This document shows, in pieces, positions 1-64,000 of a stretch of 64,000 nucleotides of DNA; the first letter of the stretch is position 1; each line of letters opens with the position of its first letter. The translations under genes were made by a program, and so were the position numbers. The notes under the pieces were generated by a model that had not been told where the DNA came from, did not search any database, and saw only the letters and a program-made list of their open reading frames with translations. The DNA comes from Inquilinus sp. KBS0705 (GTDB lineage: Bacteria; Bacteroidota; Bacteroidia; Sphingobacteriales; Sphingobacteriaceae): positions 1,798,001 through 1,862,000 of the forward strand of contig VCCI02000001.1 in NCBI GenBank assembly GCA_005938025.2. The letters run 5' to 3'.

Positions 1-198
1 CTGGTGGGCAAGCGCAAACCCGAACTGCACATTTTTGAGCAGGTGTTAAATGAGAACAACCTAAAGCCCGAAGAAACCCTGTTTATTGATGATAGCCCAC
101 AACATTTAGAGGGTGCCACACAATTAGGTATCCAAACTTTTTTGATGACTGCACCCGATACGCTGCAAAAATTTGCTAAGCGCGAACATTTAGTTTAA
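1..198 (+). CDS. HAD-superfamily hydrolase, 3' end only
   Basis: The reading frame is open from the left edge of the window, so the N-terminal part with the catalytic aspartates is outside. What remains are the late HAD motifs: the motif III lysine in GKRKP and the motif IV acidic pair in LFIDDSP, followed by GATQLGIQTFLM, the usual subfamily IA C-terminus. Substrate cannot be told from this piece; many such proteins are phosphoglycolate- or sugar-phosphatase-like. The stop codon abuts the stop of the convergent proline dehydrogenase gene with no spacer. Confidence 0.8.
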   Translation: MVGKRKPELHIFEQVLNENNLKPEETLFIDDSPQHLEGATQLGIQTFLMTAPDTLQKFAKREHLV

Positions 199-1377
199 TT
201 ACTTGCTCCTGCGTTTCTTTTCTTTTACTATCAAGCTAAGCTCACGGCTCATTTGGCCTGCAATAGCCGTATTCTCTTGTGCCCTGCGGAACAGGTAAGG
301 CAACACTGCTTTTATTGGGCCATAAGGTACATACTTGGCTACATTGTAGTTAGCGTTAGCCAGGTTAAAGCTTAGGTTATCGCTCATGCCCAGCAATTGC
401 GAAAAGTATACATGCGGGTTTTTGTGGTCTATTTTCTTGTCATTCAGCAAGTCGGCAAGCAGGCGGCAGCTATCTTCGTTATGTGTGCCAGCAACAAAGG
501 CTAAATCTTTTACGCTATCGGCACAAAATACCAAAGCATCGTTGTAATCGCGGTCGGTAGCGGCCTTATCGGGTTGTATGGGCGATGGGTAGCCACGCTC
601 TTCGGCGCGTTTGCGTTCTTTCTCCATATAAGCGCCCCTTACAATTTTGGCCCCTAAAATAAAGCCCTCGGTGGTTGCTATAGTATGGTCGGCCACCAGC
701 GATGCCAGTTTATCGTGGCGGTAAAGCTGGTAGGTGTTATATACTATGCACTTTTCTTTATTAAAAAAGCGCATCATGTTTAATGCAAGGTCATCAATTG
801 TTTTTTGTATCCAGCTTTCTTCCGCATCTATCATCACAGGTACACCTACAGAATGAGCCATTTCGCAAATAGCCAATACCCTATCCTGCGCGGTTTGCCA
901 TTCCAGCTGCTCATCAACGCTTAGTTTTAAGCCTTCGTCTAATTTTTCCAATAAGGCAAAACGGCTAACACCTGTTACCTTAAATACGGTAAGCGGCACC
1001 GCTTTATCCTTAGCGGCACGCTCAATAGTGCGGATGATCTCGTCGCGGGTGTTATCAAATACGGTCTCATCGTCCTCGCCCTCAATCGAGTAATCTAAAA
1101 TAGTACCTACACTGCCGTCGGCCAGGTTTTTTATAGTTTTATTACACTCGGCAATGGTTTCGCCGCCGCAAAAATGTTTAAATATGGTGGCCTTTATCAG
1201 TCCCTTAATAGGCAAACCTACTTTTACAGCGAAGTTGGTTATTGGCGGGCCTATTTTTACTAAAAAGTTAACGTTTATTACCTTAAACAGCCAGTAGGCG
1301 CGGTTAAGGTCGGTATTGGATGAATGGCGGAAAGCGATCTCGGTATTTTCGAAGGATAATTTGTCGTTCGGACTCAT
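199..1377 (-). CDS. proline dehydrogenase family protein
   Basis: A monofunctional FAD-dependent proline dehydrogenase, which oxidises proline to pyrroline-5-carboxylate. The protein is about 390 residues and has the family's TIM-barrel landmarks: MIDAEES in the middle, KIVRGAYM with the conserved Lys and Arg, and the C-terminal YLFRRAQEN, whose arginines bind the proline carboxylate. The frame is open to 1401, but I prefer the start at 1377 (MSPNDKLSFENTEIAF), which begins where family members begin. No pyrroline-5-carboxylate dehydrogenase lies next to it. It is divergent from the S4-aroB operon and converges end to end with the preceding HAD gene. The family call is firm; the start is less so. 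Confidence 0.9.
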   Translation of the reverse strand: MSPNDKLSFENTEIAFRHSSNTDLNRAYWLFKVINVNFLVKIGPPITNFAVKVGLPIKGLIKATIFKHFCGGETIAECNKTIKNLADGSVGTILDYSIEGEDDETVFDNTRDEIIRTIERAAKDKAVPLTVFKVTGVSRFALLEKLDEGLKLSVDEQLEWQTAQDRVLAICEMAHSVGVPVMIDAEESWIQKTIDDLALNMMRFFNKEKCIVYNTYQLYRHDKLASLVADHTIATTEGFILGAKIVRGAYMEKERKRAEERGYPSPIQPDKAATDRDYNDALVFCADSVKDLAFVAGTHNEDSCRLLADLLNDKKIDHKNPHVYFSQLLGMSDNLSFNLANANYNVAKYVPYGPIKAVLPYLFRRAQENTAIAGQMSRELSLIVKEKKRRSK

Positions 1378-1474
1378 GTATTTATTGTTCTGTTTGAGCA
1401 TGTAGTGCTATGACTATTAACTCCATGAAGTTTGCAAAATTATAAAATGATAACTCATTATTGCACGAATAGTT

Positions 1475-1482
1475 TATTTTTG
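1475..1482 (+). promoter_or_regulatory. putative Bacteroidota -7 box upstream of the S4 gene
   Basis: TATTTTTG matches the Bacteroidota -7 consensus TAnnTTTG and ends six bases before the ATG at 1489, so the transcript would be leaderless or nearly so. A clear -33 TTTG is not visible. Confidence 0.45.
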
Positions 1483-1488
1483 CCACCC

Positions 1489-1695
1489 ATGATCGAATTT
1501 AAGGTAAACGGCGACTATATACAGATGATACAGCTGCTTAAGGCTACCGGCCTGGTGCAAACCGGCGGCGAGGCACAAATAGTTGTAAGCGAGGGCGAAG
1601 TGAAACATAATGGCGAGGTAGATTACCGCAAACGCCTTAAAGTGGTGCCCGGCGATATAGTAACGTTTAGAGGTCAGCAGATCAAGGTGATATAA
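1489..1695 (+). CDS. S4-domain RNA-binding protein (YbcJ-like)
   Basis: A 68-residue protein made almost entirely of an S4 RNA-binding fold: IQLLKATGLVQTGGEAQIVVSEGEVKHNGEV, then RKRLKVVPGDIVTF. It resembles the small YbcJ/RqcP-like group; the precise RNA or ribosome target is unknown. The frame is open back to 1432, but the ATG at 1489 gives the normal family length and sits just after a TAnnTTTG box. The stop codon is directly followed by the aroB ATG, so the two are almost certainly cotranscribed and translationally coupled. Confidence 0.85.
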   Translation: MIEFKVNGDYIQMIQLLKATGLVQTGGEAQIVVSEGEVKHNGEVDYRKRLKVVPGDIVTFRGQQIKVI

Positions 1696-2754
1696 ATGGA
1701 AACCATACTTAGCGATAACTACCCCATATATTTTGAAGATAGCGTGAACCAACTGTTTAACTTTATTAAACAGGGCAAATATTCGCGTGTGTTTGTACTT
1801 ACAGATGAGCACACCGGGCAGCATTGCCTGCCACTGATACAGGCGCAATTAGATGCCTTAGGCAATTTTGACCTGATAGAGATAAACGCCGGCGAAGAAA
1901 GCAAAACCATTGATTTTTGCATTGGCGTTTGGCAAATGCTGATAGATTTTGGCGCCGACCGCAAAGCACTGATGTTAAACTTAGGCGGCGGTGTAATAAC
2001 CGATATGGGCGGCTTTATAGCATCAACCTACAAACGGGGGATAGACTTTGTGCAAATGCCCACTACCCTGCTTTCGCAGGTAGATGCATCCGTAGGTGGT
2101 AAAACTGGGGTAGATGTAAATGGCATAAAAAACATTATTGGTACGTTTACCCAACCCAAAGCGGTATTTATGGTAGGCGACTTTTTGCAGACCCTGCCGC
2201 CAAGGCAAATACTATCGGGCCTGGCGGAAATGCTGAAACATGGCCTGATATGCGATGCCGATTACTGGAACGAACTTAAAACAAGCGACCTTACCATCCC
2301 TTCTATAGAATTGGTACACCGGTCGGTAGAGATAAAGAACGCGGTAGTTATTGAAGACCCGCACGAAAAAGGCATACGCAAGGCGCTTAACTTTGGGCAC
2401 ACTATAGGCCACGCCGTTGAAACCAACTCCTTGTTAAACGATGATGACCACCTAACCCATGGCGAAGCTATTGCCATTGGTATGATATGCGAGGCATGGC
2501 TATCTAACAAAAAAGCGGGCCTGCCAGATAACCAACTGGCCGAAATTGTAGCGGTATTAACCAAGTTATACCCTAAATACGACATCCCCGACACCTGCCA
2601 CTCTGTTTTATACAGCCTGATGCAAAAGGACAAAAAGAACATGGAGGGCCAAATTAATTGTACCTTACTAAAACATATCGGCGATTTTAGCATTGACAAT
2701 ATTTGTACAGAAGACGAACTTTGCGATAGCTTAAAATATTACGCTCAACTATAA
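1696..2754 (+). CDS. aroB: 3-dehydroquinate synthase
   Basis: Second enzyme of the shikimate pathway, turning DAHP into 3-dehydroquinate with NAD and a divalent metal. The 352-residue protein has the NAD-binding motif NLGGGVITDMGGF (95-107), then KRGIDFVQMPTTLLSQVDASVGGKTG. The metal ligands are Glu178 in AEMLKHGLI and the histidines in FGHTIGHAVE and HGEAIAIG. It starts on the base after the S4 gene's stop and is followed one base later by the desaturase-like gene. It is separated from the other aro genes (pheA to aroC) by the RAYT island and has its own promoter. Confidence 0.97.
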   Translation: METILSDNYPIYFEDSVNQLFNFIKQGKYSRVFVLTDEHTGQHCLPLIQAQLDALGNFDLIEINAGEESKTIDFCIGVWQMLIDFGADRKALMLNLGGGVITDMGGFIASTYKRGIDFVQMPTTLLSQVDASVGGKTGVDVNGIKNIIGTFTQPKAVFMVGDFLQTLPPRQILSGLAEMLKHGLICDADYWNELKTSDLTIPSIELVHRSVEIKNAVVIEDPHEKGIRKALNFGHTIGHAVETNSLLNDDDHLTHGEAIAIGMICEAWLSNKKAGLPDNQLAEIVAVLTKLYPKYDIPDTCHSVLYSLMQKDKKNMEGQINCTLLKHIGDFSIDNICTEDELCDSLKYYAQL

Positions 2755-2755
2755 C

Positions 2756-3634
2756 ATGCCCGATCCGAACGCACGTACCGAAGCTGTAGTAATACTGGTT
2801 GGCTTGCTGGTGCTGCTAACCCTGGCCGAAATGTGGTTTAGCTACCGCGAAAACCGCCACTATTACGAAAAGCGCGACACCCTAACCAACATTTACTTAA
2901 CCACACTTGCCTTTTTGCTAAACCTTGCGGTAAATGGCAGCACTTTTTTTATACTGAGCTATTTTTACAAGTTCAGGCTGTTTAGTATTGCTAATGTTGC
3001 AGCCTACTGGTTTGTGCTGGTAGTAGTGCAGGATCTTTTATACTGGGTACTGCATTATGTGGGCCACTATTGCCGCCTTTTTTGGGCCATGCATGTAACG
3101 CACCACTCATCACAGCATTTCAATTTTACAACGGGTTTCCGCTCTACCGTGTTTGAGCCGTTGTACCGCACCTTTTTTTATTTGCCGCTGGCAATTATGG
3201 GCTTTCACCCTATTGATATTTTATATGCTTATTTGGTTACGCAGCTATACGGCAATTTGGTACATACCCAATACCACATACCGCTGCCAAAATGGTATGG
3301 GTATATATTTGTAACCCCATCGCATCATAGGGTGCACCATGCATCAAACCTGCGTTACCTGGATAAAAATATGGGGATGTTGCTGATCATCTGGGACAGG
3401 CTTTTCGGCACTTTCCAAACCGAGGATGCCGACGAACCCGTTAAGTACGGCCTTACAAAACAACCCGACGATCTGGGGCCGGTAAACGTGCTGTTCCACG
3501 AGTGGAAAGCATTGCTGCACGATGTAAAAAACGCCCCCGGCATAGCCAATAAACTTAAATATGTGCTTAACCCACCCGGTTGGAGCCACGACGGTAGTAC
3601 AAAAACGGCTAAGGAATTGCAGCGGGAAGGGTGA
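2756..3634 (+). CDS. sterol desaturase / fatty acid hydroxylase family membrane protein
   Basis: A 292-residue integral membrane di-iron enzyme. Several hydrophobic segments (about 10-25, 47-70, 82-100, 140-165) carry the three histidine clusters of the family: HYVGHY (100-105), HVTHH (113-117) and SHHRVHH (189-195). Members hydroxylate or desaturate fatty acids, sterols, carotenoids or ether lipids; the substrate here is unknown. It starts one base after aroB, so it shares that transcript although it has no known link to shikimate metabolism. The 3' end is followed by the first REP hairpin. Confidence 0.88.
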   Translation: MPDPNARTEAVVILVGLLVLLTLAEMWFSYRENRHYYEKRDTLTNIYLTTLAFLLNLAVNGSTFFILSYFYKFRLFSIANVAAYWFVLVVVQDLLYWVLHYVGHYCRLFWAMHVTHHSSQHFNFTTGFRSTVFEPLYRTFFYLPLAIMGFHPIDILYAYLVTQLYGNLVHTQYHIPLPKWYGYIFVTPSHHRVHHASNLRYLDKNMGMLLIIWDRLFGTFQTEDADEPVKYGLTKQPDDLGPVNVLFHEWKALLHDVKNAPGIANKLKYVLNPPGWSHDGSTKTAKELQREG

Positions 3635-3647
3635 GTTAATATGCGCC

Positions 3648-3702
3648 GGTTCAAGCGTCCACGCTTGAACCCCCTAAAAAATGTAAGCGTCCACGCTTAC
3701 AT
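3648..3702. repeat. pair of REP-type hairpins upstream of the RAYT gene
   Basis: Two perfect palindromes: 3648-3671 with arms GGTTCAAGCGT/ACGCTTGAACC and a CC loop, and 3681-3702 with arms ATGTAAGCGT/ACGCTTACAT and a CC loop. They share the core AAGCGT-CC-ACGCTT. A second pair with the same AAGCG/CGCTT arms lies just after the transposase gene. This is the usual layout of a RAYT with its REP sequences. Confidence 0.9.
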
Positions 3703-3729
3703 AAAAAAATAAATTCCCATATTTATTTA

Positions 3730-4251
3730 ATGTCCCGAAACGCCTCAACAGACGAGTTATATTTTGTTACGCTAACAGTTGTAAACTGGATAGACGTTTT
3801 TACACGCAGGTTATATAATGATTTCATAGTACAGAGCTTAACCCATTGTCAGCAGCATAAAAAACTTAATATCTATGCTTATGTGATAATGACCAATCAC
3901 ATTCATTTGGTCGCCAATGTATCAGAAGGCTCGTTAGGTGATGTATTGAGAGATTTTAAAACTTTTACATCAAAAGAACTGGCCAAGCTGATAATGAATA
4001 ACGAGCAGGAAAGCCGCCGAAAGTGGATGATAAGTACCTTCAACTGGGCCGGCAAAATTAACCCTTTAAACACCAACCATCAATTTTGGCAAAACGGCAA
4101 TCATCCTATATTACTGTACAGCCCGGCCGTGATCGATCAAAAAATAGATTACATACATGAAAATCCTGTTAAAGCTGGTTTTGTAGGTTCGGCACATGAG
4201 TTTTGGTACAGCAGCGCGAATCCTGAAAGCCCTTTAAAAGTAATTGATTAA
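3730..4251 (+). CDS. REP-associated tyrosine transposase (RAYT, IS200/Y1 family)
   Basis: A 173-residue single-domain Y1 transposase. The HUH metal-binding motif is NHIHL (His57 and His59), and the catalytic tyrosine is probably Tyr141 in KIDYIHENPVKAGF. Such proteins nick REP hairpins as single strands and are generally domesticated, not self-mobile. The gene is bracketed by two REP hairpins on each side, and its stop codon overlaps the third hairpin. Length and motifs are complete, so it is probably functional. It sits between the aroB operon and the pheA operon, which suggests a later insertion. Alternative: the solo transposase of a decayed IS200 element, but the hairpins favour RAYT. Confidence 0.9.
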   Translation: MSRNASTDELYFVTLTVVNWIDVFTRRLYNDFIVQSLTHCQQHKKLNIYAYVIMTNHIHLVANVSEGSLGDVLRDFKTFTSKELAKLIMNNEQESRRKWMISTFNWAGKINPLNTNHQFWQNGNHPILLYSPAVIDQKIDYIHENPVKAGFVGSAHEFWYSSANPESPLKVID

Positions 4252-4304
4252 TGTAAGCGAGGACGCTTACATTCTTTTTACATCCAAGCGTTGACGCTTG
4301 GATG
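4251..4304. repeat. pair of REP-type hairpins downstream of the RAYT gene
   Basis: Palindrome 4251-4272 has arms ATGTAAGCG/CGCTTACAT with an AGGA loop; 4281-4304 has arms CATCCAAGCG/CGCTTGGATG with a TTGA loop. The stem sequences match those upstream of the gene, while the loops have changed from CC to four bases. The rest of the gap to the pheA promoter (4305-4418) is AT-rich and shows nothing else. Confidence 0.88.
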
Positions 4305-4418
4305 GGCGGATTAGGCATTTTCCTTTAACTTTTTGTTACCCCAAAGTAAGCAAACCGCACCTTTTACCCAATAATATTTTGTTAGCGTTATTTTTTTAAT
4401 AAAAAATAAAATTATCTA

Positions 4419-4448
4419 TTGACAAAATGATTTTTACTTGTACATTTA
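4419..4448 (+). promoter_or_regulatory. putative promoter of the attenuated pheA-aro operon
   Basis: A TTG at 4419-4421 and TACATTTA at 4441-4448 resemble the Bacteroidota -33 (TTTG) and -7 (TAnnTTTG, one mismatch) boxes with 19 bases between. Transcription would begin near 4455, about ten bases before the leader peptide ATG. Confidence 0.5.
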
Positions 4449-4464
4449 CGGCATAACAAAAACA

Positions 4465-4530
4465 ATGAACAATTCACGTGCATATTTTTATGGTTTCTAC
4501 TTTTACTTTACCAGTAAGAGCCGGGACTGA
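4465..4530 (+). CDS. Phe/Tyr-rich leader peptide of the pheA-aro attenuator
   Basis: A 21-codon reading frame begins MNNSRA, continues with YFYGFYFYF and ends TSKSRD. Eight of nine consecutive codons (4483-4509) are Phe (4) or Tyr (4). It lies directly upstream of an intrinsic terminator and of prephenate dehydratase, the Phe branch enzyme. Stalling of the ribosome on these codons when charged tRNA-Phe or tRNA-Tyr is scarce would decide whether the terminator forms. This small gene is read from the sequence; function follows from established attenuation logic in enterobacterial pheA and trp operons. Confidence 0.85.
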   Translation: MNNSRAYFYGFYFYFTSKSRD

Positions 4531-4590
4531 TATGTACTAACAAAACATACAAAAATAAAAAGTCCCGGCCTAATAAGCCGGGACTTTTTT
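4520..4590 (+). terminator. attenuator: intrinsic terminator with competing antiterminator arm
   Basis: AGTCCCGGC (4561-4569) pairs with GCCGGGACT (4577-4585), followed by six T: a strong terminator ending 11 bases before the pheA ATG. The same nine bases GCCGGGACT occur at 4520-4528, inside the last codons of the leader peptide gene, and can pair with 4561-4569 instead. A ribosome reaching the leader stop at 4528-4530 covers this copy and lets the terminator form. A ribosome stalled on the Phe/Tyr codons leaves it free and favours the antiterminator. Confidence 0.9.
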
Positions 4591-4601
4591 GCTTTAACAC
4601 A

Positions 4602-5507
4602 ATGATGAAAACCGAAAAACCAAGAGTTGCCATACAAGGCATACGCGCATCCTTCCACGAAGAGGCAGCGTTTAAGTATTTTGGCGAAAAAATACACACT
4701 GTTGAGTGCAACTCTTTTAAGCAAACATTTGAGGCGCTGCAAAACAACGATGCCGATTATGTGGTAATGGCTATTGAAAACAGCATTGCCGGCAGCATAC
4801 TGCCCAACTACTCGCTGATGATGAGCTACAGTTTTCCGGTGGTGGGCGAGGTTTATGTGCCCATACAACTGCACCTGATGGCTTTACCGGGTGTAAAGTT
4901 TGATGACATTAAATATGTAACATCGCACCCTATTGCCATACGCCAGTGCATCGATTTTTTTGACGAATACCCGCATCTAAAAATTGTTGAAAGCAACGAT
5001 ACCGCTGCCTGTGCAAAACGCATCCGCGATGAACAGCTTACAGATACCGTGGCCATTGCCAATACCCTGGCTGCTAACCTATACGGGCTGGATGTGCTGG
5101 AACGCCGGATAGAATCTAACAAAAAGAATTTTACCCGCTTTTTGATACTGACCAATCACGAAAACGCCAAAAAGAAAACCGGGGCCAACAAAGCATCACT
5201 ATGTTTCCAGGTGAGTAACCAGGTAGGCTCGTTAGCTAAGGTGCTAAACATATTTGCCCAGGAAAACATGAACATGAGTAAAATACAAAGCATGCCGGTA
5301 TTGGGCAAACGCAACGAATACAATTTTTACGTAGATGTTGAGTGGGATGATGCCCGCAACTACGATTCGGCCATAAGGCAAATATTAAAATATACGCACA
5401 ACTTTAACATTTTGGGCGAATACATAAGGCACGAAGAAGAGACTACCGCAAAGCCCTTAGTACCCGAAAAAACTAAAAGATATATAACGGTAAAGAAAAT
5501 AGAATAG
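4602..5507 (+). CDS. pheA: prephenate dehydratase
   Basis: Converts prephenate to phenylpyruvate, the committed step to phenylalanine. The 301-residue protein has a periplasmic-binding-like catalytic domain (about 8-185) ending in the NFTRF motif (Thr178-Phe180), whose threonine is essential in the family. A C-terminal ACT domain follows (about 196-275, GSLAKVLNIFAQENMNMSKIQSMP), which in relatives binds Phe for feedback inhibition. It has no fused chorismate mutase; that activity is in the next gene. Two ATGs (4602 and 4605) are equally good starts. It is the first structural gene after the Phe/Tyr attenuator. Confidence 0.95.
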   Translation: MMKTEKPRVAIQGIRASFHEEAAFKYFGEKIHTVECNSFKQTFEALQNNDADYVVMAIENSIAGSILPNYSLMMSYSFPVVGEVYVPIQLHLMALPGVKFDDIKYVTSHPIAIRQCIDFFDEYPHLKIVESNDTAACAKRIRDEQLTDTVAIANTLAANLYGLDVLERRIESNKKNFTRFLILTNHENAKKKTGANKASLCFQVSNQVGSLAKVLNIFAQENMNMSKIQSMPVLGKRNEYNFYVDVEWDDARNYDSAIRQILKYTHNFNILGEYIRHEEETTAKPLVPEKTKRYITVKKIE

Positions 5508-5555
5508 CGGGATGAGTCGGCAGAGACCGAAGTCGGTAAATCCGGGAAAATGGAA

Positions 5556-5657
5556 ATCGGTGAAATCATCTCAAAACGGTGAAATCACAAAAAAACAGCA
5601 ATCAAAAAATCAACATAAAAAAACAATCTGTAAAATCACCCTAAATCGGTGAAATCA
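5556..5657. repeat. short direct repeats CGGTGAAATCA
   Basis: Three exact copies of CGGTGAAATCA (5558-5568, 5577-5587, 5647-5657) and one degenerate copy (5628-5638) fill the 166-base gap between pheA and the DAHP synthase gene. Spacing is irregular, so this is not a CRISPR. They look like microrepeats that spread by local duplication. Confidence 0.75.
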
Positions 5658-5673
5658 CAACAATAACAACGAT

Positions 5674-6804
5674 ATGAAACTTAATTTAAACATAGAACCC
5701 CTTAACAACTGGATAAACAAAACCGGTAAACAGCCCCTTGTAATTGCCGGCCCTTGCAGTGCCGAAACGGAGGACCAGTTAGTTGCCACCGCGCATTTAT
5801 TAGCTAAAACAGGTAAAATTAGCGCGCTGCGCGCTGGCATCTGGAAACCACGCACCCGCCCCGGAGAATTTGAAGGTATTGGCAGCATTGGTTTAGAGTG
5901 GTTAAACCGCGCTAAAGAAGAAACAGGTTTGCCAACCGCTGTTGAAGTAGCTACCGCTAAACACGTAGAAGAAGCTTTAAAAGCAGGTGTAGATATCCTT
6001 TGGGTAGGTGCACGCTCAACCGTTAACCCTTTTACTGTACAGGAAATTGCCGACGCGCTGCGTGGTGTGGATGTACCCGTAATGGTTAAAAACCCGGTTA
6101 ACCCCGATCTGTCTTTATGGGTTGGCGCTTTAGAGCGTATTAACAATGCCGGTATCACTAAGCTGGCGGCTATTCACCGCGGTTTTTCATCATACGAAAA
6201 ATCAGCTTTCCGTAACGAACCGATGTGGGACCTTGCCATCGGCCTGAAAACCCTTGCACCACATCTGCCTATTATTAACGACCCAAGCCACATTACCGGC
6301 AACCGCGACCTGATTGGTTACATATCGCAAAAGGCATTGGATCTGGATATGCAGGGCTTGATGATCGAATCACATATCGACCCTACCGTTGCCTGGACCG
6401 ATGCTGCACAGCAGGTTACCCCGGCTGCCTTAGCAAACATTATTGATAACCTGGCCCTACGCAAGCCCGAGGTTAAAGATGTGGTGTTGAATGATAAACT
6501 GCACGAACTGCGCAGCCAGATTGATAAAATTGACGACCTGGTTATCCAAAAAATGGCCGAGCGTATGCAGATAGTAGAGAAAATAGGCAACTACAAAAAG
6601 GATAACAACATTACCATTTTACAGGTTAACCGTTGGGACGAGATATTGCACAAACGTACCAGCTACGCCAAAGCTTTAAAACTAAGCACCGAGTTTACCG
6701 AAAAATTGCTTGAGCTGATGCACAGCGAATCTATCCGCAAGCAGACCGAGATAATGAACAAAAGCGAAGCAGGCCAGGCGGCAGAAAAATTAACACATGC
6801 GTAA
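5674..6804 (+). CDS. bifunctional DAHP synthase / chorismate mutase
   Basis: A fusion of the first shikimate enzyme with the branch-point enzyme. Residues about 15-265 form a DAHP/KDO8P-type synthase (IAGPCSAE, LRAGIWKPRTRPGEFEG, KNPVNPD, INDPSHITGNR, GLMIESHIDP). Residues about 278-360 are an AroQ chorismate mutase helix bundle (LRSQIDKIDDLVIQKMAERM, EKIGNYKK, NRWDEIL). The fused order synthase-mutase is typical of Bacteroidota, where the mutase domain may also serve allosteric control. It lies in the attenuated operon between pheA and aroA. The genes for prephenate dehydrogenase and an aromatic aminotransferase, often nearby in relatives, are not in this operon. Confidence 0.95.
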   Translation: MKLNLNIEPLNNWINKTGKQPLVIAGPCSAETEDQLVATAHLLAKTGKISALRAGIWKPRTRPGEFEGIGSIGLEWLNRAKEETGLPTAVEVATAKHVEEALKAGVDILWVGARSTVNPFTVQEIADALRGVDVPVMVKNPVNPDLSLWVGALERINNAGITKLAAIHRGFSSYEKSAFRNEPMWDLAIGLKTLAPHLPIINDPSHITGNRDLIGYISQKALDLDMQGLMIESHIDPTVAWTDAAQQVTPAALANIIDNLALRKPEVKDVVLNDKLHELRSQIDKIDDLVIQKMAERMQIVEKIGNYKKDNNITILQVNRWDEILHKRTSYAKALKLSTEFTEKLLELMHSESIRKQTEIMNKSEAGQAAEKLTHA

Positions 6805-6808
6805 GCAG

Positions 6809-6890
6809 CCTCTCCCCAACCCCTCTCCAAAGGAGAGGGACTATTAAAAAGTTTATAACCCTCTCCTTTGGAAAGGGCAGCAGGGTGAGG
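6809..6890. repeat. inverted CCTCTCC/GGAGAGG palindromic repeats
   Basis: The arm 6809-6839 (CTCTCCCCAACCCCTCTCC then AAAGGAGAGGG) and its near reverse complement at 6859-6890 face each other across 19 bases. They fill the gap between the DAHP synthase and aroA genes. Each arm also holds an inner CCCTCTCC/GGAGAGGG palindrome. Likely a mobile intergenic palindrome, not a terminator, since no T-run follows. Confidence 0.75.
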
Positions 6891-6906
6891 CATAACAATT
6901 TTTCAA

Positions 6907-8259
6907 ATGAAGCATAATATCATTATAAGTAAGCAAAGCAAAACGGTATCGGGCACGGTACAGCTCACCGGCTCAAAAAGCGAGTGCAACCGTGCATTGG
7001 TTATTGAGGCGCTGAGCGATGGCAAGGTAAAGGTTGAGAATATATCTGACGCGGCCGATACGGTTACTTTAGCAGCTATACTCAGGGAGTCGAAAGTTGA
7101 AAGCCCTAAAGTTGTTGTTGGTACAGATGAAGCACATGAAGTTGAAGAGATAGGGAACGAAATTGCAGACTCAAGACTTCAGACTCAAGACTCAAGACTT
7201 GTAAACATAGGCCCTGCCGGTACAGCTATGCGTTTTTTAACAGCATATTATGCCATAGGCCATCAGGAAATTATATTAACAGGCAGCGAGAGGATGAAGC
7301 AAAGGCCGATAGGGATATTGGTTGACGCGTTGCGAGGTTTGGGTGCCCATATTGAATATGAAGAAAATGAGGGGTACCCCCCTATCAAATTAAAAGGTAG
7401 TTTTGAGCAGCAAACTCGTAAGATCAGTATTAAGGGTAATATAAGCAGTCAGTATATTACTGCCCTGTTACTCATCGCTGCCAAACTGCCTTTTGGTTTG
7501 GACCTGCACATCGAAGGCGAGCTAACCTCGCGCCCGTATGTAGAAATGACGTTAGCTATGCTTAGGCAGGCAAATATACAGCACACCTGGGCCGATAATG
7601 TCATTTCCATATCACATCAGGATTTTGCAGATACATCGCTGCATGTGGAACCTGACTGGAGCGCGGCATCGTACTGGTATGCTATAGCCGCTTTAAGCGA
7701 TGAAGCCGAACTATTTTTACCCGGCCTTACCTCATACAGCTTGCAGGGCGATAGTGTAATAACCGAGATAATGGCCAACTTTGGCATCACATCACAGTTT
7801 AAGGATGGCGGCGTGTATTTAACCAAAGAGGTAAAGCCCATCTATCGTAAGATATTTGATATGAAGGAATGCCCCGACCTGGCACAAACCGTTGTTGTGG
7901 TTTGCGCCGTATTGGGCCACGACGCGACATTTACCGGGCTGGAAACCTTAAAAATTAAAGAAACCGACCGTATATTAGCCCTGCAAACCGAACTGGCAAA
8001 AATTGGCGTTAAGCTGATAGAAAAAGGGCAGGTTTATAAGCTGGATTGCAGCGAAAAGCAATTACCGCAACGGGTTTTTATCAACACCTACGACGACCAC
8101 CGTATGGCCATGGCTTTTGCGCCGCTGGCAACTGTGATACCCGAGGTGGAGATAGAAGATGCCGATGTGGTAGAAAAATCGTACCCGGCGTTTTGGCAAC
8201 ACCTGCAAAGTGTAGGGTTTGCCCCCCATCCCCCTGAAGGGGGAGCAAAAGTGCTTTAA
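6907..8259 (+). CDS. aroA: 3-phosphoshikimate 1-carboxyvinyltransferase (EPSP synthase)
   Basis: Joins shikimate 3-phosphate and PEP to give EPSP. The 450-residue protein has the family landmarks GSKSECNRALV (23-33), GPAGTAMRFLTA (loop 102-113), GNISSQYITALLL, SRPYVEMTLAML, a KETDR motif and YDDHRMAMAFA near the end. The PEP/glyphosate loop reads GPAGTAMRF: the usual Asn is Pro and the usual Pro after Arg is Phe. About twelve residues before the loop (ADSRLQTQDSRL) come from a GACTCAA microrepeat. The last residues (PHPPEGGAKVL) come from a CCCCCTGAAGGGGG palindrome, so repeats have entered the gene twice without breaking the frame. Cotranscribed with its neighbours. Confidence 0.95.
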   Translation: MKHNIIISKQSKTVSGTVQLTGSKSECNRALVIEALSDGKVKVENISDAADTVTLAAILRESKVESPKVVVGTDEAHEVEEIGNEIADSRLQTQDSRLVNIGPAGTAMRFLTAYYAIGHQEIILTGSERMKQRPIGILVDALRGLGAHIEYEENEGYPPIKLKGSFEQQTRKISIKGNISSQYITALLLIAAKLPFGLDLHIEGELTSRPYVEMTLAMLRQANIQHTWADNVISISHQDFADTSLHVEPDWSAASYWYAIAALSDEAELFLPGLTSYSLQGDSVITEIMANFGITSQFKDGGVYLTKEVKPIYRKIFDMKECPDLAQTVVVVCAVLGHDATFTGLETLKIKETDRILALQTELAKIGVKLIEKGQVYKLDCSEKQLPQRVFINTYDDHRMAMAFAPLATVIPEVEIEDADVVEKSYPAFWQHLQSVGFAPHPPEGGAKVL

Positions 8260-8303
8260 TAAAATAATTTATACATTTAACAAATAAATCCCCCTTTAGG
8301 GGG
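8230..8303. repeat. paired CCCCCT-AGGGGG palindromes at the aroA-aroC junction
   Basis: CCCCCTGAAGGGGG (8230-8243) lies inside the last codons of aroA. CCCCCTTTAGGGGG (8290-8303) lies ten bases before the aroC ATG and is followed by CTAGGGGGT, which touches the start codon. The two near-identical palindromes could fold as separate hairpins or with each other, and the second may limit access to the aroC start. Confidence 0.75.
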
Positions 8304-8312
8304 CTAGGGGGT

Positions 8313-9404
8313 ATGGCAGGTAATTCATTCGGTCAATTATTCAGGATAACAACATTTGGCGAATCGCATGGCGAGGCTATTGGCGTAATTATCGACGGCT
8401 GCCCCGCGGGCTTAACGGTAGACCTGGATTACATACAGGGCGAGCTGGACAAGCGCAAACCGGGACAATCAAAAATTACCACCCAGCGTAAAGAGAGCGA
8501 CGAGTTCAGGATACTATCGGGCACGTTTGAAGGCAAAACCACCGGTACGCCTATCGCCATGATCATCCCTAACGAAGATCAGCGATCTAAAGATTACGGG
8601 CATAATGTAGATGTATTTCGCCCATCGCATGCCGATTACACCTACCAAACCAAATACGGCATTCGCGATCATCGTGGCGGCGGCCGTTCGTCTGCCCGCG
8701 AAACCGCGGCGCGCGTTGCAGCCGGGGCAATAGCCAAACTATTGCTAAAAACACAAGGCATTGAAATTGTTGCGCATGTAAGCAGCGTTGGCCGTATAGA
8801 TGCGCCGAACGTATTTATTGAGGATACCAACGAATTTATAGCCGAGCGCGAAAAAAACATTGTGCGTTGTGCCGACCCGGCCACTGCCGAAGAAATGATA
8901 GCCTTTATAGACGATATACGCAAACAAGGCGATACCGTTGGTGGCAAGGTTAGCTGCTATGTAAAAAACTGCCCTGTGGGCCTTGGAGACCCCGTGTTTG
9001 ATAAGCTGCATGCCGACTTAGGCAAGGCGATGCTAAGCATTAATGCTGTGCATGGTTTTGAATTTGGTTCGGGTTTTAGCGGCAGCGAGATGCGCGGATC
9101 GGAGCATAACGATATATTTATTAAAAACGCTGCCGGTGATGTAGGCACCCGTACCAATTTTTCGGGTGGTATACAAGGGGGCATCAGCAACGGTATGCCT
9201 ATTGAGTTTAAGGTGGCTTTTAAACCGGTTGCTACCATTATGCAAGCCCAGCAAACCATAAACAGCGAAGGTAACGCCGCCGAAATATCGGGCAAAGGCC
9301 GCCACGACCCATGTGTAGTACCCCGCGCCGTACCAATTGTTGAAGCGATGGCCGCCCTTGTTTTAGCAGACCACTGGCTACGTAACCGAAATTCAAAACT
9401 GTAG
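8313..9404 (+). CDS. aroC: chorismate synthase
   Basis: Last shikimate-pathway enzyme, forming chorismate from EPSP with reduced FMN. The 363-residue length is normal. Signatures are GESHGEAIG near the N-terminus (16-24), RPSHADYTY, and [22 protein letters not shown] (126-147), with a C-terminal [16 protein letters not shown]. It is the last gene of the attenuated pheA-aro operon. Its stop codon overlaps a GAGACGCAA palindrome that may act as the 3' hairpin of the transcript. Confidence 0.97.
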
Positions 9405-9466
9405 AGACGCAATACTTTGCGTCTCTGATATGCATTCAAACAAACGAGACGCAAGGTATGCGTCTC
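9403..9466. repeat. pair of GAGACGCAA palindromes between aroC and the convergent AlkD-like gene
   Basis: 9403-9426 has arms AGAGACGCAA/TTGCGTCTCT with a TACT loop and overlaps the aroC stop. 9446-9466 has arms GAGACGCA/TGCGTCTC with a five-base loop. Two copies of one REP-type hairpin lie in the convergent gap. No T-run, so terminator activity is uncertain. Confidence 0.8.
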
Positions 9467-9471
9467 TACCG

Positions 9472-10182
9472 TTAACACTTCACCTCTTTCTTTTTAGTTG
9501 CAATGCCGCCACGTTTATCCCATACCTTTTTAATATAATCGGTAGCAAGGGGTACTTTGCAGGCTGTGCCGTGCTTATCAACAGTTACCACCCCTATTCT
9601 GCCAGCTATTGCCATGGCTTCGTCAGCTAAAGCAGCTACGTAACTGCCCACACAAATAACATAGTTGTTCATGTGGTAGCAAACCCTGTCTTCGCTGTGT
9701 TTGATATCCAACTCGGCGCGTTGCAATAGGCTTTTCAATTTTTCCATATCCAACTCGTTATTGGGTTGCAGTGCCACCAGATTACTTAGAGTGGCCCATC
9801 CTGTAGCGGCAACATGTTCAACAGGGCTATCGATCCATTTTAGCGCCAGTTCAAAGCCGTTGGGGTTACCAGCGGCTACCCATGGTACGGTATACTCGCT
9901 AATGTTGTTAGATGTGGCATGCTCCGCCCAGGTTTGCAGGTCGTCTGTGGTCATTTTGGCATCGTCGGCAATCAATCCGGCCAGGTACATGGCATCGGCA
10001 TTGCCGGTGGCAAACAGATCTTTCGCCAGCTGGTAGTCCTTTTTTATCTTCTTTTGTATCGGTTTTAAATACTCCACCTTTACACCAAAAAAGGGCTCCT
10101 TAACACCATGTTTCAGCAATATCTTTTTAATGCTGTCGCTGCCTTTTTCCTGCAGTTCGGTCATTATTTCGGTAACGGTCAT
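9472..10182 (-). CDS. DNA alkylation repair protein (AlkD-like HEAT-repeat family)
   Basis: A 236-residue all-helical protein of the AlkC/AlkD superfamily, whose members excise or bind N3- and N7-alkylated bases by wrapping DNA with HEAT-like repeats. Family-like segments include YFGVKVEYLKPI-type text (FFGVKVEYLKPIQKKI, 31-46), a long helical run through LAGLIADD, and WVAAGNPNGFELALKWIDSP. I do not see enough to tell whether the catalytic Asp/Trp set of AlkD is complete. A basic tail (KKVWDKRGGIATKKKE) ends the protein. Monocistronic, convergent with aroC and divergent from the MFS gene. Confidence 0.85.
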   Translation of the reverse strand: MTVTEIMTELQEKGSDSIKKILLKHGVKEPFFGVKVEYLKPIQKKIKKDYQLAKDLFATGNADAMYLAGLIADDAKMTTDDLQTWAEHATSNNISEYTVPWVAAGNPNGFELALKWIDSPVEHVAATGWATLSNLVALQPNNELDMEKLKSLLQRAELDIKHSEDRVCYHMNNYVICVGSYVAALADEAMAIAGRIGVVTVDKHGTACKVPLATDYIKKVWDKRGGIATKKKEVKC

Positions 10183-10287
10183 CGCGGTGTGGTTTGATTA
10201 TTAAATTTATGATATTTTCCTGCATTAAAATGCAAACAGTAAATCTCAAATCCTATTTTTGATTTTAAACCCTTACACCCCTAAACC

Positions 10288-11481
10288 GTGTCGATATTCA
10301 GCCTTTATAAAAACGCCTACCGCGGCTTATCGCCTAACAGCTGGTACCTTAGCCTGGTAATGCTGATAAACCGCAGTGGTACTATGGTAGTGCCTTACTT
10401 AAGCCTTTATTGTGTAGAAAAACTGGGCTTTAGCATTACGCAGGCAGGGTTTATTATGGCCTTGTTTGGTGTGGGCTCAATACTGGGTGCTTTTGCAGGC
10501 GGTAAACTGATTGACCGCTTTGGCTTTTACGATTTGCAGATAGGCACCCTGCTAAGCGGTGGCCTGCTGTTTATTCTATTAGGTTATCAGCATACATTTA
10601 TTACCTTGGCTATAGGTACATTTTTATTAAGCTTTTGCAACGAGGCCTTTCGCCCGGCAAACTCAACAGCGGTGGCGCATTACAGCACGCCTGAAAATAA
10701 AACCCGCTCCTACTCGCTCAACCGTTTGGCCGTAAACCTTGGCTGGGCCTTTGGTGGTGGCCTGGGTGGGGTACTGGCATCGTTTAGTTACAGTTATTTG
10801 TTTTGGGTAGATGGCTGCACCAACATTATAGCCGCGCTGATATTACTAAAGCTGATGCCCCGCTCGGTTATTAAAAAAAGCGAGGTAGTAAAAGATAAAA
10901 ATGTAAAGGTAGCATCGCCGTATAAGGATGGGGCCTACATGATGTTCATTCTTTTATCTACCCTGTTTGGCTTGTGCTTTTTCCAGTTTTTTATTATGGA
11001 ACCGGTGTTTTACCGCCTTAAATGGCACTTCAGCGAACGCCTGATAGGTTTGTTGCTGGCTTTAAATGGTTTGCTGATAGTAGCCGTAGAAATGGTACTG
11101 ATACACTACCTGGAGCGCAAAAGGCACGGGCTTATCTATATAACAAGTGGGGTTATTATAGCAGGCATAGGCTTTGTATTGCTTAACATTTTACCGGCCG
11201 GTGTGGCTACAGCGGTATTGGTAGTAGTAATTATAACTCTGGGCGAAATAATGAGCATGCCTTTTATGAATGCTTACTGGATAGCCCGCACAAACGATTA
11301 TAACCGCGGGCAATATGCTGCATTGTATACCATGTCGTGGTCGGCGGCGCAAATTTTGGCACCAGCTTTGGGGAGCCAGGTTATAGCCTATGGTGGTTTT
11401 AATTTGCTTTGGTGGTTGCTTGGCGTTTTAAGCTTTGCTACCGCTGCCGGCTATTTTGTGTTATACAAAAGCGAAAAATAA
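10288..11481 (+). CDS. MFS transporter
   Basis: A 397-residue polytopic protein with about twelve membrane segments and the major-facilitator loop 2-3 signature GGKLIDRFGFYDLQIGT (70-86). The N-terminal text (LINRSGTMVVPYLSLY) resembles the MdtH/YceL-type drug exporters, but substrate cannot be assigned. The start is a GTG at 10288; no ATG gives a complete first helix. The following HAD gene begins 38 bases downstream on the same strand, so they may be cotranscribed. Confidence 0.88.
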   Translation: MSIFSLYKNAYRGLSPNSWYLSLVMLINRSGTMVVPYLSLYCVEKLGFSITQAGFIMALFGVGSILGAFAGGKLIDRFGFYDLQIGTLLSGGLLFILLGYQHTFITLAIGTFLLSFCNEAFRPANSTAVAHYSTPENKTRSYSLNRLAVNLGWAFGGGLGGVLASFSYSYLFWVDGCTNIIAALILLKLMPRSVIKKSEVVKDKNVKVASPYKDGAYMMFILLSTLFGLCFFQFFIMEPVFYRLKWHFSERLIGLLLALNGLLIVAVEMVLIHYLERKRHGLIYITSGVIIAGIGFVLLNILPAGVATAVLVVVIITLGEIMSMPFMNAYWIARTNDYNRGQYAALYTMSWSAAQILAPALGSQVIAYGGFNLLWWLLGVLSFATAAGYFVLYKSEK

Positions 11482-11519
11482 CCGAACCAACAGGGCAGCT
11501 TTTACCTTAATTGTTAATA

Positions 11520-12149
11520 ATGAAACGCGTTTTAATTTTAGACCTCGACAACACCATATATCCGGTTAGCCAGATAGCCGACCACCTGTTTGGCCGCTTA
11601 TTTACCATGATAGATGAAGAGTTGGCCGAAGAGGACCGGCAGGCTGCCGAAGAGGCCAAGCACGAGCTTACCCGCCGCCCCTATCAGCAAGTAGCAGATG
11701 ATTTTGGCTTTAGCAACGAGCTTAAAACCAAGGGCCTTGAGCTGCTGAAAAACTGCACTTACGATTTGCCTATGCAGCCTTATGATGAGTACGATACGCT
11801 GCGTAATATAGCCATTGATAAGTTTTTGGTGACCACAGGCTTTACTAAGCTGCAAATGAGCAAGGTAAAAATGCTGGATATTGCCGCTGATTTTAAGCAG
11901 GTTTATGTGGTAGACCCCGAAGAATCGGACCAAACCAAGGGGGATATATTTAACAAAATAATGCAGGAGAATGGCTATGCCCTTGGCGATGTACTGGTAA
12001 TTGGCGACGACCCAAAATCTGAGATAAAGTTTGCTAAAGAGCTGGGTATTGAAACTTTTCTGTTCGATCCGGAAAGCAAACACCCTGATGCCGAGGTAAC
12101 CTACCGCGGTACGGATTATAGCGAGATTGAGCGTATCATCGCACAATAA
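11520..12149 (+). CDS. HAD-superfamily hydrolase
   Basis: A 209-residue soluble phosphatase-like protein. Motif I is LDLDNTIYP (Asp8 nucleophile, Asp10), motif III is the Lys in DQTKGDIFNKI, and motif IV is VLVIGDDPKSEI. The helical cap between motifs I and II is typical of subfamily IA. The ATG at 11520 is preferred over an upstream TTG because the family starts right before the first strand (MKRVLILDLDNT). Substrate unknown. It converges on the DinB gene, with stops three bases apart. Confidence 0.85.
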   Translation: MKRVLILDLDNTIYPVSQIADHLFGRLFTMIDEELAEEDRQAAEEAKHELTRRPYQQVADDFGFSNELKTKGLELLKNCTYDLPMQPYDEYDTLRNIAIDKFLVTTGFTKLQMSKVKMLDIAADFKQVYVVDPEESDQTKGDIFNKIMQENGYALGDVLVIGDDPKSEIKFAKELGIETFLFDPESKHPDAEVTYRGTDYSEIERIIAQ

Positions 12150-12152
12150 CAA

Positions 12153-12665
12153 TCATTCGCTCATCAGCACCTTTACCGTAACTATCAATTGGCCCAAATG
12201 CCGCATAGTGTGCTCGGCGCTGTGCACATAAAGGCCCAACACGGTTGATGGCAACTGCGCCCGGCCTACGCCCCTAAATTGGGTTAAGGTGGCTTCATCA
12301 GCTTTGCTTAACTGTAATAATGCCGCATCAATCTGCGTGTTAAAATTGCTAACTAATTCGGTAACTGTGTATATTTTATTGGTCGGTTTACCCTCTGCCG
12401 ACAGGTAGCTTAATTGCCCGGGGGTTAAAACCTCGGCACGTGCATAAGTAAATAACCTGTCGAGTACGCCGGTTAAGTGCTGCAAATGGAAAGCCGGCGA
12501 TGCCATTCCCGCAACCTTTTGATATAACAACTCATCCGGAAAGCCTTGCATAAGTGCCGTCAGTTCTTCACGCGCCTGTAATAGCGCGTGCGCAACAGGT
12601 TGCAGCAAAGCGGGCATGTTACTTAAAGGGCCGCGCAGCCATACTTCGGGTTGGTTAGTTGCCAT
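12153..12665 (-). CDS. DinB-like metal-binding four-helix protein
   Basis: A 170-residue DinB/YfiT-superfamily protein. These are four-helix bundles with three metal-binding histidines, here likely in FHLQHLTGVLDR (first histidine pair region) and HSAEHTMRHLGQL near the end. Some relatives use bacillithiol or mycothiol as thiol-transferase cofactor; most, like this one, have no known role. Monocistronic and divergent from the first L,D-transpeptidase gene. Confidence 0.82.
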   Translation of the reverse strand: MATNQPEVWLRGPLSNMPALLQPVAHALLQAREELTALMQGFPDELLYQKVAGMASPAFHLQHLTGVLDRLFTYARAEVLTPGQLSYLSAEGKPTNKIYTVTELVSNFNTQIDAALLQLSKADEATLTQFRGVGRAQLPSTVLGLYVHSAEHTMRHLGQLIVTVKVLMSE

Positions 12666-12752
12666 GTGCTTTAAGTGTGTAAAACTATTTGTGGTATAGG
12701 TATTGTTATGTGTAAACCAAATTTATAATATTAAATACCGATACACTCAAAT

Positions 12753-14297
12753 ATGAAAAGAATTCTTTTACTACCCCTCATTGTACTTCTTTCGGCCTTT
12801 ACCCTAACTTTCCAAAGCTGTAAGAAAAAAAGCCGGTCAGACATGGGCAACCAGCTTTACCTGAAAACCAAAAACAAGGTTTTTAAAGATGTAACACCCG
12901 AAGGCCTCGCCGAAGTTTTTAAAAAGGTTTTGGTTGAAGAGCGATCTAAAATGGATAACCCGCAGCTAATAACCGCTTACTACGAGCAAAACGATTATGA
13001 CCCGGCTTTTGTAATGGATCATATTTTTAATGGTGATGTTGATTTAACTGCCAACTATTTTGAAAAAGTGAGCCAGCACGGCCTTGATCCCAAAATGTTT
13101 AAAGCCGACCAGATAAAAGCTTTGGTTGATAAATTCCAGGATAAAAAAGGGATAAAAACCTTAGATGAGGCTTACCATGATATTGCAAAACTGGAGATAT
13201 TAACAGCCAACTCGCTGATAAACTATTCAAACGCGTTGCAGTATGGTATGGTTAGTCCGCGTAAAATATACGCACGTTACTTTACCGAAACCCTGCGCCC
13301 CGATAGTGCAAGCATGTCAAAAATATTCTATATAAAAGATATGAAGCAGTACCTGGATAGCATACAGCCTAAAGACCCGCAATACCTTGCCCTGCAAAAG
13401 GCACTGGTTACAGGCAGCACTGCGCCGGGCATGAGCAAAGAAGAAACCACCCGTTATTTAGTGGTTAACCTGGAGCGCCTGCGCTGGAAAAACAAACCAA
13501 CGCAACCTAAGTATGTAATAGTGAACATACCCGACTATCGCTTAGATGTGATGGAGAACGGCAAATCGACCCTGAACATGAAAGTTTGTGTGGGCGAAGG
13601 CCGTAACACCGATAATGCCAATACCCTTGTTGAATATGACGAAAGCGATAAAGTTGACCGCCCCTTTACCCGCGAAACCCCGCAGCTAAACAGTATGATA
13701 TACGAGGCGCAGGTAAACCCGGTATGGAACATTCCTAACAGTATTGCTACTAAAGAAATCATCGTTGAAGCCCAAAAAGACCCTTACTACCTTTCAAATA
13801 AAGGTATAGATGTGTACCAAAATGGCAAAAAGGTAGACGACCCTGAAACCATTAAATGGGCCGATGCTACAGCTGATAAATACGAATTTAAACAACGCCC
13901 CGGCGACGATAACTCGTTAGGTAAGATCAAATTCCTGTTCCCTAACAAAAGCAGCGTTTACCTGCACGATACCCCTGCAAAAAGTGCTTTCGGATTAACA
14001 GTACGTGCTGTAAGCCACGGTTGTGTACGTTTAGAGAAACCACAGGATCTGGCACAATCCCTATTTGGTGCCGGTGAAACCTACGACACCATTGTGAAGG
14101 ATATGAGCGAGAATAATGACAAACCTACTGACATAGCCCTACCTAAAAAAGTACCGGTATACATTACCTATGTTACCTGCTGGGCCGACGAAAGCGGCAC
14201 CATCCAGTTTCGCCCGGATGTTTATGGTTTAGATGTGGTATTGTATGGCCACCTGCAAAAGTTTTTACCAACCAGCAGCCAAATAGCCGCCTTGTAA
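12753..14297 (+). CDS. L,D-transpeptidase lipoprotein (YcbB/LdtD-like)
   Basis: A periplasmic peptidoglycan cross-linking enzyme that makes 3-3 bonds or anchors proteins to the wall. The N-terminus is a lipoprotein signal with lipobox FQSC followed by a lysine-rich stretch. A long helical scaffold domain (about 30-240) is followed by the YkuD catalytic domain (about 255-440). Its signature is HDTPAKSAFGLTVRAVSHGCVRLE with catalytic Cys424 and the preceding His. The length (514) and order match the YcbB subgroup. It converges on a second, unrelated-type L,D-transpeptidase, and the two share one bidirectional terminator. Confidence 0.93.
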   Translation: MKRILLLPLIVLLSAFTLTFQSCKKKSRSDMGNQLYLKTKNKVFKDVTPEGLAEVFKKVLVEERSKMDNPQLITAYYEQNDYDPAFVMDHIFNGDVDLTANYFEKVSQHGLDPKMFKADQIKALVDKFQDKKGIKTLDEAYHDIAKLEILTANSLINYSNALQYGMVSPRKIYARYFTETLRPDSASMSKIFYIKDMKQYLDSIQPKDPQYLALQKALVTGSTAPGMSKEETTRYLVVNLERLRWKNKPTQPKYVIVNIPDYRLDVMENGKSTLNMKVCVGEGRNTDNANTLVEYDESDKVDRPFTRETPQLNSMIYEAQVNPVWNIPNSIATKEIIVEAQKDPYYLSNKGIDVYQNGKKVDDPETIKWADATADKYEFKQRPGDDNSLGKIKFLFPNKSSVYLHDTPAKSAFGLTVRAVSHGCVRLEKPQDLAQSLFGAGETYDTIVKDMSENNDKPTDIALPKKVPVYITYVTCWADESGTIQFRPDVYGLDVVLYGHLQKFLPTSSQIAAL

Positions 14298-14320
14298 TTA
14301 CAGCACATTACTAAAAAGAA

Positions 14321-14356
14321 AAGCCCGTTAACATTAACTGTTAACGGGCTTTTTTG
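14321..14356. terminator. bidirectional terminator between two L,D-transpeptidase genes
   Basis: AAGCCCGTTAAC (14321-14332) pairs perfectly with GTTAACGGGCTT (14340-14351), with A-rich sequence before and T6 after. It can serve both converging genes. Confidence 0.9.
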
Positions 14357-14370
14357 TAAGCGTTATATAA

Positions 14371-15171
14371 TTAAAGCTTTGCCATTGTTGTAGAATCTGC
14401 GGTTAATGCAGAGTCGGGCATTATGTACTTCTCAGGTGCGGTTTCGTCAAGCAAATTAGATCTATAGCGGGCATCGTTACCATTAATAAATAGCATTGTT
14501 TTGCCTTTAATGGTATTGATAACCGTTTGTGCAACCTCTGGCGATATAGCAGGGCAACCAAAGCTGCGGCCTAAGCGGCCAATTTGGTTAATGGTATTTT
14601 GGCATACATAATCTGCAGCGTGTACCACTATACCACGGGCACGTGCAGCACTGTTAATGCCATTATCCAAACCATCCAATCGTAACGATTGGCCGTGTTT
14701 GCCTATATATACATCATCCGTAAGGTAAAAACCCAGGCTGCTTTGGTGCGACTCGTTATTGTTGCTAAAGCGGTTGGCCATATCATCGCCACTGCCCTGC
14801 CCGTGCGCTACCCATGTGTTTAATACCAGGGTTTTGTTCAGCATATCAACAATCCACATGCGCTTTTCGCGGCTCGATCGGTTAAAATCAATAACGGTGA
14901 TAATATTGCTATTGGCAGGTAGTTTATTAGCCAATTTAAGGTTTAAGTAGCCGGTAACCGCTTTTTGAAATACCGCAACATCCAGCCCGGTTTGTTGCAG
15001 GTTGGCTGTTTGATATATATTTGATACATACTGCGTAAACACTTCTTTAGCAGTTAATGTATGTGTAATGCTTTTGTTATTTGATTTGTTGGCACCAGCC
15101 GGTCTCCAGCTGATAACAGATACTGAAAACAGCAACATTGCGCCAAAAATCCACCACAAGTGTTTTCTCAT
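14371..15171 (-). CDS. secreted murein L,D-transpeptidase catalytic domain protein (YkuD_2 type)
   Basis: A 266-residue exported protein with an N-terminal signal or anchor (LWWIFGAMLLFSVSVISW). The catalytic domain has GFYLTDDVYIGKHGQSLRLDGLD and GIVVHAADYVC, then LGRSFGCPAIS, with His in VVHAA and nucleophile Cys206. This is the divergent YkuD_2 group, common in Bacteroidota. Activity (L,D-transpeptidase or carboxypeptidase) is inferred from the family. Its location next to the YcbB-type enzyme suggests shared use in wall remodelling. Confidence 0.88.
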   Translation of the reverse strand: MRKHLWWIFGAMLLFSVSVISWRPAGANKSNNKSITHTLTAKEVFTQYVSNIYQTANLQQTGLDVAVFQKAVTGYLNLKLANKLPANSNIITVIDFNRSSREKRMWIVDMLNKTLVLNTWVAHGQGSGDDMANRFSNNNESHQSSLGFYLTDDVYIGKHGQSLRLDGLDNGINSAARARGIVVHAADYVCQNTINQIGRLGRSFGCPAISPEVAQTVINTIKGKTMLFINGNDARYRSNLLDETAPEKYIMPDSALTADSTTMAKL

Positions 15172-15365
15172 AATTATTTGGGTTTAATACAATAATCAAT
15201 TAAAAAGGTACCGCAGATTTAGGGTTTATTTACTGGAACTAATTGTGATTAGTAGAACAAATATACGAAAATTACCCGCTTTTATTGTCACGACAATCTA
15301 ACGATATACTTAAATGAAATATTATTTCAGTAAAGTTAAATAACACTAACCATTTATCCAAACAA

Positions 15366-15395
15366 AAAGGGGAAAATGTTACCATCCTCCCCTTT
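15366..15395 (-). terminator. terminator of the nitroreductase gene
   Basis: AAAGGGGA (15366-15373) pairs with TCCCCTTT (15388-15395); read on the minus strand it ends in a T-run, 40 bases past the nitroreductase stop. The rest of the 263-base gap up to 15434 is AT-rich promoter-like sequence for the L,D-transpeptidase. Confidence 0.6.
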
Positions 15396-15434
15396 GCTCA
15401 TTATATACTTTAAAAGTTTATTAACCCCCGGTGC

Positions 15435-16013
15435 TTATTTATGCCAAACAATTTTATCCTCAACAGGAATGTTGCGTTTACCTTCGGGCTGTACGTCGGT
15501 ATAACCTAAAAATAAAACACCCAGTATGCTATCCTCTTCGCCTAAGCCAAAGTGCTGGGCATATGCCGGTTTTAACACCATACCACCTGTGCTCCAAAAA
15601 GCGCCGATATTAAGGGCTGTAGCACCTAATAACAGGTTTTGCACCGCGCACGATGCTGCTATCACCTCTTCAAATACAGGTATCTTAGGCAGCGCGCCAC
15701 GCTTTTGGTAAGCTATTACCACGTGCGACGAGTTATTGCCCTGGTTGGTTAAGTTGGTATAAACAGTTGGGTTAAAGCTTTCGCCGGGGTTAGCCGCTTT
15801 GTATAATTCGGCATGTTGCGCGCAATAAACAGATGGTTCTTCAAAAACTATAAAACGCCATGGTTCGGTATTGCCATGGTTGGGTGCCCAGTCCGCAAGC
15901 TCCAATATTGATGCTATGTGGCCATTAGGTATTTTATTACCATTCATGGTAGAGGGTTTAATAGTGCGGCGTTTTTTTATGTTATCGGCGATTGCTGAAA
16001 ATGTAGTATCCAT
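15435..16013 (-). CDS. nitroreductase family flavoprotein
   Basis: A 192-residue FMN-dependent oxidoreductase. Family signs are the N-terminal RRTIKPS, the FMN-binding ADWAPNHGNTEPWRFIVF, and the later ASCAVQNLLLGATALNIGAFWSTGG and LGVLFLGYTDV. The motif ADWAPNHGNTEPWRF resembles YdjA-type enzymes. The physiological substrate is unknown. Monocistronic, with its own terminator. Confidence 0.88.
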   Translation of the reverse strand: MDTTFSAIADNIKKRRTIKPSTMNGNKIPNGHIASILELADWAPNHGNTEPWRFIVFEEPSVYCAQHAELYKAANPGESFNPTVYTNLTNQGNNSSHVVIAYQKRGALPKIPVFEEVIAASCAVQNLLLGATALNIGAFWSTGGMVLKPAYAQHFGLGEEDSILGVLFLGYTDVQPEGKRNIPVEDKIVWHK

Positions 16014-16376
16014 AGGTGTTTTAATATGGCTGCGAAATTAGGGATTTTGACCGAAAGAAACAGCCTCTGCTGGTGTTGTCAGTAACAATTTTTTTTTAGC
16101 TCAAACAAGACCCGTCCTTTTCAGATAACAATTTTACCAATAGGTGCAGCGGATGTGCGATTCCTTCCCTGGGGAAGGAGGAGGTAGGGGTTAAACCAGG
16201 CGTTCAGCTATTAACCGTCGCTCATTTAAACCCCTCCCTGCCTTTACGCTCATTGCTAACCGCACCCCTCCCCAGGGAGGGAATTATAATTTTCAGAACA
16301 GGCATTCGCCCCTGCCCGCTATTTAATGCAATAAAATTATTTAATTTCACGGGCGCCATTAACCGGCCTATAGCGT
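16014..16376. other. intergenic region containing one long palindromic repeat
   Basis: 363 bases between the divergent nitroreductase and symporter genes. It holds the 131-bp repeat at 16155-16285 (separate entry) and AT-rich flanks. I see no gene or terminator in it. Confidence 0.7.
16155..16285. repeat. 131-bp interspersed repeat, left copy flanking the symporter gene
   Basis: It starts with GTGCGATTCCTTCCCTGGGG and ends with CCCCTCCCCAGGGAGGGAATT; both ends are themselves palindromic (TTCCCTGGGGAA, CCCTCCCCAGGGAGGG). An inverted copy of 135 bp lies at 17642-17776. The outer ~50 bases on each side are nearly identical between copies; the central ~30 bases differ. This structure resembles a MITE or a REP doublet. 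Confidence 0.85.
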
Positions 16377-17594
16377 ATGAATAACTGGATAAAAAATTAT
16401 AGCGGGATAATTTGGCTGTTAACGGGCATTATTATTGGCAGTATTGCCGGCGTTGTGCTGGGCGAAAGGGCCGAAATACTAAAACCCATCGGCGATATTT
16501 TCCTGAACCTGTTATTTGTGGCTGTTATCCCACTTGTTTTCTTTGCTATTTCGTCTGCCATAGCCAACCTGCAAGGCACACAAAAGCTAAGCCGTATAAT
16601 GGGTATTATGGCGGGCGTTTTTTTGGGTACTATTATAGTAGCGGCAATATTAACCATTATCGCACTGTGGATATTTCCTTTGGGTGCCACAGTAACTACA
16701 GCCACCGCCGGCACCACAGCAGAGGCGGGTAAAAAGTTAACCGGCGATGCCGTTACACAGCTATTTACCACCAGCGAGTTCTTTAACCTGCTATCCCGTA
16801 AAAACATGCTGGCCATGATCATTTTTGCCATACTGGTAGGTTTTGGCGCATTAAGGGCGGGCGACAAAGGCAAAGCATTCACCGGTTTTTTAAATTCGGG
16901 CAACGAGGTTTTTAAACAAGTATTTGTCATTATCATGAAAGCAGGGCCAATTGGCCTGGGTGCTTACTTTGCTTACCAGGTGGCTGTTTTTGGGCCAAGC
17001 CTGTTTGGCACCTATGCCCATACACTGGGTATTGGTTATGGTGTTAGCTTGTTTTTATACGCTGTATTTTATAGCCTATATGCCTTTATTGCAGGCGGCG
17101 TAACCGGCATTAAACGCTACTGGAAAAATAACATCATCCCTTCGGCTACTGCGGTGGCAACCTGCAGCAGTATTGCCACAATACCGGCCAATTTAGATGC
17201 CGCCAAAAAAATGGGCATTAGTGATGTAATTGCCGGGGTAACTATACCGCTTGGGGGCACCCTACATAAAGATGGCTCCAGCATATCCTCCATATTAAAA
17301 ATGGCCGTAGTGTTTGCCATGTTTGGCAAAGGGTTTGACAGTCCGCAGGTTATACTGCTGGCTTTGGGGATGACAGTTTTAGTAAGTATGGTTGAGGGCG
17401 GCATCCCTAACGGCGGTTATATAGGCGAGCTGCTATTTATCTCGGCTTATGGCTTCCCGCCTGAAGCATTACCACCTGCTATAATTATTGGCACCCTGAT
17501 AGACCCCATTGCTACCCTGCTAAACGCGACCGGCGATACTGTTGCCGCCATGATGATCAATAGATTTGCAGAAGGGAAATTGGTTGAGGATTGA
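16377..17594 (+). CDS. dicarboxylate/amino acid:cation symporter (SDF/DAACS family)
   Basis: A 405-residue inner-membrane transporter that brings in dicarboxylates or acidic amino acids with Na+ or H+. It has the family's re-entrant loops: a Ser-rich HP1 (SSIATIPANLDAAKKMG), the GGTLHKDGSSISSILK segment that stands where NMDGT is usual, HP2 (GGIPNGGYIGE), and a final GTLIDPIATLLNATGDTVAAMMINR with the substrate-binding Asp and Asn. The change NMDG to HKDG means cation coupling may differ from the model transporters. The gene sits alone between two inverted copies of a long repeat. Confidence 0.92.
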   Translation: MNNWIKNYSGIIWLLTGIIIGSIAGVVLGERAEILKPIGDIFLNLLFVAVIPLVFFAISSAIANLQGTQKLSRIMGIMAGVFLGTIIVAAILTIIALWIFPLGATVTTATAGTTAEAGKKLTGDAVTQLFTTSEFFNLLSRKNMLAMIIFAILVGFGALRAGDKGKAFTGFLNSGNEVFKQVFVIIMKAGPIGLGAYFAYQVAVFGPSLFGTYAHTLGIGYGVSLFLYAVFYSLYAFIAGGVTGIKRYWKNNIIPSATAVATCSSIATIPANLDAAKKMGISDVIAGVTIPLGGTLHKDGSSISSILKMAVVFAMFGKGFDSPQVILLALGMTVLVSMVEGGIPNGGYIGELLFISAYGFPPEALPPAIIIGTLIDPIATLLNATGDTVAAMMINRFAEGKLVED

Positions 17595-17641
17595 TCTCCT
17601 TGGTTTATTGGCGAAAACTCTACAGCTATTCGAAGCTTTTT

Positions 17642-17776
17642 AATTCCCTCCCCGGGGAGGGGTGCGGTTAGAAATGAGCGTAAAGGCAGGGAGGGGTTCA
17701 TATGAGCAATAGTTATAATTGGACTCAACGCCTTGATTAACCCCTACCTCCTCCTTCCCCAGGGAAGGAATCGCAC
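17642..17776. repeat. 135-bp interspersed repeat, right (inverted) copy flanking the symporter gene
   Basis: Reverse complement of the repeat at 16155-16285 at both ends: starts with AATTCCCTCCCCGGGGAGGG and ends with TTCCCCAGGGAAGGAATCGCAC. The middle section differs. A half copy of the second end is also found at 59016-59055. Confidence 0.85.
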
Positions 17777-17830
17777 CTTCCCTGCAATATTTTAATCTTC
17801 CGAACGAAGGTAATTCCACCAATTTGAAAT

Positions 17831-18214
17831 TTACATATGCGGCTTTTTGGCTACGCCAATAATGTCTACATCTTCTAACACCAGCGACTTGACCATGTTT
17901 TGAACGATGGCCTTGTACTTTTTAAAGTGCGGTGTTTCTATATGTGCCTTGTACGCGGCGGTATCGGCATATACCTCTAAAATGGTAATGTGCGACGGAT
18001 CAGTCTTATCCGCTACCGCGTAATAGGTTAACACACCAGGCTCGGTTTTTACCGCCGTGGTCATCTGCTCTTTAAGTGCCGCGTTATACTGGTCTAACAG
18101 GGCAGGGTCAACCTGAATTTTCGCTAATCTTACCATTTGGTTATTACTTTGTGCCAAAGCGCTGCCTGTCATACACAAGATCAACAGGCATACCATAAAT
18201 GTAAATTTTTTCAT
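17831..18214 (-). CDS. secreted antibiotic-biosynthesis-monooxygenase (ABM) domain protein
   Basis: A signal peptide (MKKFTFMVCLLILCMTGSALAQ) precedes a ~100-residue dimeric alpha/beta-barrel ABM domain (VRLAKIQVDPALLDQYNAAL, EPGVLTYYAVADKTDPSHITILEVYADTAAYKAHIETPHFKKY). Intracellular relatives are quinol or anthrone monooxygenases that need no cofactor. An exported one is less studied and its substrate is unknown. The frame is open to 18256, but the start at 18214 begins the signal peptide correctly. Confidence 0.85.
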   Translation of the reverse strand: MKKFTFMVCLLILCMTGSALAQSNNQMVRLAKIQVDPALLDQYNAALKEQMTTAVKTEPGVLTYYAVADKTDPSHITILEVYADTAAYKAHIETPHFKKYKAIVQNMVKSLVLEDVDIIGVAKKPHM

Positions 18215-18567
18215 CATCAATAATTGAATTTTTCCGTTTGGAGACCAACCTATCAAAGGTCGGTATTAATATTTAAAATAGTTGTGACACTGTTTTGTCA
18301 CTACCCGTGCTCTTTTCAAAAAACCGGTCCCGGGTATTTCGGTGCTGCGCGAATGCAAAATAAATTGCATTTAGGTGAAAAATAATTTTATATTAGTGAA
18401 CAGGCGGGCAACAAAAAAAACGAAAACAGCTATAGCTAAAGCAGTAAAAAATCGCAAAAAAAAACAAAAAGTTACCTTAAGGATGTAATGGCCTAAATTA
18501 TACAACAAAAAACCCGATCAGCATTTACTCACCGGGCTTTTTTATTTTTTATGAACTTTGATTTTGC
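18215..18567. other. AT-rich intergenic region with a weak terminator
   Basis: Contains the upstream region of the ABM gene. Near 18511-18540 is a CCCG/CGGG stem bordered by A6 and T6, which, read on the minus strand, may end the E1 dehydrogenase transcript. The stem is only four base pairs with a long loop. I see no other gene or repeat here. Confidence 0.45.
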
Positions 18568-21000
18568 CTAAAATATCGCCGGATATTTACCCGGGTTGGC
18601 TTCGCTCATCATCTTGTAAACCGCCTCTATCACATCATCGTGCGATGGCTTGCTAAAGTAATCACCGTCTGAGCCATAAGGTGGCCTGTGCTCGGCAGCC
18701 GAAAGCGTTTTAGGCTGAGCGTCAAGCGCATAGTAGCCGTTTTGCACCTCCAGTATCTTTTGCAGTATAAACGCCGAACCACCACCCGGCAGGTCTTCGT
18801 CTACTATTAATAGCTTATTGGTTTTACGTAAGGAGTTACCACAAACATTCTCTGTATCAAACGGATAAAGGGTTTGCGGGTCTATCACCTCAATGTTCAT
18901 ACCCATTTTGGCTAACTCTTCGGCACTCTCCATCACTATACGCAGGGTTGAGCCATAGCTGATAACTGTAACATCGGTACCTTCCCTTAGTATCTCGGCC
19001 TTACCTAAGGGTACGGTAAACTCACCTATATTGGCCGGCAGCTTCTCCTTAATACGGTAACCGTTAAGGCTTTCTATCACCAAGGCGGGTTCGTCGCCGC
19101 GCAAAAGCGTATTGTACATACCGGCAGCTTGGGTCATGTTACGTGGCACGCAAATATGCATCCCCCTAAGCGAGTTCAATATAAAACCAAGCGGCGATCC
19201 CGAGTGCCATATGCCCTCTAACCTGTGGCCGCGTGTGCGCACAATAAGCGGTGCCTTTTGCCCGCCAAGCGTGCGGTAGCTCAAGCTGGCTAAGTCGTCG
19301 CTTAAAACAGTGATAGAATACAGCAGGTAATCTAAGTATTGAATTTCGGCAATTGGCCTTAAGCCACGCATAGCAAGGCCCATGCCCTGCCCTATAATGG
19401 TTGCTTCGCGTATGCCGGTATCGGTAATACGCAGGTCGGTATACTTGCTTTGCAAGCCTGCAAAGCCTTGGTTTACATCGCCTATAGCACCCACATCTTC
19501 GCCAAAGGCAACAATGCTTTTATCGCGCTCAAAATTGGCATCAAAGCAGGCATTTAATACCTCGCGGCCATCCATTACTTTGGCATCATCGTCATAAGTG
19601 GCGGCTACAACCTTCACATATAAAGGCGATTGCGGCGTACCTGTAAACAGTTTGGAATTAAAGCGTTCCTTGTTCTTAACGTTCTCGGCATTTAGCAGAT
19701 CAACAAGCGCTTGTCTTTCGTGGGTATTCTCGTTTATGGTTAAACGCAATGCCTTGCGTATGGTAGTAATGGTGTCTTTACGGCCCGGATCTATGCAGCT
19801 TTCTAAGGATGTGATCAGACTTTGTAATTCGTTGGCATGCGCCGATACCTGGGCCATGCGGTAAATAACCTGCACGGTTTGCTCCATTTCGGCTTTTATC
19901 TCGTTTTCCAGATCGCTCCAGGCTTCGCGCTGGCAATCACGCACATGCTTTTTTGCCGCTGCTTCCAACTTGTCAATTTCCTCGGCAGTAGCAATAGCCG
20001 ATTCTATCATCCATTTGCGCATTTGCAGCAGGCAATCATGTTCTTCTTCCCAGGCAAGCCTGTCTTTCGACTTGTAACGCTCGTGCGAACCTGATGTAGA
20101 GTGGCCCTGCGGCTGGGTCATTTCGGTAACGTGTATCATTACCGGTACATGCTCTTCGCGGCATATTTTAATGGCACGCTCGTAAGTTTCGCAAAGGGCT
20201 ACATAATCCCATCCGCGCACTTTAAATATCTCGTATCCCTTGCCTTTACTATCGCGTTGAAAGCCCTTTAAAACCTCGGATATATCCTCTTTGGTAGTTT
20301 GCAGCCTTGCCGGTACCGATATAGCGTAGGCATCATCCCATATAGAGATAGCCATAGGCACCTGCAGCACACCGGCAGCATTAAATGTCTCAAAAAATAA
20401 CCCCTCGGATGTTGAACCGTTACCGATGGTGCCAAAAGCAACCTCGTTACCGTTAACCGAAAAATTCTTTAAGTAGGCCAGTTCTTTATTTTGGCGGTAT
20501 AGTTTTGATGCGTAAGCTAAACCCAGCAAGCGTGGCATGTGCCCGCCTGTGGTAGATATATCGGCCCCGCAATTCATGGTTTCAGCCTGGTTTGCCCAAC
20601 TGCCATCTTCGTTTACATAACGGGTGGCATAGTGGCAATTCATTTGCCTGCCTGCCGATGCGGGGTCTTTTTCAACATCGGGGTTGGCATATAACTGAGC
20701 GAAAAACTCCTTCAAATTGCTCATGCCGGTAGCAAACATAAAAGTTTGGTCGCGGTAGTAGCCTGCACGCCAGTCGCCATTTTTAAAAGCCTTGGCCATA
20801 GCCAATTGCGCAACTTCCTTACCATCGCCAAAAATGCCAAACTTAGCCTTACCTGTAAGCACTTCCCTCCTGCCTATCAGACTGGCCTGTCGGCTTTCAA
20901 AGCCAACACGGTAGTCGCCGATAACAATTTTTCTGAAATCGTCAAAACTGAGTTCGGCAGCATTTGTGGTATTGCCAGTGTGTAATGCAGTTTCGGGCAT
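18568..21000 (-). CDS. alpha-ketoacid dehydrogenase E1, fused alpha and beta subunits
   Basis: Thiamine-diphosphate enzyme that decarboxylates branched-chain 2-oxo acids (or pyruvate) and passes the acyl group to a lipoyl E2. The 810-residue chain begins with an alpha-type half (about 20-390) carrying the ThDP motif region GNGSTSEGLFFETFNAAGVL...DDAYAISVP and the phosphorylation-loop-like GSHERYKSKDRLAW. A linker (390-480) leads to the beta-type half (485-810; VAFGEDVGAIGDVNQGFAGL, IREATIIGQGMGLAMRGLRPIAEI, VRTRGHRLEGIWHSGSPLG). Fused E1 genes are common in Bacteroidota. No E2 or E3 gene is adjacent, so the partner is encoded elsewhere. Monocistronic. Confidence 0.93.
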   Translation of the reverse strand: MPETALHTGNTTNAAELSFDDFRKIVIGDYRVGFESRQASLIGRREVLTGKAKFGIFGDGKEVAQLAMAKAFKNGDWRAGYYRDQTFMFATGMSNLKEFFAQLYANPDVEKDPASAGRQMNCHYATRYVNEDGSWANQAETMNCGADISTTGGHMPRLLGLAYASKLYRQNKELAYLKNFSVNGNEVAFGTIGNGSTSEGLFFETFNAAGVLQVPMAISIWDDAYAISVPARLQTTKEDISEVLKGFQRDSKGKGYEIFKVRGWDYVALCETYERAIKICREEHVPVMIHVTEMTQPQGHSTSGSHERYKSKDRLAWEEEHDCLLQMRKWMIESAIATAEEIDKLEAAAKKHVRDCQREAWSDLENEIKAEMEQTVQVIYRMAQVSAHANELQSLITSLESCIDPGRKDTITTIRKALRLTINENTHERQALVDLLNAENVKNKERFNSKLFTGTPQSPLYVKVVAATYDDDAKVMDGREVLNACFDANFERDKSIVAFGEDVGAIGDVNQGFAGLQSKYTDLRITDTGIREATIIGQGMGLAMRGLRPIAEIQYLDYLLYSITVLSDDLASLSYRTLGGQKAPLIVRTRGHRLEGIWHSGSPLGFILNSLRGMHICVPRNMTQAAGMYNTLLRGDEPALVIESLNGYRIKEKLPANIGEFTVPLGKAEILREGTDVTVISYGSTLRIVMESAEELAKMGMNIEVIDPQTLYPFDTENVCGNSLRKTNKLLIVDEDLPGGGSAFILQKILEVQNGYYALDAQPKTLSAAEHRPPYGSDGDYFSKPSHDDVIEAVYKMMSEANPGKYPAIF

Positions 21001-21085
21001 ATTATATTTGATTAGGCGGTAAAATTATAAAATTCTATTCGGTTTTAGTAATGGTACATATAAAACGCCGAGTTTTTACAATAGT

Positions 21086-21115
21086 TTTGATTTTAGGTTA
21101 AACCTTTTATATTTG
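21086..21115 (+). promoter_or_regulatory. Bacteroidota-type promoter of the DUF1573 gene
   Basis: TTTG at 21086-21089 and TATATTTG at 21108-21115 match the -33 (TTTG) and -7 (TAnnTTTG) boxes with 18 bases between, which is within the usual spacing. The start codon is 20 bases further. Confidence 0.75.
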
Positions 21116-21135
21116 TAATAATCAAACACGCAACT

Positions 21136-21537
21136 ATGAAAAAATTAATATTGATCTGCACCGTAATTTTAGGCTTTGCTTTTACCGCTTCTGCACAAGA
21201 CGACCAAAAAGCCGAGTTTAAATTTAACGAAGAAAAACACGACTTTGGTAAAATACCACAAGGCACACCTGTTACTACAATTTTTGAATTTACCAACGTT
21301 GGTACCGAGCCACTTATACTTACTGAAGTAAGGCCTACCTGCGGTTGCACCATTGCCGATTACACTAAAACCCCGGTTTTAAAAGGCGCTAAAGGATCTA
21401 TTAAGATCACTTATAACGCGGCGGTAGCCTCGGCATTTAACAAAACCATTGTGGTAACATCAAATGCTAAAACGCCTACCAAGTATTTAAATATTGTGGG
21501 CGAGGTAGTTGCCAAACCGGCGGCATCGAGCAAGTAA
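21136..21537 (+). CDS. secreted DUF1573 domain protein
   Basis: A 133-residue exported protein: signal peptide MKKLILICTVILGFAFTASAQ, then one Ig-like DUF1573 domain (EEKHDFGKIPQGTPVTTIFEFTNVGTEPLILTEVRPTCGCTIADYTKTPVLKGAKGSIKITY). The motif PTCGCT is the family hallmark. Abundant in Bacteroidota envelopes; function unknown. It has its own promoter and terminator, so it is a single-gene unit. Confidence 0.9.
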   Translation: MKKLILICTVILGFAFTASAQDDQKAEFKFNEEKHDFGKIPQGTPVTTIFEFTNVGTEPLILTEVRPTCGCTIADYTKTPVLKGAKGSIKITYNAAVASAFNKTIVVTSNAKTPTKYLNIVGEVVAKPAASSK

Positions 21538-21562
21538 TAGCTTTAACAAAGCATAAATAATT

Positions 21563-21592
21563 AAAAAGGCATCCTTGCAGATGCCTTTTTTT
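21563..21592 (+). terminator. terminator after the DUF1573 gene
   Basis: GGCATC (21568-21573) pairs with GATGCC (21580-21585), with A5 before and T7 after. Confidence 0.85.
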
Positions 21593-21610
21593 ATGGGCTG
21601 TTTTTTTTAC

Positions 21611-21618
21611 TAATTTTG
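21611..21618 (+). promoter_or_regulatory. putative -7 box directly before the aminotransferase start
   Basis: TAATTTTG matches TAnnTTTG and ends four bases before the ATG at 21623, implying a leaderless or nearly leaderless transcript. Confidence 0.45.
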
Positions 21619-21622
21619 CCCC

Positions 21623-22822
21623 ATGCCAAAAATTTCGCAAAAAGGGCAGCGAATGCCCGCATCGCCTATACGTAAACTAACCCCATTTGCCGATAAAGCT
21701 AAGCTGGAAGGTAAAAAAGTATATCACCTTAATATTGGCCAGCCGGATATTGAAACGCCCGAAAGCATGCTTAATGCCATTAAAAATATTGATTTTAAGG
21801 TATGGGCCTACACTCCCAGCGAGGGTACTTTAAGTTACCGTAAAAAACTAACCGAATACTATAACAAGTTAGGCTATAACATCACCCCCGAAAACATTAT
21901 TGTAACCACCGGCGGATCGGAAGCTATTACCATTGCCATGATGAGTTGCCTGGATGATGGCGACGAAGTAATAATACCTGAACCATTTTATGCCAACTAC
22001 AATGGCTTTGCCAACCAAACAGATGTAGTAGTAAAACCCATTTTATCATACATTGATAATGGCTTTGCGTTACCGCCTATAAGCGAGTTTGAAAAGCTGA
22101 TCACCCCTAAAACCAAGGCCATCATTATTTGCAACCCTAATAACCCTACCGGCTACCTATACTCGCAGGCGGAACTGGATGCATTAAAGGAACTGGCTTT
22201 AAAATACGACTTGTACCTGTTTAGTGACGAAGCTTACCGCGAATTTTGTTACGACGGCCGCAATTTTATATCGCCCATGCACCTTGAGGGGTTGGACGAA
22301 AACGTAATTGTGATGGACACTGTAAGCAAGCGTTATAGTGCTTGTGGTGCACGCTTAGGCTGCCTTATTACCAAAAACAAGGCTGTTATTGCAGCTGGGT
22401 TAAAATTTGCGCAGGCAAGGCTATCGCCGGGCATGGTTGAGCAAATTGCTGGCGAAGCGGCTGTGGATACACCTGATAGCTATTTTGAAGCTGTTAGTCA
22501 CGAATATACCCTACGTCGCGATACTTTGGTAAATGCGCTTAACAAGATGGAGGGTGTATATTGCCCTAACCCGGGTGGTGCATTTTATGTGGTTGCCCGA
22601 TTCCCGATTGATAATGCCGATAAGTTTTGCCAATGGATGCTGGAGAGCTTTAGCTACAATAACCAAACGGTAATGATGGCACCCGCAACCGGCTTTTACA
22701 GCACGCCCGGAGCAGGCCAAAATGAAGTACGAATGGCATATGTACTAAACAACGATGACCTGGGCAAAGCTATGGAATGCCTGGAAAAAGGTTTACAGGA
22801 ATACCCGGGTCGGGAATTATAA
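21623..22822 (+). CDS. class I/II PLP-dependent aminotransferase (AspC/AAT-like)
   Basis: A 399-residue fold-type I aminotransferase. PLP-site residues are visible: Asn174 region in CNPNNPTG, Asp202 in LFSDEAY, the Schiff-base Lys236 in DTVSKRYSACGARLG with Arg244, and the C-terminal substrate Arg in NEVRMAYV. Close relatives act on aspartate or aromatic amino acids, so it could supply the aromatic transamination step missing from the aro operon 12 kb upstream; that is inference. Single-gene unit just before ssrA. Confidence 0.9.
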   Translation: MPKISQKGQRMPASPIRKLTPFADKAKLEGKKVYHLNIGQPDIETPESMLNAIKNIDFKVWAYTPSEGTLSYRKKLTEYYNKLGYNITPENIIVTTGGSEAITIAMMSCLDDGDEVIIPEPFYANYNGFANQTDVVVKPILSYIDNGFALPPISEFEKLITPKTKAIIICNPNNPTGYLYSQAELDALKELALKYDLYLFSDEAYREFCYDGRNFISPMHLEGLDENVIVMDTVSKRYSACGARLGCLITKNKAVIAAGLKFAQARLSPGMVEQIAGEAAVDTPDSYFEAVSHEYTLRRDTLVNALNKMEGVYCPNPGGAFYVVARFPIDNADKFCQWMLESFSYNNQTVMMAPATGFYSTPGAGQNEVRMAYVLNNDDLGKAMECLEKGLQEYPGREL

Positions 22823-22928
22823 AGTCTTAAGTCAAAAGTAATAAGTCGAAAGTCAGGGCTGAAACGGCATTAAATTTGTATATTTGTACTGGTTTAACTC
22901 AGAACTTAACACTTCGGACTTAAGACTT
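22822..22928 (+). promoter_or_regulatory. upstream region of ssrA with -7 box between inverted microrepeats
   Basis: TATATTTG at 22879-22886 fits the -7 consensus and would place the start of transcription about 45 bases before mature tmRNA. It lies between AAGTCTTAAGTC (22822-22833) and the inverted copy GACTTAAGACTT (22917-22928), a microrepeat related to the one inside aroA. Confidence 0.5.
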
Positions 22929-22935
22929 ACAAAAT

Positions 22936-23303
22936 GGGGTCGACCGGAATTGACAGGATGGAGATAAATAGGTAAGCATGCAGCGCGTTGGGTGAATTAG
23001 CGCTTAAATCTGAACGCTCAAACTTACAAATGGCGAAAATAACTACGCCTTAGCTGCCTAATTTAGAATTAGCATAGCTTTTGTCCCGCCGGTTTTCTGT
23101 TCTGTTGGATCGGCAACCGGGGCATCGAAAAACGGAAATAGCCTGCTTAAAGGTGTGGTAAGCAGGCGAAACAAAGCACCTAAGGATTAAGGTACAGGTA
23201 AGCGGTTAACCTTCCCTAGTCCCTACAATTAAATAACAGCTAAGCATGTAGAAAGCTTATCTTATACCATGTTTGGACGAGGGTTCGAATCCCTCCGGCT
23301 CCA
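22936..23303 (+). ncRNA. ssrA: tmRNA
   Basis: Transfer-messenger RNA for rescue of stalled ribosomes. The 5' end GGGGUCG pairs with CGGCUCC at 23296-23302 to form the acceptor stem. The T-arm GGTTCGAATCC is at 23282-23292. The tag frame at 23032-23061 reads GENNYALAA then TAA, the typical Bacteroidota degradation tag. After the discriminator A (23303) the DNA reads CAA, so the terminal CCA is not encoded and must be added after transcription. A strong terminator follows. Confidence 0.97.
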
Positions 23304-23304
23304 C

Positions 23305-23339
23305 AAAAAAGCCTGCGATTAATAATTGCAGGCTTTTTT
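23305..23339 (+). terminator. terminator of ssrA
   Basis: GCCTGC (23311-23316) pairs with GCAGGC (23328-23333), preceded by A6 and followed by T6. Confidence 0.9.
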
Positions 23340-23404
23340 ATTTACAGCGTGAGAATTTATAGCGAACATTGCCTAAACAAAAGCTTACAGAAAGCAAATG
23401 AACA

Positions 23405-23764
23405 ATGATAAAAGCATACAGATTATATACAGGTGCCGACGGGCATTCGCACGTAGAAACCGGAACCGTTAACGAGGGTGTGTTAAGCCAAGCGTCGCAC
23501 ATCAGGTTTCAGGAGTCGCCGCCGCACTCATTTTACGATTGGCACAACGCCCCTACTACTCAATATGTTATTTCGTTATCGGGCACCTTAGAGTTTGAGA
23601 CCCTGCCCGGCGAAACATTTATTTTAAAACCAGGCGAATTACTAATAGCCATGGATATCACCGGCACAGCCCATAAATGGAAACTTGTTGACGATGCCCC
23701 GTGGCAACGCGTGTATGTAGTTTTTGAAGAGAACCAGGTAAATTTTATCCCCGACAACCAATAA
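23405..23764 (+). CDS. small cupin-fold protein
   Basis: A 119-residue single-domain protein whose central text (QYVISLSGTLEFETLPGETFILKPGELLIAMDITGTAHKWKLVDDAPWQRVYVVFEE) has the spacing of a cupin barrel with a TGTAHKW segment for a metal ligand. The first cupin motif lacks the usual HxH, so metal binding is uncertain. No specific function can be given. Its stop is seven bases from the convergent cyclase stop. Confidence 0.75.
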   Translation: MIKAYRLYTGADGHSHVETGTVNEGVLSQASHIRFQESPPHSFYDWHNAPTTQYVISLSGTLEFETLPGETFILKPGELLIAMDITGTAHKWKLVDDAPWQRVYVVFEENQVNFIPDNQ

Positions 23765-23771
23765 TAATAAC

Positions 23772-24464
23772 TCATCCTGATATCGCTAATAAGTAATCCA
23801 TATTAAACTGCAAACCTGTTAAGGAGTAATTATTATTATAAGGTTTACCTGCCAAACGTACTTGTTGCCCCTGCGATATTCCCTGTAAATTTGTCGTTTG
23901 CTTAATAAGCGCAGTAGGATGCGACTCAAGCATTTGATAGGCGTATTCAGACATTAGCAAATCATTATTCAGTTCCTTGGTTTTGGCTTGCAGCCTGGCC
24001 GCAATATTTACAGGAAGCCCCATTACTGATAATTGCGCCGGCCCATCTAAACCAAATTCACTTACAAATACTTTACCTGCATGTAACCCAACACCTATCT
24101 CTAAAGGATCATTATTAAAAGTTGTATAGGCATCATTAAAGATATCTACGGTCTGAAACATAAGCTTTGCAGCCTGGTAAGCATTATTTACCGCCTGGCG
24201 CAGGTTACTTTGCAAACCAAAAACGGCATAAAGATTATCGCCGGCAATCTCTATCACCCTGCCCTGCGTATTTTTTACAATTTGATTAAAGGCGGTATAT
24301 AAACGCCTTACTAACTGTATCACCGATTGACCGGGCTGCGATTCCATAAGCCCTGTAAAATTGCGGATATCCAGAAAAAGTATGGCCACCTCTTTTTCCT
24401 GGTCTACTGCTACAGCACTGGCTGCAGGCATGTAGGTGTTTAACATTAAGTAATTGTTTTCCAT
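23772..24464 (-). CDS. class III adenylate/guanylate cyclase domain protein
   Basis: A 230-residue soluble cyclase with no membrane or sensor domain. Metal-binding aspartates are Asp32 (FLDIRNFTG) and Asp76 (EIAGDNLYAVFG). The transition-state pair Asn153 and Arg157 is present in VMGLPVNIAARLQ. The family's usual Asp before the VN motif is Leu here and the base-selecting positions are atypical, so ATP or GTP preference is open. A C-terminal ~50 residues is unrecognised. No cyclic-nucleotide effector gene is nearby. Confidence 0.85.
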   Translation of the reverse strand: MENNYLMLNTYMPAASAVAVDQEKEVAILFLDIRNFTGLMESQPGQSVIQLVRRLYTAFNQIVKNTQGRVIEIAGDNLYAVFGLQSNLRQAVNNAYQAAKLMFQTVDIFNDAYTTFNNDPLEIGVGLHAGKVFVSEFGLDGPAQLSVMGLPVNIAARLQAKTKELNNDLLMSEYAYQMLESHPTALIKQTTNLQGISQGQQVRLAGKPYNNNYSLTGLQFNMDYLLAISG

Positions 24465-24642
24465 GAGTTGTGTGTTTCGTTACTTAAGCAGACGAGCCAA
24501 CTTTTAAAACATTTTAAAAAAACCGCGAATAATTTAGTGATGACACAGCGCTGACTTAGTAATGTGAATATATTTGATGTGCCGCAACACCTATGCTGAT
24601 CACTCATATAAAAGAATTACACGCTATACACAATTGTTTGAT

Positions 24643-24650
24643 TATCTTTG
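24643..24650 (+). promoter_or_regulatory. putative -7 box directly before rpoD
   Basis: TATCTTTG fits TAnnTTTG and ends six bases before the ATG at 24657, again predicting an almost leaderless transcript. Confidence 0.5.
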
Positions 24651-24656
24651 CAAAAC

Positions 24657-25514
24657 ATGAGGCAATTAAAGATAACCCAATCCATCACCAACCGCGAGTC
24701 GCAATCATTAGATAAATATTTAACAGAGATAGGCAAAGTAGATCTGATAACGGCGCAGGAGGAAGTTATTTTAACTCAAAAAATACGCGAAGGTGACCAG
24801 GCTGCTTTAGAGCGACTTACAAAAGCCAACCTTCGTTTTGTGGTATCGGTTGCTAAACAATACCAAAATCAGGGCCTTACCCTTGGCGATTTGATAAACG
24901 AAGGTAATTTAGGCCTGATAAAAGCCGCCGGACGTTTTGATGAGACTAAGGGTTTTAAATTTATATCATACGCCGTTTGGTGGATACGCCAATCAATCTT
25001 AACTGCTGTGGCCGAGCAAAGCCGCATTGTGCGCTTACCGCTTAACCAAATAGGTTCGTTAAACAAAATACGCAACTCTTCATCTAAGTTAGAGCAACAG
25101 TTTGAGCGCCCGCCTACGCCCGAAGAATTGGCTACCGAGCTGGAAACAACTGTCGAAAAAATATCCGATTCGTTATCAAACGCCGGCAGACACGTTTCTG
25201 TTGACGCGCCTTTTATTACAGGCGAAGAAAACACTTTATTGGATGTACTGCAAAATTCAGAAGCTGATACCGATAGCGAACTGATGACCGATTCGCTTAC
25301 ACAAGAAATAAAACGTTCGTTAAATATATTAGCTGACAGAGAAAAACAAGTATTGATATTGTTCTTTGGCTTAAATAACATAGCCGCCCACTCTTTAGAA
25401 GAAATAGGCGAAAAGTACCAGCTAACCCGCGAACGTGTCCGTCAGATTAAAGACAAGGCACTATTGCGCCTGCGTTCTAATTCAAAATCGAGGTTATTGC
25501 AATCTTATTTATAA
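24657..25514 (+). CDS. rpoD: primary RNA polymerase sigma factor RpoD/SigA
   Basis: Housekeeping sigma-70. The 285-residue form without region 1.1 is the normal Bacteroidota primary sigma. Visible parts: region 1.2 ([21 protein letters not shown]), region 2 with [56 protein letters not shown], region 3 ([16 protein letters not shown]), and region 4 with [27 protein letters not shown]. The frame is open a few codons upstream (TTG at 24648), but the ATG gives the conserved [14 protein letters not shown] start. Confidence 0.96.
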
Positions 25515-25534
25515 TATTGATTTTATGCTATAAA

Positions 25535-25567
25535 AAAAGCTCAGCCAATAATGGCTGAGCTTTTTTG
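25535..25567. terminator. bidirectional terminator between rpoD and the dehydrogenase gene
   Basis: GCTCAGCCA (25539-25547) pairs with TGGCTGAGC (25552-25560), flanked by A7 and T6, so it can serve both converging genes. Confidence 0.92.
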
Positions 25568-25583
25568 CTTTTGGGAAGCTTTG

Positions 25584-28292
25584 CTATTCGTCACTAAACT
25601 TTATATTATTTAGTCGCAAGGGTGTGCCTGTAAATACAATAAATACATCGTTAATGCCCTGGGCACCGGTTAAGTTCAATTTTACACTTTGCAAGTTTAT
25701 ATAACTACCTGTAAAAGATGCTAACAACTTACCATCAGCAGTACCAGAATGCACCTCAACAGTGCCGGGCGGGTCTGTAGCCCTGCCCCTTGGCAATAAC
25801 ATCAATTCAATAGTTTTAATATCAGTAAGGTCAAGTTGGTTAAACTTTAAATATGCGCCTGGGTTTTTCACCACGGCTACCGTACTATCGCGGTTATATA
25901 CCATATCTTTAGCCTCGCTAACCTGTGCTACCGGCACTACTGTACCGCGTAATATTACAATATTTTCGCCCATCAATGGGCCTGCCGCCTTTGTCCCTTT
26001 ATCGGTATATGCGGCCCGCAGTATAAAGCTACCGTTTTGATTTTCGCCTTTGGGCACAGCGGTAACATAGGTACCCGTTACCGGCATAGATTTTTGCGCC
26101 TTTTGCGGAGTGCCCAGGCTCATAATATATTTAACAATACTGCTCAGGTCGTTATTTGACAAAGCCGGGTGTGCAGGCATTTGTGCGTCGCCCCAATTAC
26201 CAGATCCGCCCGTTTTGATCTTTTTTGATAACAGTGCAATTGCGTTAGGGTCGTTCTTATATTTTTTTGCTACCGCGGTAAACGATGGCCCAAGCACTTT
26301 ATCCTTTACCGAGTGGCACGATTTACAGTCGCTTTTTGTTATCAGCGCCATACCCGCTGCGTACTTGGCAGTGGCATCAACCCCTTGTTGTTTTTGGGCT
26401 ATAGCAGTTAAATTATACCCCTCAGAAAGGTAATTGGCACTTACCGACACCAGCGATGGCGCAATACGCTTATTAGCCAGGCTACCATCCTCTTTATCAG
26501 TTACAGCTACCTTATAGCCAACACTTTTACCAGGAAAATAGAAACTACTATTACCTGATGTAATATTTACCTTAACCACAGGCGGTTCGTTACCTGCCTT
26601 TATAGTAACCGACTTGCTATTGCTGGCCCCTTTCAAATCGCTTACGGTAAGGGTGACTTTATAGGTACCCGCCGATGAAAGTGTTAATAATGGGTTTTCC
26701 TCTTTTAATGTTTTATACAGCTTACCGCCTTTGGTTATTTTCCATTGATAGGTTAACACATCGCCGTCGTCAAAATCTTTTGATCCGGCCGATGAAAGGT
26801 TAACTTTTAAAGGCAGTGCTCCGGCAACTTTATTGGCTGATGCCTGTACCTGTGGCTTACGGTTACCGCCGCTATATTCTATTCGTATTAATTCAGCTTC
26901 GGGATTGTTCCTGAAGTAACCATTTCCATACTCTAATACATAAAGGTCGCCTTCGGGGCCAAATTTCATATCAATGGGGCCACGCAGTCGCAGGTCAGGC
27001 AAAAAGCGCTCCATCGATTTATATTCACCATTGTCGCCTATCTCTACAACATTTATCCAGCCACGCACCCAATCGGTTATTAGCCATTTACCCTCATAAT
27101 AATCAGGGAAAGGCCGTTTAGGGTCTTTAAAATCGGCACGGTGATAAATAGGGCCGCCAACCGCACTGTTACCCCCACTCTCCAACAAGGGAAACTGCGT
27201 GCTTATACCTTTTGCATACCATATAAAGGCAGGAGTAGCGGGCGGCAGCTCTTTTAAACCACTGCTATTAGGCGAATTATTTATAGGCTTTGCCGCGTCA
27301 AAAAAATCGCCGGATTGCTTGGTAGCAAAATCATATTTACGGTACGCTTTATTATCCCCCACAAAGTATGGCCAGCCATAATTACCGGGCTTTTTAGCCT
27401 GGTTAAACTCATCGTACGATTGCGGGCCACGTTTTTCAAAATCATCCTTTGAACCATCAGGGCCAACTTCGCCCCAGTATAACCAGCCAGTTTTACTATC
27501 AATAGTAAGCCTCCATGGGTTACGGTTGCCCATGGTATAAATTTCGGGGCGGGTATTAGGCGTGCCGGGTGCAAAAAGGTTGCCTTGCGGTATAGTGTAT
27601 GAGCCATTGGGCTGCGGATGAATACGCAGTATCTTACCCCTTAGGTCGTTTGTGTTCGACGATGATTTTTGTGAATCCTCCGGCGACATGCCCGGGCGCT
27701 CATCCAAAGGCGAAAACCCGTCTGACGCCCTCGAGAAAGTGTTATCTCCTGTGCTCAAGTACAGGTTTTTATCTTTATCAAACAACATACCCCCACCTAC
27801 GTGGCAGCACTCTTCGCGCTGAGTGGGTACATCCAGTATAGTTGTTTTTGTATCTTTCAGTATCTCTTTACCCAGCCACATATAGCGCTCTAACGAGTTT
27901 TTGGCCACGTTGCCAGCCGGTGCATAATAAACGTATATCCAATGGTTAGTGTCATAATCAGGGTCTAAAATTACGCCCTGTAAACCATCTTCTCCTTCAC
28001 TTACCTCACCTTTTTTGCTTACATACTTGGTACTTACTGCAAACTCCCCTATTACACTTATCTTATTAGTTGCAGGGTCATAAACCTTAATTTTCCCCTT
28101 CCGCTCCGCATAAATTACCCTGCCATCCTTCATTATCTGAAATTGCATAGGTTCTTCAACGCCCTGCGCCAAAACCACTTTGGTAAAACGGTTATCTTCG
28201 GGTTTTTTAGTGGTTTGTGCATTCAGGTTAAAGGCATAAAAAGCTATTAAAAAAGCGGTAACAGCCCTTTTAAGCGGTAAATTTTTAAACAT
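25584..28292 (-). CDS. secreted PQQ-type sugar dehydrogenase with PKD, cytochrome c and CBM6-like domains
   Basis: A 902-residue exported multidomain protein. After a signal peptide (to about 25) comes a six-bladed propeller of the soluble aldose dehydrogenase type (about 30-475: GLQGVILDPDY, CCHVGGGMLFDKDKNLYLSTGDN, GNRNPWRLTIDSKTGWLYWGEVGPD). A PKD-like domain follows (about 485-570), then a class I cytochrome c with heme site CKSCH (656-660) and axial Met705 in AQMPAHP. A C-terminal carbohydrate-binding CBM6-like domain (about 785-902) ends it. It probably binds a glycan and oxidises sugar at the cell surface, passing electrons to its own heme. Such architectures are known in Bacteroidota. 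Substrate unknown. Confidence 0.88.
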   Translation of the reverse strand: MFKNLPLKRAVTAFLIAFYAFNLNAQTTKKPEDNRFTKVVLAQGVEEPMQFQIMKDGRVIYAERKGKIKVYDPATNKISVIGEFAVSTKYVSKKGEVSEGEDGLQGVILDPDYDTNHWIYVYYAPAGNVAKNSLERYMWLGKEILKDTKTTILDVPTQREECCHVGGGMLFDKDKNLYLSTGDNTFSRASDGFSPLDERPGMSPEDSQKSSSNTNDLRGKILRIHPQPNGSYTIPQGNLFAPGTPNTRPEIYTMGNRNPWRLTIDSKTGWLYWGEVGPDGSKDDFEKRGPQSYDEFNQAKKPGNYGWPYFVGDNKAYRKYDFATKQSGDFFDAAKPINNSPNSSGLKELPPATPAFIWYAKGISTQFPLLESGGNSAVGGPIYHRADFKDPKRPFPDYYEGKWLITDWVRGWINVVEIGDNGEYKSMERFLPDLRLRGPIDMKFGPEGDLYVLEYGNGYFRNNPEAELIRIEYSGGNRKPQVQASANKVAGALPLKVNLSSAGSKDFDDGDVLTYQWKITKGGKLYKTLKEENPLLTLSSAGTYKVTLTVSDLKGASNSKSVTIKAGNEPPVVKVNITSGNSSFYFPGKSVGYKVAVTDKEDGSLANKRIAPSLVSVSANYLSEGYNLTAIAQKQQGVDATAKYAAGMALITKSDCKSCHSVKDKVLGPSFTAVAKKYKNDPNAIALLSKKIKTGGSGNWGDAQMPAHPALSNNDLSSIVKYIMSLGTPQKAQKSMPVTGTYVTAVPKGENQNGSFILRAAYTDKGTKAAGPLMGENIVILRGTVVPVAQVSEAKDMVYNRDSTVAVVKNPGAYLKFNQLDLTDIKTIELMLLPRGRATDPPGTVEVHSGTADGKLLASFTGSYINLQSVKLNLTGAQGINDVFIVFTGTPLRLNNIKFSDE

Positions 28293-28467
28293 TTGCTTTA
28301 CAGTAATTTAGGTTATTTGTAAGCACAATATAAATGTTTTTCAGGTAATTAAAACACTGCACTATCCATTTTTATCAGGGTCACAATAACATTACAAAAT
28401 GATATAGGTATGCGGGTCATTTAAACCAGATCAACCTTATATTTACCACAATGCAATACAACCTAAG

Positions 28468-30147
28468 CTACTTTAATAAGCCCGAAAACTTATTCATTGA
28501 TCGTGGGGTTATGCTCCAATCGGGTGCTTTTATATTACCCCAGGCCTTTGGGTTGTCATACAGGTTAAAATAACAAATACCAAAAACATGAGGGTTGGCC
28601 TTAATGGTTTTAGCGGCATTAGCAAGCCAGCCGTCCTGGTAGCTTTCGGGGCCTTTTACACCAAATTCGGTGATAAATATTGGTTTATCCGAAAAGCGCA
28701 TCCTAAAATATTTGCGGTTAAATATGCGGCTAAAGGGTTCTTGCTTTTTGGGGTCAGTTATATTTTTATCAGGTAAGCCATATATGGCTATGCTAATAAA
28801 GTCCACCACATCATCGCCGGGCCAAAAGTCTATTGATCCCCTATCGCCTGCCGGCCCCCACACCTTTTTAACGTTTTTGGCCGGGCCACCTTCAAATTGC
28901 ATAAAGTAGCGGTATGCCTTAATATAGGCTACGGGATCCTGGCTTTGCCAGGCATAACGGTGAATGGGTATCTCCATTTCATGCATCCAGCGCAGGTAAA
29001 CGGTTTGTTGTGTAGTAGCTATAATGCCAAACAACTTTTTTATCACTTCATCGTACCGGCCGTTTACAATGTTTTGCGATAAGTTGTTGTCTGCCTTTCC
29101 GCTGGTATCACGCCATGGTTCCATCGTAACAATCGCCTCGTGATGGCGGTTGATGATCTCGCGGAATTTCTTTTCAAAATCTCCGCGCTGCACTTCGCCA
29201 AAGTCGGTAAATATATGCTCAACATTAATACTCTTCTGGCCTATCAACCGCTTATTAAGATCGAACGCCCCAAGTCTTAAATAGTCGCGGGATGGCTTTG
29301 TCTTAGCAGTATCGGCATAATTTGCAGGCGAGTAAACTACGTCGCTGTATTTAGCCATATAGGCCGCCTCGTTTACCAGCCATTGCATTTTAAAGTTTGT
29401 TTTTGAAAGCGTATCAGACCCGATTATTAAAACAGGTTTGTCGATAAAACGCAAGCGATGCAACTTAGCCCTTAGCATTTCGGGGATACTTTTAGCTTTG
29501 GGGTAAGCGTCGGTGGTTTTTTCTGATTTACTGCCTAAAGTAATACTGGCCACATCTACCCATTTATTACCCGGCCAGTATTCGGTATCACCGGGATATC
29601 CCGACGGGCCCCAAACTATTTTCACTTTAGGCGCTTGTTGCTTTACCTTTTGGGCAAAATAGTTAAAAGACCGGTTATAAGTATCGGGCGACTGGAACTG
29701 CCACGGAAACTCGCTGGCCGGGACTTCCATATCCGGGTCGTAGCGTACATAAACCTGGTGATCGCTTTTATTTATTAAGGCAGCCAGTTGGCTTATTTTG
29801 CCATTAAAAGCGCCTTTTAAAACTTCTACCAATACATTGTCAGTATCAAATTTGCTTGTTGGCCAGGTTTCGATAGTGATGAGGATGTCGTTATTGGCTA
29901 TAGCGCTGTCTAACCCGCTTTTGTCAGACCATGTCGCAGCATTTTTCCATACAACCTTGTAATGCGCCATTGCAATTGCATTGGGCTGCATTATTTTGTT
30001 AAACACCGCAATTACAGGTTCGTCAGCAGGTGCATAATCATGCCGAAGGTATGATTTGACATAGGACCTTGCGAAGAACAAGCCCAGTAACATAACAACC
30101 AGTAATACGGCTGTTAATACATAATATTTGGCTTGTATCGCTTTCAT
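28468..30147 (-). CDS. membrane-anchored tandem GH26-like protein with a degenerate first domain
   Basis: A 559-residue protein with one N-terminal membrane anchor (about 8-28) and two homologous GH26-like barrels. The second (about 300-559) has R-W-M-H-E-M-E with acid/base Glu390 and TEFG with nucleophile Glu494, as in beta-mannanases and related enzymes. In the first (about 45-290) the same places read R-Y-D-P-D-M-E (Asp139 for Glu) and I-G-S-D (Gly243 for the nucleophile), so it is likely a binding or scaffold domain. It lies eight bases after the GT2 synthase gene in one operon, which suggests trimming or release of the polymer made by that synthase. Confidence 0.83.
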   Translation of the reverse strand: MKAIQAKYYVLTAVLLVVMLLGLFFARSYVKSYLRHDYAPADEPVIAVFNKIMQPNAIAMAHYKVVWKNAATWSDKSGLDSAIANNDILITIETWPTSKFDTDNVLVEVLKGAFNGKISQLAALINKSDHQVYVRYDPDMEVPASEFPWQFQSPDTYNRSFNYFAQKVKQQAPKVKIVWGPSGYPGDTEYWPGNKWVDVASITLGSKSEKTTDAYPKAKSIPEMLRAKLHRLRFIDKPVLIIGSDTLSKTNFKMQWLVNEAAYMAKYSDVVYSPANYADTAKTKPSRDYLRLGAFDLNKRLIGQKSINVEHIFTDFGEVQRGDFEKKFREIINRHHEAIVTMEPWRDTSGKADNNLSQNIVNGRYDEVIKKLFGIIATTQQTVYLRWMHEMEIPIHRYAWQSQDPVAYIKAYRYFMQFEGGPAKNVKKVWGPAGDRGSIDFWPGDDVVDFISIAIYGLPDKNITDPKKQEPFSRIFNRKYFRMRFSDKPIFITEFGVKGPESYQDGWLANAAKTIKANPHVFGICYFNLYDNPKAWGNIKAPDWSITPRSMNKFSGLLK

Positions 30148-30154
30148 TTAATCA

Positions 30155-33136
30155 TCAGTTTTTTAGCGGTATATTTAATATTGAGGTTGTGGTTGTAATG
30201 TTATTATCTTTTGCAGCTATTAAATACAATTTGTAGTTATGTACATCGGCAGGCATGTTTACGCGTAAGCTGGCACCGGTACCAACAGGGTTAATAGCTA
30301 TCGCATTACCGTAATCATCGGTACGTACAAGGTACCATTCAAAGTTAAGCCCGGTATTTATGTATGCAGCCAGGTTCCATTTACCGTACTCGTAAATTAG
30401 CGCGTTATACGGTAACGATGCTCCTGCCGTAGTAGTAAGCGCGGGCCGTAATATCTTAATTTGAGGCAGGTTATTGGCAGGGACTTTACCATTCCACATC
30501 TGGCTAATTTTATGCAGATATGGCTTATTACGACCTAAAATATCCTTTAGTCCGCTTAACGACACCATGGTACCTGCCTGCTGATCTTGCCAGTTGGCGT
30601 AAAATATACTGCCCGATGGTAAAACGGAGCCAGTAAACGCTTCGGGGTTTACGTTACTGAAAAATATAGGCGCATTTACGTCAGCCAAATATTTTATAGC
30701 CGAACGGCTATTCAACACCACGCCAAAAGCATCTATTTGGGGTATTTGCTGGTGCAACATGGCTACCGTTTGGCCCAGTGTGGCAGATGATAACACATCT
30801 ACCGTAACTATACGGTGTGTATCGGCAGCTTTAATATCATTGACCAGGCGCTTTAGCCATTTAATATAGTTGTAGCGTGCATACAATAATTGCGATTTAC
30901 TGTAGTAGCTATCTAACTGCTGAAAGCTGGTGTTGCCAATATTCCAGGCATCAATACTTTGTTCGGCACGGTGCGCACGCACTGTTTTAACAATGTTTTG
31001 AGCAAGGGTTTCCAAATCATCGGCATCGTTAACAAAGTTGGATGCATCGGGTATCCAAAAGCTATAATTGATCTTAAGGCCCTGCTTTTCGGCCGCATCA
31101 AAAGTAGATGAGTCGTATACGTTAGGGCCATATATTTTTACCGTATTAATGCCCGCCAGCTTCATTTCCGTAAAATCATGATTGATGATCTTTTTAGTAA
31201 GCGGGTATATATTTTTAAACCAATATTGCCCTTTTGCATAAATTATCCCTCGGGTGCCTGCCCAATATTTAGGGGCCGATAATAACTGCTTATATCCGTT
31301 TAACGAGTCGGCTTTAATAGCAGTATCGTTATGTAAAAACTGGTTATTTCCGGCAGGGTATAAAAGTTTGTGTATGGCAAGCGTATTTGAATTACTACGG
31401 GTAACAAAAGCTTTCTTTTTTGAAGAAGCCGGGACAAACGACTTAAAAAAATTATTGGTAATACCGGAACTGATACCCGAGTAATCGTCTGAATGAGTAG
31501 ATACATACAAACTAACGCATACCATAAATACCAATAACATGGCACCTACAGCGCGTACGCCGGTATACATTTTTCGCCTGAACAACCAGAAAAGCCTTTT
31601 TTTACTTTTGATATAGGTAGCGATACGCAGCAATGCAGGATGCTTTTCTAAATACACCTGTAGCTTTAATTCGGAACTGGCTACCAGCATAAACACCATA
31701 AACAAGCAGTTTAAGCTAACTATACCCGCCATAAAAAATGTAAAAGGGTTCCAGTCGTTATATAGCCCGTATATAATTGCCGATAACGAAATCACCAGCA
31801 CTACAATATTGGGGATATTGTTTTTGAGGTTCTTTTCGTCCTTTACATCTTTCGGGGTAGCTATATAAGGCACATCGCGCCTTATTAAGGTGTAAACAAA
31901 GCCTAAAATAAACACCCACCAGGTACCTATCAGCAACAGCCCGCCTACCAGGTGAAAGCCCCGCTCATTATCTTCCATCACCCATCGTTGCACATAATGC
32001 CTTATTGTTATTACAGCAGTTATAAAGGGTAGGCTAATCACCAGGAACTCAGAAAAATCCATCCGCAGCGGGAATACATCGCCAAACAAGGCTAAAACCG
32101 GTATCAAAAAGTTGAACAAAAACACAAAACCCGAAAGGTAAAACAGCGGCAATAAACCATAATGAAGCTTTTGGCGCCAGGTGAATTTTGTAAACAACTT
32201 TATGTATGATGTTACCAATAACTCGAACACCCCCCTTGACCATTTTAGCTGCTGCTTGTAATAGGCCGATAAGGTTGCAGGCACCAAACCTTTAGCCAAT
32301 ACCTCGGGCACGTAAACCGATTTCCAGTTTTTTGCATGCAATTGCATGGCCGTATGCATATCCTCGGCAAGGCCCGCCGCATGCCCCCCTATTGACTCTA
32401 AAGCCGTACGGCGGAAGGTGCAATTGGCCCCGATGGCCTGCACCGTTCCGTAACTGTTCATGCACATCATCATAGGGCCATAAAAATGGTAGGTTTGCTG
32501 TGCTGCTCCTTTGGCTATCCACCCTATATCCTGGTTGTAATAAGCCTGTACAATTTGCACATAGCCAATTTCCGGATTATCAAAATGTGCTACAATAGGG
32601 TCCAGGAAATTTGGTGCAGGTATATGATCCGGATCAAGCACCACGCACAATTCGCCGGTTGATTGGCTTAGGGCATTATTGATATTACCCGCTTTGGCGT
32701 TAATTTTTTTTATGCGGGTAATATGGTGCACACCTAATTTAGCGCATACCTCTTTAAGGTAAGGGTCGTTTGCCTCATCACATAAATAGCTTTGATGCGG
32801 GTAGGTAATGGCCTGTATCGCAGTAAGCGTTTCCAATATCATTTCGTATGGTTCGCCTGCGCAAAATGTGGTGAAGATATCAACGGTGTATTGCCTGGTT
32901 AAGGTTGGGGCAACAGGCACTTTAATAGACCAGTAGTGATACCACTCATATATGATCTTAAAGAAAGTGTAAACAAACGTCGATATCAATAACCAATAAA
33001 TTGCCTGGTAACCCATCACATCCTTTTCGAGTAGGCTTTGCATAAAAAAGCCCATACAAACCAATCCTATCACGATCATCGATCGTAATATTAAAAGCTG
33101 TTTTGCTGATGGTTGCTTCACTGGTGCAGGTTTCAT
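30155..33136 (-). CDS. GT2 polysaccharide synthase fused to a degenerate glycosidase-like domain
   Basis: A 993-residue membrane protein. Two N-terminal membrane helices precede a cellulose-synthase-type GT2 domain (about 85-310) with DPD (168-170), AEDMH (257-261) and QQLKW (295-299). More membrane helices follow (about 325-550). The C-terminal part (about 620-900) is a TIM-barrel domain related to the glycosidase encoded just upstream. Where that enzyme has GNE, this one has GNT (Thr736), and the TEWG nucleophile motif is absent. It overlaps the upstream glycosidase gene by four bases. The polymer is unknown: beta-glucan or mannan are the obvious options. No BcsB, BcsC or PilZ partner is present. 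Confidence 0.87.
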   Translation of the reverse strand: MKPAPVKQPSAKQLLILRSMIVIGLVCMGFFMQSLLEKDVMGYQAIYWLLISTFVYTFFKIIYEWYHYWSIKVPVAPTLTRQYTVDIFTTFCAGEPYEMILETLTAIQAITYPHQSYLCDEANDPYLKEVCAKLGVHHITRIKKINAKAGNINNALSQSTGELCVVLDPDHIPAPNFLDPIVAHFDNPEIGYVQIVQAYYNQDIGWIAKGAAQQTYHFYGPMMMCMNSYGTVQAIGANCTFRRTALESIGGHAAGLAEDMHTAMQLHAKNWKSVYVPEVLAKGLVPATLSAYYKQQLKWSRGVFELLVTSYIKLFTKFTWRQKLHYGLLPLFYLSGFVFLFNFLIPVLALFGDVFPLRMDFSEFLVISLPFITAVITIRHYVQRWVMEDNERGFHLVGGLLLIGTWWVFILGFVYTLIRRDVPYIATPKDVKDEKNLKNNIPNIVVLVISLSAIIYGLYNDWNPFTFFMAGIVSLNCLFMVFMLVASSELKLQVYLEKHPALLRIATYIKSKKRLFWLFRRKMYTGVRAVGAMLLVFMVCVSLYVSTHSDDYSGISSGITNNFFKSFVPASSKKKAFVTRSNSNTLAIHKLLYPAGNNQFLHNDTAIKADSLNGYKQLLSAPKYWAGTRGIIYAKGQYWFKNIYPLTKKIINHDFTEMKLAGINTVKIYGPNVYDSSTFDAAEKQGLKINYSFWIPDASNFVNDADDLETLAQNIVKTVRAHRAEQSIDAWNIGNTSFQQLDSYYSKSQLLYARYNYIKWLKRLVNDIKAADTHRIVTVDVLSSATLGQTVAMLHQQIPQIDAFGVVLNSRSAIKYLADVNAPIFFSNVNPEAFTGSVLPSGSIFYANWQDQQAGTMVSLSGLKDILGRNKPYLHKISQMWNGKVPANNLPQIKILRPALTTTAGASLPYNALIYEYGKWNLAAYINTGLNFEWYLVRTDDYGNAIAINPVGTGASLRVNMPADVHNYKLYLIAAKDNNITTTTSILNIPLKN

Positions 33137-34458
33137 GGATTTTTAACTACATAAAAAGGTGTATTACTTGTAGCATAACACCCATTATTGTTATAAATGT
33201 ATACGTACAGCCTATATGGGCCCTCATTTGCAGGCACCTTAAAGCTAATGCTTGTACCACTGTTAGCTGTAATGGCCCCCTTAATTTCTTTCGGCTTTTT
33301 CCTGCTGAATATCCCGTTGATTTTATACCAATCTTCGGGTAATAGCTCCCATTTATACGTAAGCTTTGCCGTATCAGCGTTATTAAAATAAAGCTTACCA
33401 TTTGCAATAGTGTTGGGCTTTAATAATATATTATCTCTTGCTCCCTTATCGTTTAATAGCATAAACTTAACAGACGGCGCATGCATCATAGCTTGCTTAC
33501 CCGTCCATAAATATTGCATTACATTTACCACTTCAGTTTTGTTACCCTTTTCATCAAACAAGCTAAACCATGTGGGGGTAAGTTCCTGCTTTTGCCCCCA
33601 ATAAAACACCATGGAACCTAAAAAGCGCTTATCATTAACCGGCATATACTTTTTATAGGTATCTAAATACTGCTCGGCCTTTTTGGTGCTGCTGTTTTCT
33701 ACATAAGCGCCCCAGGCATTTTGTTCTTCAGCTATCCATGGGCCTTCAATGCCCCACTCAGTAATTAAATAAGGGCCGCTCCACCACCAATCCACCTTAT
33801 CCAGATCGGCTTTAAAGGTTTGTATGGCGCCGAAAATATTAAAGGATATAAAATCAATATCGGTACGCAGCTTTATATTAATAATATTTTGCTTCTGCAC
33901 ATTCATTACCGTTGTAGTAACCGGGTGGTTGGGGTCTTGCTGATGCAGCATATCAACAAGGTTATTAAAAACGGTATAAAAACAAATGTACTTTGGTTTG
34001 TACGGAAAAGGAAGTTCGTTACCCAGGCACCAGGCTAAAACAGCGGGGTGATTTTTATATTTATTTACAAATTGGGTAAAGTCTTTTTCAGTTTTGGCAG
34101 TTTTGGTGTCGTTGTTGTAAAACTCATCCATGTTAATGTTTGTAGGCAAGGGCAAGCCTACTATCACAGCCAAATTATTGGCTTGTGCCGAGTCTAAAAC
34201 AGCAGCCAAATGGGCGGTGTCCCAGGTGCGTATGGTATTACCGCCTGCCTGTCGCAGGCTTTTTAATTGTGTAAAGCCTGCGCCGCCTTTTATTGAAAAG
34301 GGTTTGCCGTTACGGTAAAGGGTGAATTTTTTATTAATATTTTGGATATAAACTGTTTGATGAGTTGCTTTATTGGCTTTTGGCTGATTACAGGCTAAAA
34401 AAAACAGGCTAAAAAGTATGCAGCAGCTATTTAACCCCAAGTAAAATCTCATCATCAA
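33133..34458 (-). CDS. lipoprotein glycoside hydrolase (clan A TIM barrel, GH2/GH5-like)
   Basis: A 441-residue lipoprotein (lipobox LFFLAC, Cys23). The barrel (about 45-330) has the acid/base motif AWCLGNELPF with Glu148 and the nucleophile motif LITEWGIEGPW with Glu234; an Ig-like domain ends the protein. It resembles catalytic domains of GH2 and the glucanosyltransferase-like enzymes, but I cannot name a family. It is the first gene of a three-gene operon with the GT2 synthase and the GH26-like protein, so it probably processes the polymer in the periplasm or at the outer membrane. Confidence 0.82.
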   Translation of the reverse strand: MMMRFYLGLNSCCILFSLFFLACNQPKANKATHQTVYIQNINKKFTLYRNGKPFSIKGGAGFTQLKSLRQAGGNTIRTWDTAHLAAVLDSAQANNLAVIVGLPLPTNINMDEFYNNDTKTAKTEKDFTQFVNKYKNHPAVLAWCLGNELPFPYKPKYICFYTVFNNLVDMLHQQDPNHPVTTTVMNVQKQNIINIKLRTDIDFISFNIFGAIQTFKADLDKVDWWWSGPYLITEWGIEGPWIAEEQNAWGAYVENSSTKKAEQYLDTYKKYMPVNDKRFLGSMVFYWGQKQELTPTWFSLFDEKGNKTEVVNVMQYLWTGKQAMMHAPSVKFMLLNDKGARDNILLKPNTIANGKLYFNNADTAKLTYKWELLPEDWYKINGIFSRKKPKEIKGAITANSGTSISFKVPANEGPYRLYVYIYNNNGCYATSNTPFYVVKNP

Positions 34459-34744
34459 TTTAATTCAATAAGCAAATCATCCAGATTTATTTAAGGCGTT
34501 GATACAACTATAACACTATAGTTAAAACTAATGCACCAAGCCCAAAATTTACAACTGTTAGTATTACAGGATATAATATTAACAGGTTGCAGATTAGTAA
34601 AAATGCTTATTTTTTTAATAAAAAAGGCATAATTAGATGCTTTTGAAATAAAATCTTTGGGAATAGGCAACTACTGTTTTTACCACATTGGTGAAACCTT
34701 TAAACATATGTTAACATCCGCTTAATAGTAATGCCTTAGCTTTA

Positions 34745-35410
34745 ATGCAAATAGAAAAAGCATATATGGCAGCAGGAGTGTGGGGGTTGTTTATACCTAA
34801 AAATCAGCAATTCTTTAATTTATTTAATCAATCTTCTACTATTAATGTAGAAATGTCGCAATTGCTTTACAAAGCGGTTAGCGGCGAAAGTAAGCATGAA
34901 GAAAATATGCAGTTTAACCAAATAGACCGCCTTAAACTGCAGGGCAATGATGTTAAGCATAAGGTATACCTGGCTTCGGCAAAAGCATTTATATCGCCGT
35001 TTGCACGTAATGATATGTATGCGCTGGCATCGGCCTTAAACAGTGTTTGCGACCATATACACGTAGCATCACGTCGTATACATATGTATCAGTCTGACCA
35101 TATCACCCCATCAATAAAGGAACTGTCGAGTTTGGTATTAGAAACCAGTATAGAACTTGATTATTCTGTTAAAGCATTAAACAACCTTAAAAACAGTGAT
35201 GCCATAAGTGCGCTTTGTAATAAAATAAAGCAGCTGGAACATTATGCCGATACAGTTTACAGCAAAGCGGTATCGTTAATTATGGCAAACGAAAAAAGCT
35301 CGGTTGAACTGATCAAATACACCGAAATTTTAGGCGCGCTTGAAAAAGCAACCGACCGCTGTGAGGATGCCACCAAGGTAATAGAGAGTATAATTATTAA
35401 GAACAAATAA
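34745..35410 (+). CDS. PhoU-like DUF47 family protein
   Basis: A 221-residue all-helical protein of the DUF47/PhoU-divergent family. Metal-binding E/D repeats typical of the family are seen in NDMYALASALNSVCDHIH and ILGALEKATDRCEDATKVIESIIIKN. Relatives usually sit beside a Pit phosphate transporter and regulate it; here no pit gene is adjacent, so the partner is elsewhere or lost. The 286 bases upstream, shared with the divergent glycosidase operon, are AT-rich with no other feature. It converges on the GT4 gene, stops two bases apart. Confidence 0.82.
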   Translation: MQIEKAYMAAGVWGLFIPKNQQFFNLFNQSSTINVEMSQLLYKAVSGESKHEENMQFNQIDRLKLQGNDVKHKVYLASAKAFISPFARNDMYALASALNSVCDHIHVASRRIHMYQSDHITPSIKELSSLVLETSIELDYSVKALNNLKNSDAISALCNKIKQLEHYADTVYSKAVSLIMANEKSSVELIKYTEILGALEKATDRCEDATKVIESIIIKNK

Positions 35411-35412
35411 TT

Positions 35413-36582
35413 TCAGGCTAATTCAAGCACCGCTTTATTTGCCATTTGGGTTACATCATTAAAATAAACCGTGGCAAGTTCGTGCCAGGTAAGCTGGTTG
35501 CTGCATTGTAGGCCCTGGCATACAAACTGATGGCGCAGCTGGCGGTTACAAAGTAGTTGTTCTATCTTTTCTTTATAATCGCTGGCTTTGTATGGCTCGC
35601 ATTTAAAACCGTTTACTCCCTGAATTATAAAATCTTTTGACCCACCACCATCAGCAATTATACAAGGCAGGCCCGATGCCATTGCTTCCGCTACCACGTT
35701 GCCATAGGTTTCGGACACTGAAGGAAACAAAAACACATCAGATGAGGCATACAATTCGGCCAGATAATTATGGTCAGCACGGCCAACAAATATAGCTTTG
35801 GGCATACGTTCCTTGCAGGCTTTTTTGGCAATACCATCGCCCACTATTAAAAAATTAAGGTTGGGCTGGCTGTTTTGCAGGCTATCGTATATCTCAAAAA
35901 GGGTTTCTAAATTCTTCTCCCAAACCAGGCGGCTCACAAAAAGTATGGTAGGGTGATTATTCCCTGTTAACTGCCGAATTAAACGTGCATCCTTTTTAGC
36001 AGGATTAAACAGTATATTGTCTATTCCCCTTTTCCATATTTTCATTTTTGCGGAGAGGATGCCAATAGAAGCTAATTCCTCCTTCAAACTTTCGGATGGT
36101 ACATACACTTTATCGCAATTATTATAAAATACCCGGTGGCTTTGTCCCATTATTTTTTTGGCCCATTTAACTAAAAATGGCGCGTACTTTAAATAATAAT
36201 CTAAATAGGATATAAAATGGGTATGATAAATAGTCATTACCCTTAAGTGTTTTTTAGCAGCATAATTAACCCCAAACTTACCTAAATACGATGGCGTGGA
36301 TACATGCACCACATCCGGCCGAAATTCATTTAAGGTTGCTGTTAATTTGGCTTTTGCCAACGCCGGCAATGCAATACTATAATGGCTATTAAAGGGCAGC
36401 GCGACCGAAGGTACTTTGAGGCTTTTAAACCCGGCTATTTGCGCGGGGCCGGCTCCGTAAATAAACAGGTACTCAAATTCGTGCTTATCTATACGGTTAA
36501 TGATCTGGTAGATAGTACGCACCGCACCGTCAAAGTCTTCCGTTAAAATTTCGGCAAAAAACGCCACCCTAACTTTACTCAT
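35413..36582 (-). CDS. GT4-family glycosyltransferase
   Basis: A 389-residue GT-B enzyme. The N-terminal half has the acceptor-side text DGAVRTIYQIINRI and VDVVHVSTPSYLGKFG-type features (DVVHVSTPSYLG). The C-terminal half has the nucleotide-sugar site FVSRLVWEKNLETLFE, then VFLFPSVSETYGNVVAEAMASGLPCI with the conserved E-x7-E (Glu of SETYG to EAMA). It resembles glycosyltransferases that make glycolipids such as glucosyl- or mannosyl-lipids. Soluble or membrane-associated. Its own short transcription unit. Confidence 0.9.
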   Translation of the reverse strand: MSKVRVAFFAEILTEDFDGAVRTIYQIINRIDKHEFEYLFIYGAGPAQIAGFKSLKVPSVALPFNSHYSIALPALAKAKLTATLNEFRPDVVHVSTPSYLGKFGVNYAAKKHLRVMTIYHTHFISYLDYYLKYAPFLVKWAKKIMGQSHRVFYNNCDKVYVPSESLKEELASIGILSAKMKIWKRGIDNILFNPAKKDARLIRQLTGNNHPTILFVSRLVWEKNLETLFEIYDSLQNSQPNLNFLIVGDGIAKKACKERMPKAIFVGRADHNYLAELYASSDVFLFPSVSETYGNVVAEAMASGLPCIIADGGGSKDFIIQGVNGFKCEPYKASDYKEKIEQLLCNRQLRHQFVCQGLQCSNQLTWHELATVYFNDVTQMANKAVLELA

Positions 36583-36640
36583 ACCGCTTGCCGGGAATTA
36601 CAAACCAGGATAGTCCAAAATAAAAATCTCAAAGAAAGGC

Positions 36641-36805
36641 TTATGACGCTACCGTATGGGCAGAGTTGCCATCGGGTTGATCAGTTAAATTTAAACCAGC
36701 ATCATCGGCCATGTTTTTTAGCTTAGGTGTACGCATAGCAGCCCAAACCACAAATGCTGCAATGGCAAGCATTACCAAATCAAGTGTACTATATCCAACT
36801 TCCAT
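36641..36805 (-). CDS. small single-span membrane protein, 54 residues
   Basis: A compact ATG-started frame in the gap between the GT4 and metallophosphoesterase genes. It starts MEVGYSTLDLVMLAIAAF, has one hydrophobic span (about 8-24, ending VVWAAMRTPKLKN) and a polar tail ending in NSAHTVAS. Codon use looks like that of the neighbours. I recognise no family. Support is the membrane-protein-like composition and the lack of any other explanation for the interval; no close ribosome-binding site is visible. Confidence 0.45.
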   Translation of the reverse strand: MEVGYSTLDLVMLAIAAFVVWAAMRTPKLKNMADDAGLNLTDQPDGNSAHTVAS

Positions 36806-36893
36806 AATATCTGATTTTTTTGATTACCTAAAGCTACGCTACCAGTTTAACAAAATTGTTAACGCTACATTATCAGTTGAATAAGGTACGAAA

Positions 36894-37739
36894 TTATAAT
36901 TTGTTTGAATTTATTTTTGGATTTTGGCTGGCATTTACCTGGTAAGTAAATATCTCGTCCTGCTCGTTCACCTCAACTATGCGGTAACCCCTATAATCGG
37001 TACCCCAATCGCCGCCAATATGCGAGTCAAAAAAGTGCGGCAGCTTATCGGTATAGCGTACGCCATCCAACAAATGATCGTGCCCATGAAACACGGCCTT
37101 AACATTTGGGTAACTATGCAAGAGTTTTACAGTTTCGGGGCAATCTAAAAAGCCTTCTTCCTTTAGCCACTTTATTGGCGGTATATGCAACACCACAAAC
37201 ACTATCCTTTTATCACTAAACTTGTCCAGCGATGCCTTAATAAAACTATTATCGGGGCAAACATAGTCGCCGTTAGTATCGGCAGTGTTCGCTAATACAA
37301 AGGCAATGTCGCCGTGCTCAATGGTATAACGGTCTTCATAGCCAAATACGCTTTTCCAAAGAGCGGCGTCGGCAAAATCGTGGTTGCCGGGTATGGTTTG
37401 ATAAGGCGCTTTCAACTTATCTAAATACTGAGTTTTCAGCTCGGGCAGCAAGCGCGGGCGGTTATGCACCAAATCGCCGTTGATAATGATCATATCCAGG
37501 TGATTGGTGGCATGGTCGTCATTCAGCCATTTTATCAGGTTGGCGGTATGCTCTTCAAAACCTGTGCCCGGCTGGCCGTAATGTATATCAGACGCCAGCG
37601 CAAAGCGCAGTTTTGGCTTTGCAGCATTATTGGTTTTATATTGATTATTAATAACTGCAAAACTATTAACAGCGGGCAGCAGCATTACACCGGTTAAAGT
37701 GGTTAAACCCGTGCCTATAAATTTTCTGCGTGAACTCAT
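36894..37739 (-). CDS. exported calcineurin-like metallophosphoesterase
   Basis: A 281-residue protein with a twin-arginine-like signal (SSRRKFIGTG, then a hydrophobic run to NSFA). Metal-binding motifs are in order: ASDIHYG, NGDLVHN, GNHDF, VVLHIPP and FHGHDH. Relatives cleave phosphomonoesters or phosphodiesters, cyclic nucleotides or glycerophosphodiesters. The frame is open to 37790, but the start at 37739 opens the signal. It is the last gene of the SusC-SusD-phosphoesterase operon, 57 bases after the GDPD gene, and would act in the periplasm on material taken up by SusCD. Confidence 0.9.
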   Translation of the reverse strand: MSSRRKFIGTGLTTLTGVMLLPAVNSFAVINNQYKTNNAAKPKLRFALASDIHYGQPGTGFEEHTANLIKWLNDDHATNHLDMIIINGDLVHNRPRLLPELKTQYLDKLKAPYQTIPGNHDFADAALWKSVFGYEDRYTIEHGDIAFVLANTADTNGDYVCPDNSFIKASLDKFSDKRIVFVVLHIPPIKWLKEEGFLDCPETVKLLHSYPNVKAVFHGHDHLLDGVRYTDKLPHFFDSHIGGDWGTDYRGYRIVEVNEQDEIFTYQVNASQNPKINSNKL

Positions 37740-37796
37740 ATAACAGGAATTTTGGTAGATGTAATTTACTAATATATAAGCACAAGGCAAACAAGT

Positions 37797-38618
37797 TTAC
37801 CTTAATCCTTTCGACTTTAAATAGGACACCAACGCTTTAGGATGATCGGTTTGCAAGCCCTGCAAGCCGGCTGCTAAGGCCTTATCCCAATCGGCAGGGC
37901 CCTCGCCCCTGCTTTGTATATCCGGCCAAACAGGCAGCTTTATTTCGCAGGCATAAGCTACCATTTCGGTGGTGTATTGTTTGTAGCTACCATCCAAAAC
38001 ATCGGGCTGGTATTGCTTAACAAAACTTTGCATTTGTGGCACACTTTTAACACTATCGGGCAGGCTAAGCATTAACGGCATTAGTGGTGCCGCTTTGCGC
38101 CAGCCTGTGAATTGGCCTGTACTATTTATATAAACCAATACTTGCTTTTCCATACCGTAACTCTTTATCATTTGGTAGGCTAAGGCAGGGTCTGCCTCTT
38201 TAAAATCAAGGTATATGTTCATCTTATTTTTGCATAGCGCCAATATCTGTTTAAAAGTAGGGATGCGGTATACCCTTGTATCGGTAGTATCGCTGCTTTT
38301 TACTTTTAAGCTTTGCAGCTGGGCAAAGGTCATATCCTTAATTAAGCCTTTACCGTCTGTCATGCGGTTTACGGTGGCATCGTGCATACTTACCAATTCG
38401 CCATCGCTGGTGGTGCGCAGGTCTATCTCTACATAGTCGCACTCGTTGCCTATAGCTGCATTGTACGCTTCAAGGGTGTTCTCGGGGTAAATTACATGAT
38501 CACCCCTGTGCGCGGCAATAATAAATTGATGCCTGGATACCGGAACAGGGTTAGGCTTATATACGCCCAACCCTGTTAAAAAAAGTATTAACGGCAATAT
38601 TAAAAAGCGAATACTCAT
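37797..38618 (-). CDS. periplasmic glycerophosphodiester phosphodiesterase family protein
   Basis: A 273-residue GDPD TIM barrel after a signal or anchor (about 1-22). Catalytic features are the HRGD motif (His37, Arg38), ENTLEAY (Glu47), VEIDLR (Glu64, Asp66) and the second His in SMHDATVNRMT (His79). The family splits glycerol from head groups of deacylated phospholipids. It lies two bases after the alkaline-phosphatase-superfamily gene and is cotranscribed with SusCD. In this context it may release a head group from a glycerol ester. Confidence 0.92.
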   Translation of the reverse strand: MSIRFLILPLILFLTGLGVYKPNPVPVSRHQFIIAAHRGDHVIYPENTLEAYNAAIGNECDYVEIDLRTTSDGELVSMHDATVNRMTDGKGLIKDMTFAQLQSLKVKSSDTTDTRVYRIPTFKQILALCKNKMNIYLDFKEADPALAYQMIKSYGMEKQVLVYINSTGQFTGWRKAAPLMPLMLSLPDSVKSVPQMQSFVKQYQPDVLDGSYKQYTTEMVAYACEIKLPVWPDIQSRGEGPADWDKALAAGLQGLQTDHPKALVSYLKSKGLR

Positions 38619-38620
38619 AA

Positions 38621-39712
38621 CTATTGAATAACTGTTTTTATAGCGTCGCCCACTTCGTGGCCTGCATTGGCTTTAAAATCAAAGCCAAGCAATTGCGCCA
38701 TGGTTTGTGCCAATTGTTTGTGATAAGTTATAGTTGGTGTATTAACCTCGCCGGTTGGTGCGGTGTCGGGGCCAATAACCGCAAACCAGGTTTGTTCAGA
38801 TCCTGCTACGTCGGCACCATGGTCGCGCCATTTATCCATAGGCACATTGCCGCGTCCATGGTCGCAAGTGATCAGTAAAGTGGTTTTATCTTTATAGAAT
38901 GGGTCGCTTTGTATCATATCCCATAAGGCTTTAATATAACCGTCTTCCTGGCGGGCACGCTCAAGGTAAAATTTGTAATTACCGGCATGTGCCATGTCAT
39001 CAGTCTCGTCAAAAGCCATGTACATTACCCGTGGTTTATATTGCTTTAAATACTCTTTGGTGTATTCGTAAGTAATAAAATCTAAACGGGTGCTGTCGCC
39101 CAGGTAATGGGGCACATTATGCTGCAACTCGTTCAGGTATTTTAAACGGGCGTTAGCGTCGGTATTTTTAAGGTCGGCATAGCCGGAATAAACAGGCAGG
39201 CCCGAACGGTTAACATTTAAAATTTGCGGAAAGCGCTCCCACGACGAAAACGCGATAACCTTACCTTCAAAACCTTTTTGTTTGTTAATGTATTCCAACA
39301 CATTCATGTTAGGGTTGGTTATAGCATCGTTTGTGTTCATCCTTACATCCGGAAAACCGGTAAATATCTCGTTATAACCCGGGTACGAAAAGCGGTATTG
39401 GTTAGCCAACTCATCTTTATTACCTAAATCGCGGTTACCATAAATTTGCCCCTGGGTACTTACTACCGACCATAAGAACGGAAACAGTACCTTACGGCGT
39501 TGCTGCGGAGTGGCCGCTAAATATTGTTTGGCGATGTCTTCTTTATCGCTGGTGTATTTTGAGTTAACCAAAGCCGAATCGGCACCGCGGAAAACTTCCT
39601 GCCAGCGCATACCATCAAGCGTTACTACTACCAGGTTTTTTGTTTGGTGGGTTTGGGCATTGGCCTGTATAACCGATGCTGCAAAAAGGGCCGCAAAAAA
39701 TAGTTTCTTCAT
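38621..39712 (-). CDS. exported alkaline-phosphatase-superfamily phosphoesterase
   Basis: A 363-residue periplasmic protein (signal MKKLFFAALFAASVIQANAQ). Metal ligands are Asp33 in VVVTLDGMRWQEVF, the D-E-T-D-D-M-A-H segment, the CDHGRG segment and the DHGADVAG segment. The nucleophile position in SYPGYNEIFTG appears to be Ser109, not the Thr common in nucleotide pyrophosphatases. The superfamily includes phosphomonoesterases, phosphodiesterases, and phosphonate-ester and phosphonoacetate hydrolases. Third gene of the SusC-SusD operon. Confidence 0.87.
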   Translation of the reverse strand: MKKLFFAALFAASVIQANAQTHQTKNLVVVTLDGMRWQEVFRGADSALVNSKYTSDKEDIAKQYLAATPQQRRKVLFPFLWSVVSTQGQIYGNRDLGNKDELANQYRFSYPGYNEIFTGFPDVRMNTNDAITNPNMNVLEYINKQKGFEGKVIAFSSWERFPQILNVNRSGLPVYSGYADLKNTDANARLKYLNELQHNVPHYLGDSTRLDFITYEYTKEYLKQYKPRVMYMAFDETDDMAHAGNYKFYLERARQEDGYIKALWDMIQSDPFYKDKTTLLITCDHGRGNVPMDKWRDHGADVAGSEQTWFAVIGPDTAPTGEVNTPTITYHKQLAQTMAQLLGFDFKANAGHEVGDAIKTVIQ

Positions 39713-39773
39713 AAATATTTGTTTAAAAAAGTATGGCCGTTATTGCTAACGGCCATACATGGTTTAGTTTGTT

Positions 39774-41351
39774 TTATTTAAGTATCCACATCACACCGTT
39801 GATGTCGTCGTTGCCACCAAATTGGGCTTGCAACGCCTTATTGTAGTTGTCGCTATTTGCGTTTCTTTCCGGATCAGGGTATTGGAAACGGAATGCTATA
39901 CGGCCACCATTACCTGTACCTGTACCGGTTGTAAAGTTGGGGATGCCGGTACGGCGGTAAGTGTAATACGACTCTAAACCTGAATGCCTGAATAAGGCAA
40001 GGTATTTTTGTTGTAAAATATGGGTTAAACCAGTTGCGCCTGCTGTATAAATAACACTTGGCTGAGCATAATAAGTAGCAAAGTTGGTGTTAATAGTATA
40101 CGTATCGTAGTTTGACAAAGCCTGAACGTTTGTTGAACCCGGGCGGTAAAAATAAGCAGTAAAGCTACCAGTAGCCGGTATACCGTACGATGCCATAGAT
40201 GCTTTTATACCATTGGTATAAAACGTTTCGGCACTACCTGTGGCCCAGCCGCGGTTAATACCTTCGGCAATGTTAAACATCAGTTCGGCATAACCTAATA
40301 TAATAGTTGGCTCACCTGTGAAGGTTGAGAAGTAGAACTTACGGTTGATGAATGAATATTTTTGCAAACCTGCATTATTATACATTATACCTAAATCTAA
40401 ACCCGGGTCGGCACCTACGAATGATGCAAAATCTGTAGCGCTTTGCTTTTTGTTGTCTACAAGGTCGCGAGCCGGCTCGGCAGTAACAAACACACGCGGA
40501 TCTTTTAAAGATGTAAGCAAACCAACATAGGTTGATGACATGTTTTTACGCGATCCGTTTTGACCAAAGTTATTTGGGTTTGAAGGATAATAGTTGTTAG
40601 GCGTAACATACACATATTGCAAATTATCTGCTGAGCTTTCAAACACCGGGTATTTAGTAGGGTTACCTACTATAGCTGCAAATTGGCTGGTTACTTTTAA
40701 ATCAGCGTCTGATGCTTTTTTGCTTAGCTCTACAAGTAAACGCAAGTGTAAGGCATTTACCGCCTTGCGCCACTTTGCAAGGTCGTTATTGTAATAAATA
40801 TCGCCGGCCAACGTTGCATCGCCTTTGGTAATTAAAGCAGCCAGATCTGTATTGGCGTCTTCTAACCAGGTTAATGATTGCTGCATTACCGCCTTTTGGG
40901 TATCATAAGCAGGCTCCAAATTGTCAATGCCTTTTAAAGCCTGGCTCATTGGTATATCGCCCATCTCTAATGTCATTTGGCTAAAGAAATATGCACGGAA
41001 GAATTTACCTAAAGCGCTATAAGGGTTTACTGCTGCCGCACCACCTTTTACAGCCTGGTCTTCCATAGCTAAAACGTTTTTAAGGGTGGTGTAATAATCG
41101 TCGCCGCTACCAAAATCGTACCTGTTATTTCCGTAATAATCGTAGTTATATAGGAAATACTGGCTATAAATCTCTTTTGAGCCGTCAGGCTGATCTACCA
41201 ATTTGTTAAGCACACCGTTAAATAGTAATGATGCGGGTACACTATTGGGTTTGTTGGTATTTAAGCTAAGCTCTTCGAAGCTTTTTTTACAACTGGTTAC
41301 CGTTAGTAGCATGGCTACCGGTAATATATAGGTGATAAATATCTTTTTCAT
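39774..41351 (-). CDS. SusD/RagB-like outer-membrane lipoprotein
   Basis: A 525-residue surface lipoprotein (lipobox TVTSC, Cys21, then KKSFEELSLNTNKPNSVPASLLFNG). The sequence is of the SusD-like_2 type. SusD proteins sit on the SusC barrel and capture substrate outside the cell. It follows SusC by 21 bases. SusCD pairs next to phosphoesterases in place of glycosidases suggest that the ligand is a phosphorus ester or a phosphorylated molecule, not a plain glycan. Confidence 0.93.
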   Translation of the reverse strand: MKKIFITYILPVAMLLTVTSCKKSFEELSLNTNKPNSVPASLLFNGVLNKLVDQPDGSKEIYSQYFLYNYDYYGNNRYDFGSGDDYYTTLKNVLAMEDQAVKGGAAAVNPYSALGKFFRAYFFSQMTLEMGDIPMSQALKGIDNLEPAYDTQKAVMQQSLTWLEDANTDLAALITKGDATLAGDIYYNNDLAKWRKAVNALHLRLLVELSKKASDADLKVTSQFAAIVGNPTKYPVFESSADNLQYVYVTPNNYYPSNPNNFGQNGSRKNMSSTYVGLLTSLKDPRVFVTAEPARDLVDNKKQSATDFASFVGADPGLDLGIMYNNAGLQKYSFINRKFYFSTFTGEPTIILGYAELMFNIAEGINRGWATGSAETFYTNGIKASMASYGIPATGSFTAYFYRPGSTNVQALSNYDTYTINTNFATYYAQPSVIYTAGATGLTHILQQKYLALFRHSGLESYYTYRRTGIPNFTTGTGTGNGGRIAFRFQYPDPERNANSDNYNKALQAQFGGNDDINGVMWILK

Positions 41352-41372
41352 GATGATACTGCTTATCAGTTT

Positions 41373-44300
41373 TTAGAATGATACATTTAAGTTAAGGCCG
41401 TAGCTGCGAATCGTTGGCGATTGCAAACCTGTTGAACGGGCAGCATAGTTGTATTGGTCAAGGTCAACATCTTTAAAGCGTTTATCCTTGTAGAAATACA
41501 ATAAGTTACGACCGTAAACAGAAACTGAAGCTTTTTGAATGAATGTTTTACGCAGGAATGTTTTTGGGAAATCAAACCCTAATGTTACCTCGCGTAATTT
41601 GGTGTAGGTTTTGCTCATTAAGTTTGCTTCATCGGCATTGTAGTATTTACTTGCGTAATCTTGTACAAAAGCAGTTTGTGTGTTGTTTTTGTATTGCAGA
41701 TCGCTGTAGTTTAATACCGCACCTGTTTTAGAATCGTAGTTAATAGCTGTACCGTTAGATATAGTTACACCTTCGCCAACATATGATCCGTTGTACCCGG
41801 CTTTACCAAAGTTTAACCAATCCTGGTAGCGCGCTGCACCCAATGCACCTTCGGCAGTTTCGGCATTAGCACCACCACGCATAGTTTTGTTGTGCATATA
41901 GTCTACAATTACACCACCTACCGATCCATCAAACTGTACGCCTAAGCTTAATTTCTTGTATTGGAATTTGTTATAAACACTCCAGGTATAGTTGGCGCTT
42001 TCGTTACCTAAAAACTGCGCAACCGGGTTAATCAGTGGTTTACCCGCAGCATCGTTTATAATTTTGCCATCAGGTGTGCGTACAAATGCACTACCGTATA
42101 ACTTATCGGTACGGTCACCTGCTTTAAAGAAGGTAGCATAGGTATCCTGGCCCGGAGGCAATTCTTTATACACCTCTTTGTAAGTAGCAATGTTTAATAA
42201 TACATTCCAGCTAAAGCCGCTAAGGTCTTTCACAGGGGTGCCTTGTAACGATCCTTCGTAACCTGTTTTCTTGGTTTTTAAAGCGTTAATGTACTCAACA
42301 GTATAACCGGTAGAAGTTGATATGGCATTTGGCAATATCCTCGGTCCATCAATATACTGGAAAGCTGTAGCACTTAAGCCTAAACGATTTTGTAAGAATT
42401 TGATATCAAAACCTTCTTCGTAGTTTACACGGGTTGATGTTTTAATACCGTTTTGGTATAAATAATCGGTAGCGTAACCTGCAGTTTGGCTATTGTATGG
42501 TTTACTTGTAGAGTAAGAAGTATTTAACGAGTAATCCGGGCCATTATATGGCGACAGGTAAGTGTTACCATAACCAAGCGGGTTGTTATATAACGATGCA
42601 CCAGTACCACCACCGTATACTGTTATTGAACTAAACGGAGCGGGGCCAATAGTTGTGGCAGTAGCATCCGAACGGATGTTAGAGAATGAACCCCTTGCTT
42701 TTAAGAAAGAGATGGTTTCAGGTAATTTAATGTAATCAGATATTACAGTAGCTACCGATAAACTTGGATAATAATAAGTGGTTGGCACCTGGAAAGCCGA
42801 TGATTTATCTATACGGCCTGTGCTTGATATAGTAGCATATTTACCAAATGAAGCATCTAACGAGTAGTAAGCACTTAATACGCGCATACCAGAGTTAAAG
42901 CTGGTTGCCTGTACAGGGTTTTTTGAGTTACTGAAGGCATACACCTCCGGAACGTTCAAATAATCTGTTGAAGCCCAGCTTGAGTTATAGGTAAGGTTAC
43001 GCATGTTGCCACCTATTAAACCAGATAGGTTAAGGAATTTTTTAACAGTGTAATCATAGTTCAACATCAACTCGGTGTTGTGGTCAAACAGGTCACGTCT
43101 GTCTTCGCGATAATCTCCCTCGTTACCTTCACGACCGTATGGGTGAGCCGAGAACGGCATTTTTTCGGTACGTAAAATGTTATAAGTATCAATTTGCGAA
43201 CGTAAAGTTGCGTTTAAGTGATTATTGATCTTGTAGTTACCAGATAAATAACCGTAAACATCATTTTTGTAATGGCCACGGGTCCATTTTTCAACCATTA
43301 ACCATGGGTTATGGTAACGGGTGTACTCGGCAAATACCGATTGTATCCCTTCCTGACCCGGTTTCCAGATAGCTTTAATATCAGGCGCGTTAACATCCCA
43401 GTCGGCACCTGTCCAAACAGCAATGTTGTATATTAAACTGTTAGGACCATATTGCACGTCAGGAAAGTTATCGGTAGTCTGACGGTTAAAGTTTAAGTTA
43501 CCTTCAAATTTCCAACGTGGATTAGGGCTAAATGAAGCGTACATGTTAGCATTAGCTATATCCAGGTACTGATTGGGTATATAGCTGTTTTGGTGTTGTT
43601 GCGAAGCCGAAAAGCGAACGGTATAGTTATCGCCGTTTGCAGTTAAAGCAACGTTGTTGTTGGTTTGATAACCTGTACGTAAAAAGTTTTTAAGGTTGTT
43701 TGCACCACGGGCAACATAAGGTGTACCCTGACGAACGCCGTTAATAACCGGGCTATCGTATTGTGGTATCAACTGGCCGTTAAAGAACGGGCCCCATACG
43801 TCATAATCCGAATCGACACCACCCGGTGCGCCACCTTTACCATCAACAAACTCGTAAAAAGTATTCTCGCCACCACCGTATGATTTTTGTGTGCGTGGGA
43901 AAGCTAAGAAACCTGCGTTAACAACCGTACTGCTGTTAAGATCAATAGTTAAGCCTTTTTTTGCTTTGTTGCCTTTTTTGGTAGTAATTAAAATAGCACC
44001 GTATGATGCGCGGTTACCGTATAACGCCGCTGCAGCAGGGCCTTTTAACACGGTATAAGTTTCTATATCATCAGGGCTGATGTTATAGGTATCGGTGTTA
44101 ATAGGGAAACCATCCACAACATATAATGATATGCTGTTACCACGTATGCTTACGTTAGGTGTTCCTAATAACTCCGCCGATGGACCTACTGATAAACCGG
44201 CCACTTTACCAACTAAACCTGTTATAGGGTTAGGGTCGCGTGCCAGGGTCAGATCCTCGCCGTTAACGGTAGATACTGCATAACCAACGCGGCGGGTTTC

Positions 44301-44651
44301 TTTTTTAACACCAAGGGCGGTTACAACCACCTCATTAAGTGTTTTGCTATCGCCTTTAAGGTTAACCACCATTGATGTTCCGTTGCCTACAACTGCTTCC
44401 TGATCGGCAAAGCCAATAAAACGGAAAACCAATACCTGGCCAGGGCTTGCATTAATAATAAAGCGCCCGTAAACATCTGTTGTAGTACCCTGGGTGGTAC
44501 CTTTCAACATTACACTTACACCTGGTAAGGGTTGTTTGGTCTCATCATTTACAGTTCCTGTAATTTTTGTTTGGGCAAACAAAAAGATGGGCGATAGGCA
44601 GCACATTATAATAAATGTGAGCCGTTTTAAATTAGGGTAAATTTGTTTCAT
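41373..44651 (-). CDS. SusC/RagA-type TonB-dependent transporter (no STN domain)
   Basis: A 1092-residue outer-membrane barrel. After the signal peptide it has a carboxypeptidase-D-like repeat (about 28-105: ITGTVNDETKQPLPGVSVMLKGTTQGTTTDVYGRF), a TonB box (NEVVVTALG), the plug (VSIRGNSISLYVVDGFPINTD, AAALYGNRASYGAILITTKKG) and a long barrel ending in an aromatic residue (NLNVSF). Unlike the second SusC in the window it has no STN domain and no FecR/sigma partner. Its promoter instead carries the 46-bp block shared with the PhnX-like operon. First gene of the operon SusC-SusD-three phosphoesterases. Confidence 0.95.
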   Translation of the reverse strand: MKQIYPNLKRLTFIIMCCLSPIFLFAQTKITGTVNDETKQPLPGVSVMLKGTTQGTTTDVYGRFIINASPGQVLVFRFIGFADQEAVVGNGTSMVVNLKGDSKTLNEVVVTALGVKKETRRVGYAVSTVNGEDLTLARDPNPITGLVGKVAGLSVGPSAELLGTPNVSIRGNSISLYVVDGFPINTDTYNISPDDIETYTVLKGPAAAALYGNRASYGAILITTKKGNKAKKGLTIDLNSSTVVNAGFLAFPRTQKSYGGGENTFYEFVDGKGGAPGGVDSDYDVWGPFFNGQLIPQYDSPVINGVRQGTPYVARGANNLKNFLRTGYQTNNNVALTANGDNYTVRFSASQQHQNSYIPNQYLDIANANMYASFSPNPRWKFEGNLNFNRQTTDNFPDVQYGPNSLIYNIAVWTGADWDVNAPDIKAIWKPGQEGIQSVFAEYTRYHNPWLMVEKWTRGHYKNDVYGYLSGNYKINNHLNATLRSQIDTYNILRTEKMPFSAHPYGREGNEGDYREDRRDLFDHNTELMLNYDYTVKKFLNLSGLIGGNMRNLTYNSSWASTDYLNVPEVYAFSNSKNPVQATSFNSGMRVLSAYYSLDASFGKYATISSTGRIDKSSAFQVPTTYYYPSLSVATVISDYIKLPETISFLKARGSFSNIRSDATATTIGPAPFSSITVYGGGTGASLYNNPLGYGNTYLSPYNGPDYSLNTSYSTSKPYNSQTAGYATDYLYQNGIKTSTRVNYEEGFDIKFLQNRLGLSATAFQYIDGPRILPNAISTSTGYTVEYINALKTKKTGYEGSLQGTPVKDLSGFSWNVLLNIATYKEVYKELPPGQDTYATFFKAGDRTDKLYGSAFVRTPDGKIINDAAGKPLINPVAQFLGNESANYTWSVYNKFQYKKLSLGVQFDGSVGGVIVDYMHNKTMRGGANAETAEGALGAARYQDWLNFGKAGYNGSYVGEGVTISNGTAINYDSKTGAVLNYSDLQYKNNTQTAFVQDYASKYYNADEANLMSKTYTKLREVTLGFDFPKTFLRKTFIQKASVSVYGRNLLYFYKDKRFKDVDLDQYNYAARSTGLQSPTIRSYGLNLNVSF

Positions 44652-44693
44652 CTGCTTTTAAAAATCTAATTGTGAAAGTTGATTTTATTCAGC

Positions 44694-44739
44694 AGCAATA
44701 GTAAAGTTTGTTTATTATTTATAAACTAAGTTTAGGTTA
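44694..44739 (-). promoter_or_regulatory. shared 46-bp promoter/operator block, SusC copy
   Basis: Read on the minus strand the block begins TAACCTAAACTTA, holds the palindrome GTTTATAAATAATAAAC (44710-44726) and ends in a -7-like TACTATTG (44696-44703) and CT. It matches 41 of 46 bases, without gaps, the block before the PhnX-like gene at 46173-46218. The palindrome covers the -33 region. The likely binder is the XRE-cupin regulator encoded nearby. The SusC start is 43 bases further. Confidence 0.8.
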
Positions 44740-44810
44740 TGTAAACTTTAAACCTTTGTGTACTTAGTATTAAGCGGTAAGTTAAAGGGTAATAATAAAA
44801 CCATGCTGTA

Positions 44811-44826
44811 GTTAAACTAATTTAAC
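44811..44826. promoter_or_regulatory. 16-bp palindrome, possible accessory operator
   Basis: GTTAAACTAATTTAAC, a palindrome with a four-base centre, lies just past the HD gene's stop, about 160 bases before SusC. A near copy, GTTAAACTAATCTTAAC, is at 46160-46176 before the PhnX-like gene. Confidence 0.4.
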
Positions 44827-44841
44827 ATTGCCACATAACAG

Positions 44842-45423
44842 CTATAGGTTACGGCGCAAATGCGCAACGGCCATAGCCTTTAAATGCGCTACATTGTTAA
44901 CAGGGATATTTTGCAGCTTAGCCTCATCGTCCCAATAACGAAAACGGATGATCAGATCTTTATCCGGGTTAGCCTCAAAAGCGGCAGCTTCATCGGCACT
45001 CATCACCCCACCCTGAAAGCCTAAGGTTACTCTGCTGGCCGGTGACAATTTCTCGTAATAATCCGGATGTTTAAAGGTAAGGTAGCGTTTGGCAACCACA
45101 TGGCTTTGTACCAACGTAGCTACCCTTGCCGAAAAACCCATATCCAATAAATAGTCTGCACCCAATTTTTCGTGGTCAACATTTCCCATACCATCCATGC
45201 TGCCTACTTCGGCACCGGCGGCGCACAGGTGTCCAATATCATGAAAAAAGGCGGCTAATATTACCTCGTCATCATAGCCCTCGGCTTCGGCAAGTGCGGC
45301 GGCCTGTGCCATATGCTCCAGCTGCGATACCGGCTCGCCAATATAATCTTCATCGCCATGTTGTTCGTATAAACCAAAAACTTCGTCGGCAATTTCTTCG
45401 GGGGTATGTACAGGTAAAGGCAT
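44842..45423 (-). CDS. PhnZ-like HD-domain mixed-valence diiron oxygenase
   Basis: A 193-residue HD protein of the type found in phosphonate degradation operons. Known PhnZ splits the C-P bond of 1-hydroxy-2-aminoethylphosphonate with O2, giving glycine and phosphate. Every PhnZ metal ligand has a counterpart at nearly identical spacing: His37, His61-Asp62 (FFHDIGH), His84, His108 and Asp165 (WDDEAK). The substrate-gating pair Tyr24/Glu27 corresponds to Tyr27 and Glu30 in DYIGEP. No PhnY- or TmpA-type hydroxylase is in the window to make its substrate. It precedes the SusC operon on the same strand and is divergent from the regulator gene. Confidence 0.9.
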   Translation of the reverse strand: MPLPVHTPEEIADEVFGLYEQHGDEDYIGEPVSQLEHMAQAAALAEAEGYDDEVILAAFFHDIGHLCAAGAEVGSMDGMGNVDHEKLGADYLLDMGFSARVATLVQSHVVAKRYLTFKHPDYYEKLSPASRVTLGFQGGVMSADEAAAFEANPDKDLIIRFRYWDDEAKLQNIPVNNVAHLKAMAVAHLRRNL

Positions 45424-45455
45424 AGCTATAAATCGTTACTCCAAATTAAACGTTC

Positions 45456-45515
45456 CAATATTATCATAAAATTAAATTTACATCATATAATTTACAACTA
45501 CGTTAAACTTGGTTA
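45456..45515 (-). promoter_or_regulatory. putative promoter and half-operator of the HD oxygenase gene
   Basis: Read on the minus strand, TAATATTG (45456-45463) is the same -7-like box as before the PhnX-like gene. Further upstream TAACCAAGTTTA (45504-45515) resembles one end of the 46-bp block. The rest of the block is not conserved here, so this is tentative. Confidence 0.4.
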
Positions 45516-45578
45516 AATGCCTTGCCGGGCTTAAAATTATTCTCTACTTTTCCGGCGTTCAACCAATATATACTTTAG

Positions 45579-46157
45579 ATGGAAGATGATGTACTGATAC
45601 AGATCAGTAACCGAATAAAAGACCGCCGGCGCGAAAAAAACATCACCGTACAAGAACTTGCCTCAAGGGCTAACGTGAGCAAAGGGCTTATTTCGCAGAT
45701 AGAAAACAGCCGCACCATACCATCGCTTATTGTACTTATAGATATTATCAGGGCGCTTGAAATTGATATGAACGTATTCTTTAAAGATATACAATCAGGC
45801 GGCAGCAATTTCCCGCTCATCATTCGCCGCCAGGCCGAGTACCATCACTTTGAAAAAGAACATGCCGAAGGTTTTCATTACCAGCGCATTTTTACGCAGT
45901 CGATAAAAAAATCGACGGTTGATATTGTGATACTTGAACTGGAGCCAGATGCGCACCGGCCACAGGTACAAACCGAAGCTTTTGAATACAAATATATATT
46001 AGCCGGAAGCGTTGACTACCAATTTGGCGAACAGGTGTATACGTTAAATCAGGGGGACTCAATGCTGTTTGATGGGCGTATACCGCACACGCCAAAAAAC
46101 AATGGTAAAACAAAGGCAAGTATGCTGGTAATATATTTCTTTGAGAAAAATGAGTGA
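45579..46157 (+). CDS. XRE-cupin transcriptional regulator
   Basis: A 192-residue regulator: an XRE helix-turn-helix (about 8-62; ISNRIKDRRREKNITVQELASRANVSKGLISQIENSRTIPSL) and a C-terminal cupin effector domain (about 105-188; YKYILAGSVDYQFGEQVYTLNQGDSMLFDGRIPHTPKNNG). Such regulators commonly control catabolic operons and sense a small ligand through the cupin. It is divergent from the HD oxygenase gene and is followed, after 80 bases holding the 46-bp block, by the PhnX-like operon. It is the natural candidate to bind both block copies. Confidence 0.9.
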   Translation: MEDDVLIQISNRIKDRRREKNITVQELASRANVSKGLISQIENSRTIPSLIVLIDIIRALEIDMNVFFKDIQSGGSNFPLIIRRQAEYHHFEKEHAEGFHYQRIFTQSIKKSTVDIVILELEPDAHRPQVQTEAFEYKYILAGSVDYQFGEQVYTLNQGDSMLFDGRIPHTPKNNGKTKASMLVIYFFEKNE

Positions 46158-46172
46158 ATGTTAAACTAATCT

Positions 46173-46218
46173 TAACCTAAATTTAGTTTATTATTAATAA
46201 ACAAAGTTTAATATTGCT
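46173..46218 (+). promoter_or_regulatory. shared 46-bp promoter/operator block, PhnX-like operon copy
   Basis: Begins TAACCTAAATTTA, holds the palindrome GTTTATTATTAATAAAC (46186-46202), and ends with a -7-like TAATATTG (46209-46216) and CT. It agrees with the SusC copy at 41 of 46 positions, in the same orientation to its gene. The ATG at 46238 is about 15 bases after the expected transcription start. A second palindrome, GTTAAACTAATCTTAAC, precedes it at 46160-46176. Confidence 0.82.
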
Positions 46219-46237
46219 AAACATAAATCTAATTAAA

Positions 46238-46921
46238 ATGCCTATTAAACTTATTGTTTTTGATATGGCCGGCACAACGGTCAAAGACGAAGATGAGGTA
46301 ACTAATACCTTTAAAGCTGCCTTAGAAAAATATGGCTATAATGTACCTACCGAGATGGTGAACCCGCTTATGGGGTATGAAAAAAAGGTAGCCATTACCA
46401 AAATGCTGCACTTAAAAGAGACCGACAGCAGCAAAATAACCCCTGAATTGATAAGCAATATACATAAGGAATTTATTAGCCTTATGGTAAAACATTACCA
46501 GCAAACCCCTGCCCTGGTTGCTTTGCCACATGCCGAAGAAACTATGCTTGCACTGCGCAACGCCGGTATTAAAATAGGCATTAACACAGGTTTTTCGCGC
46601 GTAATAGCCGATACCATTGTAGACTGTATGCAATGGCGCCAAAAAGGTATATTTGATTACCTGATAGGATCTGACGAGGTAGAGCATGGCCGCCCCGACC
46701 CTACCATGATAAACCGCATGATGGCCGAAGCAGGTATTACCGACCCGCAGGAAGTAGCCAAAGTTGGCGATACCGAGGTTGACGTGCGCGAAGGACAAAA
46801 TGCAGGCTGTAAATATGTAATTGCGGTCACCACCGGTGCCTTTACCCGCGCCGAACTGGAGCCCTATAAGCCAACGCATATTATTGATGATATAGCCGAG
46901 GTATTAAGCATTATTAACTAA
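46238..46921 (+). CDS. PhnX-like (phosphonatase-like) HAD hydrolase
   Basis: A 227-residue HAD enzyme. Comparison with phosphonoacetaldehyde hydrolase PhnX shows nucleophile Asp9 in FDMAGTTV (PhnX FDWAGTTV) and Lys49 in MGYEKK, where PhnX has its Schiff-base Lys53 in MGLLK, at almost the same distance from the nucleophile. GIKIGINTGFSR, DEVEHGRPDPTMI and KVGDTEVDVREGQNAG follow. PhnX splits phosphonoacetaldehyde to acetaldehyde and phosphate. This one is about 40 residues shorter and belongs to the phosphonatase-like group, so substrate is not proven. The ATG at 46238 is preferred to an upstream TTG at 46214, which lies inside the promoter. Six bases precede the MFS gene. Confidence 0.88.
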   Translation: MPIKLIVFDMAGTTVKDEDEVTNTFKAALEKYGYNVPTEMVNPLMGYEKKVAITKMLHLKETDSSKITPELISNIHKEFISLMVKHYQQTPALVALPHAEETMLALRNAGIKIGINTGFSRVIADTIVDCMQWRQKGIFDYLIGSDEVEHGRPDPTMINRMMAEAGITDPQEVAKVGDTEVDVREGQNAGCKYVIAVTTGAFTRAELEPYKPTHIIDDIAEVLSIIN

Positions 46922-46927
46922 TGTGCC

Positions 46928-48238
46928 ATGCAACTCACCCATAAACTAAAGGCAAGCGTAGCCAAATGGCCCTATGCGGTTATTTCTACCATGGCAGGTA
47001 TAGCTGCATTTGGTGCCTATACCTCAATGTATGCATTCCGCAAGGCATTTACGGCGGGTACCTTTGCCGGTGACCAGTACTGGCATGTAGATTATAAGGT
47101 TTGGCTTGTTATAGCCCAGATAATGGGTTATATGCTAAGCAAATTCTATGGCATCCGCTTTATATCCGAAATTAAGGGAACAAAGCGCGGCCTAACCATT
47201 ATTATGCTGGTGGGTATATCATGGCTGGCTTTGCTGGGTTTTGCATTTGTGCCTGCGCCTTACAATATTGTATTTCTGTTTATAAACGGCTTTCCGCTTG
47301 GCTTAATATGGGGCTTGGTATTTGGTTATTTAGAGGGCCGCCGATCTACAGAATTTATGGCGGCAGTGCTGTCTATCAGCTTTATATTTGGTTCGGGTTT
47401 TGTAAAAACGGTTGGCCAAACCCTTATACAGGTATACCATGTAAGCGAATATAACATGCCCTTTTTAACAGGGGCGCTGTTTATATTGCCGCTAATCTTG
47501 TTCGTTTTCTTTTTAGAGCTGATGCCACCGCAAACGCTCGAAGATAAATTATTACGTACCGAACGCAGCCCCATGAACGGTACCGAACGCAAACAGTTCC
47601 TCACCCGCTTTTTGCCGGGTATTATATTAACCCTAATTATTTACGTTTTGCTAACTGTAATGCGCGACATCAGGGATAATTTTAATGTAGAGATATGGAA
47701 CAGCCTGGGTATTAAAGACAGGGGCATTTACACCCGCATAGATACACGTATATCTATTATTGTATTAGTAGCCATGAGCTTGCTGATACTGGTAAAACGG
47801 AATGTACTTGCATTTAGCCTCATCCATATCATGATAATTGCCGGTTGCCTGATGGTAGGCGGGGGAACGGTGCTATTCTCGTTAAAACTTATTGACCCCA
47901 TTACCTGGATGACGCTGGCCGGCCTTGGCCTTTACCTGGGTTATGTACCTTACAACGCCATATTTTTTGAGCGGATGATAGCCACCTTTCATTACAAAAG
48001 CAACGTTGGCTTTTTAATATACGTAGCCGATTCTGTTGGCTATTTGGGCAGTGTGGGCGTATTGCTGATAAAAGAACTTGGCCGCCCCAATATAAGCTGG
48101 GCCGATTTTTTTAAAGAAGGTGTAATAGTAGTTGCCGTTGTTGGCGGCATTTGCTGCACCTTATCGTTATTTTACTTTTTACAAGCTGCACGCAAAAAAC
48201 CAGTTAGCGAAGCAGAGCTAAAACTTTCTGTTATATGA
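46928..48238 (+). CDS. MFS transporter (DUF5690-like), putative phosphonate importer
   Basis: A 436-residue inner-membrane protein with about twelve membrane segments. It begins KWPYAVISTMAGIAAFGAYTSMYAFRKAFTAGTF, text typical of a Bacteroidota MFS group often annotated DUF5690. Between the PhnX-like hydrolase gene (six bases upstream) and the FAD enzyme gene (four-base overlap), it probably carries the free phosphonate or amine from periplasm to cytoplasm. No ABC phosphonate importer (PhnCDE) is present, which fits this role. Substrate is inferred from context only. Confidence 0.85.
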   Translation: MQLTHKLKASVAKWPYAVISTMAGIAAFGAYTSMYAFRKAFTAGTFAGDQYWHVDYKVWLVIAQIMGYMLSKFYGIRFISEIKGTKRGLTIIMLVGISWLALLGFAFVPAPYNIVFLFINGFPLGLIWGLVFGYLEGRRSTEFMAAVLSISFIFGSGFVKTVGQTLIQVYHVSEYNMPFLTGALFILPLILFVFFLELMPPQTLEDKLLRTERSPMNGTERKQFLTRFLPGIILTLIIYVLLTVMRDIRDNFNVEIWNSLGIKDRGIYTRIDTRISIIVLVAMSLLILVKRNVLAFSLIHIMIIAGCLMVGGGTVLFSLKLIDPITWMTLAGLGLYLGYVPYNAIFFERMIATFHYKSNVGFLIYVADSVGYLGSVGVLLIKELGRPNISWADFFKEGVIVVAVVGGICCTLSLFYFLQAARKKPVSEAELKLSVI

Positions 48239-49362
48239 GCAAATCAGCCATTGTAATTGGCGCGGGTATTGTTGGCCTGGCCACCGCACGCGCCCTTGCT
48301 TTAAGGGGATTTAAAGTAACCGTATTTGAACGCAACGAACGTGCCGTAGGCGCATCTATACGCAATTTTGGCATGGTTTGGCCCATTGGGCAACCTACAG
48401 GGCCATTGTTTGAACGCGCCATGTTATCGCGCAGTATATGGAAACAAACCTGCGCAGAAGCGGGCATCTGGCACGACGAGGTAGGATCTATGCACCTGGC
48501 CTATCATGATGATGAGCTACACGTAATGGAGCAATACGCCGATATTAACCGTAGTCTGCGTGATTGTGACTTACTTACACCGCAACAAGCCTTACAAAAG
48601 TCGCCGGCTGTAAATCCCGATGGTTTGAAGGGCGCTTTGTGGAGCGGTACCGAAATGATAGTAGAGGCCCGTGCGGCCATCGCTTTAGTGGCACAACACT
48701 TAGCCGAAAAGCACGGTGTAGAATTTCACTGGAATACAGCTATCAGCAAGGTTGAAGGAACAAGGGTTACATCGGGCAGCCGCACCTGGCAGGCCGACGA
48801 GGTATTTATTTGCAGCGGCGTTGAATTTGAAACCCTTTACCCCGAACTATTTGCATCTCTGGATATTACAAAATGTAAGCTGCAAATGCTGCGCATGGTG
48901 GCACAGCCGGGTAACTGGCGTATTGGCCCATCGCTTTGCGGCAGCTTAAGTATGATACATTACCCTGGCTTCCAGGCGGCACCGTCATTGCCAGCATTAC
49001 GCAAGCGCTACGAGCATGAATACGCAGAACACTTAAAATGGGGTATACATGTAATGGTATCGCAAAACCCAACAGGCGAGCTTACCGTAGGCGACTCGCA
49101 CGAATACGGCCTGGTACACGACCCATTCGATAAAGACTTTATTAACCAAATGATATTAAAATACCTGCAAACATTTACACGCTTAAAAAATGAGCAGGTG
49201 ATACAAACGTGGCATGGTATCTACTCAAAAATGACCAAAGGCCAAACCGAAGTAGTGGTAGAAGCCGAACCCGGGGTTACCATCATCAACGGACTTGGTG
49301 GCAACGGTATGACGCTATCCTTCGGCCTATGTGAGCAAACTATAGCCGCAAAGTTTGATTAA
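48235..49362 (+). CDS. FAD-dependent oxidoreductase, phosphonate-operon type (TIGR03364-like)
   Basis: A 375-residue DAO-type flavoenzyme with the dinucleotide motif GAGIVG (9-14) and the later FICSGVEFE and GLGGNGMTLSFG segments. The text RNFGMVWPIGQPTG is characteristic of the family that occurs beside phosphonate genes. Studied relatives oxidise 2-aminoethylphosphonate or its N-methyl form to phosphonoacetaldehyde, the substrate of PhnX. That would feed the hydrolase two genes upstream without a PhnW transaminase, which is absent here. It overlaps the MFS gene by four bases (ATGA). Confidence 0.88.
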   Translation: MSKSAIVIGAGIVGLATARALALRGFKVTVFERNERAVGASIRNFGMVWPIGQPTGPLFERAMLSRSIWKQTCAEAGIWHDEVGSMHLAYHDDELHVMEQYADINRSLRDCDLLTPQQALQKSPAVNPDGLKGALWSGTEMIVEARAAIALVAQHLAEKHGVEFHWNTAISKVEGTRVTSGSRTWQADEVFICSGVEFETLYPELFASLDITKCKLQMLRMVAQPGNWRIGPSLCGSLSMIHYPGFQAAPSLPALRKRYEHEYAEHLKWGIHVMVSQNPTGELTVGDSHEYGLVHDPFDKDFINQMILKYLQTFTRLKNEQVIQTWHGIYSKMTKGQTEVVVEAEPGVTIINGLGGNGMTLSFGLCEQTIAAKFD

Positions 49363-49372
49363 TGAGTTCAAT

Positions 49373-49404
49373 AGATTTGACAACTTTTAAAAGTTGTCAA
49401 ATCT
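49373..49404. terminator. bidirectional palindrome between the FAD enzyme and phosphoesterase genes
   Basis: A perfect 32-bp palindrome with half-site AGATTTGACAACTTTT, centred at 49388/49389. It lies between two converging genes and probably ends both transcripts, though the following bases are only moderately T-rich. Confidence 0.7.
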
Positions 49405-49417
49405 AAATTTCCCTTTA

Positions 49418-50671
49418 TTATTTCTTGGTTTCGGGTACTATCCAGCGGTTAACGGTGTTGTATTTACCCTCTATACTTATCTTGTAAAACTGCGATGGCA
49501 TTTCTTTTACCGATACCAAAGCATGCTCTTTATCAGCAGGCACTTCGGCCAATAGCTGATAAGTATCAGGCTTGCCCTCTTTAACATTATTGGTAGCAGC
49601 TACCCATATTTTTAGGGTTTCGCCTTTGTTCAATGCTTTCCAGCTTATGTCTAAATTACCTTGTATAAGGTTGGCTTTAGGTTCGGCAACCGATACAAGG
49701 CCGGTGAGCGGGGTACCATCTATTTCACGCGCCTGTGCGGCAGGTATGCTAACATTCATAAACCGGGCTATAGTAGGCATAATATCTACAATACCGGGGT
49801 AATAGTATTTCTCGTAAGTGTTCAGACCCTTGGCGTTGGTCACCATCCAGGTAGATCGTTGCCTGGTGCTTTGGCCGCCGTGCCCTCTACCGTCTTTCTC
49901 ACTGCGGCCGTGGTCTGTAGTGATAAATATCATCCACTCTTCATTAAACTTCTTCTGGCGATATTGTATAGCTTCCCATATTTTGCCAACCTGTTTGTCC
50001 ATCATTTCAATAGCGGTATAGTATTGGGGGCTATCGCCATAACGGTGGCCCATATCATCGGTATATTCTAAATACACCCAGGTAAGGTCGGGCGCATTTG
50101 CTTTTATACCTTCGGCAGCCTTGGCAATCACCTGCTCATCAATACGGTGCATATAGGCGCTTTCGCGGTCGTGTTTAAAATTGATGGTGTCCAACTCATA
50201 TCCGTCGGCATGGTAATCTACATGCAGGCGGTTGGTTTGCGCCAGGCTATCGCCTACCAGCTTTGTACGATTATCTAACCAACTGGAGTAAACTGCTATC
50301 TTTTTATTAGGATATTGGTTTTTAAATAGCCTAAAAATGGTTGGGTAATTGTAATTAGGGGCAGCTATATCGTTATCCCATACGTTATGCTTATTTACCC
50401 ATGTACCGGTAAGCAGGCTGTTGTACCCTACTGCCGATATGGTTGGCGTTTGTGAATAGCCGTCCTTTTCGCCGCCTACGTGGGCACGCAGGTAAGCGCC
50501 CTGAGCCGCTATAGCATTAAGGTTTGGGGTTGGCACTTTCTCTATCACGTCGGCGGGTATGCCATCGGCAATAATAAATAGCGCCTTTTTAACTTTGGTT
50601 TGCGCAATGGTAACAGTAGCGGTAAATAGCAAGCCCAGCAATAGGGCGTTTACTTTAGTAAGGTTTGGCAT
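49418..50671 (-). CDS. exported alkaline-phosphatase-superfamily (NPP-like) phosphoesterase
   Basis: A 417-residue exported enzyme (signal to about 24). Metal-site segments are LFIIADGIPADV (Asp36), YTDDMGHRYG, and TTDHGRSEKDGRGHGG; the nucleophile position in SAVGYNSLLTG is probably Ser79. Residues about 330-417 form a beta-rich appendage (LDISWKALNKGETLKIWVAATNNV). The superfamily includes phosphonoacetate hydrolase and phosphonate monoester hydrolases, so a role on phosphonate esters is possible. It converges on the FAD enzyme gene. Its upstream region has a partial match (14/18) to the shared operator. Confidence 0.86.
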   Translation of the reverse strand: MPNLTKVNALLLGLLFTATVTIAQTKVKKALFIIADGIPADVIEKVPTPNLNAIAAQGAYLRAHVGGEKDGYSQTPTISAVGYNSLLTGTWVNKHNVWDNDIAAPNYNYPTIFRLFKNQYPNKKIAVYSSWLDNRTKLVGDSLAQTNRLHVDYHADGYELDTINFKHDRESAYMHRIDEQVIAKAAEGIKANAPDLTWVYLEYTDDMGHRYGDSPQYYTAIEMMDKQVGKIWEAIQYRQKKFNEEWMIFITTDHGRSEKDGRGHGGQSTRQRSTWMVTNAKGLNTYEKYYYPGIVDIMPTIARFMNVSIPAAQAREIDGTPLTGLVSVAEPKANLIQGNLDISWKALNKGETLKIWVAATNNVKEGKPDTYQLLAEVPADKEHALVSVKEMPSQFYKISIEGKYNTVNRWIVPETKK

Positions 50672-50712
50672 TTGTTAATTTTGATTTTTTGCAAAACTAT
50701 AAGGCATAAAGG

Positions 50713-50730
50713 TAACTAAGGTTAAGCTAT
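50713..50730 (-). promoter_or_regulatory. partial match to the shared operator before the NPP-like gene
   Basis: On the minus strand ATAGCTTAACCTTAGTTA agrees at 14 of 18 positions with the start of the SusC block. The palindrome that should follow is not conserved. It lies about 42 bases from the start codon. Confidence 0.35.
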
Positions 50731-50892
50731 TATTAACTTTTTTGCTGTTAAACGTTATGGTTTACTCTTATTTACTTACATTATAAAACATTAATAATCA
50801 GGCAATTTAAATTGTGTAATATTAACACAAAGTGATATTTTTTTAACATTTGAGCAATAATAGCTTGCAGCGAAAATATTTTTTCCATTACT

Positions 50893-50910
50893 TAGTGTTA
50901 CCAAACACTA
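50893..50910. promoter_or_regulatory. inverted repeat touching the ECF sigma start
   Basis: TAGTGTT and AACACTA separated by ACCA end three bases before the ATG. It could be an operator or a hairpin over the translation start. The rest of the ~240-base upstream gap is AT-rich. Confidence 0.4.
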
Positions 50911-50913
50911 CCT

Positions 50914-51504
50914 ATGTTTAGCCCGGTTTTACCATGTGAACGGGAGTTGCTCTTGCGGGTAGCTTCCGGAGACGAACATTCTTTTAGCGATCTTTTTAAT
51001 GCCTACCATCAGCATTTGGGTATGCATATCTATCGTATTACCGAATCTGCCGAGTTGGCCGAAGAGGTGGTGCAGGATATTTTTTTAAAGATATGGCTTA
51101 ACCGCGAAACGCTTACAGCGGTACAAAACTTTAAAGCTTATCTGTTTGTCATTTCAAAAAACCATGCCCTAAACTGCCTGCGTAAACTGGCTAAAGAGCG
51201 CATGCACCAAATAACCGTAGAAGACAACATACTGGCCCTGCAACCCGCAACTGACGGGAATGACAGCCCCGACTACTACACCCTGCTCGATGAAGCCATT
51301 GACCACCTGCCGCCACAACAGCAAAAGGTTTACCTGCTAAGCCGCCACAACCGATTGAAGTACGACGAGATAGCTACACAGATGGGCCTATCGCGCGAAA
51401 CTGTTAAAAAATACTTACAGGGCGCCACCCACTCCATAACCAATTTTGTACAAGCTAATATTGATGTTACGCTGCTGCTATTAATGCTTTTTACACTTTT
51501 TTAA
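50914..51504 (+). CDS. ECF sigma-70 factor of a SusCD regulatory cascade
   Basis: A 196-residue extracytoplasmic-function sigma. Region 2 is FSDLFNAYHQHLGMHIYRITESAELAEEVVQDIFLKIWLNRETL; region 4 is IDHLPPQQQKVYLLSRHNRLKYDEIATQMGLSRETVKKYLQGA. The end (DVTLLLLMLFTLF) is hydrophobic, as in many Bacteroidota FecI-like factors. FecR anti-sigma and an STN-domain SusC follow, the standard order for substrate-induced SusCD control. Confidence 0.93.
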   Translation: MFSPVLPCERELLLRVASGDEHSFSDLFNAYHQHLGMHIYRITESAELAEEVVQDIFLKIWLNRETLTAVQNFKAYLFVISKNHALNCLRKLAKERMHQITVEDNILALQPATDGNDSPDYYTLLDEAIDHLPPQQQKVYLLSRHNRLKYDEIATQMGLSRETVKKYLQGATHSITNFVQANIDVTLLLLMLFTLF

Positions 51505-51610
51505 AAAAATTAAAAAGCCTATACCCCCTTTTTCACAGATTTTGGTGTCATACTAACAAAAGCCCCCTAAAGGCTTTGTACACTACCAATTATTGAAACT
51601 TCTTTATTAA

Positions 51611-52804
51611 ATGGAAACATCGCGGCTTAGGTTATCGTACCTTTTTAATTGCTATTATAACAAAACAGCAACGCCGCAGGAGCGCGATGAACTTTTTAAA
51701 ATTATAGCCGCGGGCGAAAGCGACAAACAGCTATCAAACCTGATACGCGATGCCTGGGAGAGCCTGCACATTGACGCCCCTTTGTTTGATGCCCAAAAAA
51801 CTGATGAACTGCTAAATAATATATTAAAGGCCGAAAGCGCACCAATAAATATAAACCGTAACAACACCCTTTTTTTGTGGTTAAAAATATCTGCCGCAGC
51901 TGCGGTGCTGGTATTTTTAGGCTTTGGCGCTTACCATTTTTTAGGAGACGGCGAACAGCCCGTTCAAAAAAAAATAGCTAAGGCAAAACCTGTTTTGCAC
52001 GATGCACTGCCCGGTGGCGATAAAGCCATTTTAACCCTTGCCAACGGGCAAACCATTACGCTTAATAATGCCAAAAATGGCACCCTTGCCAAACAAGGCG
52101 GTGCTGTAGTTAGCAAAACGGCGGATGGGCAATTGGTTTACAATATTGCCGGTATGGCCGATGCCGCTATGCCTACTATAAACACCATTGCAACGCCACG
52201 CGGCGGCCAATACCAGGTTGTGCTGCCCGATGGCACGCGGGTGTGGCTAAATGCGGCATCGACGTTAAAATTCCCTACCCGCTTTACGGGCAGCCTGCGC
52301 CAGGTTGAAATTACCGGCGAAGCCTATTTTGAAGTGACTAAAAATGCGGCTATGCCCTTTAGGGTAAAAACGAGCCGCGCACAAATTGAGGTTTTGGGCA
52401 CCCACTTTAATGTAATGGATTACAGCGATGAAAGCCTGATGAAAACTACCCTGCTGGAGGGTTCGGTAAATATTACAACCGGTAATGCTACCAACCGGCT
52501 AAAACCCGGCGAGCAGGCGCAGGTAAATGCCACAGGTAACACTAAAGTAGTTACCGATGTTGATGTAGACGATGAGGTAGCCTGGAAGAACGGCATATTT
52601 CAATTTAGGGATGCCGGTATCGATGTTATTTTACGCCAGGCATCGCGCTGGTACGATGTGGATGTTGTTTATAAAGGGCAAATACCAAAGCGCGAATTTA
52701 CCGGCCGCATAGCCCGCAATGTTAAAGCATCCGAACTGTTGAACATGTTAAAATATACCGGCGTAGATGTGGGTATAGAAGGGAAGAGAATTATAGTGAA
52801 TTAA
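51611..52804 (+). CDS. FecR-type anti-sigma factor
   Basis: A 397-residue single-span inner-membrane regulator. The N-terminal cytoplasmic part binds sigma; the membrane helix is about 87-106 (WLKISAAAAVLVFLGFGAYHFL). The periplasmic FecR domain (about 195-300; TPRGGQYQVVLPDGTRVWLNAASTLKFPTRF, GEAYFEVTKN) and a C-terminal DUF4974-like domain (about 325-395; FQFRDAGIDVILRQASRWYDVDVVY) receive the signal from the STN domain of the transporter. 106 bases separate it from the sigma gene. Confidence 0.93.
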   Translation: METSRLRLSYLFNCYYNKTATPQERDELFKIIAAGESDKQLSNLIRDAWESLHIDAPLFDAQKTDELLNNILKAESAPININRNNTLFLWLKISAAAAVLVFLGFGAYHFLGDGEQPVQKKIAKAKPVLHDALPGGDKAILTLANGQTITLNNAKNGTLAKQGGAVVSKTADGQLVYNIAGMADAAMPTINTIATPRGGQYQVVLPDGTRVWLNAASTLKFPTRFTGSLRQVEITGEAYFEVTKNAAMPFRVKTSRAQIEVLGTHFNVMDYSDESLMKTTLLEGSVNITTGNATNRLKPGEQAQVNATGNTKVVTDVDVDDEVAWKNGIFQFRDAGIDVILRQASRWYDVDVVYKGQIPKREFTGRIARNVKASELLNMLKYTGVDVGIEGKRIIVN

Positions 52805-52862
52805 TTAACCAGCCAAAAATCAATATCAATTATACATCTATTATTAACCACTAAAAACACCT

Positions 52863-52976
52863 ATGATGAAAGCAATACACCGACAGCGTTAAGCCACAGA
52901 TAGCATACCCGCAGGGCGTATTATACTACACCTGTAAACAAAAAAACCGGGAAGTGTTTCGACCCACTTTCCCGGC
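52863..52976 (+). other. leader region with a short frame and hairpin before the second SusC
   Basis: An ATG-started ten-codon frame (MMKAIHRQR, 52863-52892) is followed by a hairpin CCGGGAAGTG (52947-52956) / CACTTTCCCGG (52965-52975). No T-run follows on the plus strand, so it is not a terminator in this direction. It may be an RNA-stabilising or regulatory leader. Confidence 0.4.
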
Positions 52977-53048
52977 TAATATTCGGGTATCGCAGTCAGC
53001 GCAATTGACGAATTGAAACTTAATGTTTAACCCAAACTTAACAAACTT

Positions 53049-56000
53049 ATGAATTTTAATTCTAAGGCCACGCCTACGGCATGGTCTAAAATTTCCAAAA
53101 TTATTTTGGTTATGAAACTCACTGCCATTTTAATAATTGCAGCCTTAGTTAATGTTAGCGCCAAAAGCTACAGTCAAATCGTTTCTATCAAAGAAAAGAA
53201 TGTCTCTGTCGAGAAAATTCTGAGGCTGATAGAGAAGCAAACCAACTATCATTTTTTGTACGACAAGCAGGATGTATCAAAAGCCGGCGGTATAAATATT
53301 GATGTAAACAAAGTAACCATTGCCGAAGCACTTGACAAGGCTTTTGAAGACCAGCCACTCACCTACAAAATTTTTCAGGAAACCATTGTAGTTAAAAAGA
53401 AAGACGAAACCAGCACCGTTAAATTTGCTGCTGTTACCGTAACAGGTACGGTTAGCGATGTAAAAGGCCCTTTGCCCGGTGTTAGCGTTAAGCTAAAAGG
53501 CACCTCAACCGGTATTGTTACCGATGTTAATGGTAAATACAGCCTTACTGTACCCGATGGTAACGGCACATTGGTTTTTAGCTTTGTGGGGTACACCACG
53601 CAAGAAGTTGCCATTAACAACCGCACCACCATTGATGTAACCCTTGCCGAAATGCCACAGGCACTTAGCGAGGTAGTGGTTGTGGGTTACGGTACACAAA
53701 AACGGGTAGATCTGACAGGTTCTGTTGGTAGCGTTAGCTCCAAATCATTGCAGGAGCGCCCACAAACCAACCTTGAGCAGGAACTGGCCGGTAAAATTGC
53801 CGGTGTAAACGTATCTACCAACTCTGGTGAGCCGGGCGGTAACACACGTATACGCATACGTGGTTACAGCTCTATCAATACCAGTACCGACCCGCTTTAT
53901 GTGGTGGATGGTATTGTTTGGACCGAAGGCGGCAACTCCATCAACCCTAACGACGTGGCATCTATAGACGTGCTGAAAGATGCATCGTCTACAGCAATTT
54001 ATGGTACACGCGGTGCAAATGGTGTAATTTTAATTACCACCAAAAGAGGGGCTAAAAACAGGCCAAGCACTATAAGTTACGATAGCTATGTAAGCGTAAG
54101 CAATATGGCAAAAAAGATACCTGTGCTTAACTCTAAGCAGTTTTTACAGGTTGAAGACGAATCATATGCTAACATTAAAAAGTACGACCCTACTGGCTGG
54201 GCATCGGGCAAATACGCTGATGACGACCCGAAAGTTATCCGCACTGCCTTAATTGGAAAACTGTTTGATGCCAACCTTAACCCATTATACGATACCGACT
54301 GGCAAAAAGAAACTACACGCAGCGCGTATAGCCAAAACCACAACCTATCGTTAACCGGCGGATCGGAAACCACCAATTTTGGTTTGTTTTTAAACTATGC
54401 CGACGATCAGGGTATTATTTTAAACAGTTACCTTAAACGTTATAACGCACGCTTAACTTTAGATAACCAGGTAAAACCATGGTTAAAAGTAGGCGCTACC
54501 TTAAACTATAACGCGCAAGACCAACGCGCAGGTAACTATGGTACCGGTGGTAACAATATACCACGTATGTTAATTGAGATGATCCCTATCATCCCGATAA
54601 GATACCCTGATGGCAGCTACGGTAAAAGAACCGACTACCCCAACATGGAGGGCGGCGATAACCCGGTTGCACAAGCTAACGAGATACAGGAGCTGGCCAA
54701 GGTGCGCGTATTTAGCGGTAACGGTTATGCCAACTTTAATCTGCTTAAAGGGCTCGAATTCCGTACGGTGTTGGGTGTTACCACATCAGCCAATTACATT
54801 CCCCGTTTTGCAAGTGGTTTAGTAGGTGGTTCAACCGCCGATCAATCGTACAGCTCGGCATCAATAGACGAGTACAACAAAACCTTTTGGCAATGGCAAA
54901 CCTATTTTACCTACAACACCAAGTTTAACAAAATACACAGCTTAAATGTGGTGGCAGGTGCCGAGCGTCAAAACTTTCAACAATTACGCCTGTACGGTTC
55001 ATCGCGCAGCCTCACTGACAATTATTACCAGTATTACAATTTAGGTGCAGGTTCAATTCCCGGCTTGCCCATTTCAGATTATACCGCATGGCAAATGCAA
55101 TCGTTTTACGGCAGGATAAACTATAGCCTGGCCGATAAATACCTGCTTACCGTAACCGGCCGTGCCGATGGTTCATCAAGGTTTGGTGAGAGTGTTAAGT
55201 ACGGTTTCTTCCCATCGGCAGCCTTTGCCTGGCGCGCTTCGCAAGAAGATTTCCTGAAAGATAACAAAACCATATCCGATCTTAAATTCAGGTTAAGCTA
55301 CGGCCTTACAGGTAACTCCGAGATTGGCCAGTACCAATCGCTTGCCAATATCAATACAACCAATTATGTATTTGGCGGCCAGCAAAGCATTGGTACCACC
55401 TTAAGAACTATAGGCAACCCGCTATTACAATGGGAAAAAACAGCCGAATATGACTTTGGCGTATCGTTCGGGTTGTTTGACAACCGCATTACCTTAGATG
55501 CCGACGCTTACTTAAAGAAAACACAAAAGCTGTTGCTTAACGCACCACTGCCCGAAACCAGCGGTTTCACCAGCGTGTATACCAACATAGGTAAGCTGCA
55601 AAACAAAGGTTTGGAGTTTACATTAAACACGGTGAACATTAAAACCAAAGATTTCACCTGGAACACCGCGTTCAACATCTCGTTCCTAAGCAATAAGATA
55701 TTGGCTTTAGGTGCATCAAATGATGACATTTTCCTTGACCCTAACTTCTTATCGCAGTTTAACCTGATGCGTGTAGGCTTGCCTGCCGGTAGCTTTTATG
55801 GTTACAAAGTATTGGGCACATGGGGTACTGCCGATGCTACCGAAGCCGCTAAATACGGCCTGCTGCCCGGCGACTTAAGGATACAGGACACCAATGGCGA
55901 CGGAAAAGTTTCTGCCGATGATAAAGTGGTGTTAGGTAAATCGATACCTGATGGTTACGGAACATTTACCAACAACTTTGCCTACAAAAACTTTGATTTG

Positions 56001-56474
56001 GGCGTTGAGTTGCAGTTTAACTACGGTAACCAAATAATGAACCTAACCAAACACTCGGGCCAGGACCGTACCGGGCAGGCAAACAGCTACGCCACCGTAC
56101 TAAACGCCTGGACACCTGAAAATCAAAATACCAACATAGCCGAAAACAGACCTGCATACGTACGCTACCAAACCGAGATATACTCGACCAAGGTAGAGAG
56201 TGGCAACTTTATACGCGGCCGTTCGGTAACGCTGGGTTACAATTTCCCGCAGGCGGTTTTGTCTAAAATAAAACTAAGCAGGCTTAGATTGTATGCACAG
56301 GCGCAAAACTTGTTTGTAATAACCAAATACACCGGTTACGACCCCGAGGTATCTACCTACAACGGTAACGCCAACTTTAACCAGGGCCCGTCAAGCAACT
56401 TTACGCAAAACATACAATTTTATGATTACCCTAAACCACGCACTTTCCTGTTAGGGCTAAATGCAAGTTTTTAA
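53049..56474 (+). CDS. SusC/RagA-type TonB-dependent transporter with STN domain
   Basis: A 1141-residue outer-membrane transporter. After the signal it has an STN signalling domain (about 45-115: VSIKEKNVSVEKILRLIEKQTNYHFLYDKQDV), a carboxypeptidase-D-like repeat (about 128-205), a TonB box (EVVVVGYG), the plug (RIRIRGYSSINTSTDPLYVVDGIVW, STAIYGTRGANGVILITTKRG) and the barrel ending LLGLNASF. STN contacts FecR to turn on transcription when substrate binds. No degradative enzyme lies next to the pair, so the imported nutrient cannot be guessed. Confidence 0.96.
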   Translation: MNFNSKATPTAWSKISKIILVMKLTAILIIAALVNVSAKSYSQIVSIKEKNVSVEKILRLIEKQTNYHFLYDKQDVSKAGGINIDVNKVTIAEALDKAFEDQPLTYKIFQETIVVKKKDETSTVKFAAVTVTGTVSDVKGPLPGVSVKLKGTSTGIVTDVNGKYSLTVPDGNGTLVFSFVGYTTQEVAINNRTTIDVTLAEMPQALSEVVVVGYGTQKRVDLTGSVGSVSSKSLQERPQTNLEQELAGKIAGVNVSTNSGEPGGNTRIRIRGYSSINTSTDPLYVVDGIVWTEGGNSINPNDVASIDVLKDASSTAIYGTRGANGVILITTKRGAKNRPSTISYDSYVSVSNMAKKIPVLNSKQFLQVEDESYANIKKYDPTGWASGKYADDDPKVIRTALIGKLFDANLNPLYDTDWQKETTRSAYSQNHNLSLTGGSETTNFGLFLNYADDQGIILNSYLKRYNARLTLDNQVKPWLKVGATLNYNAQDQRAGNYGTGGNNIPRMLIEMIPIIPIRYPDGSYGKRTDYPNMEGGDNPVAQANEIQELAKVRVFSGNGYANFNLLKGLEFRTVLGVTTSANYIPRFASGLVGGSTADQSYSSASIDEYNKTFWQWQTYFTYNTKFNKIHSLNVVAGAERQNFQQLRLYGSSRSLTDNYYQYYNLGAGSIPGLPISDYTAWQMQSFYGRINYSLADKYLLTVTGRADGSSRFGESVKYGFFPSAAFAWRASQEDFLKDNKTISDLKFRLSYGLTGNSEIGQYQSLANINTTNYVFGGQQSIGTTLRTIGNPLLQWEKTAEYDFGVSFGLFDNRITLDADAYLKKTQKLLLNAPLPETSGFTSVYTNIGKLQNKGLEFTLNTVNIKTKDFTWNTAFNISFLSNKILALGASNDDIFLDPNFLSQFNLMRVGLPAGSFYGYKVLGTWGTADATEAAKYGLLPGDLRIQDTNGDGKVSADDKVVLGKSIPDGYGTFTNNFAYKNFDLGVELQFNYGNQIMNLTKHSGQDRTGQANSYATVLNAWTPENQNTNIAENRPAYVRYQTEIYSTKVESGNFIRGRSVTLGYNFPQAVLSKIKLSRLRLYAQAQNLFVITKYTGYDPEVSTYNGNANFNQGPSSNFTQNIQFYDYPKPRTFLLGLNASF

Positions 56475-56495
56475 TTAATGTTAATACCTATCATC

Positions 56496-57989
56496 ATGAA
56501 ATTTAACTTAAAAAAATATAAGATCGTTTTATTACTGATGCTTACAGCCTGGGTGAGCAGCTGTAAAAAGTATCTCGATGAGAAAAACTACAGCAATTTT
56601 GATAAATCAAACTATTTTCAAAATGCAGGGCAGGCGCAAACATTTGTAAACGGTATTTACACATCGTTATACATGTTTCAAAACGGTGATGCCTATGGCG
56701 AAAGCCCTTTTATCACCATCGAGCTGTTTGCAGGGCACGCTACTTCGCTGGGCCAAAGTGTAAACAACAGTAACGTAATAAACCAGCGTACAGACGCTGT
56801 TAACCCGGGTTTTGAAACTGTTTGGCGCAACAGCTACTCGGCCATTGCCAATGCCAACCTGGCTATCGAAAAAATACCGGCTATCAGCATGCCCGATGAT
56901 CAGAAAAAGAACCTGCTGGGGCAGGCCTACTTTTTAAGGGCTTTCTTTTACTATCACCTGGTAAGATTATACGGCGATGTGCCACTAATTACCAAAGCGG
57001 TTGAGGTAAACAGTCCCGAACTTTATCCGGAGCGTTCGCCGGTTAGTGCCGTTTACGACTTGATCATTAGCGACCTTCAAGCCGCCAAAGCATCGGGCCT
57101 GCCTAATACCGATCAAACCGGCCGGGTATCGCTTGGCGCGGTTAAAACTTTGCTGGCAAGCGTTTATTTAACTACAGCGGGCTTCCCTTTAAAGAAGACA
57201 GAGAATTACGCTAAGGCAGCAGCCGAAGCTAAGGATGTATTGCCTTTATACACTATGTTTGATAATTATGCCTACCTGCACGATAATCAGCATAAAAACC
57301 AGGGCGAGCTGATATTTCAGAGTCAGTTTTTGGTAGGTGTACGCGATAACCCTATACCGCAGCTAACCCTGCCGTTTAATTTACCTGTAGGTGCCTACGG
57401 CGACCACCTGGGGGCAATGATACCTACTAACGAGTTTTTTAACAGCTACGAACCCGGTGACCTGCGTACCCAAGAGCGCCAGTTCTATTTTTCAAGCTAT
57501 CCCCAGTATGGCAACCCAAGCAAAACAGTAAACTTTGGTGTACATGCATTGTATAAATATTTCCATGTTGAAAGCGCCGCCAGCAGTGGCATCAGCGACG
57601 AGAACTGGACCTTTTTAAGACTACCCGAAGCTATGCTGATATACGCCGAAGCCAGCAACGAGGTAAATGGACCAACAACCGATGCCTACGCGCAGGTTAA
57701 CGCCATCAGAAGAAGAGCTAAACTGCCCGCGCTAAGCGGCCTTACCAAAGACCAATTTAGGGAAGCCATTTGGAGAGAGCGCTACCACGAACTGGCTTAC
57801 GAAGACAAAGCCTACTTTGATATACAACGCACCCACATGGTGTACGATGTTAAAAACAACAAGTTTGGCCCGGCTACATCAACCCCTAACGAGCAAGGTG
57901 TAACTTTTAAAGAACAATACTACCTGTGGCCTATACCACAACGCGAAATAAGCACCAACAACAAGCTAACCCAAAACCCGGGCTGGTAA
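56496..57989 (+). CDS. SusD/RagB-like outer-membrane lipoprotein
   Basis: A 497-residue lipoprotein (lipobox WVSSC, then KKYLDEKNYSNFD) of the RagB/SusD family with tetratricopeptide-like helices and a typical end (YLWPIPQREISTNNKLTQNPGW). It pairs with the STN-type SusC directly upstream. The ATG at 56496 starts the signal peptide properly; a frame-open ATG at 56478 would add six residues before it. Confidence 0.95.
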   Translation: MKFNLKKYKIVLLLMLTAWVSSCKKYLDEKNYSNFDKSNYFQNAGQAQTFVNGIYTSLYMFQNGDAYGESPFITIELFAGHATSLGQSVNNSNVINQRTDAVNPGFETVWRNSYSAIANANLAIEKIPAISMPDDQKKNLLGQAYFLRAFFYYHLVRLYGDVPLITKAVEVNSPELYPERSPVSAVYDLIISDLQAAKASGLPNTDQTGRVSLGAVKTLLASVYLTTAGFPLKKTENYAKAAAEAKDVLPLYTMFDNYAYLHDNQHKNQGELIFQSQFLVGVRDNPIPQLTLPFNLPVGAYGDHLGAMIPTNEFFNSYEPGDLRTQERQFYFSSYPQYGNPSKTVNFGVHALYKYFHVESAASSGISDENWTFLRLPEAMLIYAEASNEVNGPTTDAYAQVNAIRRRAKLPALSGLTKDQFREAIWRERYHELAYEDKAYFDIQRTHMVYDVKNNKFGPATSTPNEQGVTFKEQYYLWPIPQREISTNNKLTQNPGW

Positions 57990-58013
57990 TTAATAGATTT
58001 ATTTAAGAAAGAG

Positions 58014-58039
58014 GCCGCCCCATAAAGGCGGCTTTTTTT
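58014..58039 (+). terminator. terminator after the second SusD gene
   Basis: GCCGCC (58014-58019) pairs with GGCGGC (58027-58032), followed by T7. Confidence 0.88.
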
Positions 58040-58056
58040 ATGTGGTATTAGTAAAC

Positions 58057-58090
58057 AAAAAAGCCCCGCTAACATTAGCGAGGCTTTTTA
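58057..58090. terminator. terminator of the fasciclin gene, possibly bidirectional
   Basis: AAAAAGCC-CCGCTAA pairs with TTAGCG-AGGCTTTTT around a short loop. It has T-runs in both directions and mainly serves the minus-strand fasciclin gene. Confidence 0.8.
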
Positions 58091-58111
58091 CATAATTATT
58101 AAACTGAATGT

Positions 58112-58690
58112 TTACTTGGCTCCAGCCGGTAATAATATACCGTTAATGCCATTTACAACGCCATTGGCACCAATTAGATCGTAAAGGGTTACCTGGGCGC
58201 TACTACCTGCCGTGTTGGTTAACTGCAGCTTGCTATCCTTAATGGATAAGGTTAGCGTTTGCCCATCTAAAGTAGTTAAAGTGGCTTTACCTTTACCCGC
58301 GTTTAAGGCTTTAATAATATCGGCTTTGGCATATTTACCGGTAACCACGTGGCCTTTTAATATAGCAGCAAGTTTAACCGGGTCCTTTTCAAGGCTATCT
58401 AATTTGCCTTTACCTAAATTATCGAAAGCGATATTATTTGGAGCGAATATCGTATAAGGTCCACCTGTTTTCAGGGCCGAATCCAATCCCGCGGCTTTTA
58501 CAGCGGTTAATGCTGTAGAGTAGTCGGCGTTACTGGCCAGTGCACCAACAACATCACTTGCACCATCGGTGGTGGTGGTAGTTGTGGTAGTAGTGGTTGT
58601 CTTTTTTGTTGTGTCTGTTTGTGCAAATACTTGGTTGGCAGCTGCGCTAAAAAATAATACTGCACCAACCATAAAAAGGGATTTTTTCAT
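58112..58690 (-). CDS. secreted fasciclin (FAS1) domain protein with a poly-threonine linker
   Basis: A 192-residue exported protein: signal to about 24 (VFAQ), a run of eleven threonines (31-41) and one FAS1 adhesion-type domain (about 45-190; YTIFAPNNIAFDNL, ILKGHVVTGKYAKADIIKALNAG, TLDGQTLTL, NGVVNGINGILLP). The Thr run is encoded by mixed ACN codons, so a simple repeat origin is likely. Function unknown; FAS1 proteins take part in adhesion or matrix binding. Confidence 0.92.
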   Translation of the reverse strand: MKKSLFMVGAVLFFSAAANQVFAQTDTTKKTTTTTTTTTTTDGASDVVGALASNADYSTALTAVKAAGLDSALKTGGPYTIFAPNNIAFDNLGKGKLDSLEKDPVKLAAILKGHVVTGKYAKADIIKALNAGKGKATLTTLDGQTLTLSIKDSKLQLTNTAGSSAQVTLYDLIGANGVVNGINGILLPAGAK

Positions 58691-58907
58691 GTTAATTCCT
58701 GTTATGATTATTAAATTATTAATTTGGTTAATGCGTAAGTTTTTTATCTATATCGTTGCCTTTTTAATCGTTAGTTACAATACAACGGCAAAAAAGCAAA
58801 AATTGTTTACGGAAGAAGATTTTTTTGATTGGAAAAAGTGCCGTTTCAGATAAAGTAATTGGTTTACAGGAAGCTGTAAGCGCTGTGAAAAGGGTCGTTT
58901 AAATTTT

Positions 58908-58984
58908 GTCCCCTCAGGGTCTCCTGAAAGGGACCCTGAGGTTGTATAATCCTCAGGGTCCTCTGCGAGAGACCCTGAGGGGAC
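58908..58984. repeat. nested CCTCAGGGTC palindromes
   Basis: Hairpin one (58912-58941) and hairpin two (58951-58980) each have arms CCTCAGGGTC/GACCCTGAGG (one arm of hairpin one varies). The outer arms extend to GTCCCCTCAGGG and CCCTGAGGGGAC, so the whole 77 bases can also fold as one large cruciform. Confidence 0.82.
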
Positions 58985-59015
58985 GGAATTTCTTCATATA
59001 TCGTAATATCATTTA

Positions 59016-59055
59016 TTAACCCCTTCCTCCTCCTTCCCCAGGGAAGGAATCGCAC
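59016..59055. repeat. half copy of the repeat that flanks the symporter gene
   Basis: The text TTAACCCCTTCCTCCTCCTT and CCCCAGGGAAGGAATCGCAC matches the right end of the 17642-17776 repeat almost base for base. Only about 40 bases are present. Confidence 0.78.
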
Positions 59056-59106
59056 ATGCCCCTGGCTCTTTAAAACACCAACCACTCACTATTCTCCATT
59101 CACCAC

Positions 59107-61536
59107 CTACCCATTCCCTACCCGTTCCATTTCGTCGGCTGCGCTGCCGCCGGTACGTTTGGCGGTTTTAAAGGTTTTACCAAAGCGGTAGGTGAACGAT
59201 AGTGTAACCACCCGGGTATCACGCCGCAGCATAAAGTATTCGGTAGCATTTGGGAAGGTAGTAAAGCCCTCCATAGCGTTGGTGTAAAACAAGTCGCGGG
59301 CGGTAAGTTTAAGAGTGCCCTTTTTGTTTAATACGGGTTTGGACAGGCCAACCGATAGCTGCCCGGTTGGGTAGGTAACCTCCTGTATATCGTTACGGGC
59401 ACGGGTGGTGTAAAAGCCCGATATTTCGCCTACGTAACCCTTGCCCAGGGTAAACTGGTTAACCGCATTAAGGTTTAACTGGCTTATTTCGGTAGTGTAA
59501 GTGTTGCCGTTAAAGCCCTTTAACTGTTTATGGTTAAAAATGGCCTGCGCCGTAACCGCCCACCAGCTAACGGGGGATACCGATACCGCTTCGGACACGC
59601 CCAGGTTATATACGCCGCCCACATTGCCCTGTGTATACAGCAGTATGGCGGGGTCGCTGGCATCGGATAGGAATATCTGCGAAAAATAATTCTGTATCTT
59701 ACTATACGATACCGTGGTAGTGAGCAGGTTTTTATATTGATGGCTCAGCTCAAAGTTCCAGCTGAATTGCGGCAGCAAAAACGGGTTACCCGTGTTGTAG
59801 GTGTATTTATTGATGATAAAGTAAAAAGGATTGAGGTTTTGAAAAATCGGGCGGTCTATCCTACGCCCGGCGGTTAACGTAAAGCTGTTTGCGGTGTCGG
59901 CCTGGTAACTTACATACCCGCTGGGGAACAACTCGCCATAATTACGCGAAAAGGACGAATCCTTATGCGTGGCATTACCCAACTGGTTGGCATCATAACC
60001 CGTGTGCTCGTAACGCAAACCAAACTGGGTGGTTACTTTGCTGAACTTCTTTTCAAGCGAGGCATAGGCCGCGTGTATATTCTCTTTATATATAAAGTGG
60101 TTGTTTTTGCTGTTATCCTCTACATACTGGTTACCAATTAAATTTTGGTAAGATGCCAGGTTATCGGTATTGGTGAAGGATGATTTCCAGCCGGCTTGCA
60201 GCGTGGCATCCTTTTTCAGCCTCAAAGTATAATCGGCCTTGCCCGAACTGATGTTTATTTTGGTTGGGATGGTACCGCGCGATATCTCGGTATAGCCGCC
60301 CGGTGCCAGTAACTGATTTTTAAAGGTTTGCTCAACCGGTATGTTATAGTTTAAATAATCAAGGTCTACGGCTATATCCTGGTTGGCTGCAAGGCTGCTG
60401 CGCAAATTGGCATTTACAGCCCCATTTTTAAACCTGTTAGTGCTGGAGTTGGTGGTAACAATGGCCGAATCCACCATATTGTCGGCATCCAGCCAGGTGG
60501 CTTTGGCGTTGTTGCCGCCGGTGCGGTGTACCGCCGTACCCGTTAGTACCAGGCCAATAGTAGTTTTCGGAGTTATGTAATAATCCATACCGGTTTTTAT
60601 GGTATTGTTAAGGCTGGTACCCGGCAACCACGACGTTTGGTTTAAAGTAGCTGTAACGCCGCCATTGGCATCATAATACTTACGCAGCGCATACAGGTCG
60701 GTATAGTACTTTACATAGTTTAGGCTATAGTTAAAAAAGGCGTTCACCTTGCCTGTGCGGTAATTTAACACCAGGCTATTGGTGTTTTTTGGGTAATGCC
60801 CCTGCCCTAACGATGTGGTGAACGAACCGTTAAAGCCCTTCACCTTGCTCTTTTTTGTTTTTATATTGATGATACCCGCATTGCCGCTGGCATCGTACTT
60901 AGCCGTAGGGTTGGCTATCAACTCTATCTGCGATACCTGCGTGGCGCTCATACTGCTCAGCAAATTATTAAGGTCGCCGCCCGATAGGTAGGTGGGCTTG
61001 TCATCTATCATCACCAACACGCCTGCCTTGCCTTGTAAGGCAATACCACCATTCTTATCTACCGATACTCCGGGCGACCTTTCGAGCACCTCCAGCAGCG
61101 TTAAACCGGTGTTACTTACCGATGCAGCGACATCAAGCACCACCTTGCCCTGCTGATGGATAACCATTGGCGTTTTTGCCGTGATGCTTACCTCCTGCAG
61201 GGCTGTATTGGATGGCTGCAGGCTAATGCTGTCCCGTCCCTCGGCAGGGATGCGGTAAGTACGGCTAATTTTGGGCTGATAACCTGTATAGGTAATACTA
61301 AAAGTATAATCGCCGGCGGCAAGGCTGTTAAACTGCACAGCACCATTGGCATTGGTAACAGCGGTTTTTAGCGTGTTATTGTGCTGTAAAAGCTTTACGG
61401 TAGCGCCATCTATTGGTTGCTTTCTTTCGTTTACTATACTAAGCAAGAAGCTATGGGTGCCTGTCGAATTTTGGGCGTATACACCGGCAACAAGCAATTG
61501 CAATACGGTAATAAGGGTCAATTTCAATTTATTCAC
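59107..61536 (-). CDS. TonB-type outer-membrane beta-barrel family protein
   Basis: An 809-residue outer-membrane protein. It has a signal, a carboxypeptidase-D-like domain (about 25-110), a plug (about 115-220: VLDVAASVSNTGLTLLEVLERSPGVSVDKNG, NPTAKYDASGNAGIINIKTKK) and a long beta-barrel of the OMP_b-brl_3 type ending in a FRFGK-like strand with a charged tail. Such proteins lack a SusD partner; some handle peptides or siderophores. No regulator is adjacent. The start codon has a short AT-rich upstream gap. Confidence 0.9.
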   Translation of the reverse strand: MNKLKLTLITVLQLLVAGVYAQNSTGTHSFLLSIVNERKQPIDGATVKLLQHNNTLKTAVTNANGAVQFNSLAAGDYTFSITYTGYQPKISRTYRIPAEGRDSISLQPSNTALQEVSITAKTPMVIHQQGKVVLDVAASVSNTGLTLLEVLERSPGVSVDKNGGIALQGKAGVLVMIDDKPTYLSGGDLNNLLSSMSATQVSQIELIANPTAKYDASGNAGIINIKTKKSKVKGFNGSFTTSLGQGHYPKNTNSLVLNYRTGKVNAFFNYSLNYVKYYTDLYALRKYYDANGGVTATLNQTSWLPGTSLNNTIKTGMDYYITPKTTIGLVLTGTAVHRTGGNNAKATWLDADNMVDSAIVTTNSSTNRFKNGAVNANLRSSLAANQDIAVDLDYLNYNIPVEQTFKNQLLAPGGYTEISRGTIPTKINISSGKADYTLRLKKDATLQAGWKSSFTNTDNLASYQNLIGNQYVEDNSKNNHFIYKENIHAAYASLEKKFSKVTTQFGLRYEHTGYDANQLGNATHKDSSFSRNYGELFPSGYVSYQADTANSFTLTAGRRIDRPIFQNLNPFYFIINKYTYNTGNPFLLPQFSWNFELSHQYKNLLTTTVSYSKIQNYFSQIFLSDASDPAILLYTQGNVGGVYNLGVSEAVSVSPVSWWAVTAQAIFNHKQLKGFNGNTYTTEISQLNLNAVNQFTLGKGYVGEISGFYTTRARNDIQEVTYPTGQLSVGLSKPVLNKKGTLKLTARDLFYTNAMEGFTTFPNATEYFMLRRDTRVVTLSFTYRFGKTFKTAKRTGGSAADEMERVGNG

Positions 61537-61677
61537 TTTATCTCAAAAAAACATTGATATATCAACAATTATGCCTTGGATGTAAAATGCTGATTTTTAA
61601 CGATTAAACCCATACCTACTGTAAATTAATGTTCGCATACGAACGGTTGCCGTACGGCTGCGATGCAGGTATAAAGC

Positions 61678-61706
61678 AAAGAGGCCGCCCACTGGCAGCC
61701 TCTTTT
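61678..61706 (-). terminator. terminator of the M16 peptidase gene
   Basis: AAAGAGGC (61678-61685) pairs with GCCTCTTTT (61698-61706), with GCC/GGC continuing the stem. Read on the minus strand it ends in T-rich sequence just past the stop. Confidence 0.7.
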
Positions 61707-61710
61707 GTTA

Positions 61711-64000
61711 TTATTTTATTTCTTTACCATCGGTGTCCAAAAACTTAATGGTGCCAATATCCAGGTCGCGGATGCCTTTTTCAATTTTTTCGCGGTCGCC
61801 TACTATCAGCCAGGTCAACTGATTTGGTTTTACCACGGTGTTTGCAGCATCGCGAATATCATTTACCGTTAATTTTTGCAATATACCGGCATAGTTTTCG
61901 GCATAGGCGGTACCTTTACCATATTGTACTATGTCCAGTAAAAAGCCCAGTACCCCCGAGTTAGTTTCCCAATCGCCGGGCAGGGACAGAATAACACTAT
62001 TCAGTTCGTTTTTAAACTCGTCATCGCCTACCGGTTTCTTTTTCAGTATTTGGTTAAGTTCTTTCTGTATCTCTACTGTACTTTCCTTTGTTTTATCGGT
62101 TTGTACGGGTCCGTAAGCATAAAACAAGCCCGGCCCTTGCGTTTTATATATCCGTGAACCGGCACCATAGCTCCAGTGCTTATCCTCGCGCAGGTTCATA
62201 TTCAGGCGCGATAAAAATGTACCACCCAGTACATTGTTCATCATGCGCATGGCTTCCTGGTTAGGGGCCGACCCCGATGGGGCCAGTTCGGCAGCATAAA
62301 TAATTGATTGCGATGCACCCGGCTTATCTATCATGTACACAACGGGCTTGCTTATTGGCGCCACCTCGCCAATGTTTTTTGTTGGTACAGGGTGCGCCTT
62401 CCATCCTGCAAAGGCTGTTTCTAACTGTGTTTTCAGCTCGGCTTCGGTAACATCACCTACTACCACTACATTGGCATTGTTGGGTGCAAACCAGGTATCA
62501 TGGAAAGCCGAAAGGCTTGCCCGTGTCAACTTCTGTACGCTGGCCTCGGTACCCGTACCTGTTAAGGGATTGCTATAGGCATGCCCCGCGCCGTATATAA
62601 GCGCCGGTAAAATACGCAAGCCTAATGCGTTAGGGTTAGCTTTTTCCTGCTGTATACCCAATACGGTTTGTTTTTGCACACGCTCAAAATCTTTTTGCGG
62701 GAACGATGGGTGCAGCAACAGGTCGGCATATAAAGCCAGCGAAGCGTTCAGGTTTGATTTTAAGGCACGCATACTGGCGTAGGTAAAATCAATTGAATTG
62801 CTTACCCTAAAGCTGCTGCCCAGGTCGCTCAACAGGTCACTTATCTGGGTTGATGTTTTAGTGGTAGTACCCTCGGCCATTACCTTGCCGGTAAGCGATG
62901 CCAGGCCCGGTGCGTCCTTATCTGCCGAGTAACCCGCGTTAAAGCTGGTTATAATGTTTACTACGGGTACGCTATGCTGCTCGGCCAGGTAAACCTTTAA
63001 ACCGTTTGCCAAAGTAAATTGCTTAATAGCCGGGAATTTGGCAGCCGGTGGTGTTGGCGCGGCGGGCATCACGCTGCGATCAAGCTTACTATCGGTATTG
63101 GTGTAGTTACCATAAGGCAGTACCTTAAGTACATATTCGCCATCGCTTAACCAATCCTGCGCCGATTTTTTAATATCTGCCGGGGTGGCTGCTTTTATCC
63201 AGCCCTGTATAGTTTTATAAAAATCGGGACTGCCACCAAACGTTTGCGACTGCGAAAGTATATCGTTTGTGCCGCCAAAGCCGCCGCTATGTTCTATGCC
63301 ATTTAAAAAACTTACAAAATAACTGGTTTTGGCACGTTCCAATTCGGTTTCGGTAACGCCGGTGGTTAATACCTTCTGCAGTTCTTCGTTTATGATCTTG
63401 TTTATCTTATCTACGCTAACACCGGGTTTGGCATCGGCACCAATATAAAACTGGCTGCCTATTTCGCGGTCATCCACCCCACTAAAAACGCTGCTGGCCA
63501 ACTGCTCATCATAAACCAGGCGCTTATACAAACGCGATGATTTACCTGTGGTTAAAACGCTGCTTAACAGGTCAAGGTAGTTCACATCCTTTGTGCCCCA
63601 TTGCGGTACGTTCCACAATTTTTGCAGGCGGGCCTGCGGTACCCTGTCCTGTACAACCTGGGTATGGGTGCCGGTCATTTTCGCTACCCATGCGGTGTGC
63701 TTGGCTATTGGCGGGCTTGCCGGTATATCGCTGAAATATTTTTTTACCTTTTCGTAAACCTCGTCGGCATTTACATCGCCGGCAATGCTTACAATGGCAT
63801 TGTTGGGGCCATAGTATTCTTTAAACCAATCCTTCACATCGGTTAACGATGCCGCGCTCAAATCATCCAAACTACCAATTACCGACCAGGAGTAAGGGTG
63901 CCCTGCCGGGTAAGTACTTTTAACGGTCAGCTCCTCCATAATGGCGTAAGGTTGATTATCGCCCTGGCGTTTCTCGTTTTGTACCACGCCGCGCTGTACG
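61711..64000 (-). CDS. M16 family zinc peptidase, 5' end outside the window
   Basis: The frame is open to the right edge, so the N-terminus with the HxxEH zinc motif is missing. At least 763 residues remain. They include the rest of the first M16 domain (VQNEKRQGDNQPYAIMEEL, GHPYSWSVIGSLDDL, FKEYYGPNNAIVSIAGDV), the linker, and the second, non-zinc domain (FTLANGLKVYLAEQHSVPVVNI through GGTFLSRLNMNLREDKHWSYG). Two-domain M16 peptidases digest peptides in the periplasm. Terminator present at the 3' end. Confidence 0.9.
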   Translation of the reverse strand, partial: VQRGVVQNEKRQGDNQPYAIMEELTVKSTYPAGHPYSWSVIGSLDDLSAASLTDVKDWFKEYYGPNNAIVSIAGDVNADEVYEKVKKYFSDIPASPPIAKHTAWVAKMTGTHTQVVQDRVPQARLQKLWNVPQWGTKDVNYLDLLSSVLTTGKSSRLYKRLVYDEQLASSVFSGVDDREIGSQFYIGADAKPGVSVDKINKIINEELQKVLTTGVTETELERAKTSYFVSFLNGIEHSGGFGGTNDILSQSQTFGGSPDFYKTIQGWIKAATPADIKKSAQDWLSDGEYVLKVLPYGNYTNTDSKLDRSVMPAAPTPPAAKFPAIKQFTLANGLKVYLAEQHSVPVVNIITSFNAGYSADKDAPGLASLTGKVMAEGTTTKTSTQISDLLSDLGSSFRVSNSIDFTYASMRALKSNLNASLALYADLLLHPSFPQKDFERVQKQTVLGIQQEKANPNALGLRILPALIYGAGHAYSNPLTGTGTEASVQKLTRASLSAFHDTWFAPNNANVVVVGDVTEAELKTQLETAFAGWKAHPVPTKNIGEVAPISKPVVYMIDKPGASQSIIYAAELAPSGSAPNQEAMRMMNNVLGGTFLSRLNMNLREDKHWSYGAGSRIYKTQGPGLFYAYGPVQTDKTKESTVEIQKELNQILKKKPVGDDEFKNELNSVILSLPGDWETNSGVLGFLLDIVQYGKGTAYAENYAGILQKLTVNDIRDAANTVVKPNQLTWLIVGDREKIEKGIRDLDIGTIKFLDTDGKEIK

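Follow-up and report, generated by a model that had tools for sequence, protein, structure and literature searches.

What controls transcription into the pheA operon at this locus of a Mucilaginibacter, a soil bacterium? Between the upstream genes and pheA, the window (the whole 64,000-nt stretch of DNA that was analysed) holds a very short open reading frame crowded with Phe and Tyr codons, and after it a set of RNA segments that can pair in alternative ways. We consider it highly probable (roughly 0.9) that the element is a ribosome-mediated transcription attenuator of the pheA operon. Its features are collected in Table 1.

Table 1. Features of the pheA leader region and of the genes behind it, in window positions.
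Feature	Position	Strand	Basis and remarks
Probable promoter, TTGACA + TACATTTA	4419..4448 (TTGACA 4419-4424, TACATTTA 4441-4448)	+	scan, 10/12 match
Leader peptide ORF MNNSRAYFYGFYFYFTSKSRD	4465..4530	+	ATG 4465; 21 codons + TGA 4528-4530
Putative sensing run YFYGFYFYF	4483..4509	+	codons 7-15
1:2 hairpin, outer CATA:TATG helix + CTTTTACT:AGTAAGAG	4478..4537	+	fold; covariation
Antiterminator 5' arm GCCGGGACT	4520..4528	+	overlaps last leader codons and first stop base
Intrinsic terminator	4557..4590	+	13 bp in fold; 3' arm GCCGGGACT 4577-4585; U run to 4590
Shared arm AGTCCCGGC	4561..4569	+	antiterminator 3' arm = terminator 5' arm
pheA, prephenate dehydratase + ACT domain; first gene under the proposed control	4602..5507	+	Pfam PF00800; NCBIfam
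DAHP synthase-chorismate mutase fusion (DAHPS/CM)	5674..6804	+	Pfam PF00793 + PF01817
aroA, EPSP synthase	6907..8259	+	Pfam PF00275
aroC, chorismate synthase	8313..9404	+	Pfam PF01264

The leader peptide and its surroundings

A preliminary description had claimed a leader of 21 codons with eight Phe/Tyr codons among nine successive ones. The sequence bears this out: 21 amino acids precede the stop, and eight of the nine residues at codons 7-15 are Phe or Tyr (Y F Y G F Y F Y F). Among the 1064 short ATG-initiated ORFs of the window, this leader alone has more than 5 Phe/Tyr per 9 codons. Across the genome, the pattern TWY x5 (five Phe/Tyr-like codons in a row) matched 129 times, with no excess over the reversed pattern, and was rejected as a leader finder, being insufficient by itself. 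Runs of this kind are thus common in the genome, so that the run alone is weak evidence and its conservation is the real evidence. Of 123 pheA upstream regions, 98 have an ORF in which 7-9 out of nine codons are aromatic, coding for Phe, Tyr or Trp; none of 615 dinucleotide shuffles did so, nor did any of the 123 opposite strands. Across the 37 genomes of the genus (Mucilaginibacter), the leader peptide is among the most constrained parts of the element, and the differences observed in it either conserve its length or are in-frame (3-nt) changes.

The elements of the probable promoter, TTGACA...GTACATTTAC, are visibly conserved in most members of the genus. The site resembles TTG...TAnnTTTG, which we take to be the Bacteroidota consensus, and under the spacing that we assume for such promoters RNA would start some 10 nt upstream of the leader's start codon. 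This probable Bacteroidota-type promoter, together with the 1:2 hairpin, would complete the attenuator as a unit. Just upstream of the attenuator (3640-4310) lies an IS200/Y1-type transposase-like ORF (3730-4251; Pfam Y1_Tnp, 24.5 bits), around which are short palindromes, namely AAGCGTCCACGCTT (3653 and 3685), GTAAGCGAGGACGCTTAC (4253) and CCAAGCGTTGACGCTTGG (4284); together they resemble a REP-associated transposase and the repeats that belong to it.

Alternative RNA structures

The nonamer at the end of the leader had been said to recur as the 3' arm of the terminator, with its complement as the 5' arm, and AGTCCCGGC does complement both copies of GCCGGGACT exactly. Relative to shuffled sequences, the leader RNA folds with z = -6.4. 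In an alignment of 47 family sequences, 95.5% of the cells of the terminator were paired, with 5 pairs changed on both sides; as the aligned sequences are related, neither this nor the other covariation counts represent independent events. The antiterminator was paired in 92.4% of cells and scored above all 500 shuffles and all slides; the 1:2 hairpin was paired in 94.6%. Each of the three helices exceeded every slid version of itself both in cells paired and in covariation score. Antiterminator and terminator are mutually exclusive, and both covary. Among the other families of the class the arm sequences differ and still pair, own arms scoring a mean of 19.3 as compared with 12.7 for swapped partners.

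In the 1:2 hairpin, 8 sequences have U-A in place of a C-G pair: TAC has become TAT, a silent change, and AGT has become AAT. This compensating change indicates that the coding part is constrained as RNA as well. The two outermost pairs that the outer helix has in the window are not conserved, and six pairs are kept across the alignment. The hairpin is probably a pause or protector hairpin.

Geometry and the proposed mechanism

Between the last aromatic codon and the antiterminator arm lies a gap whose median is 10 nt in genus, family and class alike (sd 0.4, 1.4 and 3.2, respectively). Counted from the stop codon, the arm usually starts at -8 in family members, and anywhere from -31 to +7 in the class. 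A gap held at about 10 nt while the position of the stop remains free is what ribosome stalling requires. We simulated a ribosome by masking the RNA from 15 nt upstream to 12 nt downstream of the base that opens the A-site codon, a footprint of assumed size; under it the probability of the antiterminator was 0.96-0.98 at codons 7-15, 0.65 at codon 16 and 0 from codon 17 onwards, which makes the last Phe codon the final position that fully permits antitermination. In silico, a stalled ribosome leaves the arm free and finished translation covers it. At equilibrium the full-length RNA always preferred the terminator, and the switch must therefore be kinetic. When no ribosome at all was placed on the nascent RNA, the antiterminator formed with P 0.97, and the outcome for an untranslated leader is therefore not clearly predicted. 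The earlier proposal that ribosome position chooses between terminator and antiterminator is supported by the three covarying helices, the 10-nt gap and the mask simulations.

From these parts, with their conservation, covariation and geometry, we infer translation of the leader, stalling, termination and a response to both amino acids, in the following order. RNA polymerase would transcribe the leader, and the leader peptide would be translated at once, the 1:2 hairpin probably pausing the polymerase and letting the ribosome keep pace. If charged Phe-tRNA or Tyr-tRNA were scarce, the ribosome would stall within codons 7-15 and leave the upstream copy of GCCGGGACT free to pair with AGTCCCGGC. 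Formation of this antiterminator would preclude the terminator, and pheA-DAHPS/CM-aroA-aroC would be transcribed. If both tRNAs were plentiful, the ribosome would get to the stop codon and cover GCCGGGACT; AGTCCCGGC would then pair with its downstream partner at 4577-4585 and the terminator would form.

Distribution among relatives

A comparison of the same region in relatives had been proposed as a check, and the element proved to be widely kept in the family. All 37 genus genomes have leader, arms and terminator ahead of pheA. At the loci from other genera of the family, an aromatic leader and a terminator occur in 39 of 39 cases. Among other families of the class, 35 of 47 loci have a similar aromatic-rich leader. 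Among 80 Mucilaginibacter-type records, the full leader was present in 77, cut by a contig end with the rest visible in 2, and absent in 1. In Mucilaginibacter aurantiaciroseus (L180), the end of another gene lies some 55 nt ahead of pheA, and leader, arm and terminator are all missing; this locus is, judged by its sequence, a natural loss of the attenuator and a useful natural contrast. Absences of the leader cluster: seven are loci of one family, f12 (L038, L089, L091, L093 and L096-L098). The leader is also absent from two loci of genus g91 (L108, L122), where aroA lies directly upstream.

A covariance model built from the 47 family sequences found a single strong site in the organism's own genome, the one described here (117 bits, the next match reaching 40 bits). 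No second copy was found in that genome, and the three best of the weaker covariance matches were plain terminators. In 61 family genomes, strong matches lay just before pheA wherever coordinates could be compared. At two loci of the same family (L167, L168), a weak match to the model precedes an aspartokinase-like gene, where a Thr/Ile-rich leader, MIFNTSIITTIIITTG, is followed by a terminator. This is probably a Thr/Ile attenuator of the same design, and its occurrence in two relatives suggests that the family uses the design more widely.

What the leader senses

The operon order in the family is pheA, DAHPS/CM, aroA and usually aroC; elsewhere in the class it is mostly pheA, aminotransferase, tyrA, DAHPS/CM. 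The mixed Phe/Tyr leader occurs with both operon types, with and without tyrA. Within the aromatic run, Phe and Tyr account for fractions of 0.39 and 0.47 in the genus, 0.38 and 0.38 in the family, and 0.38 and 0.30 in the class. This nearly equal composition, held from genus to class, supports the preliminary suggestion that one leader would serve both end products. As the operon has no step specific to Tyr, the leader would sense Tyr on behalf of an operon whose enzymes serve the common trunk and the branch to Phe, and its composition agrees with a sensor that monitors the trunk's end products. Trp occurs inside the run in 3 of 37 genus, 21 of 39 family and 11 of 35 class leaders; the loci with a Trp codon there include L034, L036, L037 and many in the family, with runs such as AYWFGYYFYF and NAYWFFGYFYF. 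The Trp codons suggest a lineage-specific addition of Trp sensing.

The principal alternative is that the leader senses Phe only, as E. coli PheL does, and that Tyr is tolerated, either because the 1:2 hairpin requires TAC or because codons rich in U and A come easily. Codons 12-15 are indeed fixed as TAC TTT TAC TTT in the genus and lie inside the paired 5' arm of the hairpin, and the operon of the family contains pheA, of the Phe branch, and no Tyr-specific step. However, Tyr also stands at codons 7 and 9, which the conserved inner arm of the hairpin does not include, and it makes up 38-47% of the run in family and genus and still 30% in the other families of the class, which the hairpin alignment left out. 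We consider Phe-only sensing unlikely.

In a broader reading, the mixed leaders would form a class-wide, uncatalogued attenuator family of the Bacteroidota in which one leader reads the whole aromatic pool, made up of Phe, Tyr and, in many lineages, Trp, and sets chorismate flux, rather than there being one leader per amino acid. We offer this tentatively, at slightly less than even odds.

We also considered that Tyr might be made only from Phe, the operon having no tyrA and the genome a Phe hydroxylase-like gene. This idea was rejected, as a prephenate dehydrogenase-like ORF is present elsewhere. It encodes a protein of 419 aa (L046, G000:C4:203213-204469, minus strand) that matches bacterial models weakly (PF02153, 23 bits; NCBIfam below cut-off) and occurs in 34 of 37 genus genomes and, bar one marginal match, in 0 of 23 sampled other-family genomes. 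The protein resembles the long TYR1 type of fungi, and gene exchange is possible. No Phe/Tyr leader was found before this ORF. An aromatic amino acid hydroxylase is encoded at G000:C1:246.8-247.6 kb (L047; NCBIfam PRK14056, 797 bits) and represents a possible second route to tyrosine.

Other ways to use the terminator

The terminator might instead be constitutive, ending an upstream transcript or acting as a fixed brake on transcription, with a short ORF of no function. Its stem is nearly symmetric and could end transcription in both directions, and the terminator scan placed it on the minus strand only. A constitutive terminator would nevertheless leave little reason for reading frame, aromatic run, antiterminator arm and 10-nt gap to be maintained across the class, and we regard this explanation as very improbable. 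We give equally little credence to a different signal controlling this terminator, be it a riboswitch, a protein or tRNA binding of the T-box kind: the long 1:2 hairpin would be in keeping with one, but no Rfam family, T-box models included, reached its gathering score in a search of the region, and the leader peptide is one of the parts under the strongest constraint.

Comparison with known systems

The features that point to attenuation here are clustered cognate codons, an intrinsic terminator, an exclusive and covarying antiterminator and, in silico, the geometry of stalling. In the proteobacterial PheL attenuator, a Phe-rich leader peptide, alternative hairpins and an intrinsic terminator precede pheA; the E. 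coli peptide has Phe codons and is not known to contain Tyr codons. The present element is like PheL (RF01859, Phe_leader) in its codon-rich leader, its alternative hairpins and its terminator before pheA. It differs in that Phe and Tyr are about equal and that genes of the common chorismate trunk belong to the operon as well, and it scores 24.0 bits with the RF01859 model, below the gathering score of 55. With Bacteroid-trp (RF01692) it shares the use of a leader-peptide attenuator for an aromatic amino acid in Bacteroidota; that system, in contrast, belongs to the Trp operon and has Trp codons, and its model gave 19.5 bits here against a gathering score of 49, with no match in the genome.

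When we looked in the literature for accounts of Phe/Tyr leaders in Bacteroidota, a remark on Flavobacterium was all that came up, and subscription papers may contain more. In Flavobacterium psychrophilum, an expressed, structured 5' region without an Rfam hit precedes pheA, and its authors saw hints that leader peptides attenuate amino acid operons (PMC9723704). That element is likewise structured and from Bacteroidota, and is likened to ours by position and description, not homology; the part of its description that we consulted makes no mention of a Phe/Tyr leader (PMC9723704). In Acholeplasma, uORFC-13-1 is a short ORF with one or more Phe codons and a terminator before aroF, a DAHP synthase gene; unlike the present element, it belongs to another phylum, has another structure and involves Phe only (PMC8632094).

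Leader-peptide attenuation of aromatic biosynthesis would thereby extend to a large class of Bacteroidota, with, in Rfam terms, an unlisted cis-regulatory family. The analysis yields a covariance model and a geometric rule of about 10 nt from the last hungry codon to the antiterminator arm, and it points to a natural mixed sensor, in which one leader would integrate Phe, Tyr and sometimes Trp. The mechanism itself, as read from the aligned sequences, is that of the classical four-segment attenuator, already known, of which this element is a real and widespread new example.
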